Source of the DNA: Sphingobacteriaceae bacterium
GTDB lineage: Bacteria; Bacteroidota; Bacteroidia; B-17B0; Aurantibacillaceae
Assembly: GCA_002319075.1 (NCBI GenBank)
Contig: NVQB01000001.1
Span: forward strand, 2,170,001-2,234,000
Direction: 5' to 3'
Length of the DNA stretch: 64,000 nucleotides
Shown: piece after piece, positions 1-64,000 of the stretch
Numbering within the stretch: the stretch's first letter is position 1
Layout of the letters: every line of letters begins with the position of its first letter
Program-made: the position numbers and the translations under genes
Notes under the pieces: generated by a model
The model's input: the letters and a program-made list of their open reading frames with translations, nothing else
Database searches by the model: none
What the model was told of the DNA's origin: nothing

Positions 1-314
1 AGACTATCTTTACTAAAAGCATAATCGATAGAATAATCAGTAGTGCTATCGGCCTTAAATTCATAATACAAATGGCCTTCAGATTCTTCGGTTGGAGGAA
101 CTTGTTCGATTTGTTTTATGAGCGTGGGACTTGTATTTAGTTTAACCCCTCTAAAAACACCATCCGGGGAGCGGATAATTTCATCCAGCAAAATGTGAAA
201 ACCAGGAAAAACACGAGGTTTGACAACTGGCGCCTCTTTCTTCTCCTGGTTGCATCCCACTGCAAAAAGCAGCAGAATCATCATAGAATAGGTTATTTGA
301 GAGAATGCGCGCAC
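1..314 (-). CDS. Partial lipoprotein, C-terminus beyond window
   Basis: An open frame on the minus strand runs off the left edge. The N-terminus is a lipoprotein signal with a hydrophobic core ending LLLFAVGC, so Cys would be lipidated and the protein held in the envelope. I place the start at a GTG (312-314) because it adds an Arg-containing n-region (MRAFSQITYS); a start at ATG 284 is the alternative. About 100 residues are visible after the signal, with no family I recognise. It lies downstream of lysS on the same strand but a hairpin terminator separates them. Function unknown. Confidence 0.6.
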   Translation of the reverse strand, partial: MRAFSQITYSMMILLLFAVGCNQEKKEAPVVKPRVFPGFHILLDEIIRSPDGVFRGVKLNTSPTLIKQIEQVPPTEESEGHLYYEFKADSTTDYSIDYAFSKDS

Positions 315-374
315 TGTTTAAATTTCAAGGTAAATATAGTTATAAAATTGCCGGTGCTTTTAAATAAATAGAAA

Positions 375-427
375 AACCCGCAAGATACTTTTTAGCCTTA
401 GACTGTGGGTAATTTTGCGGGCTTTTT
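375..427. terminator. Hairpin terminator after lysS
   Basis: CCCGCAA (about 377-383) pairs with TTGCGGG (414-420), flanked by A-run and T-run on opposite sides, so it could work in both directions. It sits just past the lysS stop. The loop is long (about 30 nt), so the stem may contain further pairing. Confidence 0.6.
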
Positions 428-466
428 CTTTCCATTAAATGTGTTCAATACAAAACAATGAGATCA

Positions 467-2011
467 TTATTTACCAGTCTCAGCAGCTTCAGCAGAGGTT
501 ACAACCTCAGGTCGCATTTGAGGAAAAAATAAAACCTCCTGTATGTTTACGTTATTTGTAAAAAGCATAGTCAGACGGTCGATTCCAATGCCGATGCCCG
601 CTGTAGGCGGCATACCGTATTCAAGCGCCCTTAAAAAATCATGGTCGATAAACATCGCTTCATCATCACCCCGTTCCATTAATTTAACCTGCTCTTCAAA
701 ACGTGCACGCTGATCAATCGGATCATTTAACTCACTGTATGCATTTGCAATTTCTTTGCCATTTACCATTAACTCGAAACGCTCAACCAAACCTTCAATA
801 GTTCTGTGTTTTTTTGTCAGCGGACTCATCTCTACAGGATAATCAGTAATAAAAGTTGGTTGGATATAATTTCCTTCACATTTCGCACTAAAAATTTCAT
901 CTACCAATTTCCCTTTACCCATGCTGGTTTCGGTGTGGATATTTAGTTTTTTACAAACATCGCGAAGGCCATCTTCATCCAATGCTCCGATTTCGAATCC
1001 GGTAAATTCTTTAATAGACTCGTACATGGTTACGCGTTTAAATGGCGCTTTAAAATCAATCTGCTTGTCGCCAACCGTTACCTCTGTAGTGCCATAAAGA
1101 TCCATAGCAACTTTCTCAAGTAATTTTTCAGTGAAGCTCATCATCCAGTTATAGTCTTTGTAAGCTACATAAAATTCGAGAATAGTGAATTCAGGATTAT
1201 GTGTACGGTCCATTCCTTCATTTCTGAAATCTTTTGCAAATTCAAATACACCCTCAAATCCACCAACGATAAGACGTTTTAGGTAAAGCTCATTGGCAAT
1301 ACGCAAATAAAGTGGCATATTTAAAGCGTTGTGATGTGTAATAAACGGGCGAGCCGTTGCACCACCGGGAATACTCTGCAGGATAGGAGTTTCAACTTCC
1401 AGCATGCCCGCATTGTTTAAACTTTGACGGATAGAATTTACAAGCTGTGTGCGTTTTTTAAAAGTATCGCGCACTTGTGGATTGATAATTAAATCCACGT
1501 AACGCTGACGGAATCTGAATTCAGGGTCACTTACCTCATCAAAAGAGTTCCCACTATCGTCTGTTTTTACAACAGGTAATGGCTTCAACGATTTACTTAA
1601 TAATTTTAAAGAAGTTACGTGAATAGAAATTTCTCCCGTTTTAGTAGTAAATACGTACCCCTGTACCCCAATAATGTCACCAAAATCAATAAGTTTTTTC
1701 CAAACAATATCGTATAAGGATTTATCTTCTCCAGGACAAATATCATCTTTACGCACATACAACTGAACACGGCCGGTTGCATCCTGGATCACAGCAAAGC
1801 TTGCCTTGCCCATATCACGCACACTCATTAAACGGCCCGCAATAGAAATATCTTTGTAATTTAATTTATCGCGTTCGTAATTTTCCTTTATATCTAAAGC
1901 ATTTGCATTTACTTTAAATTCTTCTGCAGGATACGCATCGATACCCATAGCGGTTAATTCGCTTAATTTTTGTCTTCTTAATACCTCTTGTTCGCTTAAT
2001 TGAATGGACAT
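467..2011 (-). CDS. lysS: Lysine--tRNA ligase, class II
   Basis: Charges tRNA-Lys with lysine in the cytoplasm. The 514 residues match the usual class II LysRS length: an N-terminal OB-fold anticodon-binding domain (about 55-160), then the catalytic core with motif 2 around FRNEGMDRTHNPEF and motif 3 near the C-terminus (GIGIGIDRLTMLF). The ATG start is followed by the usual LSEQEVLRRQKL helix. It is transcribed alone and divergent from the sigma factor gene; the intergenic stretch carries TATTTTCG in lysS orientation, near the Bacteroidota -7 consensus. Nothing unusual seen. Confidence 0.97.
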   Translation of the reverse strand: MSIQLSEQEVLRRQKLSELTAMGIDAYPAEEFKVNANALDIKENYERDKLNYKDISIAGRLMSVRDMGKASFAVIQDATGRVQLYVRKDDICPGEDKSLYDIVWKKLIDFGDIIGVQGYVFTTKTGEISIHVTSLKLLSKSLKPLPVVKTDDSGNSFDEVSDPEFRFRQRYVDLIINPQVRDTFKKRTQLVNSIRQSLNNAGMLEVETPILQSIPGGATARPFITHHNALNMPLYLRIANELYLKRLIVGGFEGVFEFAKDFRNEGMDRTHNPEFTILEFYVAYKDYNWMMSFTEKLLEKVAMDLYGTTEVTVGDKQIDFKAPFKRVTMYESIKEFTGFEIGALDEDGLRDVCKKLNIHTETSMGKGKLVDEIFSAKCEGNYIQPTFITDYPVEMSPLTKKHRTIEGLVERFELMVNGKEIANAYSELNDPIDQRARFEEQVKLMERGDDEAMFIDHDFLRALEYGMPPTAGIGIGIDRLTMLFTNNVNIQEVLFFPQMRPEVVTSAEAAETGK

Positions 2012-2140
2012 TCTATCTAAAATTTTGTTTGCGAAAATACGTTTTTATCCGCGATAAACTGTTATAACAGGCTAAAATAGCTTCTTTTATACATAACAAG
2101 CAACTGATTATCAAGTTATTATACATTTTGTTTAATGTTA

Positions 2141-2172
2141 TTAGCAAATGATTAAACAAAACTATATTTTTG
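2141..2172 (+). promoter_or_regulatory. Putative promoter of the ECF sigma gene
   Basis: TATTTTTG at 2165-2172 fits the Bacteroidota -7 element TAnnTTTG; TTAG at 2141-2144, 20 nt upstream, is a weak -33 element. The start codon follows 19 nt later. Confidence 0.4.
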
Positions 2173-2191
2173 TAGCGCAATATATTTCTAA

Positions 2192-2698
2192 ATGACAGCG
2201 GTTGAATTTAATACAAGAATAGTTCAGGAAAAAAGTTCGCTTAAAAACTTTGCTCTTAGTCTTACCCATAACATTGATGATGCCTTAGATCTTCTGCAGG
2301 ACACCTATGTGAAAGCAATAACTTACAGAAGTAAATTTGAAGAAAGCACCAATTTGAAAGCCTGGTTGTTTACAATTATGAAAAACACTTTCATAAATGC
2401 TTACCGTCGCAACACAAAAACAAAACAACTCATAAGCAAGGGCGACGATATAGCTATGAACCGCGCCTTTAAACAGAATAGTTACGATCATTGCGAAAGC
2501 CGCATTCACGCAAAAGATATTATCCGTCAAATCGAAAACCTGGATGATGATTATAAGGTTCCTTTTGCAAGATACTATACGGGTTATAAATACGAAGAGA
2601 TTGCAAAAGAAATGTCCTTACCTCTGGGTACAATCAAGAGCCGGATTTTTATTGCAAGGAAAATTCTTATGACTGCAATTAGCCAGAGAAACTCCTGA
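2192..2698 (+). CDS. ECF-type RNA polymerase sigma factor
   Basis: A 168-residue sigma-70 family protein of the extracytoplasmic-function class. Region 2 covers about 15-80, with the DALDLLQDTYVKA helix for core binding and the KAWLFTIMKNTFINAYRR -10 recognition segment. Region 4 covers about 108-160, with YEEIAKEMSLPLGTIKSRI as the helix-turn-helix that reads the -35 element. Length is typical. No anti-sigma gene is adjacent: the next gene is convergent and unrelated. It may therefore be controlled by expression, or by an anti-sigma factor encoded elsewhere. Confidence 0.93.
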   Translation: MTAVEFNTRIVQEKSSLKNFALSLTHNIDDALDLLQDTYVKAITYRSKFEESTNLKAWLFTIMKNTFINAYRRNTKTKQLISKGDDIAMNRAFKQNSYDHCESRIHAKDIIRQIENLDDDYKVPFARYYTGYKYEEIAKEMSLPLGTIKSRIFIARKILMTAISQRNS

Positions 2699-2726
2699 CA
2701 ATTTTATTACCAAAAAAATTCAACCT

Positions 2727-4109
2727 TTAAGAATGCAGGCCTTCGGTCTCATTTTTTCTGTACTTCACGGCCACCATCGTTATAGCGCATAAACTGATGC
2801 TGATACAGTTCCAGTAAAAATATCTGAATTCTGTATCAGCTGGGTAAACCAACCAATGAATCATCAAATAAAAAAAGCTTGACCAGGCAAGGGAACTCAA
2901 CAAAAGTTTGTAACGTGTAAATGCTTTACTAAGAGCCAGAACAACAATAATCAGAATGTTGAGCAAGAACCAAAACCATGGTTTCATATAAAACATCTTT
3001 TCTTGCGTTTTAACGTACCCAAAAACTATTTTACTTAACTTGTTTGGTGTGAAGCTAATGCCATAATTATTCTTGTAGGTTTCAGTATAAAACACGGTTA
3101 GTCCATTACCACTGTCTTTAAATTTGAGAAAAAATAAAAATCCATTTGTTTTATTTTTCAGATAAATAAAAGGATGTTTTAAAATTGTTTTAACCCAATA
3201 CTGTTTTAGATCGGATAATTGCTGTGGATTTAAATCCGGCATGATGTGCTTGTTATCGTTATTCCACCAAATGTGATCAAAAGTTACGCAAGTGTATTTG
3301 CTAAAAAGATAAGAGGTATCGAAGCCGGGAGAGCTGCTGATATAATCAGGAAAGCAAAGCTCTTTTGATTTTACTGATATACCCGTTAGATCATGTGCGA
3401 TCAGTTTATATTCTATATGGTCTTTCCGTACTTTAAGAATGTTTTTTTCAATAAAACTATTCGCCATCAAAACCATGAAAGTAAGGATCAAGGAAACTAC
3501 TGAAGTGACAACGAAACTACGTAGTTTTTCATTTCGCACTGTCATAGTCCACCATAAAAATAACAGGGGAATAATTCCCGGCATGCCGCTTATTCTAACC
3601 CAACAGCCATAGCTGATTAAAAGAAGGCAAAATAGAGATTCTGCTATGAAGAGCTTCCTCCCGTCTACAAATGCTCTAAACAAAATTGACGCTGCAAGAA
3701 ACCATGAAAAACTCATGTGTACATCTTTCCAAATAATTCCTGGAAAATTTTGAATAAAGGGCGCGGCCGCAAATACCAGCACAAGTGGTGCAAAAATTGT
3801 AAAGTGCTTCAGGAAGGTTACGAAAATCAGGTAAAATCCTATCCAAAAAAGACCTAATTGAAAAAAAAGCATTGGCTGGGGACCCTGATAAAAATTTAAT
3901 AATAAGTGCCATAAGCCTGCCATTGCCGGAGGATGCCAGTCACCATAGTGATTAGACAAAGCTTGTCCATATTGATCGAAAGAGTCGGGTGAACATATTC
4001 CAGGATAGAAAGTAACAGCATTTATACAAAATCCAATCAATGAAAACAAACTGGCGAAAAAAATTCTGAAAAAGGCGTCAGTCGCAAATCTATTTATTAT
4101 TGTTTTCAT
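2727..4109 (-). CDS. Polytopic membrane protein, GT-C/DUF6020-like
   Basis: A 460-residue inner-membrane protein with about ten hydrophobic segments and a soluble loop near 225-330. The first loop has PGICSPDSFDQYGQAL followed by DWHPP, which resembles the acidic first-loop signature of GT-C glycosyltransferases and of the DUF6020 family. By analogy it may transfer a sugar from a lipid-linked donor, but no substrate can be read from the sequence and no other glycosylation gene is adjacent. The family call is from motif resemblance only. Confidence 0.6.
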   Translation of the reverse strand: MKTIINRFATDAFFRIFFASLFSLIGFCINAVTFYPGICSPDSFDQYGQALSNHYGDWHPPAMAGLWHLLLNFYQGPQPMLFFQLGLFWIGFYLIFVTFLKHFTIFAPLVLVFAAAPFIQNFPGIIWKDVHMSFSWFLAASILFRAFVDGRKLFIAESLFCLLLISYGCWVRISGMPGIIPLLFLWWTMTVRNEKLRSFVVTSVVSLILTFMVLMANSFIEKNILKVRKDHIEYKLIAHDLTGISVKSKELCFPDYISSSPGFDTSYLFSKYTCVTFDHIWWNNDNKHIMPDLNPQQLSDLKQYWVKTILKHPFIYLKNKTNGFLFFLKFKDSGNGLTVFYTETYKNNYGISFTPNKLSKIVFGYVKTQEKMFYMKPWFWFLLNILIIVVLALSKAFTRYKLLLSSLAWSSFFYLMIHWLVYPADTEFRYFYWNCISISLCAITMVAVKYRKNETEGLHS

Positions 4110-4272
4110 TTAACTTTAAAACAAATTACCGGAATTTTTGTTATAGTATGTATCAACCTATCCGGTAAATATAAATACAATTATTTTAATATTGATTTAA
4201 GGCAAGGTTCTTAGACTTTTTAAATTCACTTTAAAACCAGATCTACCATACATTGCAACTCATTAAGATCAA

Positions 4273-5601
4273 ATGAACAAAGAAATCACTCTATTTTGGT
4301 TCCGGCGCGACCTCCGTTTACATGATAATGCTGCTCTATATTACGCTTTGCGAGAAAATGAAACCGTACTTCCGGTTTTTATTTTTGATAAAACTATTCT
4401 AAACCAATTAGAAGATAAAAATGACAGGCGTGTGGATTTTATCCATCAGGCACTTGAAAAAATACAGGAAGAATTGGTTTCGATTGGTTCTTCATTGCAG
4501 GTTTTTTATGATACACCCGAAAAAGTTTTTAAGTCTTTGATGGAGAATTTCAAAATTAAAAATGTTTACACAAATCATGATTACGAACCCTCAGCAAAAG
4601 AACGTGATAAGGAAATAAAAGAGCTTCTCGAAAAACAGAAGGTAGAATTTAAAACTTATAAAGATCAATGTGTTTTTGAAAAACAGGAAGTTGTAAAAGA
4701 CGACGGAAAACCTTACACGGTTTTCACGCCCTACAGTAATAAGTGGAAGAAAGCATTAAGAGCGTTTTATTTTAAATCGTACCCCAACAAAAAGTATTTC
4801 GGAAATTTTATAAAGTCCGCTGCCCATCCAATTCCGAGCTTAAAGAGCATGGGCTTCAGAAAAACAGACATGCTTCTTCCTGAAAAAATTAAGATCAGCG
4901 ACCTTCTTATTCAAAAATACAAACAACAAAGAGATTACCCTGCACTTGATGCTACCACCAGGCTTAGTATTCATTTAAGGTTTGGCACTATCAGTATTCG
5001 TAAGTTAGTTGCAAAATCAATCCCGTTAAGCGAGACCTGGCTGAATGAACTCATCTGGAGAGATTTTTATATGATGATCCTTGATCACTTTCCCCATGTT
5101 GCTAAAAATGCCTTTAAAAAAGATTATGATGCGATTCCATGGAGGAATAACGAAAAAGAATTTGAAACATGGTGTAATGGCAAAACGGGTTTCCCTATTG
5201 TTGATGCAGGAATGCGCGAGTTGAATGAAACCGGCTTTATGCATAACCGTGTGCGCATGATTGTAAGTAGTTTTTTAATTAAAGATCTTTTGATTGACTG
5301 GCGCTGGGGGGAGGCATACTTTGCCGTAAAGCTCAACGATTTTGATTTAAGTGCGAACAACGGAGGCTGGCAATGGGCAGCAAGCAGCGGTTGTGATGCG
5401 GCTCCTTATTTTAGAATTTTTAATCCGACTGAGCAGCAAAAAAGATTTGACCCTGATTTTAAATACATCAAAAAATGGATTCCCGAATTTGGAACGGACA
5501 AATATCCCGCGCCTTTAGTCGACCATAAAGAAGCGCGATTGCGAGCCTTATCGGTTTATAAAAAAGCGCTGGACGAAAGTAAGCAGATGGAGCTGTTTTA
5601 A
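4273..5601 (+). CDS. phrB: Deoxyribodipyrimidine photolyase (class I)
   Basis: Light-driven repair of cyclobutane pyrimidine dimers in DNA. The 442 residues show the N-terminal Rossmann antenna domain (WFRRDLRLHDNAAL at about 9-22) and the C-terminal FAD-binding helical domain: WRDFYMM, GMRELNETGFMHNRVRM, DWRWGEAYFAVKL and GGWQWAASSGCDAAPYFRIF. This order and length fit class I CPD photolyases better than DASH cryptochromes. The last 4 nt overlap the convergent phosphatase gene, so the two mRNAs share 3' sequence. Confidence 0.93.
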   Translation: MNKEITLFWFRRDLRLHDNAALYYALRENETVLPVFIFDKTILNQLEDKNDRRVDFIHQALEKIQEELVSIGSSLQVFYDTPEKVFKSLMENFKIKNVYTNHDYEPSAKERDKEIKELLEKQKVEFKTYKDQCVFEKQEVVKDDGKPYTVFTPYSNKWKKALRAFYFKSYPNKKYFGNFIKSAAHPIPSLKSMGFRKTDMLLPEKIKISDLLIQKYKQQRDYPALDATTRLSIHLRFGTISIRKLVAKSIPLSETWLNELIWRDFYMMILDHFPHVAKNAFKKDYDAIPWRNNEKEFETWCNGKTGFPIVDAGMRELNETGFMHNRVRMIVSSFLIKDLLIDWRWGEAYFAVKLNDFDLSANNGGWQWAASSGCDAAPYFRIFNPTEQQKRFDPDFKYIKKWIPEFGTDKYPAPLVDHKEARLRALSVYKKALDESKQMELF

Positions 5602-7802
5602 GCTATTCTAATCCCTACTAAAACCACATCATCCACTTGCTCAAGACTTCCTTTCCAGTTTTCAAAAACCTTGTTCATTGATTTAGCTTGTTCAGGCATA
5701 GACAAGGCTGAGTGCTGAAGTAAGTTTTGATGAAGTTGTGCGTATTTAAATTTTTTGCTTTTTGGGCCTCCAAACTGATCAGCGTAACCATCGCTATACA
5801 AATAAATTAAATCTCCCTTTTGCGATTCAATAGTGCGTAGGGTGAAAGAATCTGTTAACTCGCCTTTTCCCACAGGCATTTTATCTGCAAGATATTGTAT
5901 CAACTGTCCATCACGAATTACAAGAACTTTGTTTTGTGCCGCCGCATAAGTAATTTGTTTTGATTTTTTATCGAAGCGCATCAAAATACAATCCATCCCG
6001 TCTTTAGCTCCCTGGTGCGATACGTTGTCAATTAACTTCTGACGCACATGATTTAAAACTTCATTGGGTGCTTTAATGTTTTTTTCATTAATGGCTTCGT
6101 TTAAAAACGAAATATTTAATAAACTCATAAATGCTCCGGGAACCCCATGTCCTGTGCTATCGCAAACAGCGAGGTAAAAACAATCTTCCTTTTCTGATGC
6201 CCAGTAGAAATCACCGCTTACAATATCTTTGGGTTTAAAAAGAATAAAATTTTCCGGAAGATTTTTTGTGATCAGCGAATGGTTCGCGAGCAATGTTTTT
6301 TGAATGCGCTCTGCGTAATGAATGGAGTCGAGAATTTCCTTTTGTTTTTCTTCAATAAGTAATTTTTGTTTCTCGATTTCCTGTTTCTGTTTGTTTAATA
6401 ATTCATTGTCTTTCTTTTTTATACGATAAGCTCTGATTCTGAATAATAGCAGTACCAACACTAGAAATCCTATCATGATTGAACCTATTAGAAAAAATGA
6501 TTGCTGTTTGTTCTTAGCCGTCATGGTTTCTGTTTCCTGCTGTGAAAGTCTGAGCTGTGTTTCTTTTTTATCTAATTCATTTAAGGAGTTAAGGGTCGCC
6601 ATTTTTGTATTGAATGCGTCCGTATCTAAAGAATCGTCTATATTTTTGGAAAGCTGGTAATATCTTAATGCCGATTTATAGTCTCCCATATTTTGATATA
6701 TGTTGGATTTTGTGTCATAGCTATTTGCCAGCACGTGTTTATCATCCAGCCTGTTTACAAATTGTGAGGCCTTATCGCAATAATAGAGTGCCTTTTCATA
6801 ATCATGAAGTTTGTTGTAGATGTCGCTTTTTAAAAGCAAGCGGTCACAATAAGACAACAAATCATTTATAGAATCAGTCTTGGATAGAGAAAAACTTATT
6901 TCTTTAAGAGCTTCAGGTAACTTTGCTCGTGCTATGTAATAAGCGGCGCGGGACTGATAAAGGGCTGCGTAATAATCATCCTCTTTTAAATAATCTGCAA
7001 TTTCTTGCATTTCTTTTAAAATCTCCTCCGTTCGTTTGAGGTCGTTCACCCGCCTTAAAGTAATGCTCAAATTATTAACTACAATACTCAGCGCCCTCAT
7101 GCTATTTGTTTTCTTGAATACCAGGTAAGCGTCGTTGTAAGATTTATTAGCCTGAACATAAAGGCCTTGTTGTTGGTATATTGTGCCCAGATTTACATTA
7201 AACTGTGCTTCCTGAAATTCATCCTTTAAGGTTTTATTTAATGCTATCCCATTTCTAAAAGTTTCAATAGCGAGATCTGTGAGCCCCAAACCTTTATACG
7301 CAGAACCTATATTGTTTAATATGATGAGCTGGTTTTCAGTTTGCTTGAATAAAGTAGCATTGTCAAAAGATTTTTTATAGTAAAGAAGGGCATTTGTATT
7401 ATCTCCCTTTTCAAAATATACAGAACCCAGGTTAGAATAGGCTCCTGTTAGCTTATCAAGCCGTCCTTGTTCTTTTCGTAAGCTAATAACCTCATCATAA
7501 AGCTTAATTGCTTTTTCAGGTTCGTTGGTGTAACGGTATAAAATTCCCTTTGCATTTTTGGCATCAATTACTCCGTTTAGGTATTCTATTTTTTTTGAAA
7601 GCTCAAGCGCCAACTGAACATATTTTCCGGAAGAGTCTACAGAATAGTCCAGGTACTGCCAACCCAACTCATTTAAATCAATAACACGAATGGTGTCGTG
7701 AACCGATTCTTTAAGTCGTAGTTTTAGACTGTCGATCTCATGCGTTTGTGAAAAATTCAGAAGTCGTGAAAAAAGACTTACAAAGAAAAGTAGTTTGCGC
7801 AT
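5598..7802 (-). CDS. TPR-repeat membrane protein with SpoIIE/PP2C phosphatase domain
   Basis: A 734-residue signalling protein. A signal peptide (1-19) is followed by TPR repeats (about 60-410), a transmembrane helix near 435-457 (SFFLIGSIMIGFLVLVLLLF), a short coiled coil rich in K/E/Q (about 465-500), and a C-terminal PP2C-type phosphatase (about 515-734). Metal-binding features are SGDFYW, CDSTGHGVPGAFMSLL and SDGYADQFGG. The TPRs lie outside the inner membrane and the phosphatase in the cytoplasm, the usual layout for Bacteroidota RsbU/SpoIIE-like proteins. These commonly dephosphorylate anti-sigma antagonists, but no partner gene is next to it. Confidence 0.88.
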   Translation of the reverse strand: MRKLLFFVSLFSRLLNFSQTHEIDSLKLRLKESVHDTIRVIDLNELGWQYLDYSVDSSGKYVQLALELSKKIEYLNGVIDAKNAKGILYRYTNEPEKAIKLYDEVISLRKEQGRLDKLTGAYSNLGSVYFEKGDNTNALLYYKKSFDNATLFKQTENQLIILNNIGSAYKGLGLTDLAIETFRNGIALNKTLKDEFQEAQFNVNLGTIYQQQGLYVQANKSYNDAYLVFKKTNSMRALSIVVNNLSITLRRVNDLKRTEEILKEMQEIADYLKEDDYYAALYQSRAAYYIARAKLPEALKEISFSLSKTDSINDLLSYCDRLLLKSDIYNKLHDYEKALYYCDKASQFVNRLDDKHVLANSYDTKSNIYQNMGDYKSALRYYQLSKNIDDSLDTDAFNTKMATLNSLNELDKKETQLRLSQQETETMTAKNKQQSFFLIGSIMIGFLVLVLLLFRIRAYRIKKKDNELLNKQKQEIEKQKLLIEEKQKEILDSIHYAERIQKTLLANHSLITKNLPENFILFKPKDIVSGDFYWASEKEDCFYLAVCDSTGHGVPGAFMSLLNISFLNEAINEKNIKAPNEVLNHVRQKLIDNVSHQGAKDGMDCILMRFDKKSKQITYAAAQNKVLVIRDGQLIQYLADKMPVGKGELTDSFTLRTIESQKGDLIYLYSDGYADQFGGPKSKKFKYAQLHQNLLQHSALSMPEQAKSMNKVFENWKGSLEQVDDVVLVGIRIA

Positions 7803-7937
7803 ACTTAAAAATAAGAATTCTAAGACTTGCGCTTTATTAAAAATTTGAAATAGTTACAAAGACTATTTTATAAATTATTAACCCGCGCCTTGTTTTACTG
7901 GCTGCAGTTTAATTGAAAGGATCAAAAAAGGAATTTC

Positions 7938-8390
7938 TTAAAACCAGGGCTTCTTAACTTCAATTCTTGAGATGTCGCTCAGTTTTACAAGACAATAGTT
8001 TGGTCCGTAAATACTGGGTGTTGTGCGCTCTCCAACGAGAAATTGATCGTTATAGATATACAGTGTTTTCGCATAGAACTTTATCGTTTTATTCCTATTG
8101 GTTACCACGGTGATTTTTGAATCGTAATTAAAACGTTTCGTTCTTATTTGTCCCACTGCATCTGCGCATTTTAAAGTGTCGATGGCGTTTACATAATGTT
8201 TATCGTGCATGGCTGCCAATTTATTAAGACCTTTTTTTTGAGCGTGTGAGTTCTCTTTAGGTTTTAATTTTGACTCCAGGTCACTTTTGTTTATGGTGTA
8301 AACAGAACAACTGGCAAGCCCTAAGGCCATAACGGAAATTAGTAGAGGCAGTTTTATCAAACTCCAACACTTGTGTCTATACTCGTGCAT
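7938..8390 (-). CDS. Small lipoprotein of unknown function
   Basis: I start this at ATG 8390 rather than a TTG six bases upstream, giving 150 residues. The N-terminus is a lipoprotein signal ending LGLASC. The mature part has a K/N-rich linker and then about 90 residues predicted to be mostly beta strands. No family recognised. It is followed on the same strand by the phosphatase gene 135 bp away, and preceded by a terminator for the desaturase, so it probably has its own promoter. Confidence 0.7.
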   Translation of the reverse strand: MHEYRHKCWSLIKLPLLISVMALGLASCSVYTINKSDLESKLKPKENSHAQKKGLNKLAAMHDKHYVNAIDTLKCADAVGQIRTKRFNYDSKITVVTNRNKTIKFYAKTLYIYNDQFLVGERTTPSIYGPNYCLVKLSDISRIEVKKPWF

Positions 8391-8485
8391 AAACAAATTT
8401 AATATTTAACAAATATTCACAGCAAATCGAAATGGGGAATTTAAAGAAGTTTTTTTGTTAAATATTTTGCAGGTGCTGTTAAGCT

Positions 8486-8518
8486 AAAAGCCCTACCCTG
8501 TAAGGGGTAGGGGCTTTT
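8486..8518 (-). terminator. Terminator of the desaturase gene
   Basis: A GC-rich hairpin pairs AAAAGCCCCTACCCC with GGGTAGGGCTTTT around a short loop, read on the minus strand, about 90 bp past the desaturase stop. The A/T-flanked stem could stop transcription from either side. Confidence 0.75.
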
Positions 8519-8605
8519 AAAGAAGTGACAAAAGTTTATCGTTTAAAAGGAAACGCTAATCGTTAACTCGGTTCCATTCGTCTAGTACTGGGGAAAATAA
8601 AGCGG

Positions 8606-9337
8606 TTATTTGCTTCTTACCAGCTTTATAATTCCCACTTTGTTAAAAAGAAGGATGATTGGATAGGTTGGATCAAATTCATACCATTTAGCCGCAAAAT
8701 TAGGGCGGGCACCTGCCTGGTGATGATTGTTCTGAAATAACTCGCCCATTAATAAGATATCCCAAAGCAAAGTATTTTTAGATTGATCAGGGCTCTCAAA
8801 ATTACGATACCCGTATTTGTGTCCAGCCCAGTTAACCACAGCGCCTTGAATGGGGCCCATTAAGAAGTTAATTGGAAGGAACAAGAACATCCACCACTGC
8901 GTGGCAAAAACTGCGTAGAAAGCGATGTATAACCCTGCAAAAGTCAAACGGCTCGCCCAGCTGTCTGCTATACGATCAATAACAGGATAAACAGGGTAAT
9001 TCCTATCAAACTTAGGATCGATGGTAACACGGTTATTTAATACATCGTTGTATATTTTTTTTGTGTGCATCATCATCGTGAACACTTCTTTAAAAAAGTG
9101 CGGCGTGTGCGGATCTTGCTCGGTATCGCTATATGCGTGGTGCATGCGGTGCAAAATTGCATAAGCTCTTGCATTCAAGTAAGAAGAGCCTTGTGTTACC
9201 CAGGCAAAAATGTAAAAGAATTTTTCCCAGAAAGGGTTCATCGTAAACATTTTGTGTGCGGCGTAACGGTGCAGAAAAAAAGTTTGTCCGAAAAGAGAAA
9301 GGTACCAGTGCAGTATTAAAAACAGGAGGATTGCCAT
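8606..9337 (-). CDS. Fatty-acid (acyl-CoA type) desaturase
   Basis: A 243-residue membrane di-iron desaturase that would introduce a double bond into membrane fatty acids. The three histidine boxes are all present: HRYAAH near 23-28, HRMHHAYSD near 64-72, and NNHHQAG near 204-210. Hydrophobic hairpins lie between them. It is shorter than eukaryotic stearoyl-CoA desaturases, as is usual for bacterial ones, and lacks a fused cytochrome b5. Monocistronic between a terminator and the atp terminator. The regiospecificity (probably delta-9) is inferred from family only. Confidence 0.88.
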   Translation of the reverse strand: MAILLFLILHWYLSLFGQTFFLHRYAAHKMFTMNPFWEKFFYIFAWVTQGSSYLNARAYAILHRMHHAYSDTEQDPHTPHFFKEVFTMMMHTKKIYNDVLNNRVTIDPKFDRNYPVYPVIDRIADSWASRLTFAGLYIAFYAVFATQWWMFLFLPINFLMGPIQGAVVNWAGHKYGYRNFESPDQSKNTLLWDILLMGELFQNNHHQAGARPNFAAKWYEFDPTYPIILLFNKVGIIKLVRSK

Positions 9338-9447
9338 TGAATTTTTGTGTTGTAAATGTTGTGCAAAATACGGTAAACTAAGTTGTTTTTAATAGCACTT
9401 ACCTACCAATTAGTGTTATATATGTTAAACGGCGTTTATCAAAAAGT

Positions 9448-9478
9448 AAAAAGACCCTTTTTGCAAAGAGTCTTTTTT
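9448..9478 (-). terminator. Terminator of the atp operon
   Basis: On the minus strand AAAAAGAC and GTCTTTTT form the outer stem, with ACTCTTT/AAAGGGT extending it inward (one G-U pair) and a GC-AA loop. It lies directly after the atpG stop and ends in a T-run. Confidence 0.85.
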
Positions 9479-9482
9479 AAGA

Positions 9483-10367
9483 TTAACCTTTTAAAGCTTC
9501 GGCTCCACCAACGATCTCGAGGATCTCTTTGGTAATAGATGCCTGACGGGCTTTATTGTACATGATTTTAAGATCACGCTGCATAGCCTTGGCATTATCG
9601 GTTGCTTTGTGCATAGCTGTCATACGCGCGCCATGTTCACTTGCAAATGAATCTAAAAGCGCTTTGTAGAATTGTGTTTTTACAGAGCGCGGGATCAATT
9701 CGTTTACAATATATTCCTGGCTTGGTTCGTAAATATAATCCACGTTAACTTTAGCTGTTGCTGAAGTTGTGTCGTTTGAAACCACCGGTAACAATTGTTC
9801 TTCCGTAGGAATTTGAACCGCCGCGTTCCTGAATTGATTGTAAACGATAACTACTTTGTCAAATTCTTTATTTAAGAAAGCAGCTGTTATTTTCTCCATT
9901 ACCGGCGCAGCGCTGTCGTAACTAAGCTTATCGAACAACGTGCTGGTGTGGTGAGGAAGGTCTTGTCCGCTGATAAAATATTTTGTTTTCCTGAAGGCAT
10001 CGTGTACTTTTTTACCAACAGGGACAACCGTTACATCTTTTCCTGCGTATTCATTTTGAATTAACAGGTTTACTTTTTTAATGATGTTAGAGTTAAATGC
10101 GCCTGCTAATCCACGGTTCGAAGAAACCGCGATGATCAGCACGCTTTTCACAGCCGTATTCCTTGCGTACACATTTTCAGATGCATCAACACTTGCGCTT
10201 ACATTTTCTAAAATCTCTTTTAGTTTGTTCGCGTAAGGACGCATTTGAGTGATGGCATCCTGGGCACGTTTTAACTTAGCAGCACTTACCATTTTCATGG
10301 CACTTGTAATCTGCATGGTTGAACCAACGGATACTATCTTATTTCTTACTTCCTTTAAACTTGGCAT
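9483..10367 (-). CDS. atpG: ATP synthase F1 subunit gamma
   Basis: Central rotor shaft of the F1 motor. The 294 residues start with the conserved MPSLKEVRNKI coiled-coil helix and end with the paired helix (MTAMHKATDNAKAM...ITKEILEIVGGAEAL) that completes the shaft. The middle is the Rossmann-like domain (SVLIIAVSSNRGLAGAFNSNI). Length is typical. It is the last gene of the operon, 75 bp after atpA, with a hairpin in the gap. Confidence 0.97.
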   Translation of the reverse strand: MPSLKEVRNKIVSVGSTMQITSAMKMVSAAKLKRAQDAITQMRPYANKLKEILENVSASVDASENVYARNTAVKSVLIIAVSSNRGLAGAFNSNIIKKVNLLIQNEYAGKDVTVVPVGKKVHDAFRKTKYFISGQDLPHHTSTLFDKLSYDSAAPVMEKITAAFLNKEFDKVVIVYNQFRNAAVQIPTEEQLLPVVSNDTTSATAKVNVDYIYEPSQEYIVNELIPRSVKTQFYKALLDSFASEHGARMTAMHKATDNAKAMQRDLKIMYNKARQASITKEILEIVGGAEALKG

Positions 10368-10401
10368 TCTATTTTAATTTGATTGATTGGTTTATTTAAA
10401 G

Positions 10402-10426
10402 CTGATTCCGGTTTTACCGAAATCAG
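10402..10426 (-). other. Intercistronic hairpin between atpA and atpG
   Basis: CTGATTCCGG (10402-10411) and CCGAAATCAG (10417-10426) form a 10-bp stem with one mismatch and a 5-nt loop. No T-run follows, so it is more likely an mRNA processing or stability element than a terminator. Confidence 0.5.
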
Positions 10427-10442
10427 GCTTCAAATTTTCAAA

Positions 10443-12020
10443 TTAGTTATACTTAGCTAACAAATCTTTTGCAACAGTTTCTAATGTATTTGTGATAGCA
10501 TCAGTGTACTGACCAGCTTTTAATTCGTCAAGTGTTTGTTTGTGTTTGCGTTCTAAAGTATCAAGGAATTCTCTTTCGAATTCACTTACTTTATTTACCG
10601 GAACACTTCTTAAAAAGCTTTTAGTTCCTAAATAAATGATTGCAATTTGTTGCTCCACACGGAACGGAGAGAATTGCCCTTGCTTAAGGATCTCGGTGTT
10701 ACGTGAACCTTTATCTAATACTGATTTTGTAGCAGCATCCAGGTCAGAACCAAATTTCGAGAACGCTTCTAATTCACGGTATTGTGCCTGGTCTAATTTT
10801 AAAGTACCTGCCACTTTTTTCATGGATTTAATTTGAGCGTTACCACCCACACGCGATACCGAGATACCTACGTTAATTGCAGGACGGATACCGGAGTTAA
10901 ATAAGTTAGTTTCCAGGAAGATCTGACCATCTGTAATCGAAATTACGTTGGTTGGAATGTAAGCAGAAACGTCACCCGCTTGTGTTTCAATGATTGGAAG
11001 AGCTGTTAATGAACCACCACCTTTAACTAAATGTTTGATAGACTCAGGTAAATCGTTCATGCTTTTTGCGATATCATCGTTGGCGTTGATTTTAGCAGCA
11101 CGCTCTAATAAACGAGAGTGAAGGTAAAACACGTCACCAGGATATGCTTCACGTCCTGGAGGACGACGAAGTAATAATGAAACCTCACGGTAAGCCACCG
11201 CTTGTTTAGATAAATCGTCAAACACGATCAATGCCGGACGACCAGTATCACGGAAAAATTCCCCGATAGCAGCACCTGCGAATGGCGCGTAAAACTGAAG
11301 TGGAGCAGGATCTGCAGCACTTGCAGTAACAATAACTGTATAAGGCATTGCACCGTTTTCTTCCAATACACGTACCACGTTAGCTACTGTAGACGCTTTT
11401 TGTCCGATAGCTACATAAATACAATATACCGGTTTACCCGCTGCATAAAACTCTTTTTGGTTAATGATAGTATCGATACAAACCGCTGTTTTACCAATCT
11501 GACGGTCACCAATAACTAACTCACGTTGACCACGTCCGATAGGAATCATCGCATCAATCGCTTTGATACCTGTTTGAAGAGGCTCAGTAACCGGTTGACG
11601 GTAGATTACACCTGGAGCTTTACGCTCTAAAGGCATTTCGTAAGTTGTACCAGCTATAGGACCTTTACCATCAATTGGCTGACCTAAAGTATCAACAACA
11701 CGTCCTAACATTCCTTCTCCTACTTTAATAGAAGCAATACGGTTAGTACGTTTACAAGAACTTCCTTCACGGATTCCATCGCTGGAACCTAATAATACAG
11801 CACCTACGTTATCTTCTTCAAGATTCAGTACTATGGCCTGAACACCCGTTTCAAATTCAATCAACTCACCTGATTGAACTTTAGATAACCCATAAATACG
11901 GGCGATACCATCACCTATCTCTAATACGGTTCCTACTTCTTCTAGTTCAGCTTCACTTTTAAAGCCGCTTAATTGTTGTCTTAAAATTGCAGATACTTCT
12001 GCTGGTTTTATTTCAGCCAT
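10443..12020 (-). CDS. atpA: ATP synthase F1 subunit alpha
   Basis: Non-catalytic nucleotide-binding subunit of the F1 hexamer. The 525 residues contain the beta-barrel N-terminal domain, the Walker A loop [10 protein letters not shown] near 170-180, the [15 protein letters not shown] Walker B region and the arginine-finger segment [14 protein letters not shown]. Length is normal. It lies 20 bp after atpH. The catalytic beta subunit it must pair with is not encoded in this window. Confidence 0.98.
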
Positions 12021-12040
12021 GTTGTATGGTTTGTATTAAT

Positions 12041-12574
12041 TTAATTCGTGTTTAATAATTCTTTCTTAAGGTTTGACAACTGTCGTGCAACCGTTTTGTC
12101 AATTTGTTTGTCACCAATACGGATGATAAAACCACCTATTGTATTAGCGTCTATTTTTTCTACAATCTCTACTTCACCTTTTAACTGAGACTTTATAAGA
12201 TCTGCTACTTTTTGTTTAGTAGTTGCATCAAGACCTTTTGCAGAGGTAACTACCGCAGTAAAAATATTTTTATCTGAGCGGTATTGGTCTTCAAAAGCTT
12301 TCGTGATTTCGTGAATGATAGATTCGCGGTGTTTACTGGTAACAAGGTTTAAAAAAGATAAAGTAAGATCTGAAATTTTACCTTTAAAAAGGCTGCTCAT
12401 CACCACCAATTTTTTATCCGTTTTAATTACCGGGCTGTTTAAGAACAATTCAAACTCACGGTTCTCTGCGCACACTTGTTCTATGGTTTTCATATCAGCT
12501 CTTACAGCATCTAATTGCTTAGATTCAACCGCAAGTTCCATCAATGATTTAGCGTATCTGTTTGCAACGATCAT
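12041..12574 (-). CDS. atpH: ATP synthase F1 subunit delta
   Basis: Peripheral-stalk subunit linking F1 to the b subunit. The 177 residues have the N-terminal helical bundle (NRYAKSLMELAVE) and the C-terminal signature around GGFIIRIGDKQIDKTVARQL. One base separates it from the atpF stop, which suggests translational coupling. Confidence 0.96.
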   Translation of the reverse strand: MIVANRYAKSLMELAVESKQLDAVRADMKTIEQVCAENREFELFLNSPVIKTDKKLVVMSSLFKGKISDLTLSFLNLVTSKHRESIIHEITKAFEDQYRSDKNIFTAVVTSAKGLDATTKQKVADLIKSQLKGEVEIVEKIDANTIGGFIIRIGDKQIDKTVARQLSNLKKELLNTN

Positions 12575-12575
12575 C

Positions 12576-13088
12576 TTAATTCAGGTTAACGTCGTTCATT
12601 AAATTAGAAACTAGAGCTTTTTGCTTGTCGTCGTTTGATAATTCTGATTTTAATATTTTTTCAGCAACCTCGATAGAAAGGATAGCTACTTGTTTTTTCA
12701 AATCAGCAATAGCGGCGTTTTTCTCAGCAGCAATTTGTTCGCGTGCTGATGACATGATGCGATCGCCTTCTGTTTGAGCTTTTAATTTAGCTTCAGCAAC
12801 GATACTGTCTTTCGTTTCGCGAGCTTCTTTTAACATAGCGTCACGTTCAGTGCGTGCTTGTGTTAAGATAATTTCATTAGCTGCTTTTAATTCACGCATA
12901 TCGTTTAACGCGCTTTCTGCACTTTTTAATGCAGTTTCAATGCTTTGCTCACGTGTTTTGATAGCGGAAAGAATTGGTTTCCATGCAAATTTCCCTAAAA
13001 GAAATAATAAAAGGATAAATGTAATGGTTGTCCAGAAAATCAGACCTACAGCTGGTTCAATTAAACTTGCTAAGATGAAAAGATTCAT
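12576..13088 (-). CDS. atpF: ATP synthase F0 subunit b
   Basis: Stator stalk of the F0 sector. The 170 residues start with one transmembrane helix (about 9-30, FWTTITFILLLFLL) and continue as a long Ala/Glu/Lys-rich coiled coil. Length matches the family. It follows atpE after 111 bp that contain a strong hairpin (see 13140-13187). Confidence 0.96.
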   Translation of the reverse strand: MNLFILASLIEPAVGLIFWTTITFILLLFLLGKFAWKPILSAIKTREQSIETALKSAESALNDMRELKAANEIILTQARTERDAMLKEARETKDSIVAEAKLKAQTEGDRIMSSAREQIAAEKNAAIADLKKQVAILSIEVAEKILKSELSNDDKQKALVSNLMNDVNLN

Positions 13089-13139
13089 AGTTTTAAATTT
13101 TATTTTTTTATACTGTTTCCCGAAAGCGGGATAATTTTG

Positions 13140-13187
13140 TTTGGTTTAATAAACCAAAGCTTTTACCAACCGTAAAAGCTTTGGTTT
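13140..13187 (-). promoter_or_regulatory. Strong hairpin between atpE and atpF with an alternative pairing
   Basis: 13151-13166 and 13172-13187 are perfect inverted repeats (16 bp, 5-nt loop). The outer 8 nt of the first arm, AAACCAAA at 13151-13158, is also complementary to TTTGGTTT at 13140-13147, so two exclusive hairpins can form. There is no T-run after the stem on the transcribed strand. The likely role is to hold back or stabilise RNA after atpE, whose product is needed in many copies per complex. Confidence 0.7.
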
Positions 13188-13199
13188 TGTTTCTTGAAA

Positions 13200-13445
<246 letters not shown>

Positions 13446-14678
13446 TTAGTGTTTAGCGTGAGCTAATTTTTCGTCGTCTTCGTTATGCATGCCATCTTCA
13501 TTGTGATCTGCAACGGCAGAACCAATAAATAAAGCGGTTAACATAGTGAAGATGTAAGCTTGCAAAAAGGCTACAAGACACTCTAAAACATCAATAAATA
13601 ATGCGAAGGCAACAGATACCGGTGCAATGTAAATAGTTTTGAAAACGAAGATTAACCCCACTAAAGAGATAACGATAATGTGACCTGCTGTAATGTTAGC
13701 GAATAAACGTATCATTAAAGCAAAAGGTTTTGTAAGGATCCCCACAATCTCAATTGGAATTAAAATTGGCCAGATGGCTTTTGGAGCGTGAGGCAAAAAA
13801 ATGTGTGACCAGTAGTTTTTATTTCCGTTGATGTTGGTTATAATTAAAGTACAAACAGATAATACTAAAGTAAAGGCAATGTTTCCGGTTAAGTTAGCCC
13901 CGATTGGAATTAAACCGAATACGTTGTTAACTAAGATCATGAAGAAAACCGTTAACAAATAAGGAACGTATTTATCAGAAGTATGTCCGATGTTTCCTTT
14001 AGCTATATCATCACGCACAAATACCACAAGCGGCTCAAAGAATGATTGTTTGCCTTTTGGAGCGGAGGTTATTCCGTGCGTTTTGTAAGCGCGGGCAATA
14101 GACGTAAAAATTAATAAAAGAACAATAACAGAAATAAACATCTGCGTTACATTTTTAGTGATAGAGAAGTCAAGCACTGCTGCATTGGCTACTTCCACTT
14201 CGTTTTTTTCGTTGTGGTTAAAGTCTAAAAATTGTCCGTGCTCGTTTGCAACATCTGAAGCGAAGTAAATTTTATCTTCAAAGTTCACAAAACGTTCTCC
14301 GTTTTTTTCTACAACCACTGTGCCATGAGTATCATGGTGAAATTCAGAAGACATAAAACATGTAATTCCGTTGTTTCCTTTTAAAATTACAGGTAAAGGC
14401 ATAGATACAGCATCGTGACCTTCGCCCCAAAAATGCCAGGAGTGGGAATCCAGAATATGCTCAAAAGCTACAGCTGTAATGTCTACTGCACCTTTTGTTT
14501 CGTCATGGTGCGTCGTTGCATCATGAGCATCCGTTACAGCATGATGAGCAAGTGTGTCTTCCTGCCCTGTAGCGTTCATTTTTCCTGAAACCGCTAGTAA
14601 CAGCGAAAATGCTACTAAAAAAACTCTTGAAAACTTTCTGTATATGTTGATTTTACTGGTCATTGCAAAAAATGGCAT
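13446..14678 (-). CDS. atpB: ATP synthase F0 subunit a, with long N-terminal extension
   Basis: Stator channel subunit. The membrane core (about 170-390) has the essential arginine in MIRLFANITAGHIIVIS and the C-terminal FLQAYIFTMLTALFIGSA helix. At 410 residues it is much longer than the roughly 270 of E. coli: the extra part is a signal-peptide-like segment (about 17-36) and a periplasmic His/Asp-rich region of about 130 residues. Such extensions are common in Bacteroidota. ATG 14663, five codons in, is an alternative start. First gene of the operon. Confidence 0.95.
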   Translation of the reverse strand: MPFFAMTSKINIYRKFSRVFLVAFSLLLAVSGKMNATGQEDTLAHHAVTDAHDATTHHDETKGAVDITAVAFEHILDSHSWHFWGEGHDAVSMPLPVILKGNNGITCFMSSEFHHDTHGTVVVEKNGERFVNFEDKIYFASDVANEHGQFLDFNHNEKNEVEVANAAVLDFSITKNVTQMFISVIVLLLIFTSIARAYKTHGITSAPKGKQSFFEPLVVFVRDDIAKGNIGHTSDKYVPYLLTVFFMILVNNVFGLIPIGANLTGNIAFTLVLSVCTLIITNINGNKNYWSHIFLPHAPKAIWPILIPIEIVGILTKPFALMIRLFANITAGHIIVISLVGLIFVFKTIYIAPVSVAFALFIDVLECLVAFLQAYIFTMLTALFIGSAVADHNEDGMHNEDDEKLAHAKH

Positions 14679-14700
14679 TAAAAGCGTCTAAATTCGGGTG

Positions 14701-14730
14701 CAAATGTAGGCAATTTTTAGTAAAAACCAA
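14701..14730 (-). promoter_or_regulatory. Promoter of the atp operon
   Basis: Read on the minus strand, TTG (14728-14730), 19 nt, then TACATTTG (14701-14708), a full match to the Bacteroidota -33/-7 pattern. The atpB start lies about 23 nt downstream, giving a short leader. Confidence 0.75.
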
Positions 14731-14808
14731 TACCTGTTTGCGGCTATTTTTGGGAGCTGATAGGAAAATCTTACTTTTAACATTTTAAACGATTCATTTT
14801 CTATTCGT

Positions 14809-15222
14809 ATGAACTATTGGCTGATAAAATCCGAGCCTTCCACCTACAGTTGGGAGCAATTTAAAAAAGACAAAAAAACCGACTGGACGGGTGTTCGCAA
14901 CTATGCCGCCCGAAATAATCTCAGAGATATGAAAAAAGGAGATCTGGCCTTTTTTTACCATAGTAACGAAGGGGTTGAAATTGTAGGGATAGCTAAAGTG
15001 GTGAAGGAAAGCTACCAGGATCCTACAACCAAAGAACCGGCATGGCTTGCCGTTGATTTTTCACCCTACAAAGAACTGAAAAAGTCTGTGACCCTGGAAA
15101 TCCTTAAGAAAGATCCATTTTTTTCTAACATGGACCTGATAAGACTTTCGAGGCTTAGTGTTGGAAAAGTTAGCGAAACTGAGTTTTTTAAGATTTGTGA
15201 GATGGGAGAGGTGAAACTATAA
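14809..15222 (+). CDS. EVE-domain protein
   Basis: A 137-residue single EVE domain (PUA-like fold), matching thymocyte nuclear protein 1-like proteins. Characteristic parts are the N-terminal MNYWLIKSEPSTYSWEQF, DWTGVRNYAARNNLR, and KKGDLAFFYHS. EVE domains bind modified bases such as 5-methylcytosine derivatives; the true ligand here is not known. It stands alone and converges on the NadR-like gene with a 2-bp gap, so nothing in the context ties it to a restriction system. Confidence 0.9.
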   Translation: MNYWLIKSEPSTYSWEQFKKDKKTDWTGVRNYAARNNLRDMKKGDLAFFYHSNEGVEIVGIAKVVKESYQDPTTKEPAWLAVDFSPYKELKKSVTLEILKKDPFFSNMDLIRLSRLSVGKVSETEFFKICEMGEVKL

Positions 15223-15224
15223 AT

Positions 15225-15749
15225 TTATAGCACTTCCATTATTTTAACAGCATTTTTAAGCCTTTCCTGACGCTTTCCGGAAATTATCGTGTACGGAATT
15301 AGCGACTTTTGTACCTCAGCAAGGTTCATTTCAAATAGCTTTTCCCGGCTGTGTTTGTTTTGTCTTAAGGGATCGGCTTCCCAGGGAATCTGATTGTCAG
15401 TTATTAAATAATAATCGTAATGAGTGTCTTTAAGATGTTGATCTATATAGTCGGGTGTTTGCTCAAACTCAAGCTCCGCCCAGATCTTAAGGGTAATTAA
15501 GGTTGTATCACAAAATAAAAATCTCCTTGCCTGGTTAGTTAGTTGCTGCTCGAGTGCAATTTGTTTTTTTGCAATAACAACAAGGTCGTCTAAAGTGTAG
15601 TTGTAAATATCAGAATCGTTAAAATATTCTCTGGCATATTCAGGAACCCATACTGTTTTGTAATGCCTGGCCAGTTCTTCACACAGCCATGATTTGCCGG
15701 TACTTTCAGCGCCAACTACCGCGATCTTTAGGATGCCTCTTTTCTCCAT
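15225..15749 (-). CDS. NadR-like ATPase (ribosylnicotinamide kinase type)
   Basis: A 174-residue AAA_28 family protein resembling the C-terminal kinase domain of NadR. The P-loop is GAESTGKSWL near 13-22, followed by the family's WVPEYAREYF and CDTTLITLKIWAE. In NadR this domain phosphorylates nicotinamide riboside to NMN. Its start overlaps the pnuC stop by 22 nt, so transport and phosphorylation are probably translationally coupled. The adenylyltransferase domain of full NadR is absent. Because a TenI-like gene is in the same operon, another vitamin as substrate cannot be excluded. Confidence 0.85.
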   Translation of the reverse strand: MEKRGILKIAVVGAESTGKSWLCEELARHYKTVWVPEYAREYFNDSDIYNYTLDDLVVIAKKQIALEQQLTNQARRFLFCDTTLITLKIWAELEFEQTPDYIDQHLKDTHYDYYLITDNQIPWEADPLRQNKHSREKLFEMNLAEVQKSLIPYTIISGKRQERLKNAVKIMEVL

Positions 15750-16273
15750 TTAAGCCAGCCGTAAAAAGCAATTAAAGTAAATATCAGGTATAATATAGCG
15801 AACAGCCACATTTCTTTCAATCCATATAACAAGATATAGGCGGCATCTATAAAAACCCAAATCAACCAATTTTCTACATATTTTTTAGTCATCATGTAAG
15901 TGGTTGTTAAACTGCAGGCAGTTAAGATAGCGTCTAATAAAGGACGATCTCCTTTAAAATAAAGCAGCAAGTAATAATACAGTACAGCCTGTATAACTGT
16001 TATAGCAAGGTAAGACGGAATTGTTCGCAAACTTATTTTCTCTACCTTAAATCCTTCAGCATTTTTCTTATTCCAATACATCCAGCCATATACTCCAGCA
16101 AAAAAGTAAAAAATTTGTAATGCCATGTCGCCAAAAAGTCGTTGCTGGTAAAACTCTGCGATAGAGGTAAGAGTAGCTATTAAGGCAAAAGGCCAGCACC
16201 AAATGGTTTGCTTAATGGTTAACCAAACGCCCAGAGTTCCGGTAACGAGCGCTATAATGCTAAGTAAAGACAT
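15728..16273 (-). CDS. pnuC: PnuC-family vitamin transporter
   Basis: A 181-residue inner-membrane protein with about seven hydrophobic helices. It has the PnuC features WLTIKQTIWCWPFAL near the N-terminus and FFAGVYGWMYW in the middle. PnuC proteins move nicotinamide riboside by facilitated diffusion, trapped inside by a kinase, which fits the coupled NadR-like gene. Family members also exist for thiamine (PnuT) and riboflavin. The start codon overlaps the previous stop (TAATG). Confidence 0.88.
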   Translation of the reverse strand: MSLLSIIALVTGTLGVWLTIKQTIWCWPFALIATLTSIAEFYQQRLFGDMALQIFYFFAGVYGWMYWNKKNAEGFKVEKISLRTIPSYLAITVIQAVLYYYLLLYFKGDRPLLDAILTACSLTTTYMMTKKYVENWLIWVFIDAAYILLYGLKEMWLFAILYLIFTLIAFYGWLKWRKEAS

Positions 16274-16905
16274 TATTCCAGTTCGAGATTATTGTTTTTA
16301 AACTCGCCGAGTATTTCTAAAAAATTTTCGTAGGGCATATCCGCGTTCCATAAATAGGAGTTGAAAGCGATGCCATGAAATCCATACTTTGCAGTTTTAG
16401 ATATGGTTGCCGGAGTGGTTCCGCCCCGCACAACTAATTTCTTTCCGCCATTTTTATTGGCAGCAACTACACCTTCTTCATAAAATCCACTGTATAATTC
16501 TCCTGTCATGTTATTGAACATTGTTCCTATTAAAAAGTAGTCGAAGTTTTGTTCTTCTTTTGCATATACCTGCTGCAGCCTCGAATAGGAGCGGCTTTTG
16601 CAGGTTTGACCAAATTTTAATCTCAGGCGCGCTCTCGTCCACCAATACTTCCAGCTTGTAGACAAATGGTTTTTGCTAAGGTGTATCCCTTTTAAATTAA
16701 ATTTTATAGCAAGATTATGGTGTGAGTGAATCACAATCCTGTTGTGAAAATGAGCTGGAATCTCTTTTATATATTCTGCCATTTGATTGGTAGAATGTTT
16801 CGGTTTTCGGAGATGTAAAGTCTTCAAGCCGCTTTCGAACATTTTTGTAATCAAAGTAGGCTCGTCAGGAACATCTTTTGATGGTGTAATAACCACTAAT
16901 TTCAT
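16273..16905 (-). CDS. TenI/ThiE-like TIM-barrel protein
   Basis: A 210-residue protein of the thiamine phosphate synthase/TenI superfamily. It has LHLRKP near 34-39, RIVIHSHHNLA, GIHLSKNHL and a C-terminal VVRGGTTPATISKTAKYGFHG. The diphosphate-binding T-x-T/S-K-P loop of true ThiE is replaced by IGTMFNNMTGELYSG, so it looks more like a TenI-type isomerase or a divergent ThiE. It ends on the first base of pnuC's start. Its place beside a PnuC-family transporter suggests vitamin salvage. Confidence 0.72.
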   Translation of the reverse strand: MKLVVITPSKDVPDEPTLITKMFESGLKTLHLRKPKHSTNQMAEYIKEIPAHFHNRIVIHSHHNLAIKFNLKGIHLSKNHLSTSWKYWWTRARLRLKFGQTCKSRSYSRLQQVYAKEEQNFDYFLIGTMFNNMTGELYSGFYEEGVVAANKNGGKKLVVRGGTTPATISKTAKYGFHGIAFNSYLWNADMPYENFLEILGEFKNNNLELE

Positions 16906-16934
16906 ACTTGTGTGTGTGTTTTCAGAAGTCTATT

Positions 16935-17651
16935 TTAAAAACAGGAGCTTATCTCCGTTAATAAATGTACATTTTTTTCTAATGCGTTACCTATTACGAT
17001 CATATTTGCTCCTGCCTTTATGCTCCCGTTTATTTTTTTTACGGAATCAATTCCTCCTCCAACAATAAGCGGAATACTCACTTCCCGTCTTATTTTTTTT
17101 AAGAGCGGGGAGGCGATGTTTATTTTCGCTCCGCTTCCTGCCTCCAGATAAATTGCTTTAAATCCAAGCTGTTCGGCTGCAAGAGCTGTGCTTATTATGT
17201 ACTGACTATTTGCAGGATCTAAGGGTATTGTTTTTGTAACTTCCTGTGTAACGGATGTACGTCCACCATCTATAAGCAAATAAGCTGTAGATAAATAATC
17301 CAGCTTCATTTTTTTAATCAGCGGTGCTGCGCGAATGTGTTTTTCAATAAGGTAATCGGGATTTCTTCCCGACAGCAAACTCAACAACAGAAGACCGTCT
17401 GCCTCTTTTGACAATTGCGATTCATCTCCGGGAAAAAGTATAACAGGGATTTTTGAGAGTTTTTTAATTGCTTTTATGGTTTTATGAATATCGCCTTTCT
17501 CCAGCCTGCTTCCACCTACTAAAAAACACGCTACTTTATTTTTATGCGCTATTTTAATAAGCTCCTCATTATATTTATCAGGATCTACAAGCACTGCCAA
17601 TAAGGGCTTTGCTGATGTGTTCAGTTTTTTTATAATGTTTTTAAAGCTCAT
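16935..17651 (-). CDS. Geranylgeranylglyceryl phosphate synthase family protein
   Basis: A 238-residue (beta/alpha)8 enzyme of the GGGPS/PcrB family, which joins a polyprenyl diphosphate to sn-glycerol-1-phosphate by an ether bond. Visible motifs are AVLVDPDKYN near 19-28, the FLVGGSRLEKGDI loop, AIYLEAGSGAK and the phosphate-binding PLIVGGGIDSV and MIVIGNALEKN. I chose ATG 17651 over a TTG 30 bases upstream because the homologous N-terminus begins at MSFKN. That ATG overlaps the preceding gene's stop by 11 nt. The chain length of the prenyl donor cannot be read here. Confidence 0.88.
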   Translation of the reverse strand: MSFKNIIKKLNTSAKPLLAVLVDPDKYNEELIKIAHKNKVACFLVGGSRLEKGDIHKTIKAIKKLSKIPVILFPGDESQLSKEADGLLLLSLLSGRNPDYLIEKHIRAAPLIKKMKLDYLSTAYLLIDGGRTSVTQEVTKTIPLDPANSQYIISTALAAEQLGFKAIYLEAGSGAKINIASPLLKKIRREVSIPLIVGGGIDSVKKINGSIKAGANMIVIGNALEKNVHLLTEISSCF

Positions 17652-18213
17652 GCAACACGTAAACCATTTTATAATCAGCAATATCTTCGCTAATTAACCT
17701 GTAAGTCTTTTTAAAATTTTCCATTACTATGCTTCCTGTAATTTCATGGCCTGAAAAATCTTCGATAAATAAATTTTTAATGAACTCCACTTCTTTTAAT
17801 CCGTAAACCTTATAGAGTGCTTCTTTTGCTGCCCAAAGCGTAATCAGTTTATCTGCTTTATCCTTTGCAAAAGAGAGCTCCGTTTCACTTAAAAACTTAA
17901 ATTGAACGTTTTTTACTTTGTCGCGAATCTGTTCAATATCTATTCCTGTATTTTCTTTTTTATTTAAAATAATGACGAGTTTGTCGTGCGAATGCGAAAT
18001 TGAAATATGTTCGTTTCTTCCCTTAAGAAAAGGTTTGTTCTCGGCTGTATAATTAAGCTCATAATCGTCTGATTTTAACAAATTTCTTAAAAGATGTCTG
18101 GTTCCTGCCCTTTCTAAATCGCGTTTAACAGCGATGTTTTGTCCAAGAGCAAACGCCCTCAGATCAAGCAGCGCTATTGATATATTTTCGTTTATAGTTC
18201 GTATTTCTACCAC
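17641..18213 (-). CDS. 4'-phosphopantetheinyl transferase superfamily protein
   Basis: Transfers 4'-phosphopantetheine from CoA to a serine of a carrier protein. The 190 residues have the Sfp-type signature: ISISHSHDKL, GIDIEQIRDKV (metal-binding Asp/Glu) and LITLWAAKEALYKVYG (Lys-Glu). No ATG fits; GTG 18213 or the adjacent TTG 18216 is the start, with an in-frame stop six codons further up. First gene of a five-gene operon divergent from ahcY. The target may be AcpP or a secondary-metabolite carrier; no synthase is nearby. Confidence 0.87.
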   Translation of the reverse strand: MVEIRTINENISIALLDLRAFALGQNIAVKRDLERAGTRHLLRNLLKSDDYELNYTAENKPFLKGRNEHISISHSHDKLVIILNKKENTGIDIEQIRDKVKNVQFKFLSETELSFAKDKADKLITLWAAKEALYKVYGLKEVEFIKNLFIEDFSGHEITGSIVMENFKKTYRLISEDIADYKMVYVLHEL

Positions 18214-18224
18214 CAAATAAATAG

Positions 18225-18255
18225 TTGAGGATTACAAACTTATGACTTATCTTTG
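18225..18255 (+). promoter_or_regulatory. Promoter of ahcY
   Basis: TTG (18225-18227), 20 nt, TATCTTTG (18248-18255): a full match to the Bacteroidota promoter pattern, with a leader of about 30 nt to the ahcY ATG. Confidence 0.75.
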
Positions 18256-18291
18256 TAATCCTTAAAAAAAATAAATAATAACCTATATAAC

Positions 18292-19608
18292 ATGTCAGCA
18301 ACAGCAACAAAGTACGAAGCGTACAAAGTAAAAGACATCTCATTAGCAGAATGGGGTCGTAAAGAAATTAAATTGGCAGAAGAAGAAATGCCAGGATTGA
18401 TGTCACTTCGTGCAGAGTACGGTGCATCACAACCGTTAAAAGGAGCGCGTATTGCAGGTTGTCTGCACATGACTATTCAAACTGCTGTATTAATTGAAAC
18501 ACTAACAGCTTTAGGTGCTGAAGTTACCTGGAGTTCATGTAATATTTTCTCTACACAAGATCACGCAGCAGCAGCAATTGCAGCAGCGGGTATTCAGGTG
18601 TATGCCTGGAAAGGTATGACTGCTGAAGAGTTTGACTGGTGTATTGAACAAACCCTCTGGTTTGGCGAAAGTCGTCAGCCTTTAAATATGATCTTAGATG
18701 ACGGTGGTGATTTAACGAATATGGTTTTTGACCAATTTCCTGAATTAGCTGCTGGTATCCGCGGTTTATCTGAGGAAACTACCACGGGTGTTCACCGTTT
18801 ATACGAACGTATGAAAAACGGAACATTAATGTTACCTGCAATCAACGTTAACGATTCGGTTACCAAATCGAAATTTGATAACAAATACGGTTGCCGTGAA
18901 TCATTGGTAGACGCGATTCGTCGTGCTACTGATGTAATGATGGCCGGTAAAGTTGCAGTAGTTGCTGGTTATGGTGACGTTGGAAAAGGTTCTGCACAAT
19001 CTTTATCTTCTCAGGGCGTGCGTGTTATGGTAACTGAAATCGATCCTATCTGCGCTCTGCAAGCTGCAATGGACGGTTACCAGGTTGTAAAAATGGATAC
19101 CGCAGCTAAAATTGCTGATATTCTTGTAACAACTACCGGTAACAAAGACATTATTGTAGGCCGTCATTTTGAAATGATGAAACACGGTGCTATTGTTTGT
19201 AACATCGGTCACTTCGATACAGAGATCGATATGGCATGGTTAAACAAAACTTACGGTAAAACTAAAGATGTAATTAAACCACAAGTTGATAAATACACAA
19301 TCAACGGTAAAGATATTATCGTTTTAGCCGAAGGACGTTTAGTTAACTTAGGTTGCGCTAACGGTCATCCAAGTTTTGTAATGAGTAATTCATTCACAAA
19401 CCAAACGATGGCTCAAATTGAATTATGGACAAACACAGCAGCATACGAGAAAAAAGTATACGTGTTACCAAAAATTCTTGATGAAAAAGTAGCGCGTTTA
19501 CACCTTGCCAAAATTGGTGTTGAATTAGACACTTTAAATAAAGATCAGGCTGATTATATTGGTGTAAAAGTAGAGGGTCCATTCAAATCGGACGCTTACA
19601 GATACTAA
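18292..19608 (+). CDS. ahcY: Adenosylhomocysteinase
   Basis: Reversible hydrolysis of S-adenosylhomocysteine to adenosine and homocysteine, clearing the product of methyl transfers. The 438 residues contain [33 protein letters not shown], the NAD-binding [13 protein letters not shown] and the C-terminal [15 protein letters not shown]. Length fits the shorter bacterial form. Monocistronic with its own promoter and a strong terminator. Codon choice is more biased to frequent codons than in its neighbours, consistent with high expression. Confidence 0.98.
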
Positions 19609-19716
19609 ACGCTGCGCTCAGGCTGGCTCAAAAGATCTTTAACTCTTTTGCCCTGCTAAGTTTGACGTATCCATAGCACTCGAAGTGACAATTCACTTCC
19701 TGGCGAATAGCTTCAT

Positions 19717-19749
19717 AAAACCCCCAACATTGCTGTTGGGGGTTTTTTA
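19717..19749 (+). terminator. Terminator of ahcY
   Basis: AAAACCCCCAAC (19717-19728) pairs perfectly with GTTGGGGGTTTT (19735-19746) around a 6-nt loop, followed by T's. It lies about 110 bp past the ahcY stop; the stretch between holds no ORF I can support. Confidence 0.9.
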
Positions 19750-19829
19750 TTGACCGAAAAACCTTTGCATTTAAGAACCCCCCTTTTTCCGAAAAATCTT
19801 ACATATGAAAAGAAGGCAGTGAATTCCAA

Positions 19830-19860
19830 TTTATTAGCGCTGCCTCTCTCCGTAATTTTG
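19830..19860 (+). promoter_or_regulatory. Putative promoter of the large T9SS protein gene
   Basis: TAATTTTG at 19853-19860 matches the -7 element exactly; TTTA at 19830-19833 lies 19 nt upstream as an imperfect -33. The start codon is 25 nt downstream. Confidence 0.55.
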
Positions 19861-19885
19861 TTGGGACGATAAACTCAGATATAAA

Positions 19886-22800
19886 ATGAAAAAGGACTTT
19901 ACAAAAGTATTTAAAACATTGGTGCTTAGTTGTGCCTTTGCTATTTCAAATCATTTGATATCACAGATCAGTATTACTGCTGTGCCTTTTACGCCAGCTT
20001 CAACAGATTTTAATTCCTTTAATCCAAACAGTGCCTCTAATGCCACTGCCACTATTCCAGCCGGTTGGTCTTTATCAAGTAGTGGAACTCCCGCCTATAA
20101 CGGTCAGTCTATATCCGGACCTTCTGCCGGAGGTTATTGGTCGTACACTTACCTTCTTTCAGGAGACTATAACCTTGGGGGTTTGCGTGATGCCTCTGTA
20201 GGCAATATTACTTACCATGTTGATTATGTAAACAATACAGGCGGGTTAATTACAAGCCTGGTTTTATCGTGGGATTATGAGCAATGGCGCTTTGCGAATT
20301 TTTCGGGTTGGAGCTGCTTTGGAACAGGCGCTTTAGCAGGTAATTCTGTTTTAACTACGAAAGGATATATTGGAGCGAACAATAGTTTTTTAAATCCGGC
20401 AACTTCTACTCCGCTAGCCACTTTTACACTATCAGGTCTGTCTATCGCGAATGGAGACACATTCGGCATCTCCTGGATTACCAACGATGACACTGGTGCA
20501 GATAATGGTATCGCTATCGATAATTTTTCGCTTAATGCTTTTGCCACTCCTTCTATAACACTTGCTAATCAGACTATAGCTGCGGGAAACATGTATCAAA
20601 CTTCCGTAAATAATGTCCTTTACAGAACGGATGTAACCGTTGCTGTTAGTCCCGCTACATTAACCTCAGCGGTTCTTGCCACCAGCGGCACTTACCTGTC
20701 GTCGAACATTAGTAATTTAAAACTATGGTATTCTACAAACGCTGTATTCTCAACATCCACAGCCACTTTGCTTTCAACAAAAACAACTGGTCTTGGAACC
20801 GGCGCAAAAACTTTTTCAGGACTTTCTCAAAGATTTGACATTGGAACATCTTATGTGTTTATGACAACCGATGTACCCTGCGCTACCACACCAGGAAATA
20901 TAATTGGAGTAAATGCGATGACCCTCGGAAATTTTTCTTTTGCCAATGGTACTAAAACAGGGTCTGGATTCACAGCGACAGGATCTCAGTCTATAACCGC
21001 ATTAACTCTGAATGCCGTGGCAAATCAATCTATTTGTTCCGGCAAATCTGTTGCGGCGATAAATTTTGTAACCTTTCCTTCCGGAAGTACTGTTAATTGG
21101 GCCAATACAAATACTTCTACAGGACTTGCCGCAACCGGAAGCGGTAACATTTCTTCTTATGCGGCGCCTGCAGTATCTTCTAATGAAAACGCCACTATAT
21201 CAGCAACCATTTCTAATGGTGCTTGCATTGGTACATCAAGCTCATTCAATCTCCAGATTAAAAAAACTAATCAGGCTAATAGTGCCTGGACAGGGGCTGT
21301 CTCTTCCGACTGGACAGACTCCGACAACTGGAGTAACTGTGTTTGCGGCAGTGCCACTGATGTAACCGTTTCCACCACCGGATCTAATCCGGTTATTAAT
21401 AGTACCGCGAACGTGAAAAATATTCAGATTAATGCGGGATCAAGCTTATCCGTTCAAAGTTCACAGGCTCTGAATGTTCAGGGAAATTGGGTAAACAATG
21501 GCAGTTTTAATGCCCAACAAGGCTCTGTAATTCTTTCTGGTACCACTCCGCAGACTTTATCAGGAAGCAGCACAACCTCTTTCTACGATCTTGTTTTAAG
21601 TAATTCTAATGGCGCCTTCTTATCTTCCGTACAACAAATAAGAGGAACACTTTATTTGAATTCAGGAGTATTTAATACTAATGACCTTTTAACCTTGGCT
21701 GCAAACGCTACAGAATCAGGTAAAATAGGCCCAATTAATGCGAGCGCTGATATTATCAATAAAGTAACCGTGCAACAGTATGCGCCGGGTGGAGCAACAG
21801 GCTGGGCGTTATTAGGTTCACCCATTTCTTCTTCTCTAACTATGGCTGACTGGAATGATAATTTCCCTATTACTTGCCTAACTTGTCCTGACGGTTATAT
21901 GAACTTTCCATCGATCTATACTTATAACGAAAGTACTCCTGGTGATAACAGCAATCCGGCAAAATATACTCCTATAACAAGCATTACAGACCATATAACG
22001 CCTGGAGTTGGTTACTGGGCGTATATTGGAAACGGTTCTACCACTACTTCGGCCATAAATTTTGATGTGTTTGGAAATGTTGCGAAAAGTACCTGTTTGA
22101 GTTGCACGGGTGACATTACTATTCCCTTGTCTTTTACTTCGAATAACGGACTTGCTGATGATGGATGGAATTTGATAAGCAATCCGCTTCCTTCTCCTAT
22201 AAGCTGGACAGCATTAAGAAATGGTAATCCAGATGTGGATGATGCCATCTATGTTTATAACCAGGATCTTAATAATGGTCAGGGCGCACATACCAGTTTT
22301 ATTAATGGTGTAAGCAGCGATATTTCTGGTGGTGTATCTGATAATATTGGTATGTGCCAGGGTTTTTATGTACACGCAAAAGCCAATACCACTTTAACTG
22401 CAGGAGAAGATGTAAAGACAGATTCAAATCCTGCTTTTTTACGTCCTGCGGCCACCAAACCTATTTTTAGACTGGCTATGCATTCCTCTTCGTCACAGGA
22501 TATGACCACTTTTTATTTTCAGCAAGGTGGTACAACTCATTTTCAAAATGATTTTGATGCGTACAAATTAAATTTTTCGTCAGGCGCATATATTGGGAGT
22601 ATGAGTGATTCTATACTGACGAGCATTAGCGGGCTACCTGAATTGACTGCTAACACGTCTGTTTTGGTTAAGGTCATTACGCCTTCCACTGAGAGCTTTA
22701 CTTTTTCTTCTTTAACGAAAGATTTTCCTACAGGTGTTTGTGTGAAACTTTATGACAGTTATACAGGCGCATCTACAAACATTTTAACCAATAGTTATGT

Positions 22801-23635
22801 TTGCACCCTATACGATACAACAACTGTTTCACGCTTTAAAATCAGCTTCTATTCTACTATTTCAACTGGAATAAGTCATATCAACCAACCAAGCTGCAAT
22901 TCCTTAAACGGCTTTGTCAGTGCTAATGGCTCAGGTAATGGTCCGTGGGATTATGTTTGGAAAAGCGGTAATACTGTAGTTAAAACGAGTTTAAATAAAG
23001 CAACAAGTGATAGTCTCACAAATTTAAATGGTGGAAATTATTCTGTTGAAATTATTAACTCAGGAGGTTGCGATCATTTTTTAAAATCTTTTACGGTTGA
23101 TCTTATTTCTGTTTCGAATGCTTCTTTTAGCGCTGACAGTTATCAAACCACTCTTTCAAATGCAGGCCTGATAAACTTTGTAAATCAATCTGGTAATTCA
23201 CAATTCAGTTCCTGGGAATTTGGCGATAACAGCGGCACCTTCTTTGTTCCGTCGCCTTCTCACAACTACACTTCGCCAGGTACTTATACGGTAAAATTAA
23301 TCACAGAAAGTAACACCCATTGTAAAGATACTGCTCAACAAGTAATAGTTGTCGTTGATGACGTAACCGCACTCAAATCATTTTCTAAAAACAATGAGGT
23401 TACATTAAGCACACTTTCACGCGGAAATTATGAACTAGCCATTTCTTTCGCCGATGCAAAAGATATAGAGATCAGTTTATTTGATTTGAGAGGCACGCTT
23501 CTTCAAAAAACCGATCTGAATCAGGTAAGCACGCTTCGTCACAGCATAGATCTGCAAGATCTTTCTCCAGGCATGTATCTTTTGAAAACAAACTCTGGTA
23601 AAGACTTTCAAAAGACCTTTAAACTACTAAAATAA
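19886..23635 (+). CDS. Large secreted T9SS protein with PKD domain
   Basis: A 1249-residue secreted protein. Signal peptide (about 1-26); then Ser/Thr/Asn-rich beta domains: one near 30-225, Ig-like segments near 230-365 and 370-465, a strand-rich region from about 470, and a PKD domain near 1080-1160 (SWEFGDNSG, PSPSHNYTSPGTYTVKL). The last 80 residues are a T9SS type A sorting domain (SLFDLRGTLLQ, LSPGMYLLKT), which directs export across the outer membrane. No catalytic motif is visible, so an adhesive or structural role is likely. From about residue 860 it is paralogous to the next gene. Confidence 0.88.
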   Translation: MKKDFTKVFKTLVLSCAFAISNHLISQISITAVPFTPASTDFNSFNPNSASNATATIPAGWSLSSSGTPAYNGQSISGPSAGGYWSYTYLLSGDYNLGGLRDASVGNITYHVDYVNNTGGLITSLVLSWDYEQWRFANFSGWSCFGTGALAGNSVLTTKGYIGANNSFLNPATSTPLATFTLSGLSIANGDTFGISWITNDDTGADNGIAIDNFSLNAFATPSITLANQTIAAGNMYQTSVNNVLYRTDVTVAVSPATLTSAVLATSGTYLSSNISNLKLWYSTNAVFSTSTATLLSTKTTGLGTGAKTFSGLSQRFDIGTSYVFMTTDVPCATTPGNIIGVNAMTLGNFSFANGTKTGSGFTATGSQSITALTLNAVANQSICSGKSVAAINFVTFPSGSTVNWANTNTSTGLAATGSGNISSYAAPAVSSNENATISATISNGACIGTSSSFNLQIKKTNQANSAWTGAVSSDWTDSDNWSNCVCGSATDVTVSTTGSNPVINSTANVKNIQINAGSSLSVQSSQALNVQGNWVNNGSFNAQQGSVILSGTTPQTLSGSSTTSFYDLVLSNSNGAFLSSVQQIRGTLYLNSGVFNTNDLLTLAANATESGKIGPINASADIINKVTVQQYAPGGATGWALLGSPISSSLTMADWNDNFPITCLTCPDGYMNFPSIYTYNESTPGDNSNPAKYTPITSITDHITPGVGYWAYIGNGSTTTSAINFDVFGNVAKSTCLSCTGDITIPLSFTSNNGLADDGWNLISNPLPSPISWTALRNGNPDVDDAIYVYNQDLNNGQGAHTSFINGVSSDISGGVSDNIGMCQGFYVHAKANTTLTAGEDVKTDSNPAFLRPAATKPIFRLAMHSSSSQDMTTFYFQQGGTTHFQNDFDAYKLNFSSGAYIGSMSDSILTSISGLPELTANTSVLVKVITPSTESFTFSSLTKDFPTGVCVKLYDSYTGASTNILTNSYVCTLYDTTTVSRFKISFYSTISTGISHINQPSCNSLNGFVSANGSGNGPWDYVWKSGNTVVKTSLNKATSDSLTNLNGGNYSVEIINSGGCDHFLKSFTVDLISVSNASFSADSYQTTLSNAGLINFVNQSGNSQFSSWEFGDNSGTFFVPSPSHNYTSPGTYTVKLITESNTHCKDTAQQVIVVVDDVTALKSFSKNNEVTLSTLSRGNYELAISFADAKDIEISLFDLRGTLLQKTDLNQVSTLRHSIDLQDLSPGMYLLKTNSGKDFQKTFKLLK

Positions 23636-23656
23636 ACTTTTTATCAGCGAAATTTT

Positions 23657-23686
23657 AAACTCCCGAACTTTGTTCAGGAGTTTTTA
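23657..23686 (+). terminator. Terminator after the large T9SS gene
   Basis: AAACTCC-CGAAC pairs with GTTC-AGGAGTTT across a tiny loop (23657-23684) and is followed by T's; 20 bp past the stop. Confidence 0.8.
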
Positions 23687-23776
23687 GTTGGATCCTTTTC
23701 AGATTCCAATTACTCTGATTCATTGCGCATGTAAGATTCACAGCGTTTCCGACAAAATATTCACTCCAGGTCTCAA

Positions 23777-23784
23777 TACATTTG
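23777..23784 (+). promoter_or_regulatory. Putative -7 element of the second T9SS gene
   Basis: TACATTTG matches the Bacteroidota -7 consensus 19 nt before the ATG at 23803. I see no good -33 element at the usual distance. Confidence 0.4.
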
Positions 23785-23802
23785 ACTCATAAACTTACCA
23801 TT

Positions 23803-25062
23803 ATGAAGCTCATTTACGCCACTTTACTTTTCGTATTATTATTGAGTTCGAAAACCATCAGCTCACAGTCTGCCAGTCCCGTGGTAAGACTCTTTATGAA
23901 TACTTCTGGTTTTAACGATGAGACTGTATTTTATTTCCAACAAGGTGGCACAACAGCTTTTCAATCTGATATGGATGCTTACAAGTTAATTCCTAATCAA
24001 GGTCAATTTCCTTACATGGGAAGTTTAAGTGATTCTGTTTTAACAAGCATCAGTGGTTTACCTCCATTACCTGTTAATCTTACTATCGCTGTTAAAGCTA
24101 TTAGTCCTGCAACAAAAAGTTTTACTTTTTCAGCAGAATCTACAGATTTTCCTGGCAGCGTTTGTGTAAGTTTATTTGATTGCTATACAGGTATAAGCAC
24201 AAATATTCTTGCGGATAAATATGTTTGTACACTGTACGATACAACTACTTGCGCACGGTTCAAAATGAAATTTTTTACCTCGCTGGCACAAGGTATCAGC
24301 TCACTTAAACAGCCTGCTTGCAGCTCCCCGCAAGGTGGCTTAATCGTAGCTGCGGGCTCAGGTTCTGGTCCCTGGAATTTTGAGTGGAGTATTGGAGATA
24401 GCGTGATCAAAACCTGCTATAACAAAACAGTTTCCGATTCGCTAAACAATTTATCTGGCGGCATGTATTCACTAAAAGTTAGTAACGTCGGTCAATGTTC
24501 TGCCTTTACGAGAAATTTTGAAATCATTAGCGTAGTTATTCCCAGTGCTTCTTTTGTTGCAGATTCTTATACAACCTCTCTTTCTGATCTTGGAAAAATC
24601 AGTTTTACAAATACTTCCTCAGGAAATCAAATTAACAGCTGGGAATTTGGGGATAATAGCGGCACCTGGTTTATGCCGAATGCAAGCCACAATTACATTT
24701 CTTCAGGTACTTACACGGTTACTTTAACAACCGAAAGCATTCATCATTGCAGGACAAGTTCAAGTAAACTAATAACCGTAATTGATGATGTAACAGGCAT
24801 GTCAGAATTGGATCTTAATAACCAGGTTCTAATAGCCACACTTTCACAAGGCAATTACGAATTAAAGTTTCAACTTAAACAGATGACGGATGTGCAATTG
24901 TATATCACCGACTTAAAAGGATCTATTATACAAAGCTCAGAACTCAGAAATATTAGTTCGGCTAGTCAGGCGATTAACCTGAGCTCATCGCCACAAGGAA
25001 TTTATATAGTAAAGCTCGTGAGTAAAGAGGGTGCTCAGAAAAACTTTAAAGTCATCAACTAA
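23803..25062 (+). CDS. Secreted T9SS protein with PKD domain, paralogue of the preceding gene
   Basis: 419 residues from ATG 23803, chosen over an upstream TTG because it starts a clean signal peptide (MKLIYATLLFVLLLSS). The mature protein aligns end to end with the last third of the preceding protein: shared blocks include YFQQGGTT, SVLTSISGLP, YVCTLYDTTT, SWEFGDNSGT and the C-terminal NYEL...LKGSI sorting domain. The N-terminal domains of the larger protein are missing. It therefore looks like a partial tandem duplication that gained its own signal peptide, or the conserved core to which the larger protein added domains. Confidence 0.85.
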   Translation: MKLIYATLLFVLLLSSKTISSQSASPVVRLFMNTSGFNDETVFYFQQGGTTAFQSDMDAYKLIPNQGQFPYMGSLSDSVLTSISGLPPLPVNLTIAVKAISPATKSFTFSAESTDFPGSVCVSLFDCYTGISTNILADKYVCTLYDTTTCARFKMKFFTSLAQGISSLKQPACSSPQGGLIVAAGSGSGPWNFEWSIGDSVIKTCYNKTVSDSLNNLSGGMYSLKVSNVGQCSAFTRNFEIISVVIPSASFVADSYTTSLSDLGKISFTNTSSGNQINSWEFGDNSGTWFMPNASHNYISSGTYTVTLTTESIHHCRTSSSKLITVIDDVTGMSELDLNNQVLIATLSQGNYELKFQLKQMTDVQLYITDLKGSIIQSSELRNISSASQAINLSSSPQGIYIVKLVSKEGAQKNFKVIN

Positions 25063-25568
25063 TTATTTTTCTTTTGCAGACTTCGGATCATTTCTCCGAA
25101 GTCTTGCTTTTTAAGCATAGCGTTAATGCTTTGTACAATCCTCCCCGCCTTAGTATCTATACCCTTTGCTGCGTTGATGTGATTGTGAAAATAATTTTGG
25201 TGAGCCATAGTCAAAGAATTAAACTGAGCTAAAGCAAGTGGTTCTTCTTTCAGTGCATCAAGAAAGTCTTGTGATTTTAAAACACCCGAATTGTCTTTTT
25301 CGAACTTAACAGAAACCAGCGCGCCCTCGTTCTTTCCAAGTTTTTTCCGAATTTCGGCTTTTAAAACTAGTATAAAGTTTCCTTCACCGCTTGGGAAACA
25401 AGTCATGCGTTCAAACTTAACGTCATCCACCAGGCCCTTTATCCTGAACTCTTTCCTGTTTTTAAGTTTTAGTTTTGTGATGATATCCGGGGGAACTTCC
25501 ACATAATGCCAGCCGGTTTGCTGACCTTTAGTGTTGAATTTTTGGATGGACGCTTTGAAGGAATGCAT
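25059..25568 (-). CDS. DUF1905/YdeI-OmdA family protein
   Basis: 169 residues from ATG 25568 (a TTG lies six bases upstream). The N-terminal DUF1905 domain (about 5-90) includes GWHYVEVPPDI and FRIKGLVDDVKFERM. The C-terminal part has the YdeI/OmdA 'bacteriocin-protection' helix features (FLDALKEEPLALAQFNSLT). The biochemical function of the family is not established. Its 3' end overlaps the convergent T9SS gene by 4 nt and contains that gene's terminator. Confidence 0.8.
   Translation of the reverse strand: MHSFKASIQKFNTKGQQTGWHYVEVPPDIITKLKLKNRKEFRIKGLVDDVKFERMTCFPSGEGNFILVLKAEIRKKLGKNEGALVSVKFEKDNSGVLKSQDFLDALKEEPLALAQFNSLTMAHQNYFHNHINAAKGIDTKAGRIVQSINAMLKKQDFGEMIRSLQKKNN
25078..25109 (+). 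terminator. Terminator embedded in the 3' end of the convergent gene
   Basis: AGACTTCGGA (25078-25087) and TCCGAAGTCT (25095-25104) form a perfect 10-bp stem with a 7-nt loop, followed by TGCTTTTT. It lies 16 bp past the T9SS stop and inside the coding end of the OmdA-like gene. Confidence 0.75.
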
Positions 25569-25689
25569 TGTCAAATATAGAACATGTAAGTTGTATATGG
25601 AAGCTTGTGCCTTGTCTTAATGCCTATTTGTTCGCTCTCTAGCTTACAGGCAAGGTGCAGTTTACAAGTTACCACCTGCAATTCTGTAT

Positions 25690-26934
25690 CTAAACCTTCT
25701 GCAATTCAATAACGGTAATCTCAGGCCAAATGCCCAAACGTCCTGGATATCCTAAAAATCCAAGCCCACGGTTAACGTATAAAAATTGCTTGCCTTCACG
25801 ATAAAGTCCAGCCCACTCTTTATAGATCCACTTTGCAGGACTCCATTTAAACCCAGGAATTTCAATTCCCAATTGCATGCCATGTGTGTGACCACTTAAA
25901 GTAAGATCAATACTTCCGTACTCCGGACGCACTTGTTTGTCCCAATGGCTTGGATCATGGCTCATCAAAATTTTATAGGGATAAATCTCTGTTCCTTTAT
26001 AAGCCTGATCTAATTTACCATAGCGGGGAAAACGCAGACTACCACCCCAATTTTCAATTCCTAATAACCCAATTTGCTGACCATTTTTTTCAATAGGAAC
26101 ATGTTCGTTCATTAAAAGTTTCCAGCCAAAAGATGCTTGAAGTTGTTTAAGTTTATCAAGGTTATCTTTCTTCTGCTGCGGTGTTTCCCACTCCACATAA
26201 TCGCCGTAATCATGATTTCCAAGCACAGAAAAAACACCATGCGGCGCTTTTAGACGGCGAAACGAATCTTCATAACCTAGTGTTTCGTCTGCTACGTTAT
26301 TTACAAGATCGCCCGTAAATAAAATTAAGTCGGGGTTCTGTTTTAAAACAATATCAAAAGCTTTGTTTATAGGATCTTTATCCATAAATGAACCTATATG
26401 AATATCCGAAAGTTGAACGATTTTAAATCCGTTAAACTCCTCAGGCAAATTCGGGGCAGGCACCTTTACATTGTGAACCCTGTATTTATAAGCTCCACGT
26501 ACTATGCCGTACAAAAAGCCAATAGCCGGAATCACGGTAAATGTAATGGCTACCTGGCTTAAAAATTTTAACCTGCTAATGCCTTCGGTGGCCGTAGCGG
26601 TTTCTGTCGGTTTATCTTTAAATAAAGATATTATCCAGCGTAAAAGCCTAATGAGATCGTCGATAATTAAAAAGGTACATCCTAACAGTTTGCAAACAAT
26701 GATGATAAAAGCAGCCGAAGAAATAAATCTCAAAAAAGTATTCCATTTTCCCGGAGGATAAACAATAGCCATTAATCCAATTGCTATGCTAAATCCAGCG
26801 AAAACGTATGCTGTCCATAAAATCCAATGTTTTCTGCTTTGAGAAAAATCCTGCGCAAAGGTTTTAACCGCCTGTAAGAAATAAAATTCTATCAGGAGTA
26901 TGATAATAAAAAATATAATAAATCTACCTGTCAT
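25690..26934 (-). CDS. Membrane metallophosphoesterase (YkuE-like)
   Basis: A 414-residue protein with about five N-terminal transmembrane helices (1-150) and a calcineurin-like phosphoesterase domain (about 165-410). The metal-binding motifs are QLSDIHIGSF, GDLVNN, GNHDYGDY, SHDPSHW and SGHTHGMQLG. Related YkuE proteins are placed in the envelope; the substrate is unknown. An exact -7 element, TACATTTG, lies at 26942-26949 on the minus strand, only 7 bp ahead of the ATG, so the transcript may have almost no leader. Confidence 0.9.
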   Translation of the reverse strand: MTGRFIIFFIIILLIEFYFLQAVKTFAQDFSQSRKHWILWTAYVFAGFSIAIGLMAIVYPPGKWNTFLRFISSAAFIIIVCKLLGCTFLIIDDLIRLLRWIISLFKDKPTETATATEGISRLKFLSQVAITFTVIPAIGFLYGIVRGAYKYRVHNVKVPAPNLPEEFNGFKIVQLSDIHIGSFMDKDPINKAFDIVLKQNPDLILFTGDLVNNVADETLGYEDSFRRLKAPHGVFSVLGNHDYGDYVEWETPQQKKDNLDKLKQLQASFGWKLLMNEHVPIEKNGQQIGLLGIENWGGSLRFPRYGKLDQAYKGTEIYPYKILMSHDPSHWDKQVRPEYGSIDLTLSGHTHGMQLGIEIPGFKWSPAKWIYKEWAGLYREGKQFLYVNRGLGFLGYPGRLGIWPEITVIELQKV

Positions 26935-26941
26935 AAGGCTT

Positions 26942-26949
26942 CAAATGTA
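26942..26949 (-). promoter_or_regulatory. Putative -7 element of the metallophosphoesterase gene
   Basis: TACATTTG on the minus strand fits TAnnTTTG. A TTTG exists upstream but about 25 nt away, longer than usual. Confidence 0.4.
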
Positions 26950-27069
26950 CTAATTCCAAAAAGTCCGGTATTTACAAATCAATGTTAATTAATTCCAAAA
27001 TCGGCCAACTGTACCAACGGAGTTTCTTTTAAATTTGAATAATAATCAATTTTGTAGTCTATTTCAATC

Positions 27070-29763
27070 ATGGCAAAAACCCGCATAGGAATTATTTTCG
27101 GAGGACAGAGTAAAGAGCGTGAAATATCATTTGCCGGCGGTAGAACCGTGTACGACAATTTAAACAAATCTCTTTTTGAAGCAGTGCCTGTTTTCGTAGA
27201 CAGCTTCGGAAATTTTATTGAACTGAATTGGGAATTTATTTACAAAGGTACCGTTCGTGATTTTTATCCTCCTGTTGAGTTTTTACCATCAGGCTCATCT
27301 TTTCAATTGTATGCTGAAAATTTAGGCAACTTAGATGAGAGACAACAAACTACCCTGATTGAAAAAATTGGAAAAAAATTAAGTCTTTCTGATCTTAAAC
27401 ACAAAATTGATTTTGCTTTTTTATGTCTTCATGGCCCGTATGGCGAGGACGGCCGCATACAAGGCCTTTTTGAATTCAATCATATTCCTTACAGCGGTTC
27501 CGGAATTTTAGCCTCTGCTATTGGCATTGACAAAGCAGTGCAAAAAGAAATGATGGTAAACAAAGGGTTTAATAGTCCAAACTACATTACCATTAAAAGA
27601 AACGATTGGATAGACGGCACTTCAAAAAATACTTTTAAAACTGTTAAAGAAAAGATCGGATTTCCCTGCGTTGTGAAACCTGCAAATCAAGGGTCCAGTA
27701 TTGGCGTGAGTATATTAAATTCAGAAAACGAGCTGGAATTTATGATTGCCGTTGAAAAAGCGCTTTTTACAAGATGGCTCGATGCTAAGGAATGGCAGGC
27801 ACTTTCGGCAGCACAAAAACATGATTTGGTAAAAAGTCTCGCTGACATTCGCGAAGGTATCGGTATGCCTTTGATGATTAGTCATCCTAAAGAACTAAAT
27901 GCTCCGGTAATTTATGATCCAAATGAGTTGATCAGATATTTAGATGCAAATTTAAAAACCGAGGGATTTGTTGTTGAAAGTTTAGACGGGGAAAGCACTG
28001 TTTTAGTAGAAGGCTTTATTGAAGGAAAAGAATTTAGTTGTATTGTTCTCGAAGACGAACATGGCAAAGCAATCGCTTTACCGCCAACGGAGATTCGCAA
28101 AGGCAAAGAATTATTTGACTACCGTAGTAAATATTTGCCAGGCTTATCGCGTAAGATCACTCCGATTGATATTCCGGATGAGCAAATTGAAGCCATTCGC
28201 AAAGAGTGCGAGAAACTATTTTACGACTTACATTTTGATGTCTATGCACGTATAGATGGTTTTTTAAGCACAGACGGAAAAATATTTTTGAATGATCCGA
28301 ACACTACAAGTGGGATGATGCCTTCATCGTTTTTCTTTCATCAGGCAGCGGAGATCGGCCTAAATCCCTCTCAATTTCTAACTTTCATCATTCGAACTTC
28401 TCTTTCAAAAAGAAGTATTCAGTCGAAGGGAAATGTCACTTACAAAAAACTGCTGACGAACTTAGACGAGGCTATTATAAAAGACAAAAATGCGTTAGGT
28501 CACAAAACCCGCGTAGCTGTAATTCTTGGAGGTTATTCTTCTGAACGTCATATTTCCGTTGAAAGCGGAAGAAATGTTTTTGAAAAATTAGCATCTTCTG
28601 AAAAATATGCTCCGTTTCCTGTTTTTTTAACCGGTGATAATTCTGCTCATCAATTGTATCACATTCCTATTAATTTACTATTAAAGGACAATGCAGATGA
28701 CATAAAAGAAAAGGCAGAACATTTTAAGGTGCATCCGGTGATAAATAAAATAATGAATGAGTGCGCTGAAATTACTAATAAATATGCGGCTGCAAATCAT
28801 ACACTTTCTCCCGAAAAATTATCCTTTGAAAGTTTAAAAGAAAAATCAGACGAAGTGTTCATCGCCCTTCACGGACGCCCTGGCGAAGACGGAGCAATAC
28901 AGGAAAAGCTGGATGCGATTGGACTTCCCTATAATGGTTCGAGCAAAGAAAGTTCCTCTATAACTATTGACAAGTACCGCACCAATGAAATTCTAAAAAA
29001 CAACGGATTTCTTGTTGCAGAACATATTCTAATTACTAAAGACGATTGGCATTTTAATAAAGGTAAATTCGTTGAGCTCCTTCAGGATAAAATAAAATAT
29101 CCTTTCATTGCTAAACCGGTTGATGATGGTTGTAGCAGCGCAGTGAAAAAAATAAAAACATTAGAAGAGTTCGAAGCCTTTTGCACATTGATCTTCAGAG
29201 CCACTGAAGATTTTGATTCAGCAGCAGCGAATACTTTAAACATTAAACCCAAAGAAGAATTTCCTCAAAAACAAGTGGTGCTTGTAGAAGAACTCATCAG
29301 TAAAAAAGATGCAGATCACTTTTTGGAAATTACGGGTGGCATGTTGACGCGTTACAATAGAAACGGAGAACTCGAGTACGAAGTTTTCGAAGCTTCAGAA
29401 GCTTTAGCAGATGGAGAAATTTTAAGTCTCGAAGAAAAATTCTTAGCAGGACAAGGTCAGAATATCACTCCTGCGCGTTATGCAAAATCCGCAAGTGACC
29501 GTCAGAAAGTAAGCGACCAGGTGAAGGCTGCATTGGGCGGTGCTGCGAAAGTTCTGGGAGTAACCGGGTATTGCCGCATAGATGCCTTCGTTCGTGTTTA
29601 TAAAGATTGCAGTGCTGAAATTATTTTCATCGAAGTTAATTCATTACCGGGCATGACTCCTGCTACATGCATTTTTCATCAGGCTGCCATTAACGACTAT
29701 AAACCTTACGAGTTTATAGATAACATTCTTGACTTTGGTAAAAAACGTCTAGCAACCGTTTAA
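27070..29763 (+). CDS. Fused tandem D-Ala-D-Ala-ligase-like ATP-grasp protein
   Basis: 897 residues made of two Ddl-like ligases in tandem; a usual Ddl has 300-370. Unit 1 (about 1-460) has GGQSKEREIS, LHGPYGEDGRIQG, KPANQGSSIGVS, FDYRSKYLPG and YARIDGFL, but its metal motif is NDPNTTSGM where Ddl has E-x-N-T-x-P-G-M. Unit 2 (about 478-897) has GGYSSERHIS, LHGRPGEDGAIQ and a standard FIEVNSLPGMT, but KPVDDGCSSAV replaces the Gly-Ser-Ser loop and Phe replaces the conserved Tyr in EEKFLAG. Each unit thus departs at different active-site positions. Ligation of two amino acids or similar is likely; D-Ala-D-Ala specificity is not assured. Monocistronic. Confidence 0.88.
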   Translation: MAKTRIGIIFGGQSKEREISFAGGRTVYDNLNKSLFEAVPVFVDSFGNFIELNWEFIYKGTVRDFYPPVEFLPSGSSFQLYAENLGNLDERQQTTLIEKIGKKLSLSDLKHKIDFAFLCLHGPYGEDGRIQGLFEFNHIPYSGSGILASAIGIDKAVQKEMMVNKGFNSPNYITIKRNDWIDGTSKNTFKTVKEKIGFPCVVKPANQGSSIGVSILNSENELEFMIAVEKALFTRWLDAKEWQALSAAQKHDLVKSLADIREGIGMPLMISHPKELNAPVIYDPNELIRYLDANLKTEGFVVESLDGESTVLVEGFIEGKEFSCIVLEDEHGKAIALPPTEIRKGKELFDYRSKYLPGLSRKITPIDIPDEQIEAIRKECEKLFYDLHFDVYARIDGFLSTDGKIFLNDPNTTSGMMPSSFFFHQAAEIGLNPSQFLTFIIRTSLSKRSIQSKGNVTYKKLLTNLDEAIIKDKNALGHKTRVAVILGGYSSERHISVESGRNVFEKLASSEKYAPFPVFLTGDNSAHQLYHIPINLLLKDNADDIKEKAEHFKVHPVINKIMNECAEITNKYAAANHTLSPEKLSFESLKEKSDEVFIALHGRPGEDGAIQEKLDAIGLPYNGSSKESSSITIDKYRTNEILKNNGFLVAEHILITKDDWHFNKGKFVELLQDKIKYPFIAKPVDDGCSSAVKKIKTLEEFEAFCTLIFRATEDFDSAAANTLNIKPKEEFPQKQVVLVEELISKKDADHFLEITGGMLTRYNRNGELEYEVFEASEALADGEILSLEEKFLAGQGQNITPARYAKSASDRQKVSDQVKAALGGAAKVLGVTGYCRIDAFVRVYKDCSAEIIFIEVNSLPGMTPATCIFHQAAINDYKPYEFIDNILDFGKKRLATV

Positions 29764-29824
29764 AAATCTCTTAAATTTCTTCGGGCACATCCTTTGCAGG
29801 ATTACCTTGAATTTATCTGTAGAA

Positions 29825-30397
29825 ATGGAAAAAGAAAGTTTACTTAAATTATTTATGGTAATGATCGGCTGTAGACCAAAAGGCAGGCTTACCGAGCAGC
29901 ACGATATTTTTTTCGGGATTGCAGAATCAATGAAAGAATTAATTCCACACATGAACGCTTTTTGGCCGGAAGCAAAAGGAAATATTCATGTAGACGCTTA
30001 TCGTGAAGTCACCTTTGTAAACGGCTACAGTATTAAAGTACTCCCAAAAACAAATGAGAAAAAAAATGCTTCTCCAGAAAATTTATTTTTCCTGAATCTC
30101 GGTGGTTACAAAGTAAACGAGTTTGAGGAGTTTCATTACAAAGTCCTTGCAGTATCAGAGACCTCCGGAGAGGCCATTCAGCAAGCTAAACAAACGGCTT
30201 TCTATAAACATTTCGGATTTAAAGGAGCCACTTCACACATCGATGACAAATACGGCGTAGATGTAGATAATATCTATAGGATTACCGATATTCTAAATTC
30301 GTTTTTTAAAGAGCGTTATTCTTTGCAGATCACTAAAGAAGAAAGTCCTGAAGATCTACTTCATATTGGCTACTTCCCGCTTAAAAAACTTACTTAA
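29825..30397 (+). CDS. DUF1543 protein
   Basis: 190 residues from ATG 29825 (a TTG six codons upstream is less likely). It contains two alpha/beta units of the DUF1543 type: LLKLFMVMIGCRPKGRLTEQ with HDIFFGIAES, and later LFFLNLGGYKVNEFEEFHY with AVSETSGEAIQQAKQT. Function unknown. It follows the double ligase by 61 bp on the same strand and may be co-transcribed with it. Its 3' end overlaps the convergent argH by 8 nt. Confidence 0.8.
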   Translation: MEKESLLKLFMVMIGCRPKGRLTEQHDIFFGIAESMKELIPHMNAFWPEAKGNIHVDAYREVTFVNGYSIKVLPKTNEKKNASPENLFFLNLGGYKVNEFEEFHYKVLAVSETSGEAIQQAKQTAFYKHFGFKGATSHIDDKYGVDVDNIYRITDILNSFFKERYSLQITKEESPEDLLHIGYFPLKKLT

Positions 30398-31694
30398 GAA
30401 TTTTATCACTTAATATAGAGAAGCGCTCTGCAATTTCTTTGTTACATAAATTATGAATACTTCCTTCGTGTGTGTGATGAATTTCTTTAGTAAATTCAAA
30501 AGTAGTACTTGCAATGTCGGCTCCTACCTTTTGGTAAGCTTCTCTGAACGAAAGTCCTTCTGTCACTAGTTGATTAACGGCTTCCACACTGAAAATAAAT
30601 TTATATTTTTCTTCCTTTACACTGCTTTCGTTAACATGAATTTCCTTTAACATGTTCACAGAAGCCTGCAAACAGGCCTGCAATTCTCTGAAGGCAGGAA
30701 ACAGCATTTCTTTTGTCAATTGAAGATCGCGGTGATACCCGGAAGGTAAATTGCTTAATAATAAAGTAAATTCATTTGGTAGAGCTTGCAGACGATTACA
30801 TTTGCCGCGTATCAATTCAAAAACATCCGGATTCTTTTTGTGTGGCATAATACTGCTACCCGTTGTTAATGCATCGGGAAAAGAAACAAAACCAAAATTC
30901 TGCGAATTATACAAACAGATATCCATAGCAAGCTTAGAAAGTGTTGCCGCTATGCTTGCCAAAGCTGTCGCAGTAATTTTCTCACTTTTACCCCTTGTCA
31001 TTTGCGCATAAACAACATTGTAATTCATGCCTTCAAAATGCATAAGCTCCGTTGTAAGAGTTCTATTAATCGGTAGAGATCCGCCATATCCCGCACCGGA
31101 TCCTAAAGGATTTTTATTCGCCACATTATAAGCCGCAATTACAAGCTCCATATCGTCGCAAAGACTTTCTGCATAAGCGCCAAACCAGAGTCCGAATGAA
31201 GAAGGCATTGCGGCTTGTAAATGCGTATACCCTGGAATTAAAATGGCTTTATATTCTTCGCTCTTTTTCTGAAGTAAATTAAAAAGCTCCCCTACCAGAA
31301 GACTTGTTTTTTTTAGTTGGGCCAAAGAGTATAATTTTATATCCGTCAAAACCTGGTCGTTGCGCGAACGCGCGGAATGAATTTTTTTTCCCACGTCTCC
31401 AAGCTTCCTGGTCAATAAAATTTCAACTTGAGAATGTACATCCTCCACTCCTTCTTCAATTATAAACCCGCCCTTTCTTATGATTACTGCAATCTCTTTC
31501 AGCTCCTTTTCCAGTGCGGTAAACTCATCTGCTGAAAGTAAGCCAACTTTCGAAAGCATTTCTGCATGGGCCAAAGAACCTGTTACATCAAACTCTGCCA
31601 ATTCCAAATCCAGCAACTGGTCATTACCAGCTGTAAAATCCATCAACCACTGCGGCGTAGTACTATTCTCTTTTTCCCAAAGTTTAGTTTTCAT
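30390..31694 (-). CDS. argH: Argininosuccinate lyase
   Basis: Last step of arginine synthesis: splits argininosuccinate into arginine and fumarate. The 434 residues show the fumarase/lyase superfamily signature GSSIMPHKKNPDVFELIRGK and the SARSRNDQVLTD segment. Length is typical. Last gene of the eight-gene arg operon; its start overlaps the previous stop by 11 nt. Confidence 0.96.
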   Translation of the reverse strand: MKTKLWEKENSTTPQWLMDFTAGNDQLLDLELAEFDVTGSLAHAEMLSKVGLLSADEFTALEKELKEIAVIIRKGGFIIEEGVEDVHSQVEILLTRKLGDVGKKIHSARSRNDQVLTDIKLYSLAQLKKTSLLVGELFNLLQKKSEEYKAILIPGYTHLQAAMPSSFGLWFGAYAESLCDDMELVIAAYNVANKNPLGSGAGYGGSLPINRTLTTELMHFEGMNYNVVYAQMTRGKSEKITATALASIAATLSKLAMDICLYNSQNFGFVSFPDALTTGSSIMPHKKNPDVFELIRGKCNRLQALPNEFTLLLSNLPSGYHRDLQLTKEMLFPAFRELQACLQASVNMLKEIHVNESSVKEEKYKFIFSVEAVNQLVTEGLSFREAYQKVGADIASTTFEFTKEIHHTHEGSIHNLCNKEIAERFSILSDKILK

Positions 31695-32784
31695 TTAATT
31701 TATTTAAAATCTTTATATAAATATCAATTCCTTCTTCTATTTCCTTCACATAAATAAATTCGTCGGCACTATGCGAGCGCGCGGACTCGCCAGGCCCCAT
31801 CTTTAAAGAAGGCCATGGCATCAAGGCCTGGTCACTCATAGTTGGCGAACCATAAGTGCCACGGTTTAATTTTATTCCTTCCAAAACAAATGGATGATCT
31901 TTACGAATCTTTGACGGTTGTAAGCGAAACGAACGCGCGGTAATTTCACAAGGCACTCCCTTTTTTATGATCTCAAAAACCTGTTCATTGGTGTAAGCGT
32001 CTGTTGTCCTCACATCCACCGTAAATTCGCAGAGCGCCGGAACAACGTTGTGCTGCTCGCCCGATTTAATTACCGTTACACTCATTTTAATGTCTCCAAG
32101 AATTTCAGATTTCTTAGGGAATTTAAAACTGCTGAACCATTTAATATGTTCAAAAGCTGCGTAAATAGCATTCTGACCTTCATTGCGGGCAGCATGACCA
32201 GCTTTTCCCAGCACTTTACAATCCAACACCATCAAACCTTTTTCTGCGATGGCCATCTGCATTCCCGTAGGCTCTCCCACCACGGCAAAAGCAATTTTTG
32301 GTAAATCTTCGATCAAGGCCGCGATACCATTTGGTCCCGAAATTTCTTCTTCCGCCGTTGCGGCGAAAATAAAATTGTATTTTAATTCCTCCTTTTCATA
32401 AAAAAATAAAAACGCCGCAAGTAACGACACTAAAGGCCCCCCGGCATCATTGCTTCCAAGGCCATATAATTTTCCTTCTTTTATAAATCCTTCATATGGA
32501 TTATTTGTATAACCTGAATTTGGCTTTACAGTATCATGATGAGAATTTAAAAGTATAGTTGGTTTAGCTGCGTTGAAATGTTTATTTCTACACCAAACGT
32601 TATTCAACTTTCGGGTAAGAGAAATGTTTTTATTACTAAGAAATTTTTCAATCAGATCTGCGCTCTCATTCTCCTGCCTGCTAAAAGACGGAATAGAAAT
32701 AAGCTCCTGTAATAACCCTATTACTTCTTCTTTGAGCAGGGGGCCAGCAAGTCCATCATTATTTATAAAGTCGGGTTCCTTCAT
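31684..32784 (-). CDS. argE: M20-family acylornithine deacylase
   Basis: A 366-residue zinc peptidase-family hydrolase that would remove the acyl group from acylcitrulline or acylornithine. Metal-site motifs are NSHHDTV, GLGSNDAGG, ATAEEEISG and the GEPTGMQMA loop, with the dimerisation domain between. The operon contains an acylornithine-type transcarbamylase rather than an ornithine one, so the natural substrate is most likely the acylated citrulline. The first 26 nt overlap the end of argB, and the end overlaps argH. Confidence 0.88.
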   Translation of the reverse strand: MKEPDFINNDGLAGPLLKEEVIGLLQELISIPSFSRQENESADLIEKFLSNKNISLTRKLNNVWCRNKHFNAAKPTILLNSHHDTVKPNSGYTNNPYEGFIKEGKLYGLGSNDAGGPLVSLLAAFLFFYEKEELKYNFIFAATAEEEISGPNGIAALIEDLPKIAFAVVGEPTGMQMAIAEKGLMVLDCKVLGKAGHAARNEGQNAIYAAFEHIKWFSSFKFPKKSEILGDIKMSVTVIKSGEQHNVVPALCEFTVDVRTTDAYTNEQVFEIIKKGVPCEITARSFRLQPSKIRKDHPFVLEGIKLNRGTYGSPTMSDQALMPWPSLKMGPGESARSHSADEFIYVKEIEEGIDIYIKILNKLNEN

Positions 32785-33547
32785 AATCGTTTTTATTCAT
32801 TAGGTTTGGTAGTTTTTCTGCTTTACCAATCTGCACAAAATTAACGCCATTTTCCAATGCCTTAAAAGCATTATCCATTTTGGGAATCATTCCTGCATTG
32901 ATAATTCCTTTATCTTTTAATTCTAAATAATTTTGATGGGTTATTTCTTTAATAACACTTTTTTCATCAGTTATATTTTGAAGGACGCCGTTTTTTTCAA
33001 AACAGTAAATTAACCGCACACTGTAATTTTTAGTTAATGCCATAGCAAGTTCCGACGCAATAGTATCGGCATTTGTATTTAAAAGCTGACCAGATTTATT
33101 ATGTGTGATCGCAGAAAAAACGGGACTTAAATTATGCTCGAGGCAGTTAGAAATAAAACCAGAATTTATTTCATCGATATCTCCAACAAATCCATAATCT
33201 ATTTTCTTAGTCTCGCGTTTATGCGAAACAATACTATTGGCATCTGCTCCCGAAAGTCCAACAGCATTGCAGTTCAGAGCCTGTAGTTTTGCAACAACTG
33301 TCTTGTTAATGTAACCCGCGTAAACCATAGTTACGACCTTCAACGTTTCAGCGTCTGTTACTCTTCGTCCTTCAATCATATTCACTGCAACGCCAAGTTT
33401 TTCCTGTAACTGGTTAGCAAGCTTCCCGCCACCGTGCACAAGAATTTTCTTTCCTGCCAGCAAACTAAAATTTTTCAAAAAAGAAAACAATGCGTTTTCA
33501 TCATCAATAACGTTCCCGCCTATTTTAACTATACTTAGTAATTCCAT
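32759..33547 (-). CDS. argB: Acetylglutamate kinase
   Basis: Second step of arginine synthesis: phosphorylates N-acylglutamate. The 262 residues of the amino-acid kinase fold show VKIGGNVIDD, VHGGGKLANQLQEKLG, NTNADTIASELA and the C-terminal GMIPKMDNAFKALENG. It abuts argF' with no gap. Whether the acyl group is acetyl or succinyl depends on the neighbouring acyltransferase and is not settled by this sequence. Confidence 0.94.
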   Translation of the reverse strand: MELLSIVKIGGNVIDDENALFSFLKNFSLLAGKKILVHGGGKLANQLQEKLGVAVNMIEGRRVTDAETLKVVTMVYAGYINKTVVAKLQALNCNAVGLSGADANSIVSHKRETKKIDYGFVGDIDEINSGFISNCLEHNLSPVFSAITHNKSGQLLNTNADTIASELAMALTKNYSVRLIYCFEKNGVLQNITDEKSVIKEITHQNYLELKDKGIINAGMIPKMDNAFKALENGVNFVQIGKAEKLPNLMNKNDYEGTRLYK

Positions 33548-34543
33548 TTACCTTTGAACCTCTTGATTAAGTTGAACACTGCTCTCTATTTTATAATTGG
33601 TTTCCAGCATCTTTTTTAAAACTGCTTGGGCAGCAAACACTCTGTTCTCAGCTTGTTGAAGAATTAAAGACCTACTGCTGTCTAAAATAGAATCCGGCAC
33701 TTCCACATTCCTTCTTACAGGCAAACAATGCATAACTTTAGCGTTGTTAGTTGCTTTCATTTTAGTTTCACTCAAAAGCCAATCGCCTTTTACTTCGGGC
33801 ATCATGCCGTACTCCTCATAAGACGACCAGTTTTTCACATAAACGAAATCGGCGTCTTTAAGCGCTTCCTCCTGATTATGGATAACTTTCGTTTGCTTGG
33901 TGAACTCTACAGATAAGTTATATCCTTCCGGATTCGTGATAACGAAATCTACTTCACGCGTCTGAATCCATTCGCAAAAAGAATTACTCACAGCTTGCGG
34001 TAAGGGTTTAATATGGGGGGCCCAGGTTAAAACAACTTTAGGCTTTTTACCGGCAGGTCGGTTTTCCTCTATAGTGATCATGTCCGCCAGACTTTGCAAG
34101 GGGTGACGCGTGCCTGACTCAAGACTAATTAAGGGTTTGTTGCAATACTTCATAAACTGAAGTAAAATTTTCTCACTGTAATCTTCCTGCTGATCCTTTA
34201 ATCCAGGAAAACAACGCAAAGCAATGATATCGCAATATGAGCCAATAACAGCCGCCGCATCTTTAATATGCTCTACCGAAGTTCCGTTCATGATAGCGCC
34301 TTCATTGTACTCCAAAGCCCAACCTTCCTGGTTGATATTTATAACCATAGTATTCATGCCAAGATTTTGCGCCGCTTTTTGTGTGCTTAAGCGTGTACGC
34401 AGACTAGGATTCATAAAAACAATTCCTATTGTTTTATGTTTGCCCATATTCTCGTGAGCGAAAGGATTTGCTTTTAATTCAAGAGCTTCTGAAATCAAAG
34501 TGCTTGAATCTTGTATATCATATACTGTAGTGAAATACTTCAT
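33548..34543 (-). CDS. argF': N-acylornithine carbamoyltransferase
   Basis: Transfers a carbamoyl group to acylated ornithine. The 331 residues have the carbamoyl-phosphate loop NPSLRTRLSTQKAA (about 45-58), TRHPLQSLADM and the C-terminal MHCLPVRRNVEV. The LPVRRNVEV segment and the WALEYNEGAIMNG loop identify the acylornithine branch, not ordinary ornithine transcarbamylase. At the position reported to decide acetyl (Glu) versus succinyl (Pro) preference this protein has Val90 (GTSVEH). Adjacent genes abut on both sides. Confidence 0.92.
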   Translation of the reverse strand: MKYFTTVYDIQDSSTLISEALELKANPFAHENMGKHKTIGIVFMNPSLRTRLSTQKAAQNLGMNTMVININQEGWALEYNEGAIMNGTSVEHIKDAAAVIGSYCDIIALRCFPGLKDQQEDYSEKILLQFMKYCNKPLISLESGTRHPLQSLADMITIEENRPAGKKPKVVLTWAPHIKPLPQAVSNSFCEWIQTREVDFVITNPEGYNLSVEFTKQTKVIHNQEEALKDADFVYVKNWSSYEEYGMMPEVKGDWLLSETKMKATNNAKVMHCLPVRRNVEVPDSILDSSRSLILQQAENRVFAAQAVLKKMLETNYKIESSVQLNQEVQR

Positions 34544-35686
34544 TTAGTTAACTTGTAATTGTTGTTGTAAAATCTTGCTTATAGCGTTTAGAAAAGTTTC
34601 TATCTCTGCTTTCCCAATGTTTAGCGGCGGAAGCAGACGGATAGTATTTTTTCCAGATGAAAAGCCAGTAAATACTTTTTCTTCGTCTAGAAGTTTTTTG
34701 CGGATTGAAGACGCGTCGCCTTCTGTTTCAATACCTATCATTAGTCCAAGGCCACGCACCTCTTTAATTCCGTCTATCTTCCTAAGCCCTTCCATTAAAA
34801 GGGTTCCGGCCTCTTCAGCGTTTTTAATAAGACCTTCATTCTGCATAACTTCTAAAACCGAAAGCGAAGCTGCACAGGCCAGGTAATTTCCGCCGAAAGT
34901 TGTTCCCAACATACCATGTTTTGCTTTTATGTTTGGGTTAATCAATACACCTGCCACCGGAAAGCCATTACCCATGCCTTTTGCAGTAGTAACTATATCC
35001 GCTTTTATATCTGAATGTTGATGCGCGAAAAATTTCCCACTTCTGCCATAACCCGATTGTATTTCGTCAAGGATTAAAATGGTGCCTGATTTTTTACAAG
35101 CTTCTTCCACTACTTTTAAAAAATTTGTAGTAGGAATATTTATACCTCCAACTCCTTGAATGCCCTCCACAATCACTGCACAAATGGTTTCGTCTATTGC
35201 GTTTAAGAAAACATTTGTATCATTTAAGGGTAAAAAAACTGTTTCATGATCTTTATTAATGTTAGCGGAGAGTTTAGCATCGTCTGTAGCACCTAAAGAT
35301 AATGAGGTACGACCGTGAAAAGAATCCCTGAACGCAATTACTTTTTTTCTGCCATTATGGAAAGATGCGAGTTTTAATGCGTTTTCATTTGCTTCGGTTC
35401 CAGAATTACACAAAAATAAATTGTAATCTACATAGCCACTTTGTGCTCCTAATTTTTCTGCCAGCAAATTTTGTGAAGGCATTTTAACGGCGTTAGAATA
35501 AAAAGCAATTTGATTTAATTGTTCATTCAAAGCCTTTACATAATGAGGATGCGAATGTCCGATGGAAATCACAGCATGTCCACCATACAGGTCGAGGTAT
35601 TTTGTCCCTTGCTCATCCCAGATATAAGAGCCCTGGGCTTTTACGGGGGTGATGTTGAATAATGGATAAACGTCGAATAAATTCAT
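34544..35686 (-). CDS. argD: Acetylornithine aminotransferase
   Basis: PLP-dependent class III aminotransferase that converts N-acyl-glutamate semialdehyde to N-acylornithine. The 380 residues contain FLCNSGTEANENALKLA, DEIQSGYGRSGKF and the PLP-lysine segment VTTAKGMGNGFPVA. Length and motif order are standard. It lies 11 bp after argC. Confidence 0.95.
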   Translation of the reverse strand: MNLFDVYPLFNITPVKAQGSYIWDEQGTKYLDLYGGHAVISIGHSHPHYVKALNEQLNQIAFYSNAVKMPSQNLLAEKLGAQSGYVDYNLFLCNSGTEANENALKLASFHNGRKKVIAFRDSFHGRTSLSLGATDDAKLSANINKDHETVFLPLNDTNVFLNAIDETICAVIVEGIQGVGGINIPTTNFLKVVEEACKKSGTILILDEIQSGYGRSGKFFAHQHSDIKADIVTTAKGMGNGFPVAGVLINPNIKAKHGMLGTTFGGNYLACAASLSVLEVMQNEGLIKNAEEAGTLLMEGLRKIDGIKEVRGLGLMIGIETEGDASSIRKKLLDEEKVFTGFSSGKNTIRLLPPLNIGKAEIETFLNAISKILQQQLQVN

Positions 35687-35697
35687 TTTTTTAAATA

Positions 35698-36681
35698 TTA
35701 ATAGTTAATTGCTTTTAGTTTTAATCCCGCTTGTTCTTCGAATCCAAACATCAGGTTCATATTCTGAACTGCCTGCCCGGCTGCTCCTTTCAATAAATTG
35801 TCGATCACACTTGTTACCAAAACGTAACGTCCATTCTTTTTAACATCAATAAAACACTTGTTCGTATTCACCGCCATTTTCATATCTACAGTTTTATCTA
35901 CCAAAAAAGTAAATGGATGATTTTCGTAAAATTCTGTAAAAAGATTTTTTATTTCTGCTTCTGAAAGATCACTTTCCAGAACGGTAGTAGCCAAAATGCC
36001 TCTTGCAAAATTTCCTCTTTGTGGAATGAATAAAAATTCGCCATCGAAGCTTTGTTGCAGTTGCTTTAAACTTTCCTGTATCTCAAAATTATGTGCGTGC
36101 TCAAACGCCTGGTAAACAGAAATATTATTTTGTCTCCATGAAAAGTGAGTGGTGTCTGAAAGCTTTATGCCTGCTCCCGTTGAACCGGTAATAGCATTTA
36201 CCTGAATTGTTCCTTTCAATAAATTATTATGAGCAAAAGGTAAAATCGCTAACTGAATCGCCGTTGCAAAACAACCTGGATTCGCAATGTAATTGGCCGA
36301 TTTAATTTTTTCTTTGTTTAACTCCGGCAGACCATAAATAAACTGACCACTTGCTACAGTATTGTTAGAAATCAATCTGAAGTCACGACTCAGATCAATA
36401 ATTTTACTCTTTAGTAAATCAGGATTTGTTTTCAAATAAGAAGCCGAGTCGCCATGTTGAAGACACAAAAAAACAAGATCAGAATTTTTAGACGCCTTAT
36501 CTGAAAACAAAAGATCAGTTTCTCCGGCCAGATCTGTGAAGACGTCGCTTACTCTCTTGCCCTGTTGTGATTGACTTACCGCGCAAAGAGAATTCACTGC
36601 CGGATGATTAACGAGTAATCTTACCAGTTCGCCACCTGTGTATCCTGCCGCGCCAATAACGGTAACATTTACTTTTTTCAT
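35698..36681 (-). CDS. argC: N-acetyl-gamma-glutamyl-phosphate reductase
   Basis: NADPH-dependent third step of the pathway. The 327 residues show the nucleotide-binding IGAAGYTGGELVRLL and the catalytic cysteine Cys137 in NPGCFATAIQLA. The start overlaps the argG stop by 4 nt (ATGA). Confidence 0.96.
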   Translation of the reverse strand: MKKVNVTVIGAAGYTGGELVRLLVNHPAVNSLCAVSQSQQGKRVSDVFTDLAGETDLLFSDKASKNSDLVFLCLQHGDSASYLKTNPDLLKSKIIDLSRDFRLISNNTVASGQFIYGLPELNKEKIKSANYIANPGCFATAIQLAILPFAHNNLLKGTIQVNAITGSTGAGIKLSDTTHFSWRQNNISVYQAFEHAHNFEIQESLKQLQQSFDGEFLFIPQRGNFARGILATTVLESDLSEAEIKNLFTEFYENHPFTFLVDKTVDMKMAVNTNKCFIDVKKNGRYVLVTSVIDNLLKGAAGQAVQNMNLMFGFEEQAGLKLKAINY

Positions 36682-37871
36682 TGTACTGAATTAATCTGGT
36701 GGTAAATGCTCATTTGATTGCTCATGATTTTCGTAAACCCTTTCACATCTTGTCCGCTCCAGGTATTATTCATCTCGCCATAGCTTCCAAATTTGTTGCT
36801 CATCAGGTCATGTGCCGATTCAATTCCAACAATTGAAAAATTATAGGGCGAGAATTTTACGAAAACTTTTCCAGTCACATTTTTTTGTGTCGATTCGAAA
36901 AAACACTCTAAATCGCGCATCACAGGATCTAAAAACAAACCTTCATGCAGCCAGTTGCCATACCACATAGATTGTTGATCTTTAATGATCAATTGTAGTT
37001 TTGTAAGAGTGTGTTTTTCCAAAGCATGGTGAGCTTTAATGGTAATAAGGGCTGCGGCGGCCTCAAAACCAACTCTTCCTTTAATACCGATGATCGTATC
37101 TCCAACATGAATATCTCGTCCAATAGCAAAAGGACTCGCTTCTTTTTCCAAAGCCTGGATTGCTAAAGTAGGATGCCCAAAGATTCTTCCGTTGATTCCA
37201 TGCAGTTCACCTTTTTCAAAATAAAGTTCAATATCTTTTTCTCCTGTCTCAGAAAGCTGAGTTGGGTAAGCTAGACCCGGCAAAGAAGAATGCGAGGTAA
37301 GCGTTTCTTTTCCGCCAACAGAAGTTCCCCAGATCCCTTTATTAATGCTGTATTTAGCCTTTTCAGCATTAATGTTGACGCCATTTTTAGCCAGGAAGGC
37401 AATCTCTTCTTCGCGTGATAATTTGTTGTCACGGATGGGAGTTAAAATCTGGATGTTTGGAATCAATATGTTGAACACCGCATCAAATCGCACCTGGTCG
37501 TTTCCTGCGCCTGTACTTCCGTGTGCTACATAATCTGCCTTTAATTTCTTAGCATAATTGGCAATAGCTGTTGCCTGTGAAATGCGTTCTGCGCTCACGG
37601 ATAAAGGATATGTATTGTTCTTTAAAACATTGCCGTAAACCAGATACTTCACAACGCTGTTATAAAAGTTTTTTGTTTCATCCAAACACACAAAAGATTT
37701 TACGCCAAGCGCGCTGGCCTTTGCCTCAATTACTGAAATTTCTTCTGCGTCAAATCCTCCTGTGTTTACAATTACTGCGTGTACCTCAAGATTTAATTCC
37801 TGCGCTAAATAAATTGCGCAATAAGACGTGTCCAGTCCGCCGCTGAAGGCGAGTACCACTGATTTTTTCAT
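36678..37871 (-). CDS. argG: Argininosuccinate synthase
   Basis: Joins citrulline and aspartate using ATP. The 397 residues start with the PP-loop SGGLDTSYCAIYLAQEL and contain HGSTGAGNDQVRFD and NKGIWGTSVGGKE. Its ATG lies 86 nt inside the upstream acyltransferase frame, out of phase with it. Second gene of the arg operon. Confidence 0.96.
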   Translation of the reverse strand: MKKSVVLAFSGGLDTSYCAIYLAQELNLEVHAVIVNTGGFDAEEISVIEAKASALGVKSFVCLDETKNFYNSVVKYLVYGNVLKNNTYPLSVSAERISQATAIANYAKKLKADYVAHGSTGAGNDQVRFDAVFNILIPNIQILTPIRDNKLSREEEIAFLAKNGVNINAEKAKYSINKGIWGTSVGGKETLTSHSSLPGLAYPTQLSETGEKDIELYFEKGELHGINGRIFGHPTLAIQALEKEASPFAIGRDIHVGDTIIGIKGRVGFEAAAALITIKAHHALEKHTLTKLQLIIKDQQSMWYGNWLHEGLFLDPVMRDLECFFESTQKNVTGKVFVKFSPYNFSIVGIESAHDLMSNKFGSYGEMNNTWSGQDVKGFTKIMSNQMSIYHQINSVQ

Positions 37872-38523
37872 GTGTTCTAAGTTTACTTTGTTTTAAATAA
37901 ATAGTTGCTTTCATTTTTGTAACGCGTTCAAAAATTTTTGAATACTTTTTGAAATTCAAAAACTTGTGTGTCTTATCCGAATCTTTTTTCTCGTCTGGAT
38001 TGTAAAGCATGGCCGTGCATAAACAGTTTTTTCGCTCTTTGCTTTTCAGAATTTCGAAATTCACGCAGCTCTGGCATCCTTTCCAAAAAGCCTCATCTTG
38101 TGTAAGCTCCGAGTAAGTCACGGGTTCATAACCGAGGTCAGAATTAATCTTCATTACGGCCAGTCCTGTGGTGAGACCGAATATTTTTGCCTCCGGATAT
38201 TTTTTACGCGAGAGTTCAAATATCTTTTCTTTTATACTTTTCGCCAGTCCGCTTTTTCTGAATTGGGGAGAGACGATCAAGCCTGAGTTGGCCACGTAGT
38301 TACCATGACTCCACGTTTCGATGTAACAAAAACCTGCCCACACTTTATCGGAAGAAAAAGCAATGACGGCCTTTCCTTCGAGCATTTTTTGTTCAAGATA
38401 TTCAGGCGAACGTTTAGCAATGCCAGTTCCCCTTGCTTTTGCTGACGATTCCATTTCGTCGCAAATAGTTGCTGCGTAGTGCAAATGACTGGAGTCAGCC
38501 AATTGCACAATGAATTTTTCCAT
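37786..38523 (-). CDS. GNAT N-acyltransferase, probable N-acetylglutamate synthase
   Basis: First gene of the arg operon, 245 residues from ATG 38523 (a GTG lies nine codons upstream). The GNAT core includes LIVSPQFRKSGLAKSIKEKI, the acetyl-CoA binding turn, and GLTTGLAVMKINSDLGY. Placement at the head of the pathway suggests it acylates glutamate. The last 28 codons run into argG in another frame; this tail (from about HEKISG) looks non-conserved, so the stop that related genes use near the KYSKIFERVTK helix may have been lost. Confidence 0.82.
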   Translation of the reverse strand: MEKFIVQLADSSHLHYAATICDEMESSAKARGTGIAKRSPEYLEQKMLEGKAVIAFSSDKVWAGFCYIETWSHGNYVANSGLIVSPQFRKSGLAKSIKEKIFELSRKKYPEAKIFGLTTGLAVMKINSDLGYEPVTYSELTQDEAFWKGCQSCVNFEILKSKERKNCLCTAMLYNPDEKKDSDKTHKFLNFKKYSKIFERVTKMKATIYLKQSKLRTHEKISGTRLQRRTGHVLLRNLFSAGIKS

Positions 38524-38553
38524 TGTGAATGAATTAAAAATAAATAACACTAC

Positions 38554-38720
38554 TTCCCCTTAGGAGAAATAATCACTTTTTTGGTAGTTTGGAAATTTAG
38601 ACGTTTAAATCAACGTCTAATAGAATAGATAGCTCTAACCGGCACTGGAGTAACGGTTAATTGATTATTAAACAAAAACACACTCTTTAGCAAAGAGTGC
38701 AACCCGCGAAGGATTGAAAC
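38554..38720. repeat. Inverted-repeat cluster upstream of the arg operon
   Basis: The 363 bp between the arg operon and the divergent permease hold no ORF I can support but several inverted repeats: TTCCCC/GGAGAA (38554-38568, one mismatch), TTAGACGTT/AACGTCTAA (38597-38620, perfect 9 bp), TAACCG/CGGTTA (38636-38659) and CACTCTTT/AAAGAGTG (38681-38699). The last is followed by AACCCGCGAAGGATTGAAAC (38701-38720), which ends like many CRISPR repeats but occurs once. They could be operators for the arg operon or a dispersed intergenic hairpin element. Confidence 0.5.
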
Positions 38721-38850
38721 TGTTGTAAAAGTTTTTGTTTTCACTTTTTTTCGTGATTTTAAATTAGTAAAACACAAATGTATTAAAAAAATAAACGGTG
38801 TCTGAAAAAATTTGATCCTTAATCACAATAAAACTTAAAGTGCTATACAG

Positions 38851-38881
38851 TTGATTTATTAAGAAATCCAAATTACATTTA
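38851..38881 (+). promoter_or_regulatory. Putative promoter of the ABC-2 permease gene
   Basis: TTG (38851-38853), 20 nt, TACATTTA (38874-38881), one base off the -7 consensus. It is only 6 bp before the ATG, implying a nearly leaderless mRNA. Confidence 0.4.
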
Positions 38882-38886
38882 CAGAG

Positions 38887-39705
38887 ATGGAATTTGAAAT
38901 AAAGCCGCAGAATAAACTGAGTCTTGGATTGAAGGAACTGTGGGAGTACCGGGAGCTTTTCTACTTTTTTACACTTCGTGATATCAAGGTAAAATACAAA
39001 CAAACAGTTCTTGGTTTTCTGTGGGCCGTTCTGCAGCCACTTATTATGGCGCTTCTTTTCTCTTTTTTTCTTGGCAAAGCCATTACAAATTATACGGCAC
39101 TTGATCTACCTTACGATATTTTTGCCTTAAGCGGGCTTGTTATTTGGGGAATTTTCTCTTCCGGACTTAACAATGCCGGAAACAGTATGGTTTCCAACGC
39201 TAACATTATTAAGAAAATTTACTTCCCTCGTTTAATAATTCCCATCTCTTCTGTACTCGTTGGTGTTTTCGATTTTGTGATGGCCTTTGCTGTTTTTATT
39301 ATTTACACTTTATTAAAGGGAATAGCATTTAATGCCATCGCATTCATTTATTTCCCGCTTGCAATCCTATTAACGTGTGTAGCAACTTTTGGAGCCGGAA
39401 GTCTGCTTGCAGCGTTGAATGTAAAGTACCGCGATTTTCGTTACATCATACCTTTCCTTATCCAGCTCCTCTTATTCTTAACACCTGTTATTTACCCGGT
39501 AAGTATTACGAATAATATTTATCTTAATTGGATTCTCGCCCTAAATCCAATGACTGCGCCTCTTGATATTTTCAGAGCATCATTGGAAGGTGGAAGTATT
39601 CATTATTCACAAGATCTAATAAGCATTACAGCTTCTTTAATCCTTTTCATTACAGGATTAGTCTACTTCCGGAAAACAGAAGCCTATTTTGCAGATCTTG
39701 CTTAA
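38887..39705 (+). CDS. ABC-2 type polysaccharide export permease
   Basis: A 272-residue inner-membrane permease of the Wzm/TagG type that exports O-antigen, teichoic-acid-like or other polysaccharides. The cytoplasmic N-terminal amphipathic segment (LRDIKVKYKQTVLGFLWAVLQP) is the family hallmark and six transmembrane helices follow. The ATPase subunit (Wzt/TagH) normally lies immediately downstream, but here the next gene is a convergent cytochrome, so the partner must be elsewhere. Monocistronic. Confidence 0.9.
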   Translation: MEFEIKPQNKLSLGLKELWEYRELFYFFTLRDIKVKYKQTVLGFLWAVLQPLIMALLFSFFLGKAITNYTALDLPYDIFALSGLVIWGIFSSGLNNAGNSMVSNANIIKKIYFPRLIIPISSVLVGVFDFVMAFAVFIIYTLLKGIAFNAIAFIYFPLAILLTCVATFGAGSLLAALNVKYRDFRYIIPFLIQLLLFLTPVIYPVSITNNIYLNWILALNPMTAPLDIFRASLEGGSIHYSQDLISITASLILFITGLVYFRKTEAYFADLA

Positions 39706-39710
39706 TTCGA

Positions 39711-40694
39711 TTACTTATTAGGTTTCAAACCTTTGTCAACATAGAATTTCTCAATATCATCCCAAGGACCAAAAGCATGTTGTTCTTCTGAGAAAGGATC
39801 GATATATGGCCCTTTGAAATAATCTATTGGCTTGTGACTTAAGTTCGCATAGTCGATGTGATGTGGAACTGGTCTTGGATGAATGCTTCCGTCATTAATA
39901 AATGCGGCCACATCCAGAGCTTCCTGATCGCTAAGAACAGGCTTGTCGAGTGTCGCGATCAAATTAGGCATGTTGTATTTTATAAAGCTGGCGGCTTTCA
40001 GCACGCGGTGCATACTTGATCCTTCCTGGTAACTTTTTGGTCCCCATAAAGGAGGATAGGTATAGGTGGTATTATCACCGTTCATTTTCCCTTGCCCGTC
40101 TGCCTGGTGACAGCTTTTACACTGCGCCATGTAAACTTCCTCTCCTTTTTTTGGATCGGCATGAAGACCTTTAAATTCAACATACTTGAGAGCGTAGCCT
40201 TTATGCTTTTCAGTATCATATCCTTCGCCAACCCATTTAATATAAGAAACTATAGCATTCATTTCACGCGAGTCCATTTTTAAAGCTTTACCATTGTGTG
40301 GCCTTTCTACACAATTATTTACGCGGTCTATCATAGTAAGAATTGCATCTTCACGCGCACGGTATTGTGGATAGGTTTTATGCGAATTAAAAAAATTAAG
40401 TCCAAAAGCCTTGGTACCACTATTCAAGTGACAGTTGGTGCAATTCATTTTGTTTCCAAGGTTTTTGCTTACAACACCATCCGGACCAATATAATAACTT
40501 GTGTTTTGAACGAGGCGACGTCCGTATTTAACCTGCCTTCCCCATTCGTCATCTTTTAAAGTACTTGTATCGGGAACTTCGTAAATCTCTAATTCGGCTT
40601 TCTCAAGCGTTTTCGGAGCGGGTTGTTTATGACCTTCGGTATCACACGCATTCAAAATGGTGAGAATACCAAGTAGGGAAAGGATTTTTTTCAT
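39711..40694 (-). CDS. Dihaem cytochrome c lipoprotein, TsdA-like
   Basis: A 327-residue protein with a lipoprotein signal ending ILNAC. Haem 1 site is C85-x-x-C88-H89 and haem 2 site C192-x-x-C195-H196. Between them MIDRVNNCVERPHNGKAL provides Cys128, matching the axial cysteine of TsdA thiosulfate dehydrogenases/tetrathionate reductases. By homology it may oxidise thiosulfate or reduce tetrathionate in the periplasm. The substrate is inference; no other sulfur gene is present. It ends 5 bp from the convergent permease gene. Confidence 0.82.
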   Translation of the reverse strand: MKKILSLLGILTILNACDTEGHKQPAPKTLEKAELEIYEVPDTSTLKDDEWGRQVKYGRRLVQNTSYYIGPDGVVSKNLGNKMNCTNCHLNSGTKAFGLNFFNSHKTYPQYRAREDAILTMIDRVNNCVERPHNGKALKMDSREMNAIVSYIKWVGEGYDTEKHKGYALKYVEFKGLHADPKKGEEVYMAQCKSCHQADGQGKMNGDNTTYTYPPLWGPKSYQEGSSMHRVLKAASFIKYNMPNLIATLDKPVLSDQEALDVAAFINDGSIHPRPVPHHIDYANLSHKPIDYFKGPYIDPFSEEQHAFGPWDDIEKFYVDKGLKPNK

Positions 40695-40778
40695 TTACTC
40701 AAACTTTAAAAAATTGTGTTGCGCTAATTTAGTTAATAATTTATTTTCTAAATAAGACTTAGTTCCCTTTTTAAAATA

Positions 40779-40812
40779 AAAAAGCCTCTCCGGTGAGGGA
40801 GAGGCTTTTTAA
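40779..40812. terminator. Terminator of the rimP-nusA-infB operon
   Basis: AAAAAGCCTCTC (40779-40790) and GAGAGGCTTTTT (40799-40810) form a perfect 12-bp stem with an 8-nt loop, T-runs on both strands. It lies just past the infB stop. Confidence 0.88.
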
Positions 40813-40828
40813 CTTTCGTTTTCTTAAG

Positions 40829-43663
40829 TTATAGTTTTGCTTTAATTTCGATCATGTCGTACCCTTCAATGATATCTCCAACAACAATGTCATTGAAATT
40901 TTCAATATCGAGACCACATTCGTAACCTGCAGCAACTTCTTTTACGTCGTCTTTGAAACGTTTTAACGACCCGAGAGAACCTGTGTGAATCACTATACCA
41001 TCACGAATTACGCGCACTTTTGTATTACGTGTAACTTTTCCATCCAACACATAACATCCTGCAATTGTACCAACACGCGTAATTTTAAATACTTCGCGTA
41101 CCTCGATATTACAAACGATTTTCTCTTCAAATTCTGGAGCTAACATACCTTCCATCGCTGCTTTGATTTCGTTGATAGCATCGTAAATAATAGAATATAA
41201 ACGGATATCAATTTCTTCAACCTCAGCTAATTTGCGGGCACTTGTACTTGGGCGCACCTGGAAACCAATGATAATAGCGTTAGAAGCTGAAGCTAACAAT
41301 ACGTCACTTTCACTAATGGCACCCACTGATTTGTGAATGATATTTACAGCTACTTTTTCTGTAGATAATTTTAATAAGGAATCTGCTAATGCTTCAATAG
41401 ATCCATCCACGTCACCTTTTACGATTACGTTTAATTCTTTAAAATCACCAATAGCCAAACGTCTTCCGATTTCATCAAGCGTAATATGTTTGTGTGTTCT
41501 GATGCCTTGTTCCCGCTGTAATTGTAAACGTTTATTTGCGATTTCACGCGCTTCACGCTCATCCTTCATCACATTAAATTTATCTCCCGCTTGTGGAGCA
41601 CCACTTAATCCTAATACTTTTACTGGATGCGATGGGCCTGCAGTATCTACTTTCATACCACGTTCGTTGAACATCGCACGCACGCGTCCGCTGAAACTAC
41701 CCGCTAACATAATGTCGCCGACTTTTAAAGTTCCTGCCTGAACAAGAATTGTAGATACATATCCACGCCCTTCTTCCATACTGGCTTCAATCACCGATCC
41801 CACTGCATTTCTATCCGGATTTGCTTTCAGATCCATCATATCTGCTTCGAGTAAAACTTTTTCTAAAAGCAGATCAATATTTTTCCCTTGTTTTGCAGAA
41901 ACTTCCTGGCACTGATATTTTCCACCCCACTCTTCTACCAGAATATTCATTGCTGATAAACCTTCGCGTATCTTATCTGGGTTTGCTCCCGGTCTGTCAA
42001 TTTTATTTATAGCAAAGATCATAGATACACCCGCCGCTTGTGCATGGTTTATCGCCTCTTTAGTTTGAGGCATGATGCTGTCATCCGCAGCAATCACAAT
42101 AATTGCAATGTCGGTTAACTTCGCTCCACGGGCACGCATGGCGGTAAACGCCTCATGACCCGGAGTATCTAAAAAAGTTATACTTCTTTCGCTGCCAGCT
42201 AACTTTACATTGTATGCACCGATATGTTGTGTAATACCACCCGCTTCACCAGCAACTACATTGGCTTTACGAATAAAGTCAAGTAACGATGTTTTTCCAT
42301 GATCAACGTGTCCCATTACAGTAACAACCGGAGGTCTCTGGATCATGTCTTCAGGAGCGTCTTTTTCGTCTTCTTTAATAGACTCGAGTTCTTCTGCAGA
42401 ACCAAACTCTACTTTATATCCAAACTCTTCTGCTACTATCGAAATTGTTTCTGCATCCAAACGTTGATTTATGGACACAAATAATCCAAGTGACATACAA
42501 GTAGAGATAATTTGCGTTACCTGAACATTCATCATCTGCGCTAACTGATTCGCACTTACAAATTCAGCTACCGTTAATAATTTTTTGTCAGCTTCAGCAA
42601 TCTCAGCTCTCTCAGCCATTTTATCGCGAATCTCTCCACGTTTTTCACGACGGTATTTTGAAGTTTTAGATTTATTCCCTTTTTCACTTAAGCGTGCAAG
42701 TGTTTCTTTAATTTGTGCCTGAATCTCTTCTTCAGTTAATTCATGGCGCGGTTTGCCAGGGGTTGTTGCACCACCAGTACCCGGCTTTTTAGCACGTGGA
42801 TCGCCGTATTTTTCTTTGGCACGTTCGCGCGCAATTGCCGATTGTTCTTTACCAACTTTTTTAATTTCCTCTTGCGACAATCCGCCTTTACGAATGCGTT
42901 TTCGTTTTTTCTTGTCAGCTGCACTTGCAGCCGCATTGTTCGCTGCAGTCTTTTTAGGCGTTTCTTTTGCAACCGGTAACTCTACTCTTCCTAAAATTTT
43001 AGGGCCTTCGAGCTTTTCGTATTTGGTTTCTAAAAACTCTTCCTTTGCTTCTTCCTTAACCTCTGCAACTTCCTCTTTCTTCTCTACAACTGGTTCTGGT
43101 TTTACTACTTCTTTTACAGAAGCAACTATCTCAGGTTCTGGTTTGGCAATCTTTTCAGATTCCTTTTCTCTTTTCGGCTTTTTATCTGGTTTAGTTTTAA
43201 GATTCATTGAATCCAAATCAACTCTACCAATAACTTTAGGACCACCTTCGTTAATTTCCGTTTCTTTTTTTGGCGGATCAATGATAACAGTGGTCTCTTT
43301 TTTTACTTCTTCGGCAACAACCTTTGGCAACTCTTCTTCTTTTTTAGATAAGGTCAGGTCTTTGATCACAACCTCGTCAACCTCATCTTCTTTCTGCTTT
43401 TTTGGTTTAATCTCATCAAGCACAATAGTTTCGCGCTTTAGCTTGCTGCTATTCTGCGCAACGGTTTCAGCTTCTTCGCGAGCCGATTTATCACTTGAAA
43501 ATTCTTTCAGCAAAAGACGGTATTCGTCATCGCCAATTTTGGCGTTGGGATTACTATCTACAGGTTGCCCCTTAGAGGCAAGAAATTCAACAATCTTTCC
43601 GAGGGAAAGGTTGAATTCTTTGGCTACCTTGCTTAATCGAAGTGTTTTAGCTCCTTCTGACAT
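40829..43663 (-). CDS. infB: Translation initiation factor IF-2
   Basis: GTPase that brings initiator tRNA to the 30S subunit. The 944 residues begin with the short IF2-N domain ([21 protein letters not shown]), then a charged Lys/Glu-rich linker to about 320, a second IF2-N-like region, and the G domain: [12 protein letters not shown] (about 448-459), DTPGHEAF and [12 protein letters not shown]. Domains II-IV follow. A long antisense ORF over the linker is a shadow of its repetitive codons. Third gene of the operon. Confidence 0.97.
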
Positions 43664-43733
43664 ATTTTACTTAAATCTTTCTAAATTAATTTGTCCTGCT
43701 TATCAAGGAAGCCGGAAAACCTTTGTTCAGTGC

Positions 43734-44993
43734 TTATTCTTCGAACTCAGCACTCAACACATCACGAACACTTTTAATCATCTCTTCGCTGATGCCTGTG
43801 CGGCGTGTTAATTCTTCGTCGCTCAATTCAAGAACTGATTTTGCCGTATCGCATCCAATGGCTTTTAATTGCTCAATGATGTCTGCTTCAATCTCATCTG
43901 AGAATTCTTCCAAATCAACGTCTTCTGTTTCAACATCAATATCTGTATCACGGAATACATCAATTTCGTAACCTGTTAATTTCCCCGCTAATTTAATATT
44001 AAATCCGCCTTTTCCAATGGCAAGGCTAATCTGATCGGGTTTAAGGAAAACTTCCGCGCGTTTTGTGTCTTCGTCAATTTTAATGGTGGTAATTTTTGCC
44101 GGACTTAGTGAACGTTGAATTAATAACATTGAATTGGTCGTGAAGTTGATCACATCAATGTTCTCGTTTTTCAATTCACGAACAATTCCGTGAATTCTCG
44201 ATCCTTTCATCCCTACACAAGCTCCAACCGGGTCAATTCTATCATCATAACTTTCAACTGCCACTTTAGCTCTTTCTCCTGGCTCACGAACAATTTTCTT
44301 AATAGTGATTAATCCATCAAAAATTTCAGGAACTTCTGTTTCAAATAAACGTTCTAAAAATACAGGTGAAGTACGAGATACAATAATAGAAGGTGTTCCG
44401 TTTTTTAAATCAACTTTAGAAACAACCGCTTTAACAGTATCTCCTTTTTTGAAAAAATCAGAAGGAATTTGCTCCGTTTTTGGTAACAACAATTCGTTTC
44501 CTTCATCATCCATTAACATGATTTCTTTTTTCCAAACCTGGTAAACTTCAGCAGTAATAACATCGCCAACTTTCTCCTTGTACTTGTTATAGATTTCACT
44601 TTTTTCTAATTCAAGAATTTTTTGAACTAAGTTTTGACGCACCGACAATACAGCGCGACGACCAAAATCTTCTAATTTTACTTTTTCAGATACATCTTCT
44701 CCAATTTCAAAATCAGGTTCTATCTTTTGAGCGTCAGCAAAACTAATGTGCTTATTTTCATCAAAATCGAAAGAATCTTCCGCGAAATCATCATCAACAA
44801 TCTTACGGTTTTTATAGATCTCCACGTCACCCTTATCCGGATTTACAATAATATCAAAGTTCTTATCGCTACCGTATCTTTTTATAAGCATACTACGAAA
44901 TACATCTTCAATAATGGTCATCAACGTCGCACGGTCTATGTTCTTAATATCTTTAAATTCCGAGAACGACTCTATAAGGTTTACGCCTTCCAT
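43734..44993 (-). CDS. nusA: Transcription termination/antitermination factor NusA
   Basis: Binds RNA polymerase and modulates pausing. The 419 residues comprise the N-terminal polymerase-binding domain, an S1 domain (VGDVITAEVYQVWKKEIMLMD near 140-160), two KH domains (GACVGMKGSRIHGIVREL, AIGKGGFNIKLAGKLTGYEI) and a short C-terminal helix-hairpin. It lacks the second acidic repeat of the E. coli protein, normal outside the Gammaproteobacteria. It lies 57 bp after rimP and 70 bp before infB. Confidence 0.96.
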   Translation of the reverse strand: MEGVNLIESFSEFKDIKNIDRATLMTIIEDVFRSMLIKRYGSDKNFDIIVNPDKGDVEIYKNRKIVDDDFAEDSFDFDENKHISFADAQKIEPDFEIGEDVSEKVKLEDFGRRAVLSVRQNLVQKILELEKSEIYNKYKEKVGDVITAEVYQVWKKEIMLMDDEGNELLLPKTEQIPSDFFKKGDTVKAVVSKVDLKNGTPSIIVSRTSPVFLERLFETEVPEIFDGLITIKKIVREPGERAKVAVESYDDRIDPVGACVGMKGSRIHGIVRELKNENIDVINFTTNSMLLIQRSLSPAKITTIKIDEDTKRAEVFLKPDQISLAIGKGGFNIKLAGKLTGYEIDVFRDTDIDVETEDVDLEEFSDEIEADIIEQLKAIGCDTAKSVLELSDEELTRRTGISEEMIKSVRDVLSAEFEE

Positions 44994-45050
44994 GGTTTTG
45001 TTTTTTTATTTTATTATTAGTAATTTTTTATCCAGGCTTAGTTAAATTGC

Positions 45051-45527
45051 CTAAAACTTTAATTTAATTTTTGACTCTTTTATTTGATCGTATTTTAAAA
45101 TCTGTTGTTTTGTAACGGTTATCTTTCCTTTTCCAACAGGCTTATTCTCGCGAGAAGTAGATTCCAGTGTAATTTCATGCTCACTCCATTCTACCAGGTC
45201 ACCTTCAGTTTTAGTGCCATCCACTAACTTTATTTCAAAAGTTCTCCCGATGTGTTTTTTATACTGACGGGGCATCACCAAAGGAGTAGTAGCACCGTGT
45301 GAACTCACATCAAGCGCATAATCTTCCTTTTCCCTGTCAAGGTTGCCCTCAATAGCACGACTAACCGCCACACAGTCTTTAATAGTTACACCTTCATCAC
45401 CATCTAAAAATACATTGATGTGATTGTCAGAGCCAATTTTTATCCCGGTAACATACATGTTTGTTCCGTTCAAATACTGGTTCGCCAGCGCTATAATATG
45501 TTCTTTTGTTATCAAAATTTTTGTCAA
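45051..45527 (-). CDS. rimP: Ribosome maturation factor RimP
   Basis: Helps assemble the 30S subunit. Residues 1-85 form the N-terminal domain with CVAVSRAIEGNLDREKEDYALDVSS split by the family's 'ALDVSSHG' and the rest an SH3-like C-terminal domain. No ATG fits; two TTG codons are possible, 45527 (158 residues) and 45515 (154 residues, beginning MITKEHI, which resembles relatives better). A stable hairpin lies directly upstream (45534-45551). Head of the rimP-nusA-infB operon. Confidence 0.92.
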   Translation of the reverse strand: MTKILITKEHIIALANQYLNGTNMYVTGIKIGSDNHINVFLDGDEGVTIKDCVAVSRAIEGNLDREKEDYALDVSSHGATTPLVMPRQYKKHIGRTFEIKLVDGTKTEGDLVEWSEHEITLESTSRENKPVGKGKITVTKQQILKYDQIKESKIKLKF

Positions 45528-45533
45528 TAAAAT

Positions 45534-45551
45534 AGGGGACTTCTGTCCCCT
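45534..45551 (-). promoter_or_regulatory. Hairpin in the rimP leader
   Basis: AGGGGAC (45534-45540) and GTCCCCT (45545-45551) form a perfect 7-bp GC-rich stem with a TTCT loop, ending 6 nt before the first possible rimP start. It could affect ribosome access. Confidence 0.5.
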
Positions 45552-45703
45552 TCCCTTGCAATCCTATTTTCCGGCCACAAATATAGGCATTTATTTATAT
45601 ATATAAAAACAAAAAAAAGGATAAAAATAGCGTTCCTAACCAACCTTTTGCCCAAAATATACGTCTATGTATTTAAACAACGTACTAAATCCCGAATAAA
45701 ACA

Positions 45704-46042
45704 ATGAAAAAAGCAACCCTTCGAGTTATAATAATCCTGGTAGGCTTATTATTTGTTAACATAGAGGCTGCGCACGCAGGCCTGATTCACAAAGTTAAAA
45801 TTTACATTCGTCACGAATTTTCTGACAACCAGTTTCTATACTTCGTTTGCGCTACATTATTTCTAGGCTTTTTAAGCTACATTATTTTCACGCCTGTACT
45901 TATTGGTAAACGCAAATGGGCATGGTTAAGTTACTATTCCTATACTCCAACACGCAACGATTATCAAAGCAAGCGCGATATGGTGAAAAAAATCGCTGTT
46001 ATTCTTAAAAATGGCGAGTTCGGTAATCAATCTCATCCTTAG
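45704..46042 (+). CDS. Small membrane protein of unknown function
   Basis: A 112-residue protein with a cleavable-type signal (about 1-26, ending AAHAG) and one further transmembrane helix (about 48-68, FVCATLFLGFLSYIIF). The C-terminal 40 residues are basic and Tyr-rich. No family recognised. Divergent from rimP and upstream of acpP, but acpP has its own promoter, so they are probably separate units. Confidence 0.7.
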   Translation: MKKATLRVIIILVGLLFVNIEAAHAGLIHKVKIYIRHEFSDNQFLYFVCATLFLGFLSYIIFTPVLIGKRKWAWLSYYSYTPTRNDYQSKRDMVKKIAVILKNGEFGNQSHP

Positions 46043-46113
46043 TCAGTTAGCGGTTTTGCTCTGTTAAAATTGAAGAATTTTCTAAAAAAGATCTGCAATT
46101 CTCAAGTTAAAGT

Positions 46114-46143
46114 TTTGTTTTAGCACCGATATTTTTATTTTTG
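46114..46143 (+). promoter_or_regulatory. Promoter of acpP
   Basis: TTTG (46114-46117), 18 nt, TATTTTTG (46136-46143): both elements match the Bacteroidota consensus, with about 20 nt of leader to the ATG. Confidence 0.75.
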
Positions 46144-46168
46144 TGCCAAATTTTTAAATCTAAAAATA

Positions 46169-46408
46169 ATGTCTGACATTGCAAACAAAGTAAAATCAAT
46201 CATCGTAGATAAATTAGGTGTTGATGAAAAAGAAGTAACTCCAACAGCTAGCTTTACTAACGATTTAGGTGCTGATTCACTGGATACAGTTGAACTTATC
46301 ATGGAATTCGAAAAAGAATTTAACATCGCTATTCCTGATGAACAAGCTGAGAAAATTGGTACTGTGGGCGATGCTATCTCTTACATTGAGGCTAACGCAA
46401 AAAACTAA
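46169..46408 (+). CDS. acpP: Acyl carrier protein
   Basis: Carries growing fatty-acyl chains on a phosphopantetheine arm. The 79 residues form the four-helix ACP fold with the attachment serine Ser37 in [14 protein letters not shown]. Acidic as expected. It is 9 bp from fabF, the standard order. Confidence 0.98.
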
Positions 46409-46417
46409 TTCCACCAT

Positions 46418-47671
46418 ATGCAATTAAAACGTGTAGTAGTTACAGGTCTGGGCGCTGTAACCCCATTAGGCAATAGTGTTAATGACTATTGGAATAATCT
46501 TATTAATGGAGTAAGCGGAGCTGCGCCTATTACACGTTTTGATGCATCTAAATTTAAAACCCAGTTCGCCTGTGAGGTGAAGGGCTTTAATCCTGAAGAT
46601 TATTTCGACAAAAAAGAAGCTCGTAAACTGGATGCTTATTCCTGGTACGGGATCGCCGCAAGCGATCAAGCCATGAAGGATAGCGGTTTATTAGCAGAAA
46701 ATATCGATAGAAATGAAATTGGTGTTATTTGGGGAAGTGGTATCGGAGGTTTAGATACTTTTCAAAACGAAACTTTCGCTTTTGCAAAAGGTGATGGTAC
46801 TCCCCGTTTTAATCCTTTCTTTATTCCCAAAATGATTGCTGACATTTGCAGCGGTCATATTTCCATGCGCTTTGGTCTTAGAGGGCCTAATTTTACAACC
46901 GTTTCAGCTTGCGCTTCCTCTACCAATGCCTTGATAGACGCATTTAATTACATTCGTTTAGGCAAAGCAAACGCCATTGTAACAGGCGGAAGTGAGGCTG
47001 CCATTAACGAAAGTGGTATTGGTGGTTTTAACGCCTGCCAGGCCATGAGCACACGCAACGACGATGCCGCAAAGGCTTCTCGTCCCTACGATAAAGACCG
47101 TGATGGTTTTGTTTTAGGAGAAGGCGGAGCTGCTATTATTCTTGAAGAATTAGATCATGCTCTCGCAAGAGGTGCAAAAATATACGCAGAAATTATTGGC
47201 GGAGGCATGAGTGCCGATGCCCATCATATCACTGCCCCACATCCTGAAGGATTAGGTGCTACTTTAGTAATGAAACGTGCATTAAAAGATGCAGGCCTTA
47301 CAGGAACCGAAGTGGATTACATAAACACGCACGGAACCAGCACTCCGCTTGGAGATACAGCTGAATTAAAGGCGATTGTAAATGTGTTTGGCGAACATGC
47401 CTACAAATTAAACATCAGCTCTACAAAAAGTATGACCGGGCACCTTCTTGGTGCTGCAGGAGCAATAGAGGCAATAGCGGCTATCATGGCAGTTAAAACA
47501 GGTATTATTCCTCCTACTATTAATCATACAACTCCTGATCCTGAAATTGATCCAAAATTAAATTTAACGCTCAACAAAATGCAGACGCGTAATGTGGATG
47601 TAGCTATCAGCAATACTTTTGGCTTTGGTGGACACAACGCAGCGGTTGTGATTAGAAAATTTAATCCATAA
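46418..47671 (+). CDS. fabF: 3-oxoacyl-ACP synthase II
   Basis: Condensing enzyme of fatty-acid elongation. The 417 residues have the Cys165-His305-His342 triad in VSACASSTNALID, NTHGTSTPLGD and SMTGHLLGAAG. Length is standard. Translationally close to rnc (5-bp gap). Confidence 0.98.
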   Translation: MQLKRVVVTGLGAVTPLGNSVNDYWNNLINGVSGAAPITRFDASKFKTQFACEVKGFNPEDYFDKKEARKLDAYSWYGIAASDQAMKDSGLLAENIDRNEIGVIWGSGIGGLDTFQNETFAFAKGDGTPRFNPFFIPKMIADICSGHISMRFGLRGPNFTTVSACASSTNALIDAFNYIRLGKANAIVTGGSEAAINESGIGGFNACQAMSTRNDDAAKASRPYDKDRDGFVLGEGGAAIILEELDHALARGAKIYAEIIGGGMSADAHHITAPHPEGLGATLVMKRALKDAGLTGTEVDYINTHGTSTPLGDTAELKAIVNVFGEHAYKLNISSTKSMTGHLLGAAGAIEAIAAIMAVKTGIIPPTINHTTPDPEIDPKLNLTLNKMQTRNVDVAISNTFGFGGHNAAVVIRKFNP

Positions 47672-47675
47672 TATT

Positions 47676-48416
47676 TTGGCTTTAAAAAGACTATTATCGC
47701 TATTAGGTACCACTGATATCAAGAGCGATAAGGGTTTTAAGAACTGGATCAAAACCACTACGGGTTACTCTCCAAAAAATATTTCTTTATACCAACAAGC
47801 CTTTTTTCACAGTAGCATTTCTGTAAAACGAAGTGGTACCACTGTTAGCAACGAACGTCTTGAATTTCTTGGCGATGCGATTCTTGGCGCTGTGGTAGCC
47901 GATTACCTTTTTAAAATGTATCCATTTAAAGACGAAGGTTTTTTAACGCAGTTAAGAAGCAAAATCGTAAATGGTCAGAATTTAAAAGAGCTTGCTCTGA
48001 AGTTTGGGTTCAATCATTTTTTGAAAGCAAGCCTTACTAAGGACGAAAAAACTAAATCCAGCGCCTATGGAGATGCCTTTGAAGCTTTTATTGGCGCGGT
48101 GTATCTCGATATGGGTTATAACAAAACAAAAACGTTTGTTATCTCCCGTATTATAAAAATTCATGTAGACACCGAGAACCTCGCCAAAACAAATGAAGAT
48201 TACAAAAGTCAATTACAAATTTATTGTCAGAAAAATAAATATGCACTGGAGTACAAGTTACTGAGTGAAGAACGGCAAGGCGCCAATAAAATGTATGTAA
48301 TTGAAGTTTACGTTAACGGAAAACCCTATACAAAGTTTGAAAGTTATAGTAAACGTACAGCTGAACAAAAGGCAGCACAGCTTACCTTAGAGCAATTAAG
48401 CATAGAAGGTGGCTAA
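47676..48416 (+). CDS. rnc: Ribonuclease III
   Basis: Cleaves double-stranded RNA in rRNA and mRNA processing. The 246 residues contain the catalytic signature NERLEFLGDAILGAVVADYLF, the second acidic cluster around SSAYGDAFEAFIGAVYLD and a C-terminal double-stranded RNA-binding domain (about 170-240). The start is TTG at 47676, four bases after the fabF stop; there is no ATG before the conserved region. Coupled translation with fabF is likely. Confidence 0.95.
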   Translation: MALKRLLSLLGTTDIKSDKGFKNWIKTTTGYSPKNISLYQQAFFHSSISVKRSGTTVSNERLEFLGDAILGAVVADYLFKMYPFKDEGFLTQLRSKIVNGQNLKELALKFGFNHFLKASLTKDEKTKSSAYGDAFEAFIGAVYLDMGYNKTKTFVISRIIKIHVDTENLAKTNEDYKSQLQIYCQKNKYALEYKLLSEERQGANKMYVIEVYVNGKPYTKFESYSKRTAEQKAAQLTLEQLSIEGG

Positions 48417-48894
48417 ATACGTTTTACATAGCAGCGAAGACGATCTCGATTTTGTGCTGATTGGCATAACTTGTCCCGAAAATCAGTACGCTGTTCTCAG
48501 TATTGTAGATGATGCTTTAAAAATCAATTTAGTCCTCAGCGACTACATTCCTTTTAATTTAAAAGAAGGTCGAATTTTTAAGTTCTCTCTTTATCGCTTT
48601 CTGGATGAAGAACTCGGACTAGAATACTATTTTATACCTAATATCAGCAATTTCGAAGAGCCTAATTTAAGCGTGTCGGCAACCCGCGATCTATTCGCGG
48701 GACTTGAAATTGAAGAGAGTGTTAGGCTGATAAAAGAACTACCCAAAACTGATTATTTCCTCATTCTTAAAGGAGAAGATCTGCATAATTACCAATTCAA
48801 AATTATAGAACGTTTAAAACACTTTCCGGACATAATTCAAATCCAGGCTATAGAGCCCCAGGATCTTCCAAGTAAAAGAAATTTGATTTTTTAA
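48409..48894 (+). CDS. IPExxxVDY-family protein
   Basis: A 161-residue protein starting at GTG 48409, 8 nt before the rnc stop. It matches the small Bacteroidota family named after an IPExxxVDY motif; here the motif is degenerate (ELPKTDYFLILKG). The position directly after rnc is that of the family in other genomes. Function unknown. The pyruvate kinase gene that often follows in relatives is not present. Confidence 0.78.
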   Translation: MAKYVLHSSEDDLDFVLIGITCPENQYAVLSIVDDALKINLVLSDYIPFNLKEGRIFKFSLYRFLDEELGLEYYFIPNISNFEEPNLSVSATRDLFAGLEIEESVRLIKELPKTDYFLILKGEDLHNYQFKIIERLKHFPDIIQIQAIEPQDLPSKRNLIF

Positions 48895-49014
48895 CCCTGG
48901 TCCTTTGTGCCTCGAAGCAGTGAACTAACGCCAGAAAAAATGCCTTGTTTAGTTTTTATAATTGTTGGCATTCTGTAACCCCAATTATTTCATTTTTCTA
49001 AATATCTTTACGCT

Positions 49015-49665
49015 ATGGAAGACTTGAAAAATCACATCACCAAACTGAGAGAAGACTTTACAAAAGGAACTCTTAGCGAAGCCGATGTTAGCACCGAGCC
49101 GCTAAATCAGTTTACGCTGTGGCTACAACAAGCTGTAGATTCAAGGATTCCCGAAGTTCAGGCGATGAATCTTTCTACCGTTTCACAAAATGGACGTCCC
49201 TCTTCCCGAATAGTTTACCTCAGAGAATTTGATCAAGCGGGTTTTTCTTTCTATACAAACTACAATTCTAAAAAAGGAACTGAACTTCAGAATAATCCCT
49301 ATGCAAGCCTCACTTTTTTTTGGCCAGAATTAGAAAGACAAATTCGCATTGAAGGCAAAGTAGAAAAAGCAAGCGCTGTACAAAGTGATGCCTATTATAA
49401 TGCGAGACCTTACGATTCCAAAATTGGCGCATGGGCAAGCAATCAAAGTCACAGTATTTTTTCACGTGGCGATTTAGAAATAAAAATTGAAGAAATAAAA
49501 AAACTGAATACTCCTGAAGCCATTAAACGTCCTGACTTCTGGGGAGGATTCGTTTTGCAGGCAGACTATTTTGAATTCTGGCAGGGAAGAAAAAGTCGTC
49601 TTCATGATAGAATTGTTTACACCTTAGAAAATAACTACTGGAAAATTACAAGACTCGCACCCTAA
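49015..49665 (+). CDS. pdxH: Pyridoxamine 5'-phosphate oxidase
   Basis: FMN-dependent oxidation of pyridoxine/pyridoxamine phosphate to pyridoxal phosphate. The 216 residues contain RIVYLREFDQAGFSFYTNYNSKKG (FMN site), the WPELERQIRIEG segment and the C-terminal EFWQGRKSRLHDR signature. TATCTTTA lies 10 bp before the ATG, a near-consensus -7 element. Probably monocistronic. Confidence 0.96.
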   Translation: MEDLKNHITKLREDFTKGTLSEADVSTEPLNQFTLWLQQAVDSRIPEVQAMNLSTVSQNGRPSSRIVYLREFDQAGFSFYTNYNSKKGTELQNNPYASLTFFWPELERQIRIEGKVEKASAVQSDAYYNARPYDSKIGAWASNQSHSIFSRGDLEIKIEEIKKLNTPEAIKRPDFWGGFVLQADYFEFWQGRKSRLHDRIVYTLENNYWKITRLAP

Positions 49666-49784
49666 TGTGTCAACTACACTCTGCATGACAGTTTCCAAAG
49701 CAAACTATCACTTCTAACGTAGCCGGGAATGATTAAGCAAAGAATGCCATGACCGAGAGGGTAAAAAGAAAAATAACTAATATG

Positions 49785-50834
49785 ACTAGAGAAGAAAAAA
49801 TAAAAAACTTTGACGCAAACGGAATTGGTCAATTAAACGATGGAATGTTTGGTTTACCTTTTTCATTAGAAGAATGTGAAACGGTACTAATTCCTGTTCC
49901 ATGGGAAGTTACAGTGAGCTACGGTGGCGGCACCGCTGATGGCCCCAAAGCCATATTAGACGCAAGTTACCAGGTAGATCTCTATGATCCATTTGTAAAA
50001 GATGCCTGGAAAAAAGGAATCGCCATGGATGAGTTGAGCGACGAGGTAAGAACTAAAAGCAATGAGTTACGTCAATCTGCTGAACGTTATATCGATGCGC
50101 TTGCTAATGGTGCTAACGAACACAATGAAGATATGATCAAAGTTTCTGCACACATTAAAAACGAATGTTTGTGGTTAAACACCTGGGTGAAAAACCGCGT
50201 GCTTCATTTTTTAAATCAAAACAAATGTGTTGGACTGGTTGGTGGCGATCACTCCACACCACTGGGAATGATGCAGGCTTTAGCAGAAAAATTCGAAAAC
50301 TTCGCCATCCTTCAAATAGATGCCCATGCCGATCTTCGTGATGCATACGAAGGTTTTGAGTTTTCTCACGCTTCTATTATGTTTAATGCTTTAAAAATTA
50401 AACAGGTTGAAAAATTAGTGCAGGTTGGTATCCGCGATTACTGTGAAGATGAACTGAACATTATAAATGATAGTAATGGAAGGGTGAAAACGTTTTTTGA
50501 TCGCGACATTAAATACGCGCAATATAATGGAGATAGCTGGGACCGGATTTGTAACCGCATTGTAAACGAGTTACCTCAGCATATTTATTTGAGCTTTGAT
50601 ATTGACGGACTTGATCCGAAATTATGTCCGAATACTGGAACCCCTGTTGCTGGTGGATTTGAAACGGAGCAAGTTTTGTTTCTACTCGAAAAAATCGTAA
50701 GCAGCGGTAGAAAAATTATTGCTTTCGATTTAAACGAGGTTAGTCCTGCTGAGGAAAATGACTGGGATGCAAATGTGGCCGCCCGTTTACTTTACCGTAT
50801 TGCCAACATGGCTGCACTAAGTCAAAAAAAATAA
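49785..50834 (+). CDS. Ureohydrolase (agmatinase/arginase family)
   Basis: Manganese enzyme releasing urea from a guanidino compound. I start at ATG 49785 (349 residues), because MTREEKIKNFDANGIGQLNDG matches the family N-terminus in two pieces; an in-frame ATG 36 bases upstream gives 361. Metal ligands are in GGDHSTPLG, DAHADLRDAYEG and SFDIDGLDP, followed by GTPVAGG. The family name in this phylum is 'agmatinase family', but arginine as substrate is equally possible. The thioredoxin-like gene begins 4 bp after its stop. Confidence 0.85.
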   Translation, partial: TREEKIKNFDANGIGQLNDGMFGLPFSLEECETVLIPVPWEVTVSYGGGTADGPKAILDASYQVDLYDPFVKDAWKKGIAMDELSDEVRTKSNELRQSAERYIDALANGANEHNEDMIKVSAHIKNECLWLNTWVKNRVLHFLNQNKCVGLVGGDHSTPLGMMQALAEKFENFAILQIDAHADLRDAYEGFEFSHASIMFNALKIKQVEKLVQVGIRDYCEDELNIINDSNGRVKTFFDRDIKYAQYNGDSWDRICNRIVNELPQHIYLSFDIDGLDPKLCPNTGTPVAGGFETEQVLFLLEKIVSSGRKIIAFDLNEVSPAEENDWDANVAARLLYRIANMAALSQKK

Positions 50835-50838
50835 ATCT

Positions 50839-52071
50839 GTGAAATCTGTATCAAAACTTATACTTCTATTAATGCTGATTAGCACGAGCCTATTCTCTAA
50901 AAAGTTAAAACAAGGGGTATATCGTGGGGTCCTTTTTCTCAACGAAGAAAAAGGTATTGAGCTTCCCTTTAATTTTAGCGTGAATTACAAAGGTAAAAAA
51001 CCCATCATTGTTATTACTAATGCTGACGAAAAAATAAGCATTGATGAAATTACCATAAAAGGGGATTCGGTAAATTTTAAAATGCCAGTATTTGATACAG
51101 AATTCAAAACTGTAATTGTTGGCGATAACCTCGAAGGCCTATGGATCAATAACTACAAGAGTGGCAACAATAAAATAAAATTTAAGGCCACTTTTGGAGA
51201 AGCAAGGCGATTTCTATTTACACCTGAAAAATCTGTCCCCTTATTTGAAGGAAAATGGGAAGTTGTGTTCTCTCCCGAAAATCAAAACGTTACTAAAGCT
51301 ATTGGCGCCTTTCATCATACCGAACAAACAGAACAAGTTACCGGAACTTTTTTAACCGAAACCGGTGATTACCGCTACCTTGAAGGAATGCAGAGCGGCA
51401 ATAAACTGTTTCTTTCTTCATTTGACGGCTCTCATGCATATTTATTCACAGTAGAACAAAATAAAGGTTTTCTCATAAATGGTAAATTTTATGCTGGCAG
51501 TACATGGGAAGAAAACTGGGGCGCCAGACTGAACCCTGATTTCAGGTTAGCGGACCCTGAGGAAATAAGTTTCGTAAAAAATAAAGATGAAAAAATAAAT
51601 TTCACTTTCCCTGATTTAAATGGAAAACAAGTTTCATTAAACGATAAAAAATTTGAAAACAAGCCCGTAATCGTGCAGGTTATGGGAAGTTGGTGTCCTA
51701 ACTGTATGGACGAAAGTCTCTATTTCTCTTCCCTTTATACAACTTATAAAAAAGAAGGTTTAGAAATAGTTGCCTTAGCTTTTGAAAAAACAACTGATTT
51801 TGAAAAAGCGAAAATACAGGTTGCACGAATGAAAAAACGATTGTCGATTGGTTACGATATTCTTATCACGCAGCAAACAGGTAAAGATAAAGCCGGTGAA
51901 GTGTTATCTGCATTAAATAAAATTACAGCTTTTCCTACCACTATCTTTTTAAACAAAGAACATAAAGTAGTTAAGGTTCACACGGGGTTCAGCGGGCCCG
52001 CCACGGGTAATGAATACGAAATTTATAAACAAAGAACCGAAAACCTAATTAAATCTTTATTAAAAGACTAA
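50839..52071 (+). CDS. TlpA-like thioredoxin-fold protein
   Basis: A 410-residue exported protein beginning at GTG 50839, which opens a signal peptide (KLILLLMLISTSLFS). Residues 25-240 form a beta-rich region like the DUF4369-type N-terminal domain of other Bacteroidota TlpA proteins; the thioredoxin domain (about 250-400) carries the active site WCPNC. It is likely to act in periplasmic disulfide handling. Overlaps ribE by one base. Confidence 0.85.
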   Translation: MKSVSKLILLLMLISTSLFSKKLKQGVYRGVLFLNEEKGIELPFNFSVNYKGKKPIIVITNADEKISIDEITIKGDSVNFKMPVFDTEFKTVIVGDNLEGLWINNYKSGNNKIKFKATFGEARRFLFTPEKSVPLFEGKWEVVFSPENQNVTKAIGAFHHTEQTEQVTGTFLTETGDYRYLEGMQSGNKLFLSSFDGSHAYLFTVEQNKGFLINGKFYAGSTWEENWGARLNPDFRLADPEEISFVKNKDEKINFTFPDLNGKQVSLNDKKFENKPVIVQVMGSWCPNCMDESLYFSSLYTTYKKEGLEIVALAFEKTTDFEKAKIQVARMKKRLSIGYDILITQQTGKDKAGEVLSALNKITAFPTTIFLNKEHKVVKVHTGFSGPATGNEYEIYKQRTENLIKSLLKD

Positions 52072-52655
52072 TGTTTACAGGAATTATAGAGACACTTGCG
52101 AAAGTTGAAAAAATTGAAAAGGAGGAGTCAAATGTGCACTTTACCTTTTCGAGTAATATAACCGGCGAATTAAAGATAGATCAGAGTGTAGCTCATAACG
52201 GAGTTTGTTTGACCGTCGTCAAAATTGATGGTAATCGGTATACTGTAACTGCTATTGATGAAACACTTAAGAGAACCAATCTCGGAGAACTGCTAATTGG
52301 CTCACTTGTAAACTTAGAGCGTTGTATGCCTGCAACAGGTCGCTTCGACGGGCATATTGTACAGGGACATGTAGACACCACTGCTACCTGTAAAGAAGTG
52401 AATGATCTAAAGGGAAGTTGGGAATTTACATTCGAACATCAAAAATCAAATACAAACATCACTGTCGAAAAAGGAAGCATCACTATTAACGGTGTTAGTT
52501 TAACAGTTGTAAAATCTACAGACACTGGTTTTTCTGTGCATATTATTCCTTACACCTTTGAACATACAAACTTTAAATCTTTTAAACCTGGCTCTGTCGT
52601 TAATCTTGAATTCGATATCGTTGGAAAATACGTTGCCAGGCTTCTTGCCCGATAA
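52071..52655 (+). CDS. ribE: Riboflavin synthase, alpha chain
   Basis: Converts two 6,7-dimethyl-8-ribityllumazine molecules to riboflavin. The 194 residues are two lumazine-binding repeats, each with a MFTGIIE-like or GHVDTT motif (HIVQGHVDTTATC at about 97-109). The start overlaps the TlpA stop (TAATG). No FMN riboswitch precedes it. Confidence 0.95.
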   Translation: MFTGIIETLAKVEKIEKEESNVHFTFSSNITGELKIDQSVAHNGVCLTVVKIDGNRYTVTAIDETLKRTNLGELLIGSLVNLERCMPATGRFDGHIVQGHVDTTATCKEVNDLKGSWEFTFEHQKSNTNITVEKGSITINGVSLTVVKSTDTGFSVHIIPYTFEHTNFKSFKPGSVVNLEFDIVGKYVARLLAR

Positions 52656-52722
52656 AGTTTATTGCTTTCATTAGGCCTCTGATTAATTTTTTTTTTAAAT
52701 AAAAAATTTCATCTTTACATAA

Positions 52723-53508
52723 ATGAAGCTCAGAGCACTCATAGTGGATGATGAAATTCACGCAAGGGAAAATATAAAGTACTTACTCGAAAATTTTTGT
52801 CCCGAAATTGAAATTGTTGCCATGGCCGGCGACCTGGAGACCGCAAGAAGTTACGTTAAGAATTTGACTCCTCAAGTTCTGTTTCTGGACATCTGCATGC
52901 CTTCAGGCACCGAAGGTTTTGACTTTTTAGAGTCTCTTCCCGATAAAAAATTTCAGGTAGTATTCGTAACTGCCTTCAAAGATTACGCGATTCGGGCTTT
53001 GAACGCTAATGCCATTCATTATTTACAAAAGCCCGTAGATGTTGACGATCTAAAAGTCGCTGTAAAAAAGTTAGTTGCTACAAATCAACTCTTTATTGAA
53101 AATCAGGAGCAACTTTCAAATTACATCAAGTCACTTGAAAATCTTTCAAAAGCTCTTATCCCCTCTCTCGGCGTATCGCGCATCACTATTAATCACTCCA
53201 AAGGCTTTAAAATAGTCGACCCAAATGATTTTATGTATCTGGAAGGCGAAGGAAATTATACTTCGATAATTTTTGTAGATGGTACAAAGTATGTAGATAC
53301 AAAAACTATTGGCATTTACGAGGACATGCTTGATCCCCAGCGTTTTTTTAGAATTCATAAATCACACATAGTAAACGTTTTATATGTTAAGGAATATCTC
53401 AACGATGGCGGACATTTTGTTGTAATGAAAGACAATTCCAAACTAACTATCTCGCGATTAAGAGTGCCGCAATTTCTCGAATTTTTTAAGCGCCGGAAAA
53501 AGTTATAA
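52723..53508 (+). CDS. LytTR-family response regulator
   Basis: A 261-residue regulator: receiver domain (about 1-118) with acidic pocket DDE at 9-11 and phospho-acceptor Asp56 (FLDICMP), then a LytTR DNA-binding domain (about 155-258). It is encoded directly before the propeller-type kinase and is presumably its partner. LytTR proteins usually bind pairs of direct repeats; I did not find a convincing site nearby. Confidence 0.92.
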   Translation: MKLRALIVDDEIHARENIKYLLENFCPEIEIVAMAGDLETARSYVKNLTPQVLFLDICMPSGTEGFDFLESLPDKKFQVVFVTAFKDYAIRALNANAIHYLQKPVDVDDLKVAVKKLVATNQLFIENQEQLSNYIKSLENLSKALIPSLGVSRITINHSKGFKIVDPNDFMYLEGEGNYTSIIFVDGTKYVDTKTIGIYEDMLDPQRFFRIHKSHIVNVLYVKEYLNDGGHFVVMKDNSKLTISRLRVPQFLEFFKRRKKL

Positions 53509-53625
53509 TACATTTAAATACATCAATCCTACATTTTAACTGCTAAGAGCTACATTCCACGCAATCACAGTTAATTTTCGTTTTCCACCATTTTCTGTAA
53601 GAATATTTATCGTATTTTTAATCAT

Positions 53626-56600
53626 ATGTATCAAGCCATAAACAGGTCGGCGAAGCGCATGCGACTCATACTCACATTTTTGCTGATTTTTATTTCTAGT
53701 TTAACTCCCTTACTGGCGCAGCATTACAATTTTATTAATTACTCAACCGAATCCGGACTAGCACAATCTCAAATCAGATCTATTGCCCAGGATAGAAATG
53801 GCTATCTCTGGCTAGGAACACTTGCCGGTTTAACCAAATACGACGGCAAAAAATTCGTGAACTATTCCATTCAAAATGGCCTCATCGATAACCAGATTTT
53901 TTCCTTAACAGAAGACAAATCCATGGGGCTTTGGATAGGAACCCTGGGCGGGCTTAATTATTTTGACGGAGAAAAATTTAAGTCCTATCTATTTAAAGAA
54001 GATATGGCCGAAAACTCTGTTACCTCCCTCGGACAAGATCTGCAAGGGAACTTATGGCTGGCAACGGATGGTTCAGGAGTTTGCAAATTCAGCGGAAATA
54101 AATTTGAATATTTTACGGAGGAAAGCGGTATTATAAATAACAACGTACGGAGCGTTTGTGTTGACGAAAAAGGCTGGGTGTGGTTTGGAACAAAAGGAGG
54201 TATTTGTTATTACGATGGAAAAGGATTTAAAACACTCGACACTACTATTCTTCAGCCCCGAAACGTAAGTCATATTTTCACGGACAAACATAAAAAAATA
54301 TGGTTCAGTACCTTTGGCGAAGGAGTATACAGCTTCGATGGCAAGAGTTTTAAAAATTACAACGAAACACATGGATTGATAAATGATTGGATTCGCTCAG
54401 CAATAGAAGATTCTGATGGTAACATTTGGTTCGCTTCAAAGTTTGGTCTCTCCCGTTATGACGGAAAAACTTTTATGAACTTCACAGAATCGGAAGGTTT
54501 GCCCGTTGACAACACGAATATTGTTTTTGAAGACAAAGAAAAAAATATCTGGATCGGCTCTGATGGAAAAGGCCTCTGCAAATTCTTGGGAGAAACCTTT
54601 ACTTACCTTACAACGAAAGATAGCTTAAGCAGCAATTTTGTTTTGTCTATTGTTGAAGATAAGGATGAAAATCTTTGGTTTTCTACCTTTGGTAAAGGAA
54701 TCACCAAAAAAGAAAAAGGGCACACTAAAGTTTACACAACAAATCAAGGCTTAAACAACAATACCATCTGGGCCAGTTTAAAAGACCGTGAAAATAATTT
54801 ATGGTTTTGTACATCTGATGGGATTAGCAAATTCGACGGCAAAAAATTTAAAAATTACAGTCTTGATGATGGTTTAGGCGCAAAAATAGTTTACTCTATT
54901 TGCCAGGATTATAAGGGTAATTTATGGTTGGGAACCAGCAAAGGGGTTTCTGTTTTCGATGGCCAGCATTTTAAGAATTATATTTCAGGGGAAGATAATA
55001 TCGGAAAAGAAGTTACAAGTATTGTAGAAGATAAAAACAAGCGTCTATGGTTTGCAACAAGAAATGGGCTCTTCAAATTTGAAAATGGCGTGTTTTCTAA
55101 ATACACCACAGCAGATGGATTATGCAATATTCATTTGCTTTCTTTAGTCGTTGACAATGACAACAATCTATGGATAGGATCAAGAGCCGGAATTAATTAT
55201 TACGATGGTAAAACATTTTCTAAAATTTTAATAGGAGATATTTTTAATTCAAACAATGTTTGTTTTCTCGCGCTTGATAAAAAAGAAATGCTTTGGATAG
55301 GAACAAACAGTGGCGTTTTTCTATTGGATTCCAGAGAATATATCCGCACAAAAAAAATTAAATTTCGTCACTACACCATTTTTGACGGATTACCAGGCAT
55401 GGAATGTAACCAGAATGCAGCATTCAAAGATCACCTTGGAAACATTTGGATGGGTACTACAGAAGGGCTTATCAAATATGATCCGAATATAAAAGATTTT
55501 CACTCCAGCGATTTTGAACCCATCACACATATTTCAGGAATCAGATTATTTTTAAAAGATACCAATTGGACTAATGTCACAACAGAAATTGATTCCCTAA
55601 CCCTATTACCGAAAAATCTGAAAGTAAAATATCAAACTACTCATTTTACTTTTGATTATATCGGTATAAAACTCAGCAATCCTTCTTCTGTTAGGTATAA
55701 ATATATGCTTGAAGGGTTTGACGATAACTGGTCGGCTGTTACCGAAGCAAATTTTGCAACCTATTCAAATTTACCCAGTGGCAAATACACTTTTAAAGTT
55801 ATAGCAGGAGATCTTGTGGGTAACTGGAACAAAATTCCTACTGCTTTTAGTTTCGAAATTCTTCCTCCATTCTGGACCACCTGGTGGTTTATTTTGTTGT
55901 GCGTGTTAAGCTTCCTGTTTCTTCTTTGGCTGCTTTATAAATGGAGAGTAAACGAGATCCGTAAAAAACATCAGACGCAGCAGCTCGAATACAAATCGAA
56001 ACTCATGTTACTTGAACATCAAAGTTTGAATTCGAGTATGAACCGGCATTTTATTTTTAATGCGCTCAACTCTATTCAGTATTACATGAATAAAGAAGAT
56101 AAATTGTCTGCTCACAAATATCTATCCCGCTTTGCAAAACTCATCCGCATGAACCTCGACAGCTCTATGAGTAATCTTGTTTCTGTGTCTGAAGAAATCG
56201 AAAGACTTGATCTTTACCTGCAAATAGAGTTGATGCGCTTTGAAGACAAATTCGAATACGACATTCACATTGCAGATGATGTAGATATTGAATCCATTGA
56301 AATTCCGCCCATGCTCCTGCAACCCTATGTTGAGAATTGTATTTTGCATGGCATATTACCTTCAGGTAAAAGCGGAAGAATAGATATTCGTGTTGAACAA
56401 AATACGACAGATGATGGAATTGTTTTTAGTATCGAAGACAATGGGATTGGAATTGAAGAAAGCAAGGCAAGAAAATTACTTACAAAAAACCCCCACGTTT
56501 CAAGAGGTACTTCCATAACGGCCCAAAGAATTCAATTATTGGGCGCTATGAATAATGTAAATATTACTATAAATGGTCCATTTGAGCTCAAAAATGTTAA

Positions 56601-56643
56601 AAATGAGGTCCTTGGCACCCGGGTCGAACTTATTATTCATTAA
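53626..56643 (+). CDS. Propeller-type sensor kinase (LytS-like)
   Basis: A 1005-residue sensor. Signal peptide (about 1-31) and about 13 two-component-regulator propeller repeats (WLGT/WFGT...YDGK.F..Y) to about 640, forming two periplasmic propellers; a Y_Y_Y Ig-like domain (about 660-745); a transmembrane helix (751-775); and a His_kinase/HATPase pair. The phospho-acceptor is His808 in NRHFIFNALNS, where the usual Pro is Arg. It has no fused regulator, unlike hybrid propeller sensors; the separate LytTR gene upstream fills that role. The input signal is unknown. Confidence 0.92.
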   Translation: MYQAINRSAKRMRLILTFLLIFISSLTPLLAQHYNFINYSTESGLAQSQIRSIAQDRNGYLWLGTLAGLTKYDGKKFVNYSIQNGLIDNQIFSLTEDKSMGLWIGTLGGLNYFDGEKFKSYLFKEDMAENSVTSLGQDLQGNLWLATDGSGVCKFSGNKFEYFTEESGIINNNVRSVCVDEKGWVWFGTKGGICYYDGKGFKTLDTTILQPRNVSHIFTDKHKKIWFSTFGEGVYSFDGKSFKNYNETHGLINDWIRSAIEDSDGNIWFASKFGLSRYDGKTFMNFTESEGLPVDNTNIVFEDKEKNIWIGSDGKGLCKFLGETFTYLTTKDSLSSNFVLSIVEDKDENLWFSTFGKGITKKEKGHTKVYTTNQGLNNNTIWASLKDRENNLWFCTSDGISKFDGKKFKNYSLDDGLGAKIVYSICQDYKGNLWLGTSKGVSVFDGQHFKNYISGEDNIGKEVTSIVEDKNKRLWFATRNGLFKFENGVFSKYTTADGLCNIHLLSLVVDNDNNLWIGSRAGINYYDGKTFSKILIGDIFNSNNVCFLALDKKEMLWIGTNSGVFLLDSREYIRTKKIKFRHYTIFDGLPGMECNQNAAFKDHLGNIWMGTTEGLIKYDPNIKDFHSSDFEPITHISGIRLFLKDTNWTNVTTEIDSLTLLPKNLKVKYQTTHFTFDYIGIKLSNPSSVRYKYMLEGFDDNWSAVTEANFATYSNLPSGKYTFKVIAGDLVGNWNKIPTAFSFEILPPFWTTWWFILLCVLSFLFLLWLLYKWRVNEIRKKHQTQQLEYKSKLMLLEHQSLNSSMNRHFIFNALNSIQYYMNKEDKLSAHKYLSRFAKLIRMNLDSSMSNLVSVSEEIERLDLYLQIELMRFEDKFEYDIHIADDVDIESIEIPPMLLQPYVENCILHGILPSGKSGRIDIRVEQNTTDDGIVFSIEDNGIGIEESKARKLLTKNPHVSRGTSITAQRIQLLGAMNNVNITINGPFELKNVKNEVLGTRVELIIH

Positions 56644-56710
56644 AAGTGTTAAATATTTGCATGTTAATAACTTGTTATGTACATTTATTGTCAGTTCAAG
56701 GAGGTTCCAA

Positions 56711-56959
56711 ATGAGAATTTTAAAAATACTATTAATACTACTAATTCCTGCGATGGGATTTGTTGCTTGCGAGAAAGCAAATACAAGACCATGCAGCGAA
56801 AAATCTTCAAACACATCGTCAGGTAATTCTGATGTTAGTGGTAAAATTGTTGGTGGAGTTTATGTTGACGATAATGCTAATTCCGGAACCGGTACTACCA
56901 TTGTTGGTTCAGGAGATGACGACAGAGATGGTGGAGACAAGAAAAAGAAAATTCGTTAA
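56711..56959 (+). CDS. Small lipoprotein, Asp/Gly-rich
   Basis: 82 residues from ATG 56711 (a longer frame begins inside the kinase gene in another phase and is not supported). The signal peptide ends GFVAC, so it is a lipoprotein. The mature part is Ser/Gly/Asp-rich and ends in a basic KKKKIR. No family recognised. It follows the kinase by 68 bp and ends at a terminator, so it may belong to the same transcript. Confidence 0.68.
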   Translation: MRILKILLILLIPAMGFVACEKANTRPCSEKSSNTSSGNSDVSGKIVGGVYVDDNANSGTGTTIVGSGDDDRDGGDKKKKIR

Positions 56960-56978
56960 GAAATTAAATAAAAAATTT

Positions 56979-57005
56979 AAAGCCCTTTCTTAAAGGGCTT
57001 TTTTT
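56979..57005. terminator. Bidirectional terminator
   Basis: AAGCCCTTT and AAAGGGCTT form a 9-bp stem (56980-57000) with a 3-4 nt loop and T-runs on both strands. Serves the lipoprotein gene and possibly the convergent small gene. Confidence 0.85.
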
Positions 57006-57043
57006 ATGTTCATAAAAGTTTTCCTATCCTCTATTAATTTATT

Positions 57044-57253
57044 TTAATTGCTTTTTAGCATTCCGAAAATCTGGAGAATGGCATAAAAAAATAAAGCCAG
57101 CAACAGCAGAAACAATAGGCTTTTTAAGCGCGCTTTAAATCCTGCAGGCCTTTTATCTATCTCTGTATTATCTTCAGCCCGATCATCGGTATCAGTTACA
57201 CCCAAATGTTTGCGATGCCGGGCTATATAATCTTGTTTGCTTTCTTCCTGCAT
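57044..57253 (-). CDS. Small single-span membrane protein
   Basis: 69 residues: a charged N-terminal half (MQEESKQDYIARHRKHLG) and one C-terminal transmembrane helix (about 45-65, LLFLLLLALFFYAIL). No family recognised. It stands between two terminators, as an independent unit. Codon use resembles the neighbours. Confidence 0.6.
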   Translation of the reverse strand: MQEESKQDYIARHRKHLGVTDTDDRAEDNTEIDKRPAGFKARLKSLLFLLLLALFFYAILQIFGMLKSN

Positions 57254-57315
57254 TTCTCAATACTTAAATCTAATCTATTAAATTACAATTTTTTATTTAG
57301 CTGTAAACAAAAAAA

Positions 57316-57340
57316 CCATCCTTAAATAGGATGGCTTTTA
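57316..57340 (-). terminator. Terminator after the repeat-containing T9SS gene
   Basis: On the minus strand AGCCATCCT and AGGATGGTT pair (stem 57316-57334, 5-nt loop) followed by a T-run. It lies 30 bp past the stop. Confidence 0.82.
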
Positions 57341-57361
57341 ATATGAAGCTTAATGAAAGAA

Positions 57362-58846
57362 TTATTTATTTGTGATGATTAATTTTCGTTTAATAAAATT
57401 ACCCTCCGAATAAGAGTTGATAAAATAAATTCCTTCGCTCAAATCGATTAATGGTTGAGTAAAATTATTTGTTTCATTGAGAGAAATAGTCTTGATCACC
57501 TGGCCTAATTCGTTTGTAATTTTAAGTTCCATGTTTACCAATGATTTCAGAGTTGTGTTACCATTGCTTGGATTAGGCATGATGATTAATTGCGAATTAG
57601 TGTTCGTTTTAAGAGTTTCAATGCCCACCGTTTCGGCCTCACGCTTGTACTTTTTACATTCTTTAAAAGAAATTCCGTCAAGCATAAGATCCATGCCATA
57701 AGTTCCATCATTGTAATTGCCATATATTCCCGTTGCAATTCTTATAGTAGCGGAAGTTGATGGACCTGAGTTCCAGACATAAGTTTTCTTTTTCCAAACG
57801 CCGCAAGTGCCAACCACATCACTTACCATTGAGCCATTTATATACACGTCAAAATTTGTACCGGATGGCTGCACTGCACAGTTTCCATTTGGTTCATATA
57901 CCCAAAAAACAAGCACGTAAGTTGTATTTGGTGTAATGGAAAGAACAGTTTGTTTCCAAAAGTCCCAACCTACTTTTGAGCCATCAATATCCGGAAAGTG
58001 AAGAACATTGCCATTTGCACTGAAGCGATCTGTAACACCATAGCAGGTAGTAATTGCGTTAATATTATAATTCCCTGTCGTTCCATCTCCTTGAATTCCC
58101 CCTGGTGCGCAACCTGAATAACTTGCATAGCTGGATGTAATTACTGTTGTACTATCAAAATCTCCATCGCCAATTAGCTCTCCCAACAGATTTTCACAAG
58201 GAGTGGGCGGAATACATTTTCTCAAAGAGATATCATCTAATAAAAGATCCATTCCCGCCAAATTGACGTTTCCGTTTCCTGACCCGTTTCTTATTTCTAT
58301 TTGAGCTAAGGTAGATGGGCCCGAAGACCAGGTATAAATTTTATTATGCCAACCTAAGCAATCAACAGTATTATCTGAAACTTGTACGGGCATGCCGTTA
58401 ATATAAATATCAAAGATAGTACCTCCGGCCTGGAAACCGCAATTACCAGACGGCTCACGTACCCAGATAGACAGCTTATATACATTTCCAGGTGTTACCG
58501 TAATACCGGTTTGCTTCCAAAATACCTGGCCAACATTTGCCCCCTGTATATCCGGAAAATGCATCACATTCCCATTACCTCCATTGTGGTCTGTGAGTGA
58601 ATAAGCGGTGGTAATCGGGTTAATGTTAAACGTATTGATAGTTGACCCGTTTCCATAGAGCCCAAGTGAACTTCCACCCATATAGGTAAAACCAGAGGTA
58701 TAGCCCGTCGGGAAATCAAAATCACCATTTATAATTAAATTTGTGTCTAGCGAAGAGCACGGAAATTGAGCAGGTGCTACGTCGGCCTTTAATGGTGACG
58801 CAAGTGTAAGGCTCAAGAGACTTCCTAATAAAAAATTTGTTTTCAT
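57362..58846 (-). CDS. Secreted T9SS protein with two internal repeats
   Basis: A 494-residue secreted protein. After the signal peptide (1-21) come two copies of a ~175-residue unit (about 38-212 and 219-395) sharing NVMHFPDI/NVLHFPDI, FWKQT, the pair VREPSGNC / VYEPNGNC, DIYINGM and GMDLLLDDIS. They resemble carbohydrate-binding (galactose-binding-like) domains. Each is preceded by NGDF/DGDF. The C-terminal 75 residues are a T9SS sorting domain (IMPNPSNGNTTL, ITNELGQVIKTI, LSEGIYFINSY). No catalytic domain. It is downstream of the LamG kinase/regulator pair on the same strand. Confidence 0.86.
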   Translation of the reverse strand: MKTNFLLGSLLSLTLASPLKADVAPAQFPCSSLDTNLIINGDFDFPTGYTSGFTYMGGSSLGLYGNGSTINTFNINPITTAYSLTDHNGGNGNVMHFPDIQGANVGQVFWKQTGITVTPGNVYKLSIWVREPSGNCGFQAGGTIFDIYINGMPVQVSDNTVDCLGWHNKIYTWSSGPSTLAQIEIRNGSGNGNVNLAGMDLLLDDISLRKCIPPTPCENLLGELIGDGDFDSTTVITSSYASYSGCAPGGIQGDGTTGNYNINAITTCYGVTDRFSANGNVLHFPDIDGSKVGWDFWKQTVLSITPNTTYVLVFWVYEPNGNCAVQPSGTNFDVYINGSMVSDVVGTCGVWKKKTYVWNSGPSTSATIRIATGIYGNYNDGTYGMDLMLDGISFKECKKYKREAETVGIETLKTNTNSQLIIMPNPSNGNTTLKSLVNMELKITNELGQVIKTISLNETNNFTQPLIDLSEGIYFINSYSEGNFIKRKLIITNK

Positions 58847-58893
58847 AATAATTGAGTTATTGAGTTTCTCCTACTTATGTTTTAAGCGTTTGT

Positions 58894-58928
58894 TCGGAAA
58901 ATTCCGCTTTACCGGATTGCGCAATCCG
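58894..58928. promoter_or_regulatory. Palindromes upstream of the repeat-containing T9SS gene
   Basis: CGGATTGC-GCAATCCG (58913-58928) is a perfect 16-bp palindrome. Ten bases away CGGAA-AA-TTCCG (58895-58906) is a second, shorter one. They lie 50-80 bp upstream of the secreted protein's start and look like operator sites. The 189-bp gap holds no gene I can support. Confidence 0.5.
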
Positions 58929-59035
58929 TAACAAAGTAAGAAAAATGAAAAATGATTTTCAGCGTAAGTTTGCGGGAGAATACTTTAAGTTTACAGGAGA
59001 GGGAACTGAGTTGATATAGCGTTGAACTATTTTTT

Positions 59036-59761
59036 TTAGATGCCTTTTAGTTTTTCTAAAAAAATCTCTTTGTTTTTTCTTGTTATTTCAGGCATAGAGC
59101 CATCTGTCATTTGCGCGAAAAGTCCATCAGAGCTTACCATTTTAACTACCCTGTGCAAATTAATAATATGCGACTGATGACATCTGTAAAAAAAAGATTG
59201 GTCTAATAAAGGCTCGCACTCTTTCAAATTTTTAGATGCCATGTGTTTTACCTGGTCTACAAGATAAAAAACAGTATAACTGCCAGACGCTTCAAGGCGT
59301 ATCACATCTGAAGGCTTGATAAAAATGATGCCATCTTTCACCGGTAACTCTATAAGATTTAAAGCAGTTGCTTTCTTTAATTCTATTTTCGGTTGAAGTT
59401 TCTCCGTTAGCCGGGCTGCGCAGTTTTTTAATTCGTCAATATCTATTGGCTTAAGTAAATAATCATCAGCTCCTTTTTTTATTGCTTTTATAGCATGCTC
59501 TTGATGCGCAGTTGTAAAAACCAGTTTAAAATCTTTATAGTTTAGCTGCTCCAGCAGATCAAATCCGTTCATCTTTGGCATGCTAACGTCTAAAAAAACA
59601 ACTTCTGGTTGATAATCTTCTATGGCTTTAATGCCTTTATCCGGCTCAGTGGCCGTAGCTACAATCTTTATATCAGGTGTGTGTTTCTCTATCAGTACTT
59701 TTAGAGTATTTATACCTATTAGCTCATCATCAATGATTATTGCTCTGACTATTTTATTCAT
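59036..59761 (-). CDS. LytTR-family response regulator
   Basis: 241 residues from ATG 59761, where the receiver domain starts (MNKIVRAIIIDDE); a longer frame upstream only reads into the kinase gene. Acidic pocket Asp11-Asp12-Glu13, phospho-acceptor Asp58 (FLDVSMP), and a C-terminal LytTR DNA-binding domain (about 140-238). The start overlaps the kinase stop by 8 nt, so the pair is translationally coupled. Confidence 0.93.
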   Translation of the reverse strand: MNKIVRAIIIDDELIGINTLKVLIEKHTPDIKIVATATEPDKGIKAIEDYQPEVVFLDVSMPKMNGFDLLEQLNYKDFKLVFTTAHQEHAIKAIKKGADDYLLKPIDIDELKNCAARLTEKLQPKIELKKATALNLIELPVKDGIIFIKPSDVIRLEASGSYTVFYLVDQVKHMASKNLKECEPLLDQSFFYRCHQSHIINLHRVVKMVSSDGLFAQMTDGSMPEITRKNKEIFLEKLKGI

Positions 59762-61262
59762 TCTTAAATATTGGAATGTTAATTGTGACTTTTGTTCCTG
59801 TACTTTTTCCTTCGCTATTTGTTTTATCAGTAATGACAAGGTCGTACGTTTCCTTATAAATTTTACTCATGAGTTGAAGTCTTTGCCTGATAAAATTAAT
59901 TGCTAACGAGCGGTCACCTTTATTTATTGACTTCTCAACAGAAAATTTTCTTCCCACCCCGTTATCTTCTATAATGCAGCAAAGTGTTTTTTCTCCGCAT
60001 TTTTCGAAGGAAATATTTAGATGTTTACCTCCGTCTTTCGGTAGAAGGCCGTGCCAGATCGCATTTTCAACAAAAGGCTGAATCAAAAAACGGGGAACGA
60101 AAATGGAGGTAGGATGTAATACTTTTTCAATATTAATATCATATTTAAATACACTATTAAATCTTATGGATTCAATTTCCAGGTACTGTTCAATGATCTT
60201 TATTTCTTCAGTTAGAGAAATTTTATCTTTTAAATTACTCTCTAAAATCATCCTTAATAATCTTGAAAATTTTGAAAGATATAGCTGTGCCTTATCGTTT
60301 TCGTTTATAATAATAAATTGCTGTATGGTATTTAAAGAATTAAAAATAAAATGCGGATCCATTTGGGCTGTAAGTACTTTGTTTTCCTGTTCATACCAAT
60401 TATTTCTGAGCTGATTTTTTTCCTTTTCTTTTTTTATCGCCTTAGCAATGCGCCATTTAAGTAATACTGCGATCGAAAATATAAATGTAACCAGTGCCAG
60501 AACATACAAAATCCATTTTATAATTACAGAAGACTTTTTGGGGTTAGAAGCATTGTAAAGATCAAGAACTTCCAATGGGCTTAGTACTTTATCATAAATA
60601 AAAATATCATCAACGGTTCCCTGGAAATAACGTTGGTTTCTGGATCCATGTCGCCTGCCGACAAGTACCGAGTCGTCTTTTAAAAATTTACTTTTAAATT
60701 TTTTAGAAGCCGACCCTTCTAAAACCCCATTTATATATAAAGAAATATTGTCGTCATCATATGTCATTACTACATGATACCATTGTCTTAAATAATTTGT
60801 TTTAGGTGGGTAAAGGTGAACCATATTATATTTTGAAAGCGTAGTATTACAACACAGTTTGCGAATGTTAAACTGATAGGCTATGGTGTATGCGTCTGTA
60901 AAATCATCGTCCACCTGCGACCTTGCAAAAATTATAGGGTTATTATCTGCTCCGAAACCCTTATACACCACCTGGTCTATTGTGACCCACAACGAAATAG
61001 TTGCCTTTTCAGGTTTTAAAACTGAGTCTGTTCCAAGGTTAAGGTAACTGTCGTAATTTCCCTGCAAATAACACGCGGATCTGGGGTTACCGAAGCGGTC
61101 TTCAGCCCATATTGCACCATAAGCTTTTGCATCGTTTTTACCTACCTCATCTTTACTGTTTGCTTCATTAAATGAATATCTGGCTACTGGTTTTACCGAA
61201 GGCTGTGCCACAGAACAACAAGCTATGAAAATAAAAATTAAGTTTATTAAATACTTAGACAT
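59754..61262 (-). CDS. LamG-domain sensor histidine kinase (LytS-like)
   Basis: A 502-residue kinase with an unusual input part: signal peptide (about 1-19), a periplasmic LamG/concanavalin A-like domain (about 25-235, with ATISLWVTID, WYHVVMTYDDDNISLYINGV and GTVDDIFIYDKVLSP), one transmembrane helix (247-268), a short coiled coil and a LytS-type kinase. The phospho-acceptor is His304 in MDPHFIFNSLN and the ATP site contains EDNGVGRKFS. LamG domains often bind glycans, so a carbohydrate or surface signal is a fair guess. Confidence 0.92.
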   Translation of the reverse strand: MSKYLINLIFIFIACCSVAQPSVKPVARYSFNEANSKDEVGKNDAKAYGAIWAEDRFGNPRSACYLQGNYDSYLNLGTDSVLKPEKATISLWVTIDQVVYKGFGADNNPIIFARSQVDDDFTDAYTIAYQFNIRKLCCNTTLSKYNMVHLYPPKTNYLRQWYHVVMTYDDDNISLYINGVLEGSASKKFKSKFLKDDSVLVGRRHGSRNQRYFQGTVDDIFIYDKVLSPLEVLDLYNASNPKKSSVIIKWILYVLALVTFIFSIAVLLKWRIAKAIKKEKEKNQLRNNWYEQENKVLTAQMDPHFIFNSLNTIQQFIIINENDKAQLYLSKFSRLLRMILESNLKDKISLTEEIKIIEQYLEIESIRFNSVFKYDINIEKVLHPTSIFVPRFLIQPFVENAIWHGLLPKDGGKHLNISFEKCGEKTLCCIIEDNGVGRKFSVEKSINKGDRSLAINFIRQRLQLMSKIYKETYDLVITDKTNSEGKSTGTKVTINIPIFKNE

Positions 61263-61391
61263 AGACTAGGCTAATTGAGATGTTGCTGATTGCTCTAAAC
61301 TATTAATTAGCTCTTAAACATTCACTTATGGTTTGTAGGGAGGCCATTTTAGTTTATGAAATGAAGGTTTGAGTTTATATCACGCTATTAG

Positions 61392-61871
61392 TTATAGATT
61401 TTTAATTCTCTCTACAATCTCAAGAACAGCCGGACAAACCAAAGTATTTCTAAAAGTAATATCAAGAATTTGATGCATTTTTTTTCGATCTGTGTGAGGG
61501 TATTCTCTGCATGCGCTGGGACGGTCCTCGTAGATGGAACAATAGTTTTCGTGGTCTAAGAAAGGACATGGGGCCTGTTTAAGCACAAAGTCGCCATCTT
61601 CGTCCATGAATAAATACTCCTGGAGAAACTCGCCAGGCTTTTTATTAAGTGCTTTTGCTGCTCTTTCTATATCACGCTGGTAAAATATAGGGGATGTTGT
61701 TTTACAACAATTAGCGCATTTTAGGCAATCTGTTTTTTCAAAAACTTTTTGATGGTTATCGTGGAAGAGCCGATCCAGGTTTTTGGGAGGCTTGGCTTTC
61801 AACTTCTTAAAAAAAATTTGATTTTCTTTTTTCTGCTGTTGAGCTTTTTTATTAAAATCCTCAAGGTCCAT
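61392..61871 (-). CDS. YkgJ-family cysteine-cluster protein
   Basis: A 159-residue cytoplasmic protein with the Fe-S/zinc-type cluster of the family: CLKCANCCK near 55-63 and APCPFLDHENYCSIYEDRPSACREYP near 101-126 (written here as two halves of one conserved block). The function of the family is not settled. Head of the next gene lies beyond a terminator; it is monocistronic. Confidence 0.87.
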   Translation of the reverse strand: MDLEDFNKKAQQQKKENQIFFKKLKAKPPKNLDRLFHDNHQKVFEKTDCLKCANCCKTTSPIFYQRDIERAAKALNKKPGEFLQEYLFMDEDGDFVLKQAPCPFLDHENYCSIYEDRPSACREYPHTDRKKMHQILDITFRNTLVCPAVLEIVERIKNL

Positions 61872-61888
61872 TTTCCTCTATTACTAAA

Positions 61889-61918
61889 AAACCCCGGCTG
61901 ACCGGGGTTTCGTTTTTA
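61889..61918 (-). terminator. Terminator of the bTHX gene
   Basis: AAACCCCGG and CCGGGGTTT (61889-61910) form a perfect 9-bp stem with a 4-nt loop and T's on the minus strand, 11 bp past the bTHX stop. Confidence 0.9.
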
Positions 61919-61921
61919 ATG

Positions 61922-62092
61922 TTATTCTGCTTTTTTAGCGGCCTTTTTTGGAGCAGCTTTTTTAGCAGCAGCTTTTTTCGGAGCAGCTTTGGCACTAGAT
62001 TTTTTAGCGGCTTTACTCTTTTTTGGACGCGTTACACCTGTTGAACCAATATGAATTTTGCCACGTTTAGTTCTTTTATCACCTTTTCCCAT
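61922..62092 (-). CDS. 30S ribosomal protein bTHX with Lys/Ala-rich tail
   Basis: A 56-residue protein below the usual ORF size limit. The N-terminus (MGKGDKRTKRGKI, then GSTGVTRPKK) is the bTHX/S31e signature: a small basic peptide buried in the top of the 30S head. The last 30 residues are a Lys/Ala/Pro repeat of the histone H1 type (KKAAAKKAAPKK), longer than the minimal bTHX of 25-30 residues. Start ATG 62092, own terminator. Divergent from rnpA. Confidence 0.88.
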   Translation of the reverse strand: MGKGDKRTKRGKIHIGSTGVTRPKKSKAAKKSSAKAAPKKAAAKKAAPKKAAKKAE

Positions 62093-62197
62093 AATAATAA
62101 TTTAGTTTTGTGTAAAAGTAAAAAATTATCTTTACCAAACAAAAAATTAGAAAAGCGCGAAGCCTTTCTGTAAGCACCTCACTTAAGTATACAAAAA

Positions 62198-62581
62198 ATC
62201 AAAAATACCTTTCATAAACAGGAACGCTTATGCAGCAGAAAGCAAATGGAACTTCTGTTTAGCAAAGGAAAATCGCTAACCTCTTACCCGGTGAAATTGG
62301 TGTACACTGAAACTCCAGTGGAACTCATATTTCCGGCGCAGGCCATGTTTGTAGCTCCTAAGAGAAGTTTTAAGCGTGCACACGACCGCAATAAACTCAA
62401 ACGCCGTATGCGGGAGGTTTATCGCTTGCATAAAGGTCCCTTTTACGAAAACCTAAAATTAAATAGCAAAAAACTCTTAGTAGCGTTTATTTATATAGGC
62501 AAAAAGCAGGAAGAATATCCTGCTATTGAAAAATCAATTTTAAAATTAATTTCGGGAATAGGTAAGCCTAAGATAAGCTGA
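62198..62581 (+). CDS. rnpA: Ribonuclease P protein component, non-canonical start
   Basis: Protein partner of the RNase P RNA. From the first ATG (62246) the frame gives 111 residues and contains the signature RSFKRAHDRNKLKRRMREVYR. But the frame upstream of that ATG encodes KNTFHKQERLCSRKQMELL, the conserved RnpA N-terminus, with no ATG, GTG or TTG before the stop at 62171. I start at ATC 62198, giving the normal 127 residues; ATA 62189 is the other candidate. The coordinates of the 5' end are therefore uncertain. It meets hemD tail to tail with no gap. Confidence 0.8.
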   Translation: MKNTFHKQERLCSRKQMELLFSKGKSLTSYPVKLVYTETPVELIFPAQAMFVAPKRSFKRAHDRNKLKRRMREVYRLHKGPFYENLKLNSKKLLVAFIYIGKKQEEYPAIEKSILKLISGIGKPKIS

Positions 62582-63697
62582 TTACTTTTTATTAGCTTCT
62601 TTTATATAATTGTCTAATGCTCCCGTCATACTAGGATTCTGAGGATTAGGAGCAAAAATATCCAGGCGAAAACCAAGATTTTTTACCATTTGAGCAGTTG
62701 CATGTCCAAAGGCAGCAATTCTTGTATTAGCTTGTTTAAAGTTTGGAAAGTTATGTTTTAAAGATCGGATTCCTACCGGTGTGAAAAACACAAGAATGTC
62801 ATAATCGGCCAGAGACTTCATATCACTAAGGTCGGCGCTGACAGTTTTGTAGAAAGTGGCTTTTGTAAAAGTTATTTTCACTTCATCTAAAAAATCAACA
62901 ATCTGCTCTTTGTGAACGTCACTTGCAGGAAGAAGAAACTTCTCTGCCTTGTTTTTACGGATTACATCCACAAGATCAATGATGGTGCCGTGTCCGAAAA
63001 ATATTTTACGTTTACGGTATTGGATATACTTCTGTAAATAATAGGCAGTTTGCTCGTTAATGCAGAAATATTTCATGCTTTCCGGAACAGTTATGCGCAT
63101 TTCATTACAAATTCTGAAGTAATGATCTACTGCTAATTTGCTGGTTAAAATTACTGCACCATGTTCTAAAATATCAATGCGTTGAGCTCTGAATTCCTGA
63201 GAAGTAAGGCCTTCCACTTTAATAAACTGCCTGAATGTTACACCCAAATTATGCTTTTTAGCAAGATCCAAATAAGGGTTTTTATCATTTTCAGCCGGCT
63301 TTGGTTGAGAAACAAGAAGGTTGCGAACTTTGGTTTTAGGATGATTACTTATTTCAATTGCAGGAGGAGATGGTAAAGTAATAACTTGTTTTTTTGAAGA
63401 TTTTCTAACTCTTTTTACGGCCTGAGCCTTTTCAATACTCTCTTTATCTTCAGAATTGGTTATTAGCTTTTTCTCTTTTAGGGGTTTAACTGCCGTTTTA
63501 AGCTCTTTTTTAGAAGGCTTTGCTATCACAGGTTTTACTGCTTTAGCCGGCGCTTTCTTAACTGCTGCTTTAGATTTTTTTGCAGGAGGCCTGGCTGCTT
63601 TATTCTTCTTAGCCAAAGATGTTTTTACACTCTTTGTCGACTTTTTAACTTCCTTTTTTGCCTCTTTTTTTTTGGCTGGGCTTCTCTTTGCTGACAT
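62582..63697 (-). CDS. hemD: Uroporphyrinogen-III synthase with histone-like N-terminal tail
   Basis: Cyclises hydroxymethylbilane in haem synthesis. Residues about 125-371 match the Bacteroidota HemD (VRNLLVSQPKPAENDKNPY, HGAVILTSKLAVDHYFRIC, MKYFCINEQTAYYLQKYI, IAAFGHATAQMVK). Before this comes an extension of about 120 residues, very rich in Lys, Ala and Pro with AKKAPAK-like repeats, resembling a histone H1 tail or the tail of bTHX 600 bp away. Ordinary HemD has about 250 residues. It is 14 bp downstream of the DUF4271 gene. Confidence 0.85.
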   Translation of the reverse strand: MSAKRSPAKKKEAKKEVKKSTKSVKTSLAKKNKAARPPAKKSKAAVKKAPAKAVKPVIAKPSKKELKTAVKPLKEKKLITNSEDKESIEKAQAVKRVRKSSKKQVITLPSPPAIEISNHPKTKVRNLLVSQPKPAENDKNPYLDLAKKHNLGVTFRQFIKVEGLTSQEFRAQRIDILEHGAVILTSKLAVDHYFRICNEMRITVPESMKYFCINEQTAYYLQKYIQYRKRKIFFGHGTIIDLVDVIRKNKAEKFLLPASDVHKEQIVDFLDEVKITFTKATFYKTVSADLSDMKSLADYDILVFFTPVGIRSLKHNFPNFKQANTRIAAFGHATAQMVKNLGFRLDIFAPNPQNPSMTGALDNYIKEANKK

Positions 63698-63711
63698 TAA
63701 TTGTCCTGTGT

Positions 63712-64000
63712 TTAAAAAGTTTCAATTATATATTTTACCAAAACAAAAATTGGCAAAATTTCCAAACCGCAAAAGTAAGAGAAAATCTGCAATAATCCTA
63801 TTCTTTCTTCAACCAGTCCCATTATTATTCCCCTATACCACTTAAGCAAGATGGCGCCAATAAGTACAAGCAGAGCGCCGATCACAAAAATACCAGGATT
63901 AAAGGGGCTAAATTCAATGAGAACTATTAAGGGGAAAAGGAAGAGTCCGAAACTCTGATTAATTAAGGTAGAACTTGTTACGTATTCAGAGATGACTTTT
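63712..64000 (-). CDS. Partial DUF4271 membrane protein
   Basis: The C-terminal 95 residues of a minus-strand gene cut by the right edge. Three hydrophobic segments are visible and it ends LLQIFSYFCGLEILPIFVLV with a short basic tail, the family's C-terminal hallmark. DUF4271 genes commonly sit just upstream of hemD in this phylum, as here. Function unknown. Confidence 0.72.
   Translation of the reverse strand, partial: KVISEYVTSSTLINQSFGLFLFPLIVLIEFSPFNPGIFVIGALLVLIGAILLKWYRGIIMGLVEERIGLLQIFSYFCGLEILPIFVLVKYIIETF

Follow-up and report, generated by a model that had tools for sequence, protein, structure and literature searches.

The D-Ala-D-Ala ligase (Ddl) is an essential enzyme and a target of D-cycloserine. 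One gene in the window, the whole 64,000-nucleotide stretch of Sphingobacteriaceae DNA that was analyzed, encodes a protein in which the ligase appears twice, and the question raised by this locus is what a bacterium would do with two Ddl modules in one chain when each of them departs from the usual active site. The original prediction, made from the sequence alone, was that the protein could be an internal heterodimer with a product other than D-Ala-D-Ala, or that one of the units could be regulatory. The features of the locus are collected in Table 1.

Table 1. Features of the tandem Ddl locus (positions in the window; residue equivalents from E. coli DdlB)
Feature	Position	Strand	Basis
Tandem Ddl gene	27070..29763	+	Open frame, 897 aa and stop; PF01820 and PF07478 in both halves
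Unit 1 (aa 1-449), Ddl module, canonical substrate residues	27070..28416	+	TIGR01205 score, VIA fold match
Linker aa 450-479, predicted mostly helical	28417..28506	+	Low conservation; helix 456-478 in model
Unit 2 (aa 480-897), Ddl module, altered second-substrate residues, all ATP/Mg residues	28507..29760	+	TIGR01205, PRK01372, model
Asp409 replacing DdlB Glu270 (metal ligand), motif D-P-N-T-T-S-G-M	28294..28296	+	Asp in 119/119 tandems; Glu in 20/20 singles
Ser414 replacing DdlB Pro275	28309..28311	+	Ser in 119/119 tandems; Pro in 20/20 singles
Cys688 replacing DdlB Ser150	29131..29133	+	Cys in 119/119 tandems; Ser in 20/20 singles
Phe791 replacing DdlB Tyr216 (omega loop)	29440..29442	+	Phe in 119/119 tandems; Tyr in 20/20 singles
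Thr866 replacing DdlB Ser281	29665..29667	+	Thr in 118/118 readable tandems, 1 gap; Ser in 20/20 singles

Domains and predicted fold

A Pfam analysis agrees with the proposal of two full Ddl-like modules in one 897-residue frame, since a Dala_Dala_lig_N and a Dala_Dala_lig_C domain are found in each half. Over the whole protein, two PF01820 and four PF07478 stretches lie above the cut-off, and each half exceeds the cut-offs when considered separately. The NCBIfam model TIGR01205 is more demanding. With a cut-off of 245.65 bits, unit 1 alone scores 241.4 and unit 2 alone 150.6 (155.9 with PRK01372), and the tandem passes at 385.1 only as a sum over both units. As a result, automatic annotation would probably label the tandem as an ordinary Ddl.

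The AlphaFold2 model of the whole chain, calculated from 35 sequences, has a mean pLDDT of 83.6. The predicted placement of the two units relative to each other may be regarded as confident (pTM = 0.84), and the segments with a pLDDT below 50 (aa. 346–360, 779–781 and 791–798) correspond to the omega-loop regions of both units. A VIA comparison of the full-length model covers unit 1, which matched the Ddl of S. aureus (PDB: 7u9k_B, Z = 35.4, rmsd 2.5, 325 aligned). Unit 2 was folded separately (pLDDT = 82.2) and matched a second Ddl structure (PDB: 3i12_A, Z = 28.9, rmsd 3.5, 321 aligned). Both predicted models belong to the Ddl fold. In a sequence search of the PDB, the top match of unit 2 was 1iow_A, an entry whose title names DdlB with the Y216F mutation, with a lead of about 1 bit over the next rows.

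That one half is a degraded pseudogene was considered and ruled out by the equal conservation of the units (a mean across 119 tandem proteins of 0.72 for unit 1 and 0.73 for unit 2, with 0.42 for aa. 450–480) and by a frame that contains no stop in the window. A scan for promoters and terminators returned nothing beyond the level of shuffles.

Active-site residues of the two units

Each unit was aligned to E. coli DdlB, with the sequence taken from K-12, and residues are numbered accordingly. The substitutions first noticed by eye reappear in this alignment: Asp for the metal-binding Glu and Ser for Pro in unit 1 (Asp409 and Ser414), together with Cys in the Gly-Ser-Ser loop and Phe for Tyr in unit 2 (Cys688 and Phe791). 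Unit 2 also presents Thr866 in place of Ser281 and Ala691 in place of Gly153, both of which extend the original list; position 691 is Ala in 115 of the 119 tandems and Gly in the other four.

Unit 1 retains E15, K97, K144, S150, E187, K215, Y216, R255, D257, N272 and S281, and exceptions at these positions are few (for instance, K144 is Arg in a single tandem out of 119). In unit 2, the metal motif is the canonical E-x-N-x-x-P-G-M, the ATP and metal residues that were checked are invariant among the 119 tandems and the omega loop is strongly conserved. The full catalytic set of E15, S150, Y216, R255, D257, E270, N272 and S281 is therefore complete in neither unit, as unit 1 lacks E270 (Asp) and unit 2 lacks S150, Y216 and S281; the rest are retained.

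Canonical Ddl enzymes had been assumed to keep the residues in question, and S150, Y216, E270, P275 and S281 are indeed present in all 20 single Bacteroidia Ddl proteins that were aligned. Had the substitutions been normal in Ddl, they might have been expected in this set; none of the 20 has them. Since the same residues recur at positions 409, 414, 688 and 791 in every one of the 119 tandems, the changes are neither chance nor sequencing error.

The 119 tandems are mutually below 97% identity, having been reduced from 135 rows by removal of near-copies, with identities to the window protein down to 0.39. The manner in which they were gathered bears on one of the counts. While 56 were picked by a PF01820 match only, 63 came from a contig scan with peptide patterns that include the unit 1 motif, so the latter favor Asp at position 270. 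The 56 picked by PF01820 have identical residues at the key positions without exception. Six rows that were partial, broken or variant in the search motif were excluded before counting, and these agree at the key residues wherever they are readable.

An unrestricted test was made with the 38 positions that show an invariance of 95% or more among 22 single Ddl proteins (20 from Bacteroidia, and E. coli DdlA and DdlB). In 16 tandems, 24 of these positions are kept in both units, five are lost only from unit 2, three only from unit 1, one from both and five are mixed. The losses of unit 1 are S22, A227, E270, P275 and P284, a set that includes none of S150, Y216 and S281. The losses of unit 2 are G74, S150, A166, G185, Y216, S281 and P284, with P284 as the only one of the 38 positions lost from both. 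These separate sets indicate that the active-site changes are unit-specific: as judged by alignment, unit 1 is changed at its predicted metal motif and unit 2 at its predicted second-substrate pocket. Fixed changes that differ between the units suggest a division of work between the two halves.

The only Ddl found in the host genome

In the host genome (5.65 Mb, 99.98% complete), PF01820 matches twice, each time within the tandem gene. The separate canonical ddl for which a search had been recommended was thus not found, with no PF01820 match anywhere outside the tandem gene. The other PF07478 matches of the genome fall in different frames. Two of the weaker ones were examined and are not Ddl; one, of 329 aa, is presumably a different ATP-grasp protein and the other we take to be a RimK-like protein. 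On these grounds, a second ddl elsewhere in the host genome was ruled out.

A MurF above the cut-off lies at 674421–675668 of the host genome, within a 446-aa frame. Outside the window, at G000:C1:2944700-2947051, a MurF-like module is combined with an alanine racemase domain in an 821-aa frame. With MurF and an alanine racemase in the genome, the pathway is present and the dipeptide is needed. The genome also has one peptidase M15 gene (G000:C1:1196945-1197496), the product of which could act on D-Ala-D-Ala; peptidase M15 is the Pfam family that includes VanX.

Distribution in the Bacteroidia

The tandem is not a peculiarity of one genome. Exactly two PF01820 matches were found in all 36 of the other genomes sampled from the same genus, mostly within a single frame of some 900 aa and in a few cases in cut or broken frames. 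At the level of the class, 296 genomes with a minimum completeness of 95 were sampled, of which 125 have two PF01820 matches and 165 have one. The remainder comprises four with a single ddl and a split match, one with a single ddl and a contig-edge fragment (G222) and one with none. A genome scored as having one match (G249) has a 652-aa frame that is perhaps a cut tandem. Among the matches listed, both units share one frame as a rule; the two-match frames are about 865–1200 aa long, except where cut by a contig end, and the six exceptions to the one-frame rule that were noticed look contig-end-cut or frame-broken. No genome of the class sample has more than two PF01820 matches, and a tandem and a single Ddl were found together in none of the sampled genomes.

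Of 71 families, 35 contain two-match genomes only and 31 contain singles only (one of these includes the empty genome). Five are mixed, namely f42, f51 and f60, along with f48 by virtue of G249 only and f59 by virtue of the G222 fragment only. Outside the class, two-match genomes numbered none of 45 in a phylum sample drawn from its other classes. The peptide-pattern scan of contigs returned at least 577 encoding stretches, of which 80 were taken; 78 of these are on record as Bacteroidota and two have no phylum entry. One record is titled Saccharibacteria, and its contig is probably misplaced. Among named strains, Pontibacter ramchanderi LP43 (Hymenobacteraceae) has only two PF01820 matches, which lie in one 916-aa frame.

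Evolution and gene neighborhood

A quick tree of 54 rows was calculated from the units of 16 of the 119 tandems and from 22 singles. Unit 1 copies, unit 2 copies and singles each fall on one side of a branch, with SH-aLRT values of 99, 100 and 91, respectively, the value for the singles being below the 95 mark. From these three groups, the simplest reading is a single fusion that was inherited whole. The stem of unit 2 is longer than that of unit 1 (2.34 versus 1.35). Three of the six singles of family f51 and two of the four of family f60 were placed in the tree, where they group with E. coli DdlA. Since both families hold both kinds of gene, tandem and single can replace each other.

The suggested search for homologs of the fusion and for their neighbors was productive, yielding the 119 distinct tandems and a recurrent neighbor. 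A contig end cuts some of the 119 tandem loci; in 48 of the 119, the gene that follows in the same orientation falls in one cluster, an example of which has PASTA domains. A similar PASTA-type protein adjoins six single ddl genes out of the 20: four have it downstream and in the same orientation, two have it ahead of ddl in the opposite orientation, and none was seen at the remaining 14. A PASTA-type neighbor common to tandem and single suggests that some genes of both kinds descend from the same ancestral location. In one locus (L147, G320:C5:241000-254000), the tandem continues into a hydrophobic segment and a tail that by eye is PASTA-like, within a 1200-aa frame, as if the ligase were membrane-tethered next to a wall-sensing domain.

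At the tandem locus of the window, the PASTA-type neighbor gene is absent. A metallophosphoesterase gene precedes the tandem on the opposite strand, and a DUF1543 gene (29807–30397, + strand) directly follows the tandem on its own strand; the cluster of the DUF1543 protein is likewise placed in eight of the 119 loci. Beyond this, a compact run that by eye contains arginine biosynthesis genes occupies the − strand from 30390 to 37871, and its members are presumably argH, an argE-like gene, argB, a carbamoyltransferase gene, argD, argC and argG.

Comparison with known systems

The nearest relative is the single Ddl (PF01820 and PF07478), as in E. coli DdlA and DdlB. Both halves of the tandem share its fold and most of its core residues, no Ddl besides the tandem was found in the host genome, and part of its relatives have neighbors in common with some single ddl genes. 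It differs in having two modules per chain, each without residues that singles keep and each below the TIGR01205 cut-off when alone. The D-Ala-D-Lac and D-Ala-D-Ser ligases (LmDdl2, VanA, VanG) resemble unit 2, and only unit 2, in a change of the Ser150/Tyr216 pair, by which they are told apart from D-Ala-D-Ala ligases. However, PMC7691350 gives Ala at position 150 of LmDdl2, where unit 2 has Cys. Unit 2 also scores far under the corresponding NCBIfam cut-offs (NF000206, 92.8 of 550 bits; NF000207, 78.7 of 520 bits), and those enzymes are an extra Ddl, whereas unit 2 is part of the only one.

Fusions and doubled ATP-grasp proteins provide two further comparisons. The MurC-Ddl fusion (NF011171), which is known from chlamydiae, also carries a Ddl within a longer protein, but its partner is MurC rather than a second Ddl, and the tandem scores 176.2 of 1015 bits against it. 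The large subunit of carbamoyl-phosphate synthetase has two homologous ATP-grasp halves per chain, as the tandem does, and its halves carry out different steps. It is of a different family, to which the tandem has a weak Pfam match (CPSase_L_D2). In the open-access literature of PubMed Central, no paper evidently on a Ddl-Ddl fusion was found. Open-access papers with the phrase "ddl fusion" (PMC12283558, PMC3935232, PMC4803751 and PMC6327494) concern, by their titles, Verrucomicrobium, Chlamydia and a neighborhood method, and none of the residue terms sought in PMC12004154 is present there.

A possible division of labor between the units

The absence of another Ddl, the interchangeability with singles and the neighbors that part of the relatives share with single ddl genes together point to D-Ala-D-Ala synthesis. 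It is tentatively proposed, with a confidence somewhat short of even, that the host has no D-Ala-D-Ala ligase other than the tandem, in which unit 1 would form the dipeptide and unit 2 would serve as a fixed partner or regulator. Two Ddl modules, long diverged, would be locked together by their common chain into a permanent pseudo-dimer. From the residues that are kept and changed, we infer that unit 1 probably forms the dipeptide with Asp409 as a metal ligand. Ser150 and Tyr216 are conserved in Ddl enzymes that make only D-Ala-D-Ala, as stated in PMC7691350, and the presence of both residues in unit 1 gives it the D-Ala-D-Ala signature. Unit 2 appears to have the residues for binding ATP and the first D-Ala. 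Its second-substrate pocket is remodeled (S150C, Y216F, S281T), such that the standard reaction is probably not performed, and its most likely role would be that of a fixed partner, an ATP- or D-Ala-responsive regulator of unit 1.

Several observations weigh on the other side of this proposal. The E270D change could weaken unit 1; some other ATP-grasp kinases have Asp where the metal-binding Glu stands, so the change need not kill it. Neither half by itself reaches the TIGR01205 cut-off. The ATP and metal residues of unit 2 and its conserved omega loop seem to exceed what regulation would need and would fit a second catalytic site, and invariant catalytic residues argue against a purely regulatory role.

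A rival view is that of a two-product ligase, in which D-Ala-D-Ala would come from unit 1 while unit 2 would be active on another acceptor such as D-lactate, D-serine or glycine, and the cell would then make a dipeptide mixture or a depsipeptide. Consistent with this, unit 2 is altered at the Ser150/Tyr216 pair, and DdlB gained weak D-Ala-D-Lac activity with the Y216F and S150A changes, according to PMC7691350. The Y216F DdlB entry as top PDB match of unit 2 points the same way by its lead of about 1 bit, as does the invariance of the checked ATP/Mg residues. The D-Ala-D-Lac and D-Ala-D-Ser scores of unit 2 fall further below their cut-offs than its TIGR01205 score does, a comparison that weighs little because unit 2 misses the D-Ala-D-Ala cut-offs too. 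No van-type partner was evident in the 25 largest neighbor clusters of the 119 tandems, which were assessed for the most part only by eye. A second ligase activity is considered unlikely, if still a serious contender, and the regulator is preferred, chiefly on the ground that single-Ddl genomes do without a unit 2.

The roles might instead be reversed, such that unit 2 carries out D-Ala-D-Ala ligation and unit 1 is its impaired partner, given that the canonical E-x-N-x-x-P-G-M motif is present in unit 2 and its Glu and Pro are gone from unit 1. This is improbable, as unit 2 has lost the side chains of Ser150, Tyr216 and Ser281 that all 20 singles keep and is the more diverged half, both in stem length and in TIGR01205 score. 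A composite catalysis in the manner of carbamoyl-phosphate synthetase, with unit 2 supplying the ATP/metal site and unit 1 the acceptor site of a serial reaction, would account for the unit-specific losses, which coincide at P284 alone of the 38 positions, and for units that occupy one frame as a rule among the two-match genomes listed. A free acyl phosphate would need to travel between the sites, however, and unit 1 has an ATP site of its own (K97, K144, D257, N272 and Asp for E270), leaving no clear need for that of unit 2; this arrangement is thought very improbable.

To return to the favored reading of unit 1 as ligase and unit 2 as regulator, it preserves one part of the original prediction. 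An internal heterodimer or a regulatory unit gains from two units with fixed, unit-specific changes and from the confident two-unit model, which leave the choice between them standing. The other part, a product of the whole protein other than D-Ala-D-Ala, is not supported, since this is the only Ddl found, part of its relatives have neighbors that also adjoin some single ddl genes and singles occur in place of the tandem within the same families.

Significance

As a widespread double Ddl with fixed, unit-specific changes, the tandem offers a natural experiment on which residues Ddl truly needs and on the cooperation between the two sites of its dimer. It is possible, though doubtful, that in a large part of the Bacteroidia a two-site enzyme replaces the single Ddl and that unit 2 is an active ligase or step, whether for another acceptor or in serial catalysis. 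To our knowledge, wall-precursor chemistry or control of that two-site kind is known from no Gram-negative bacterium. The tandem raises the question of whether Gram-negative bacteria make wall precursors with a terminus other than D-Ala-D-Ala, and since a named strain, Pontibacter ramchanderi LP43, carries it, these questions may be put to the test now.
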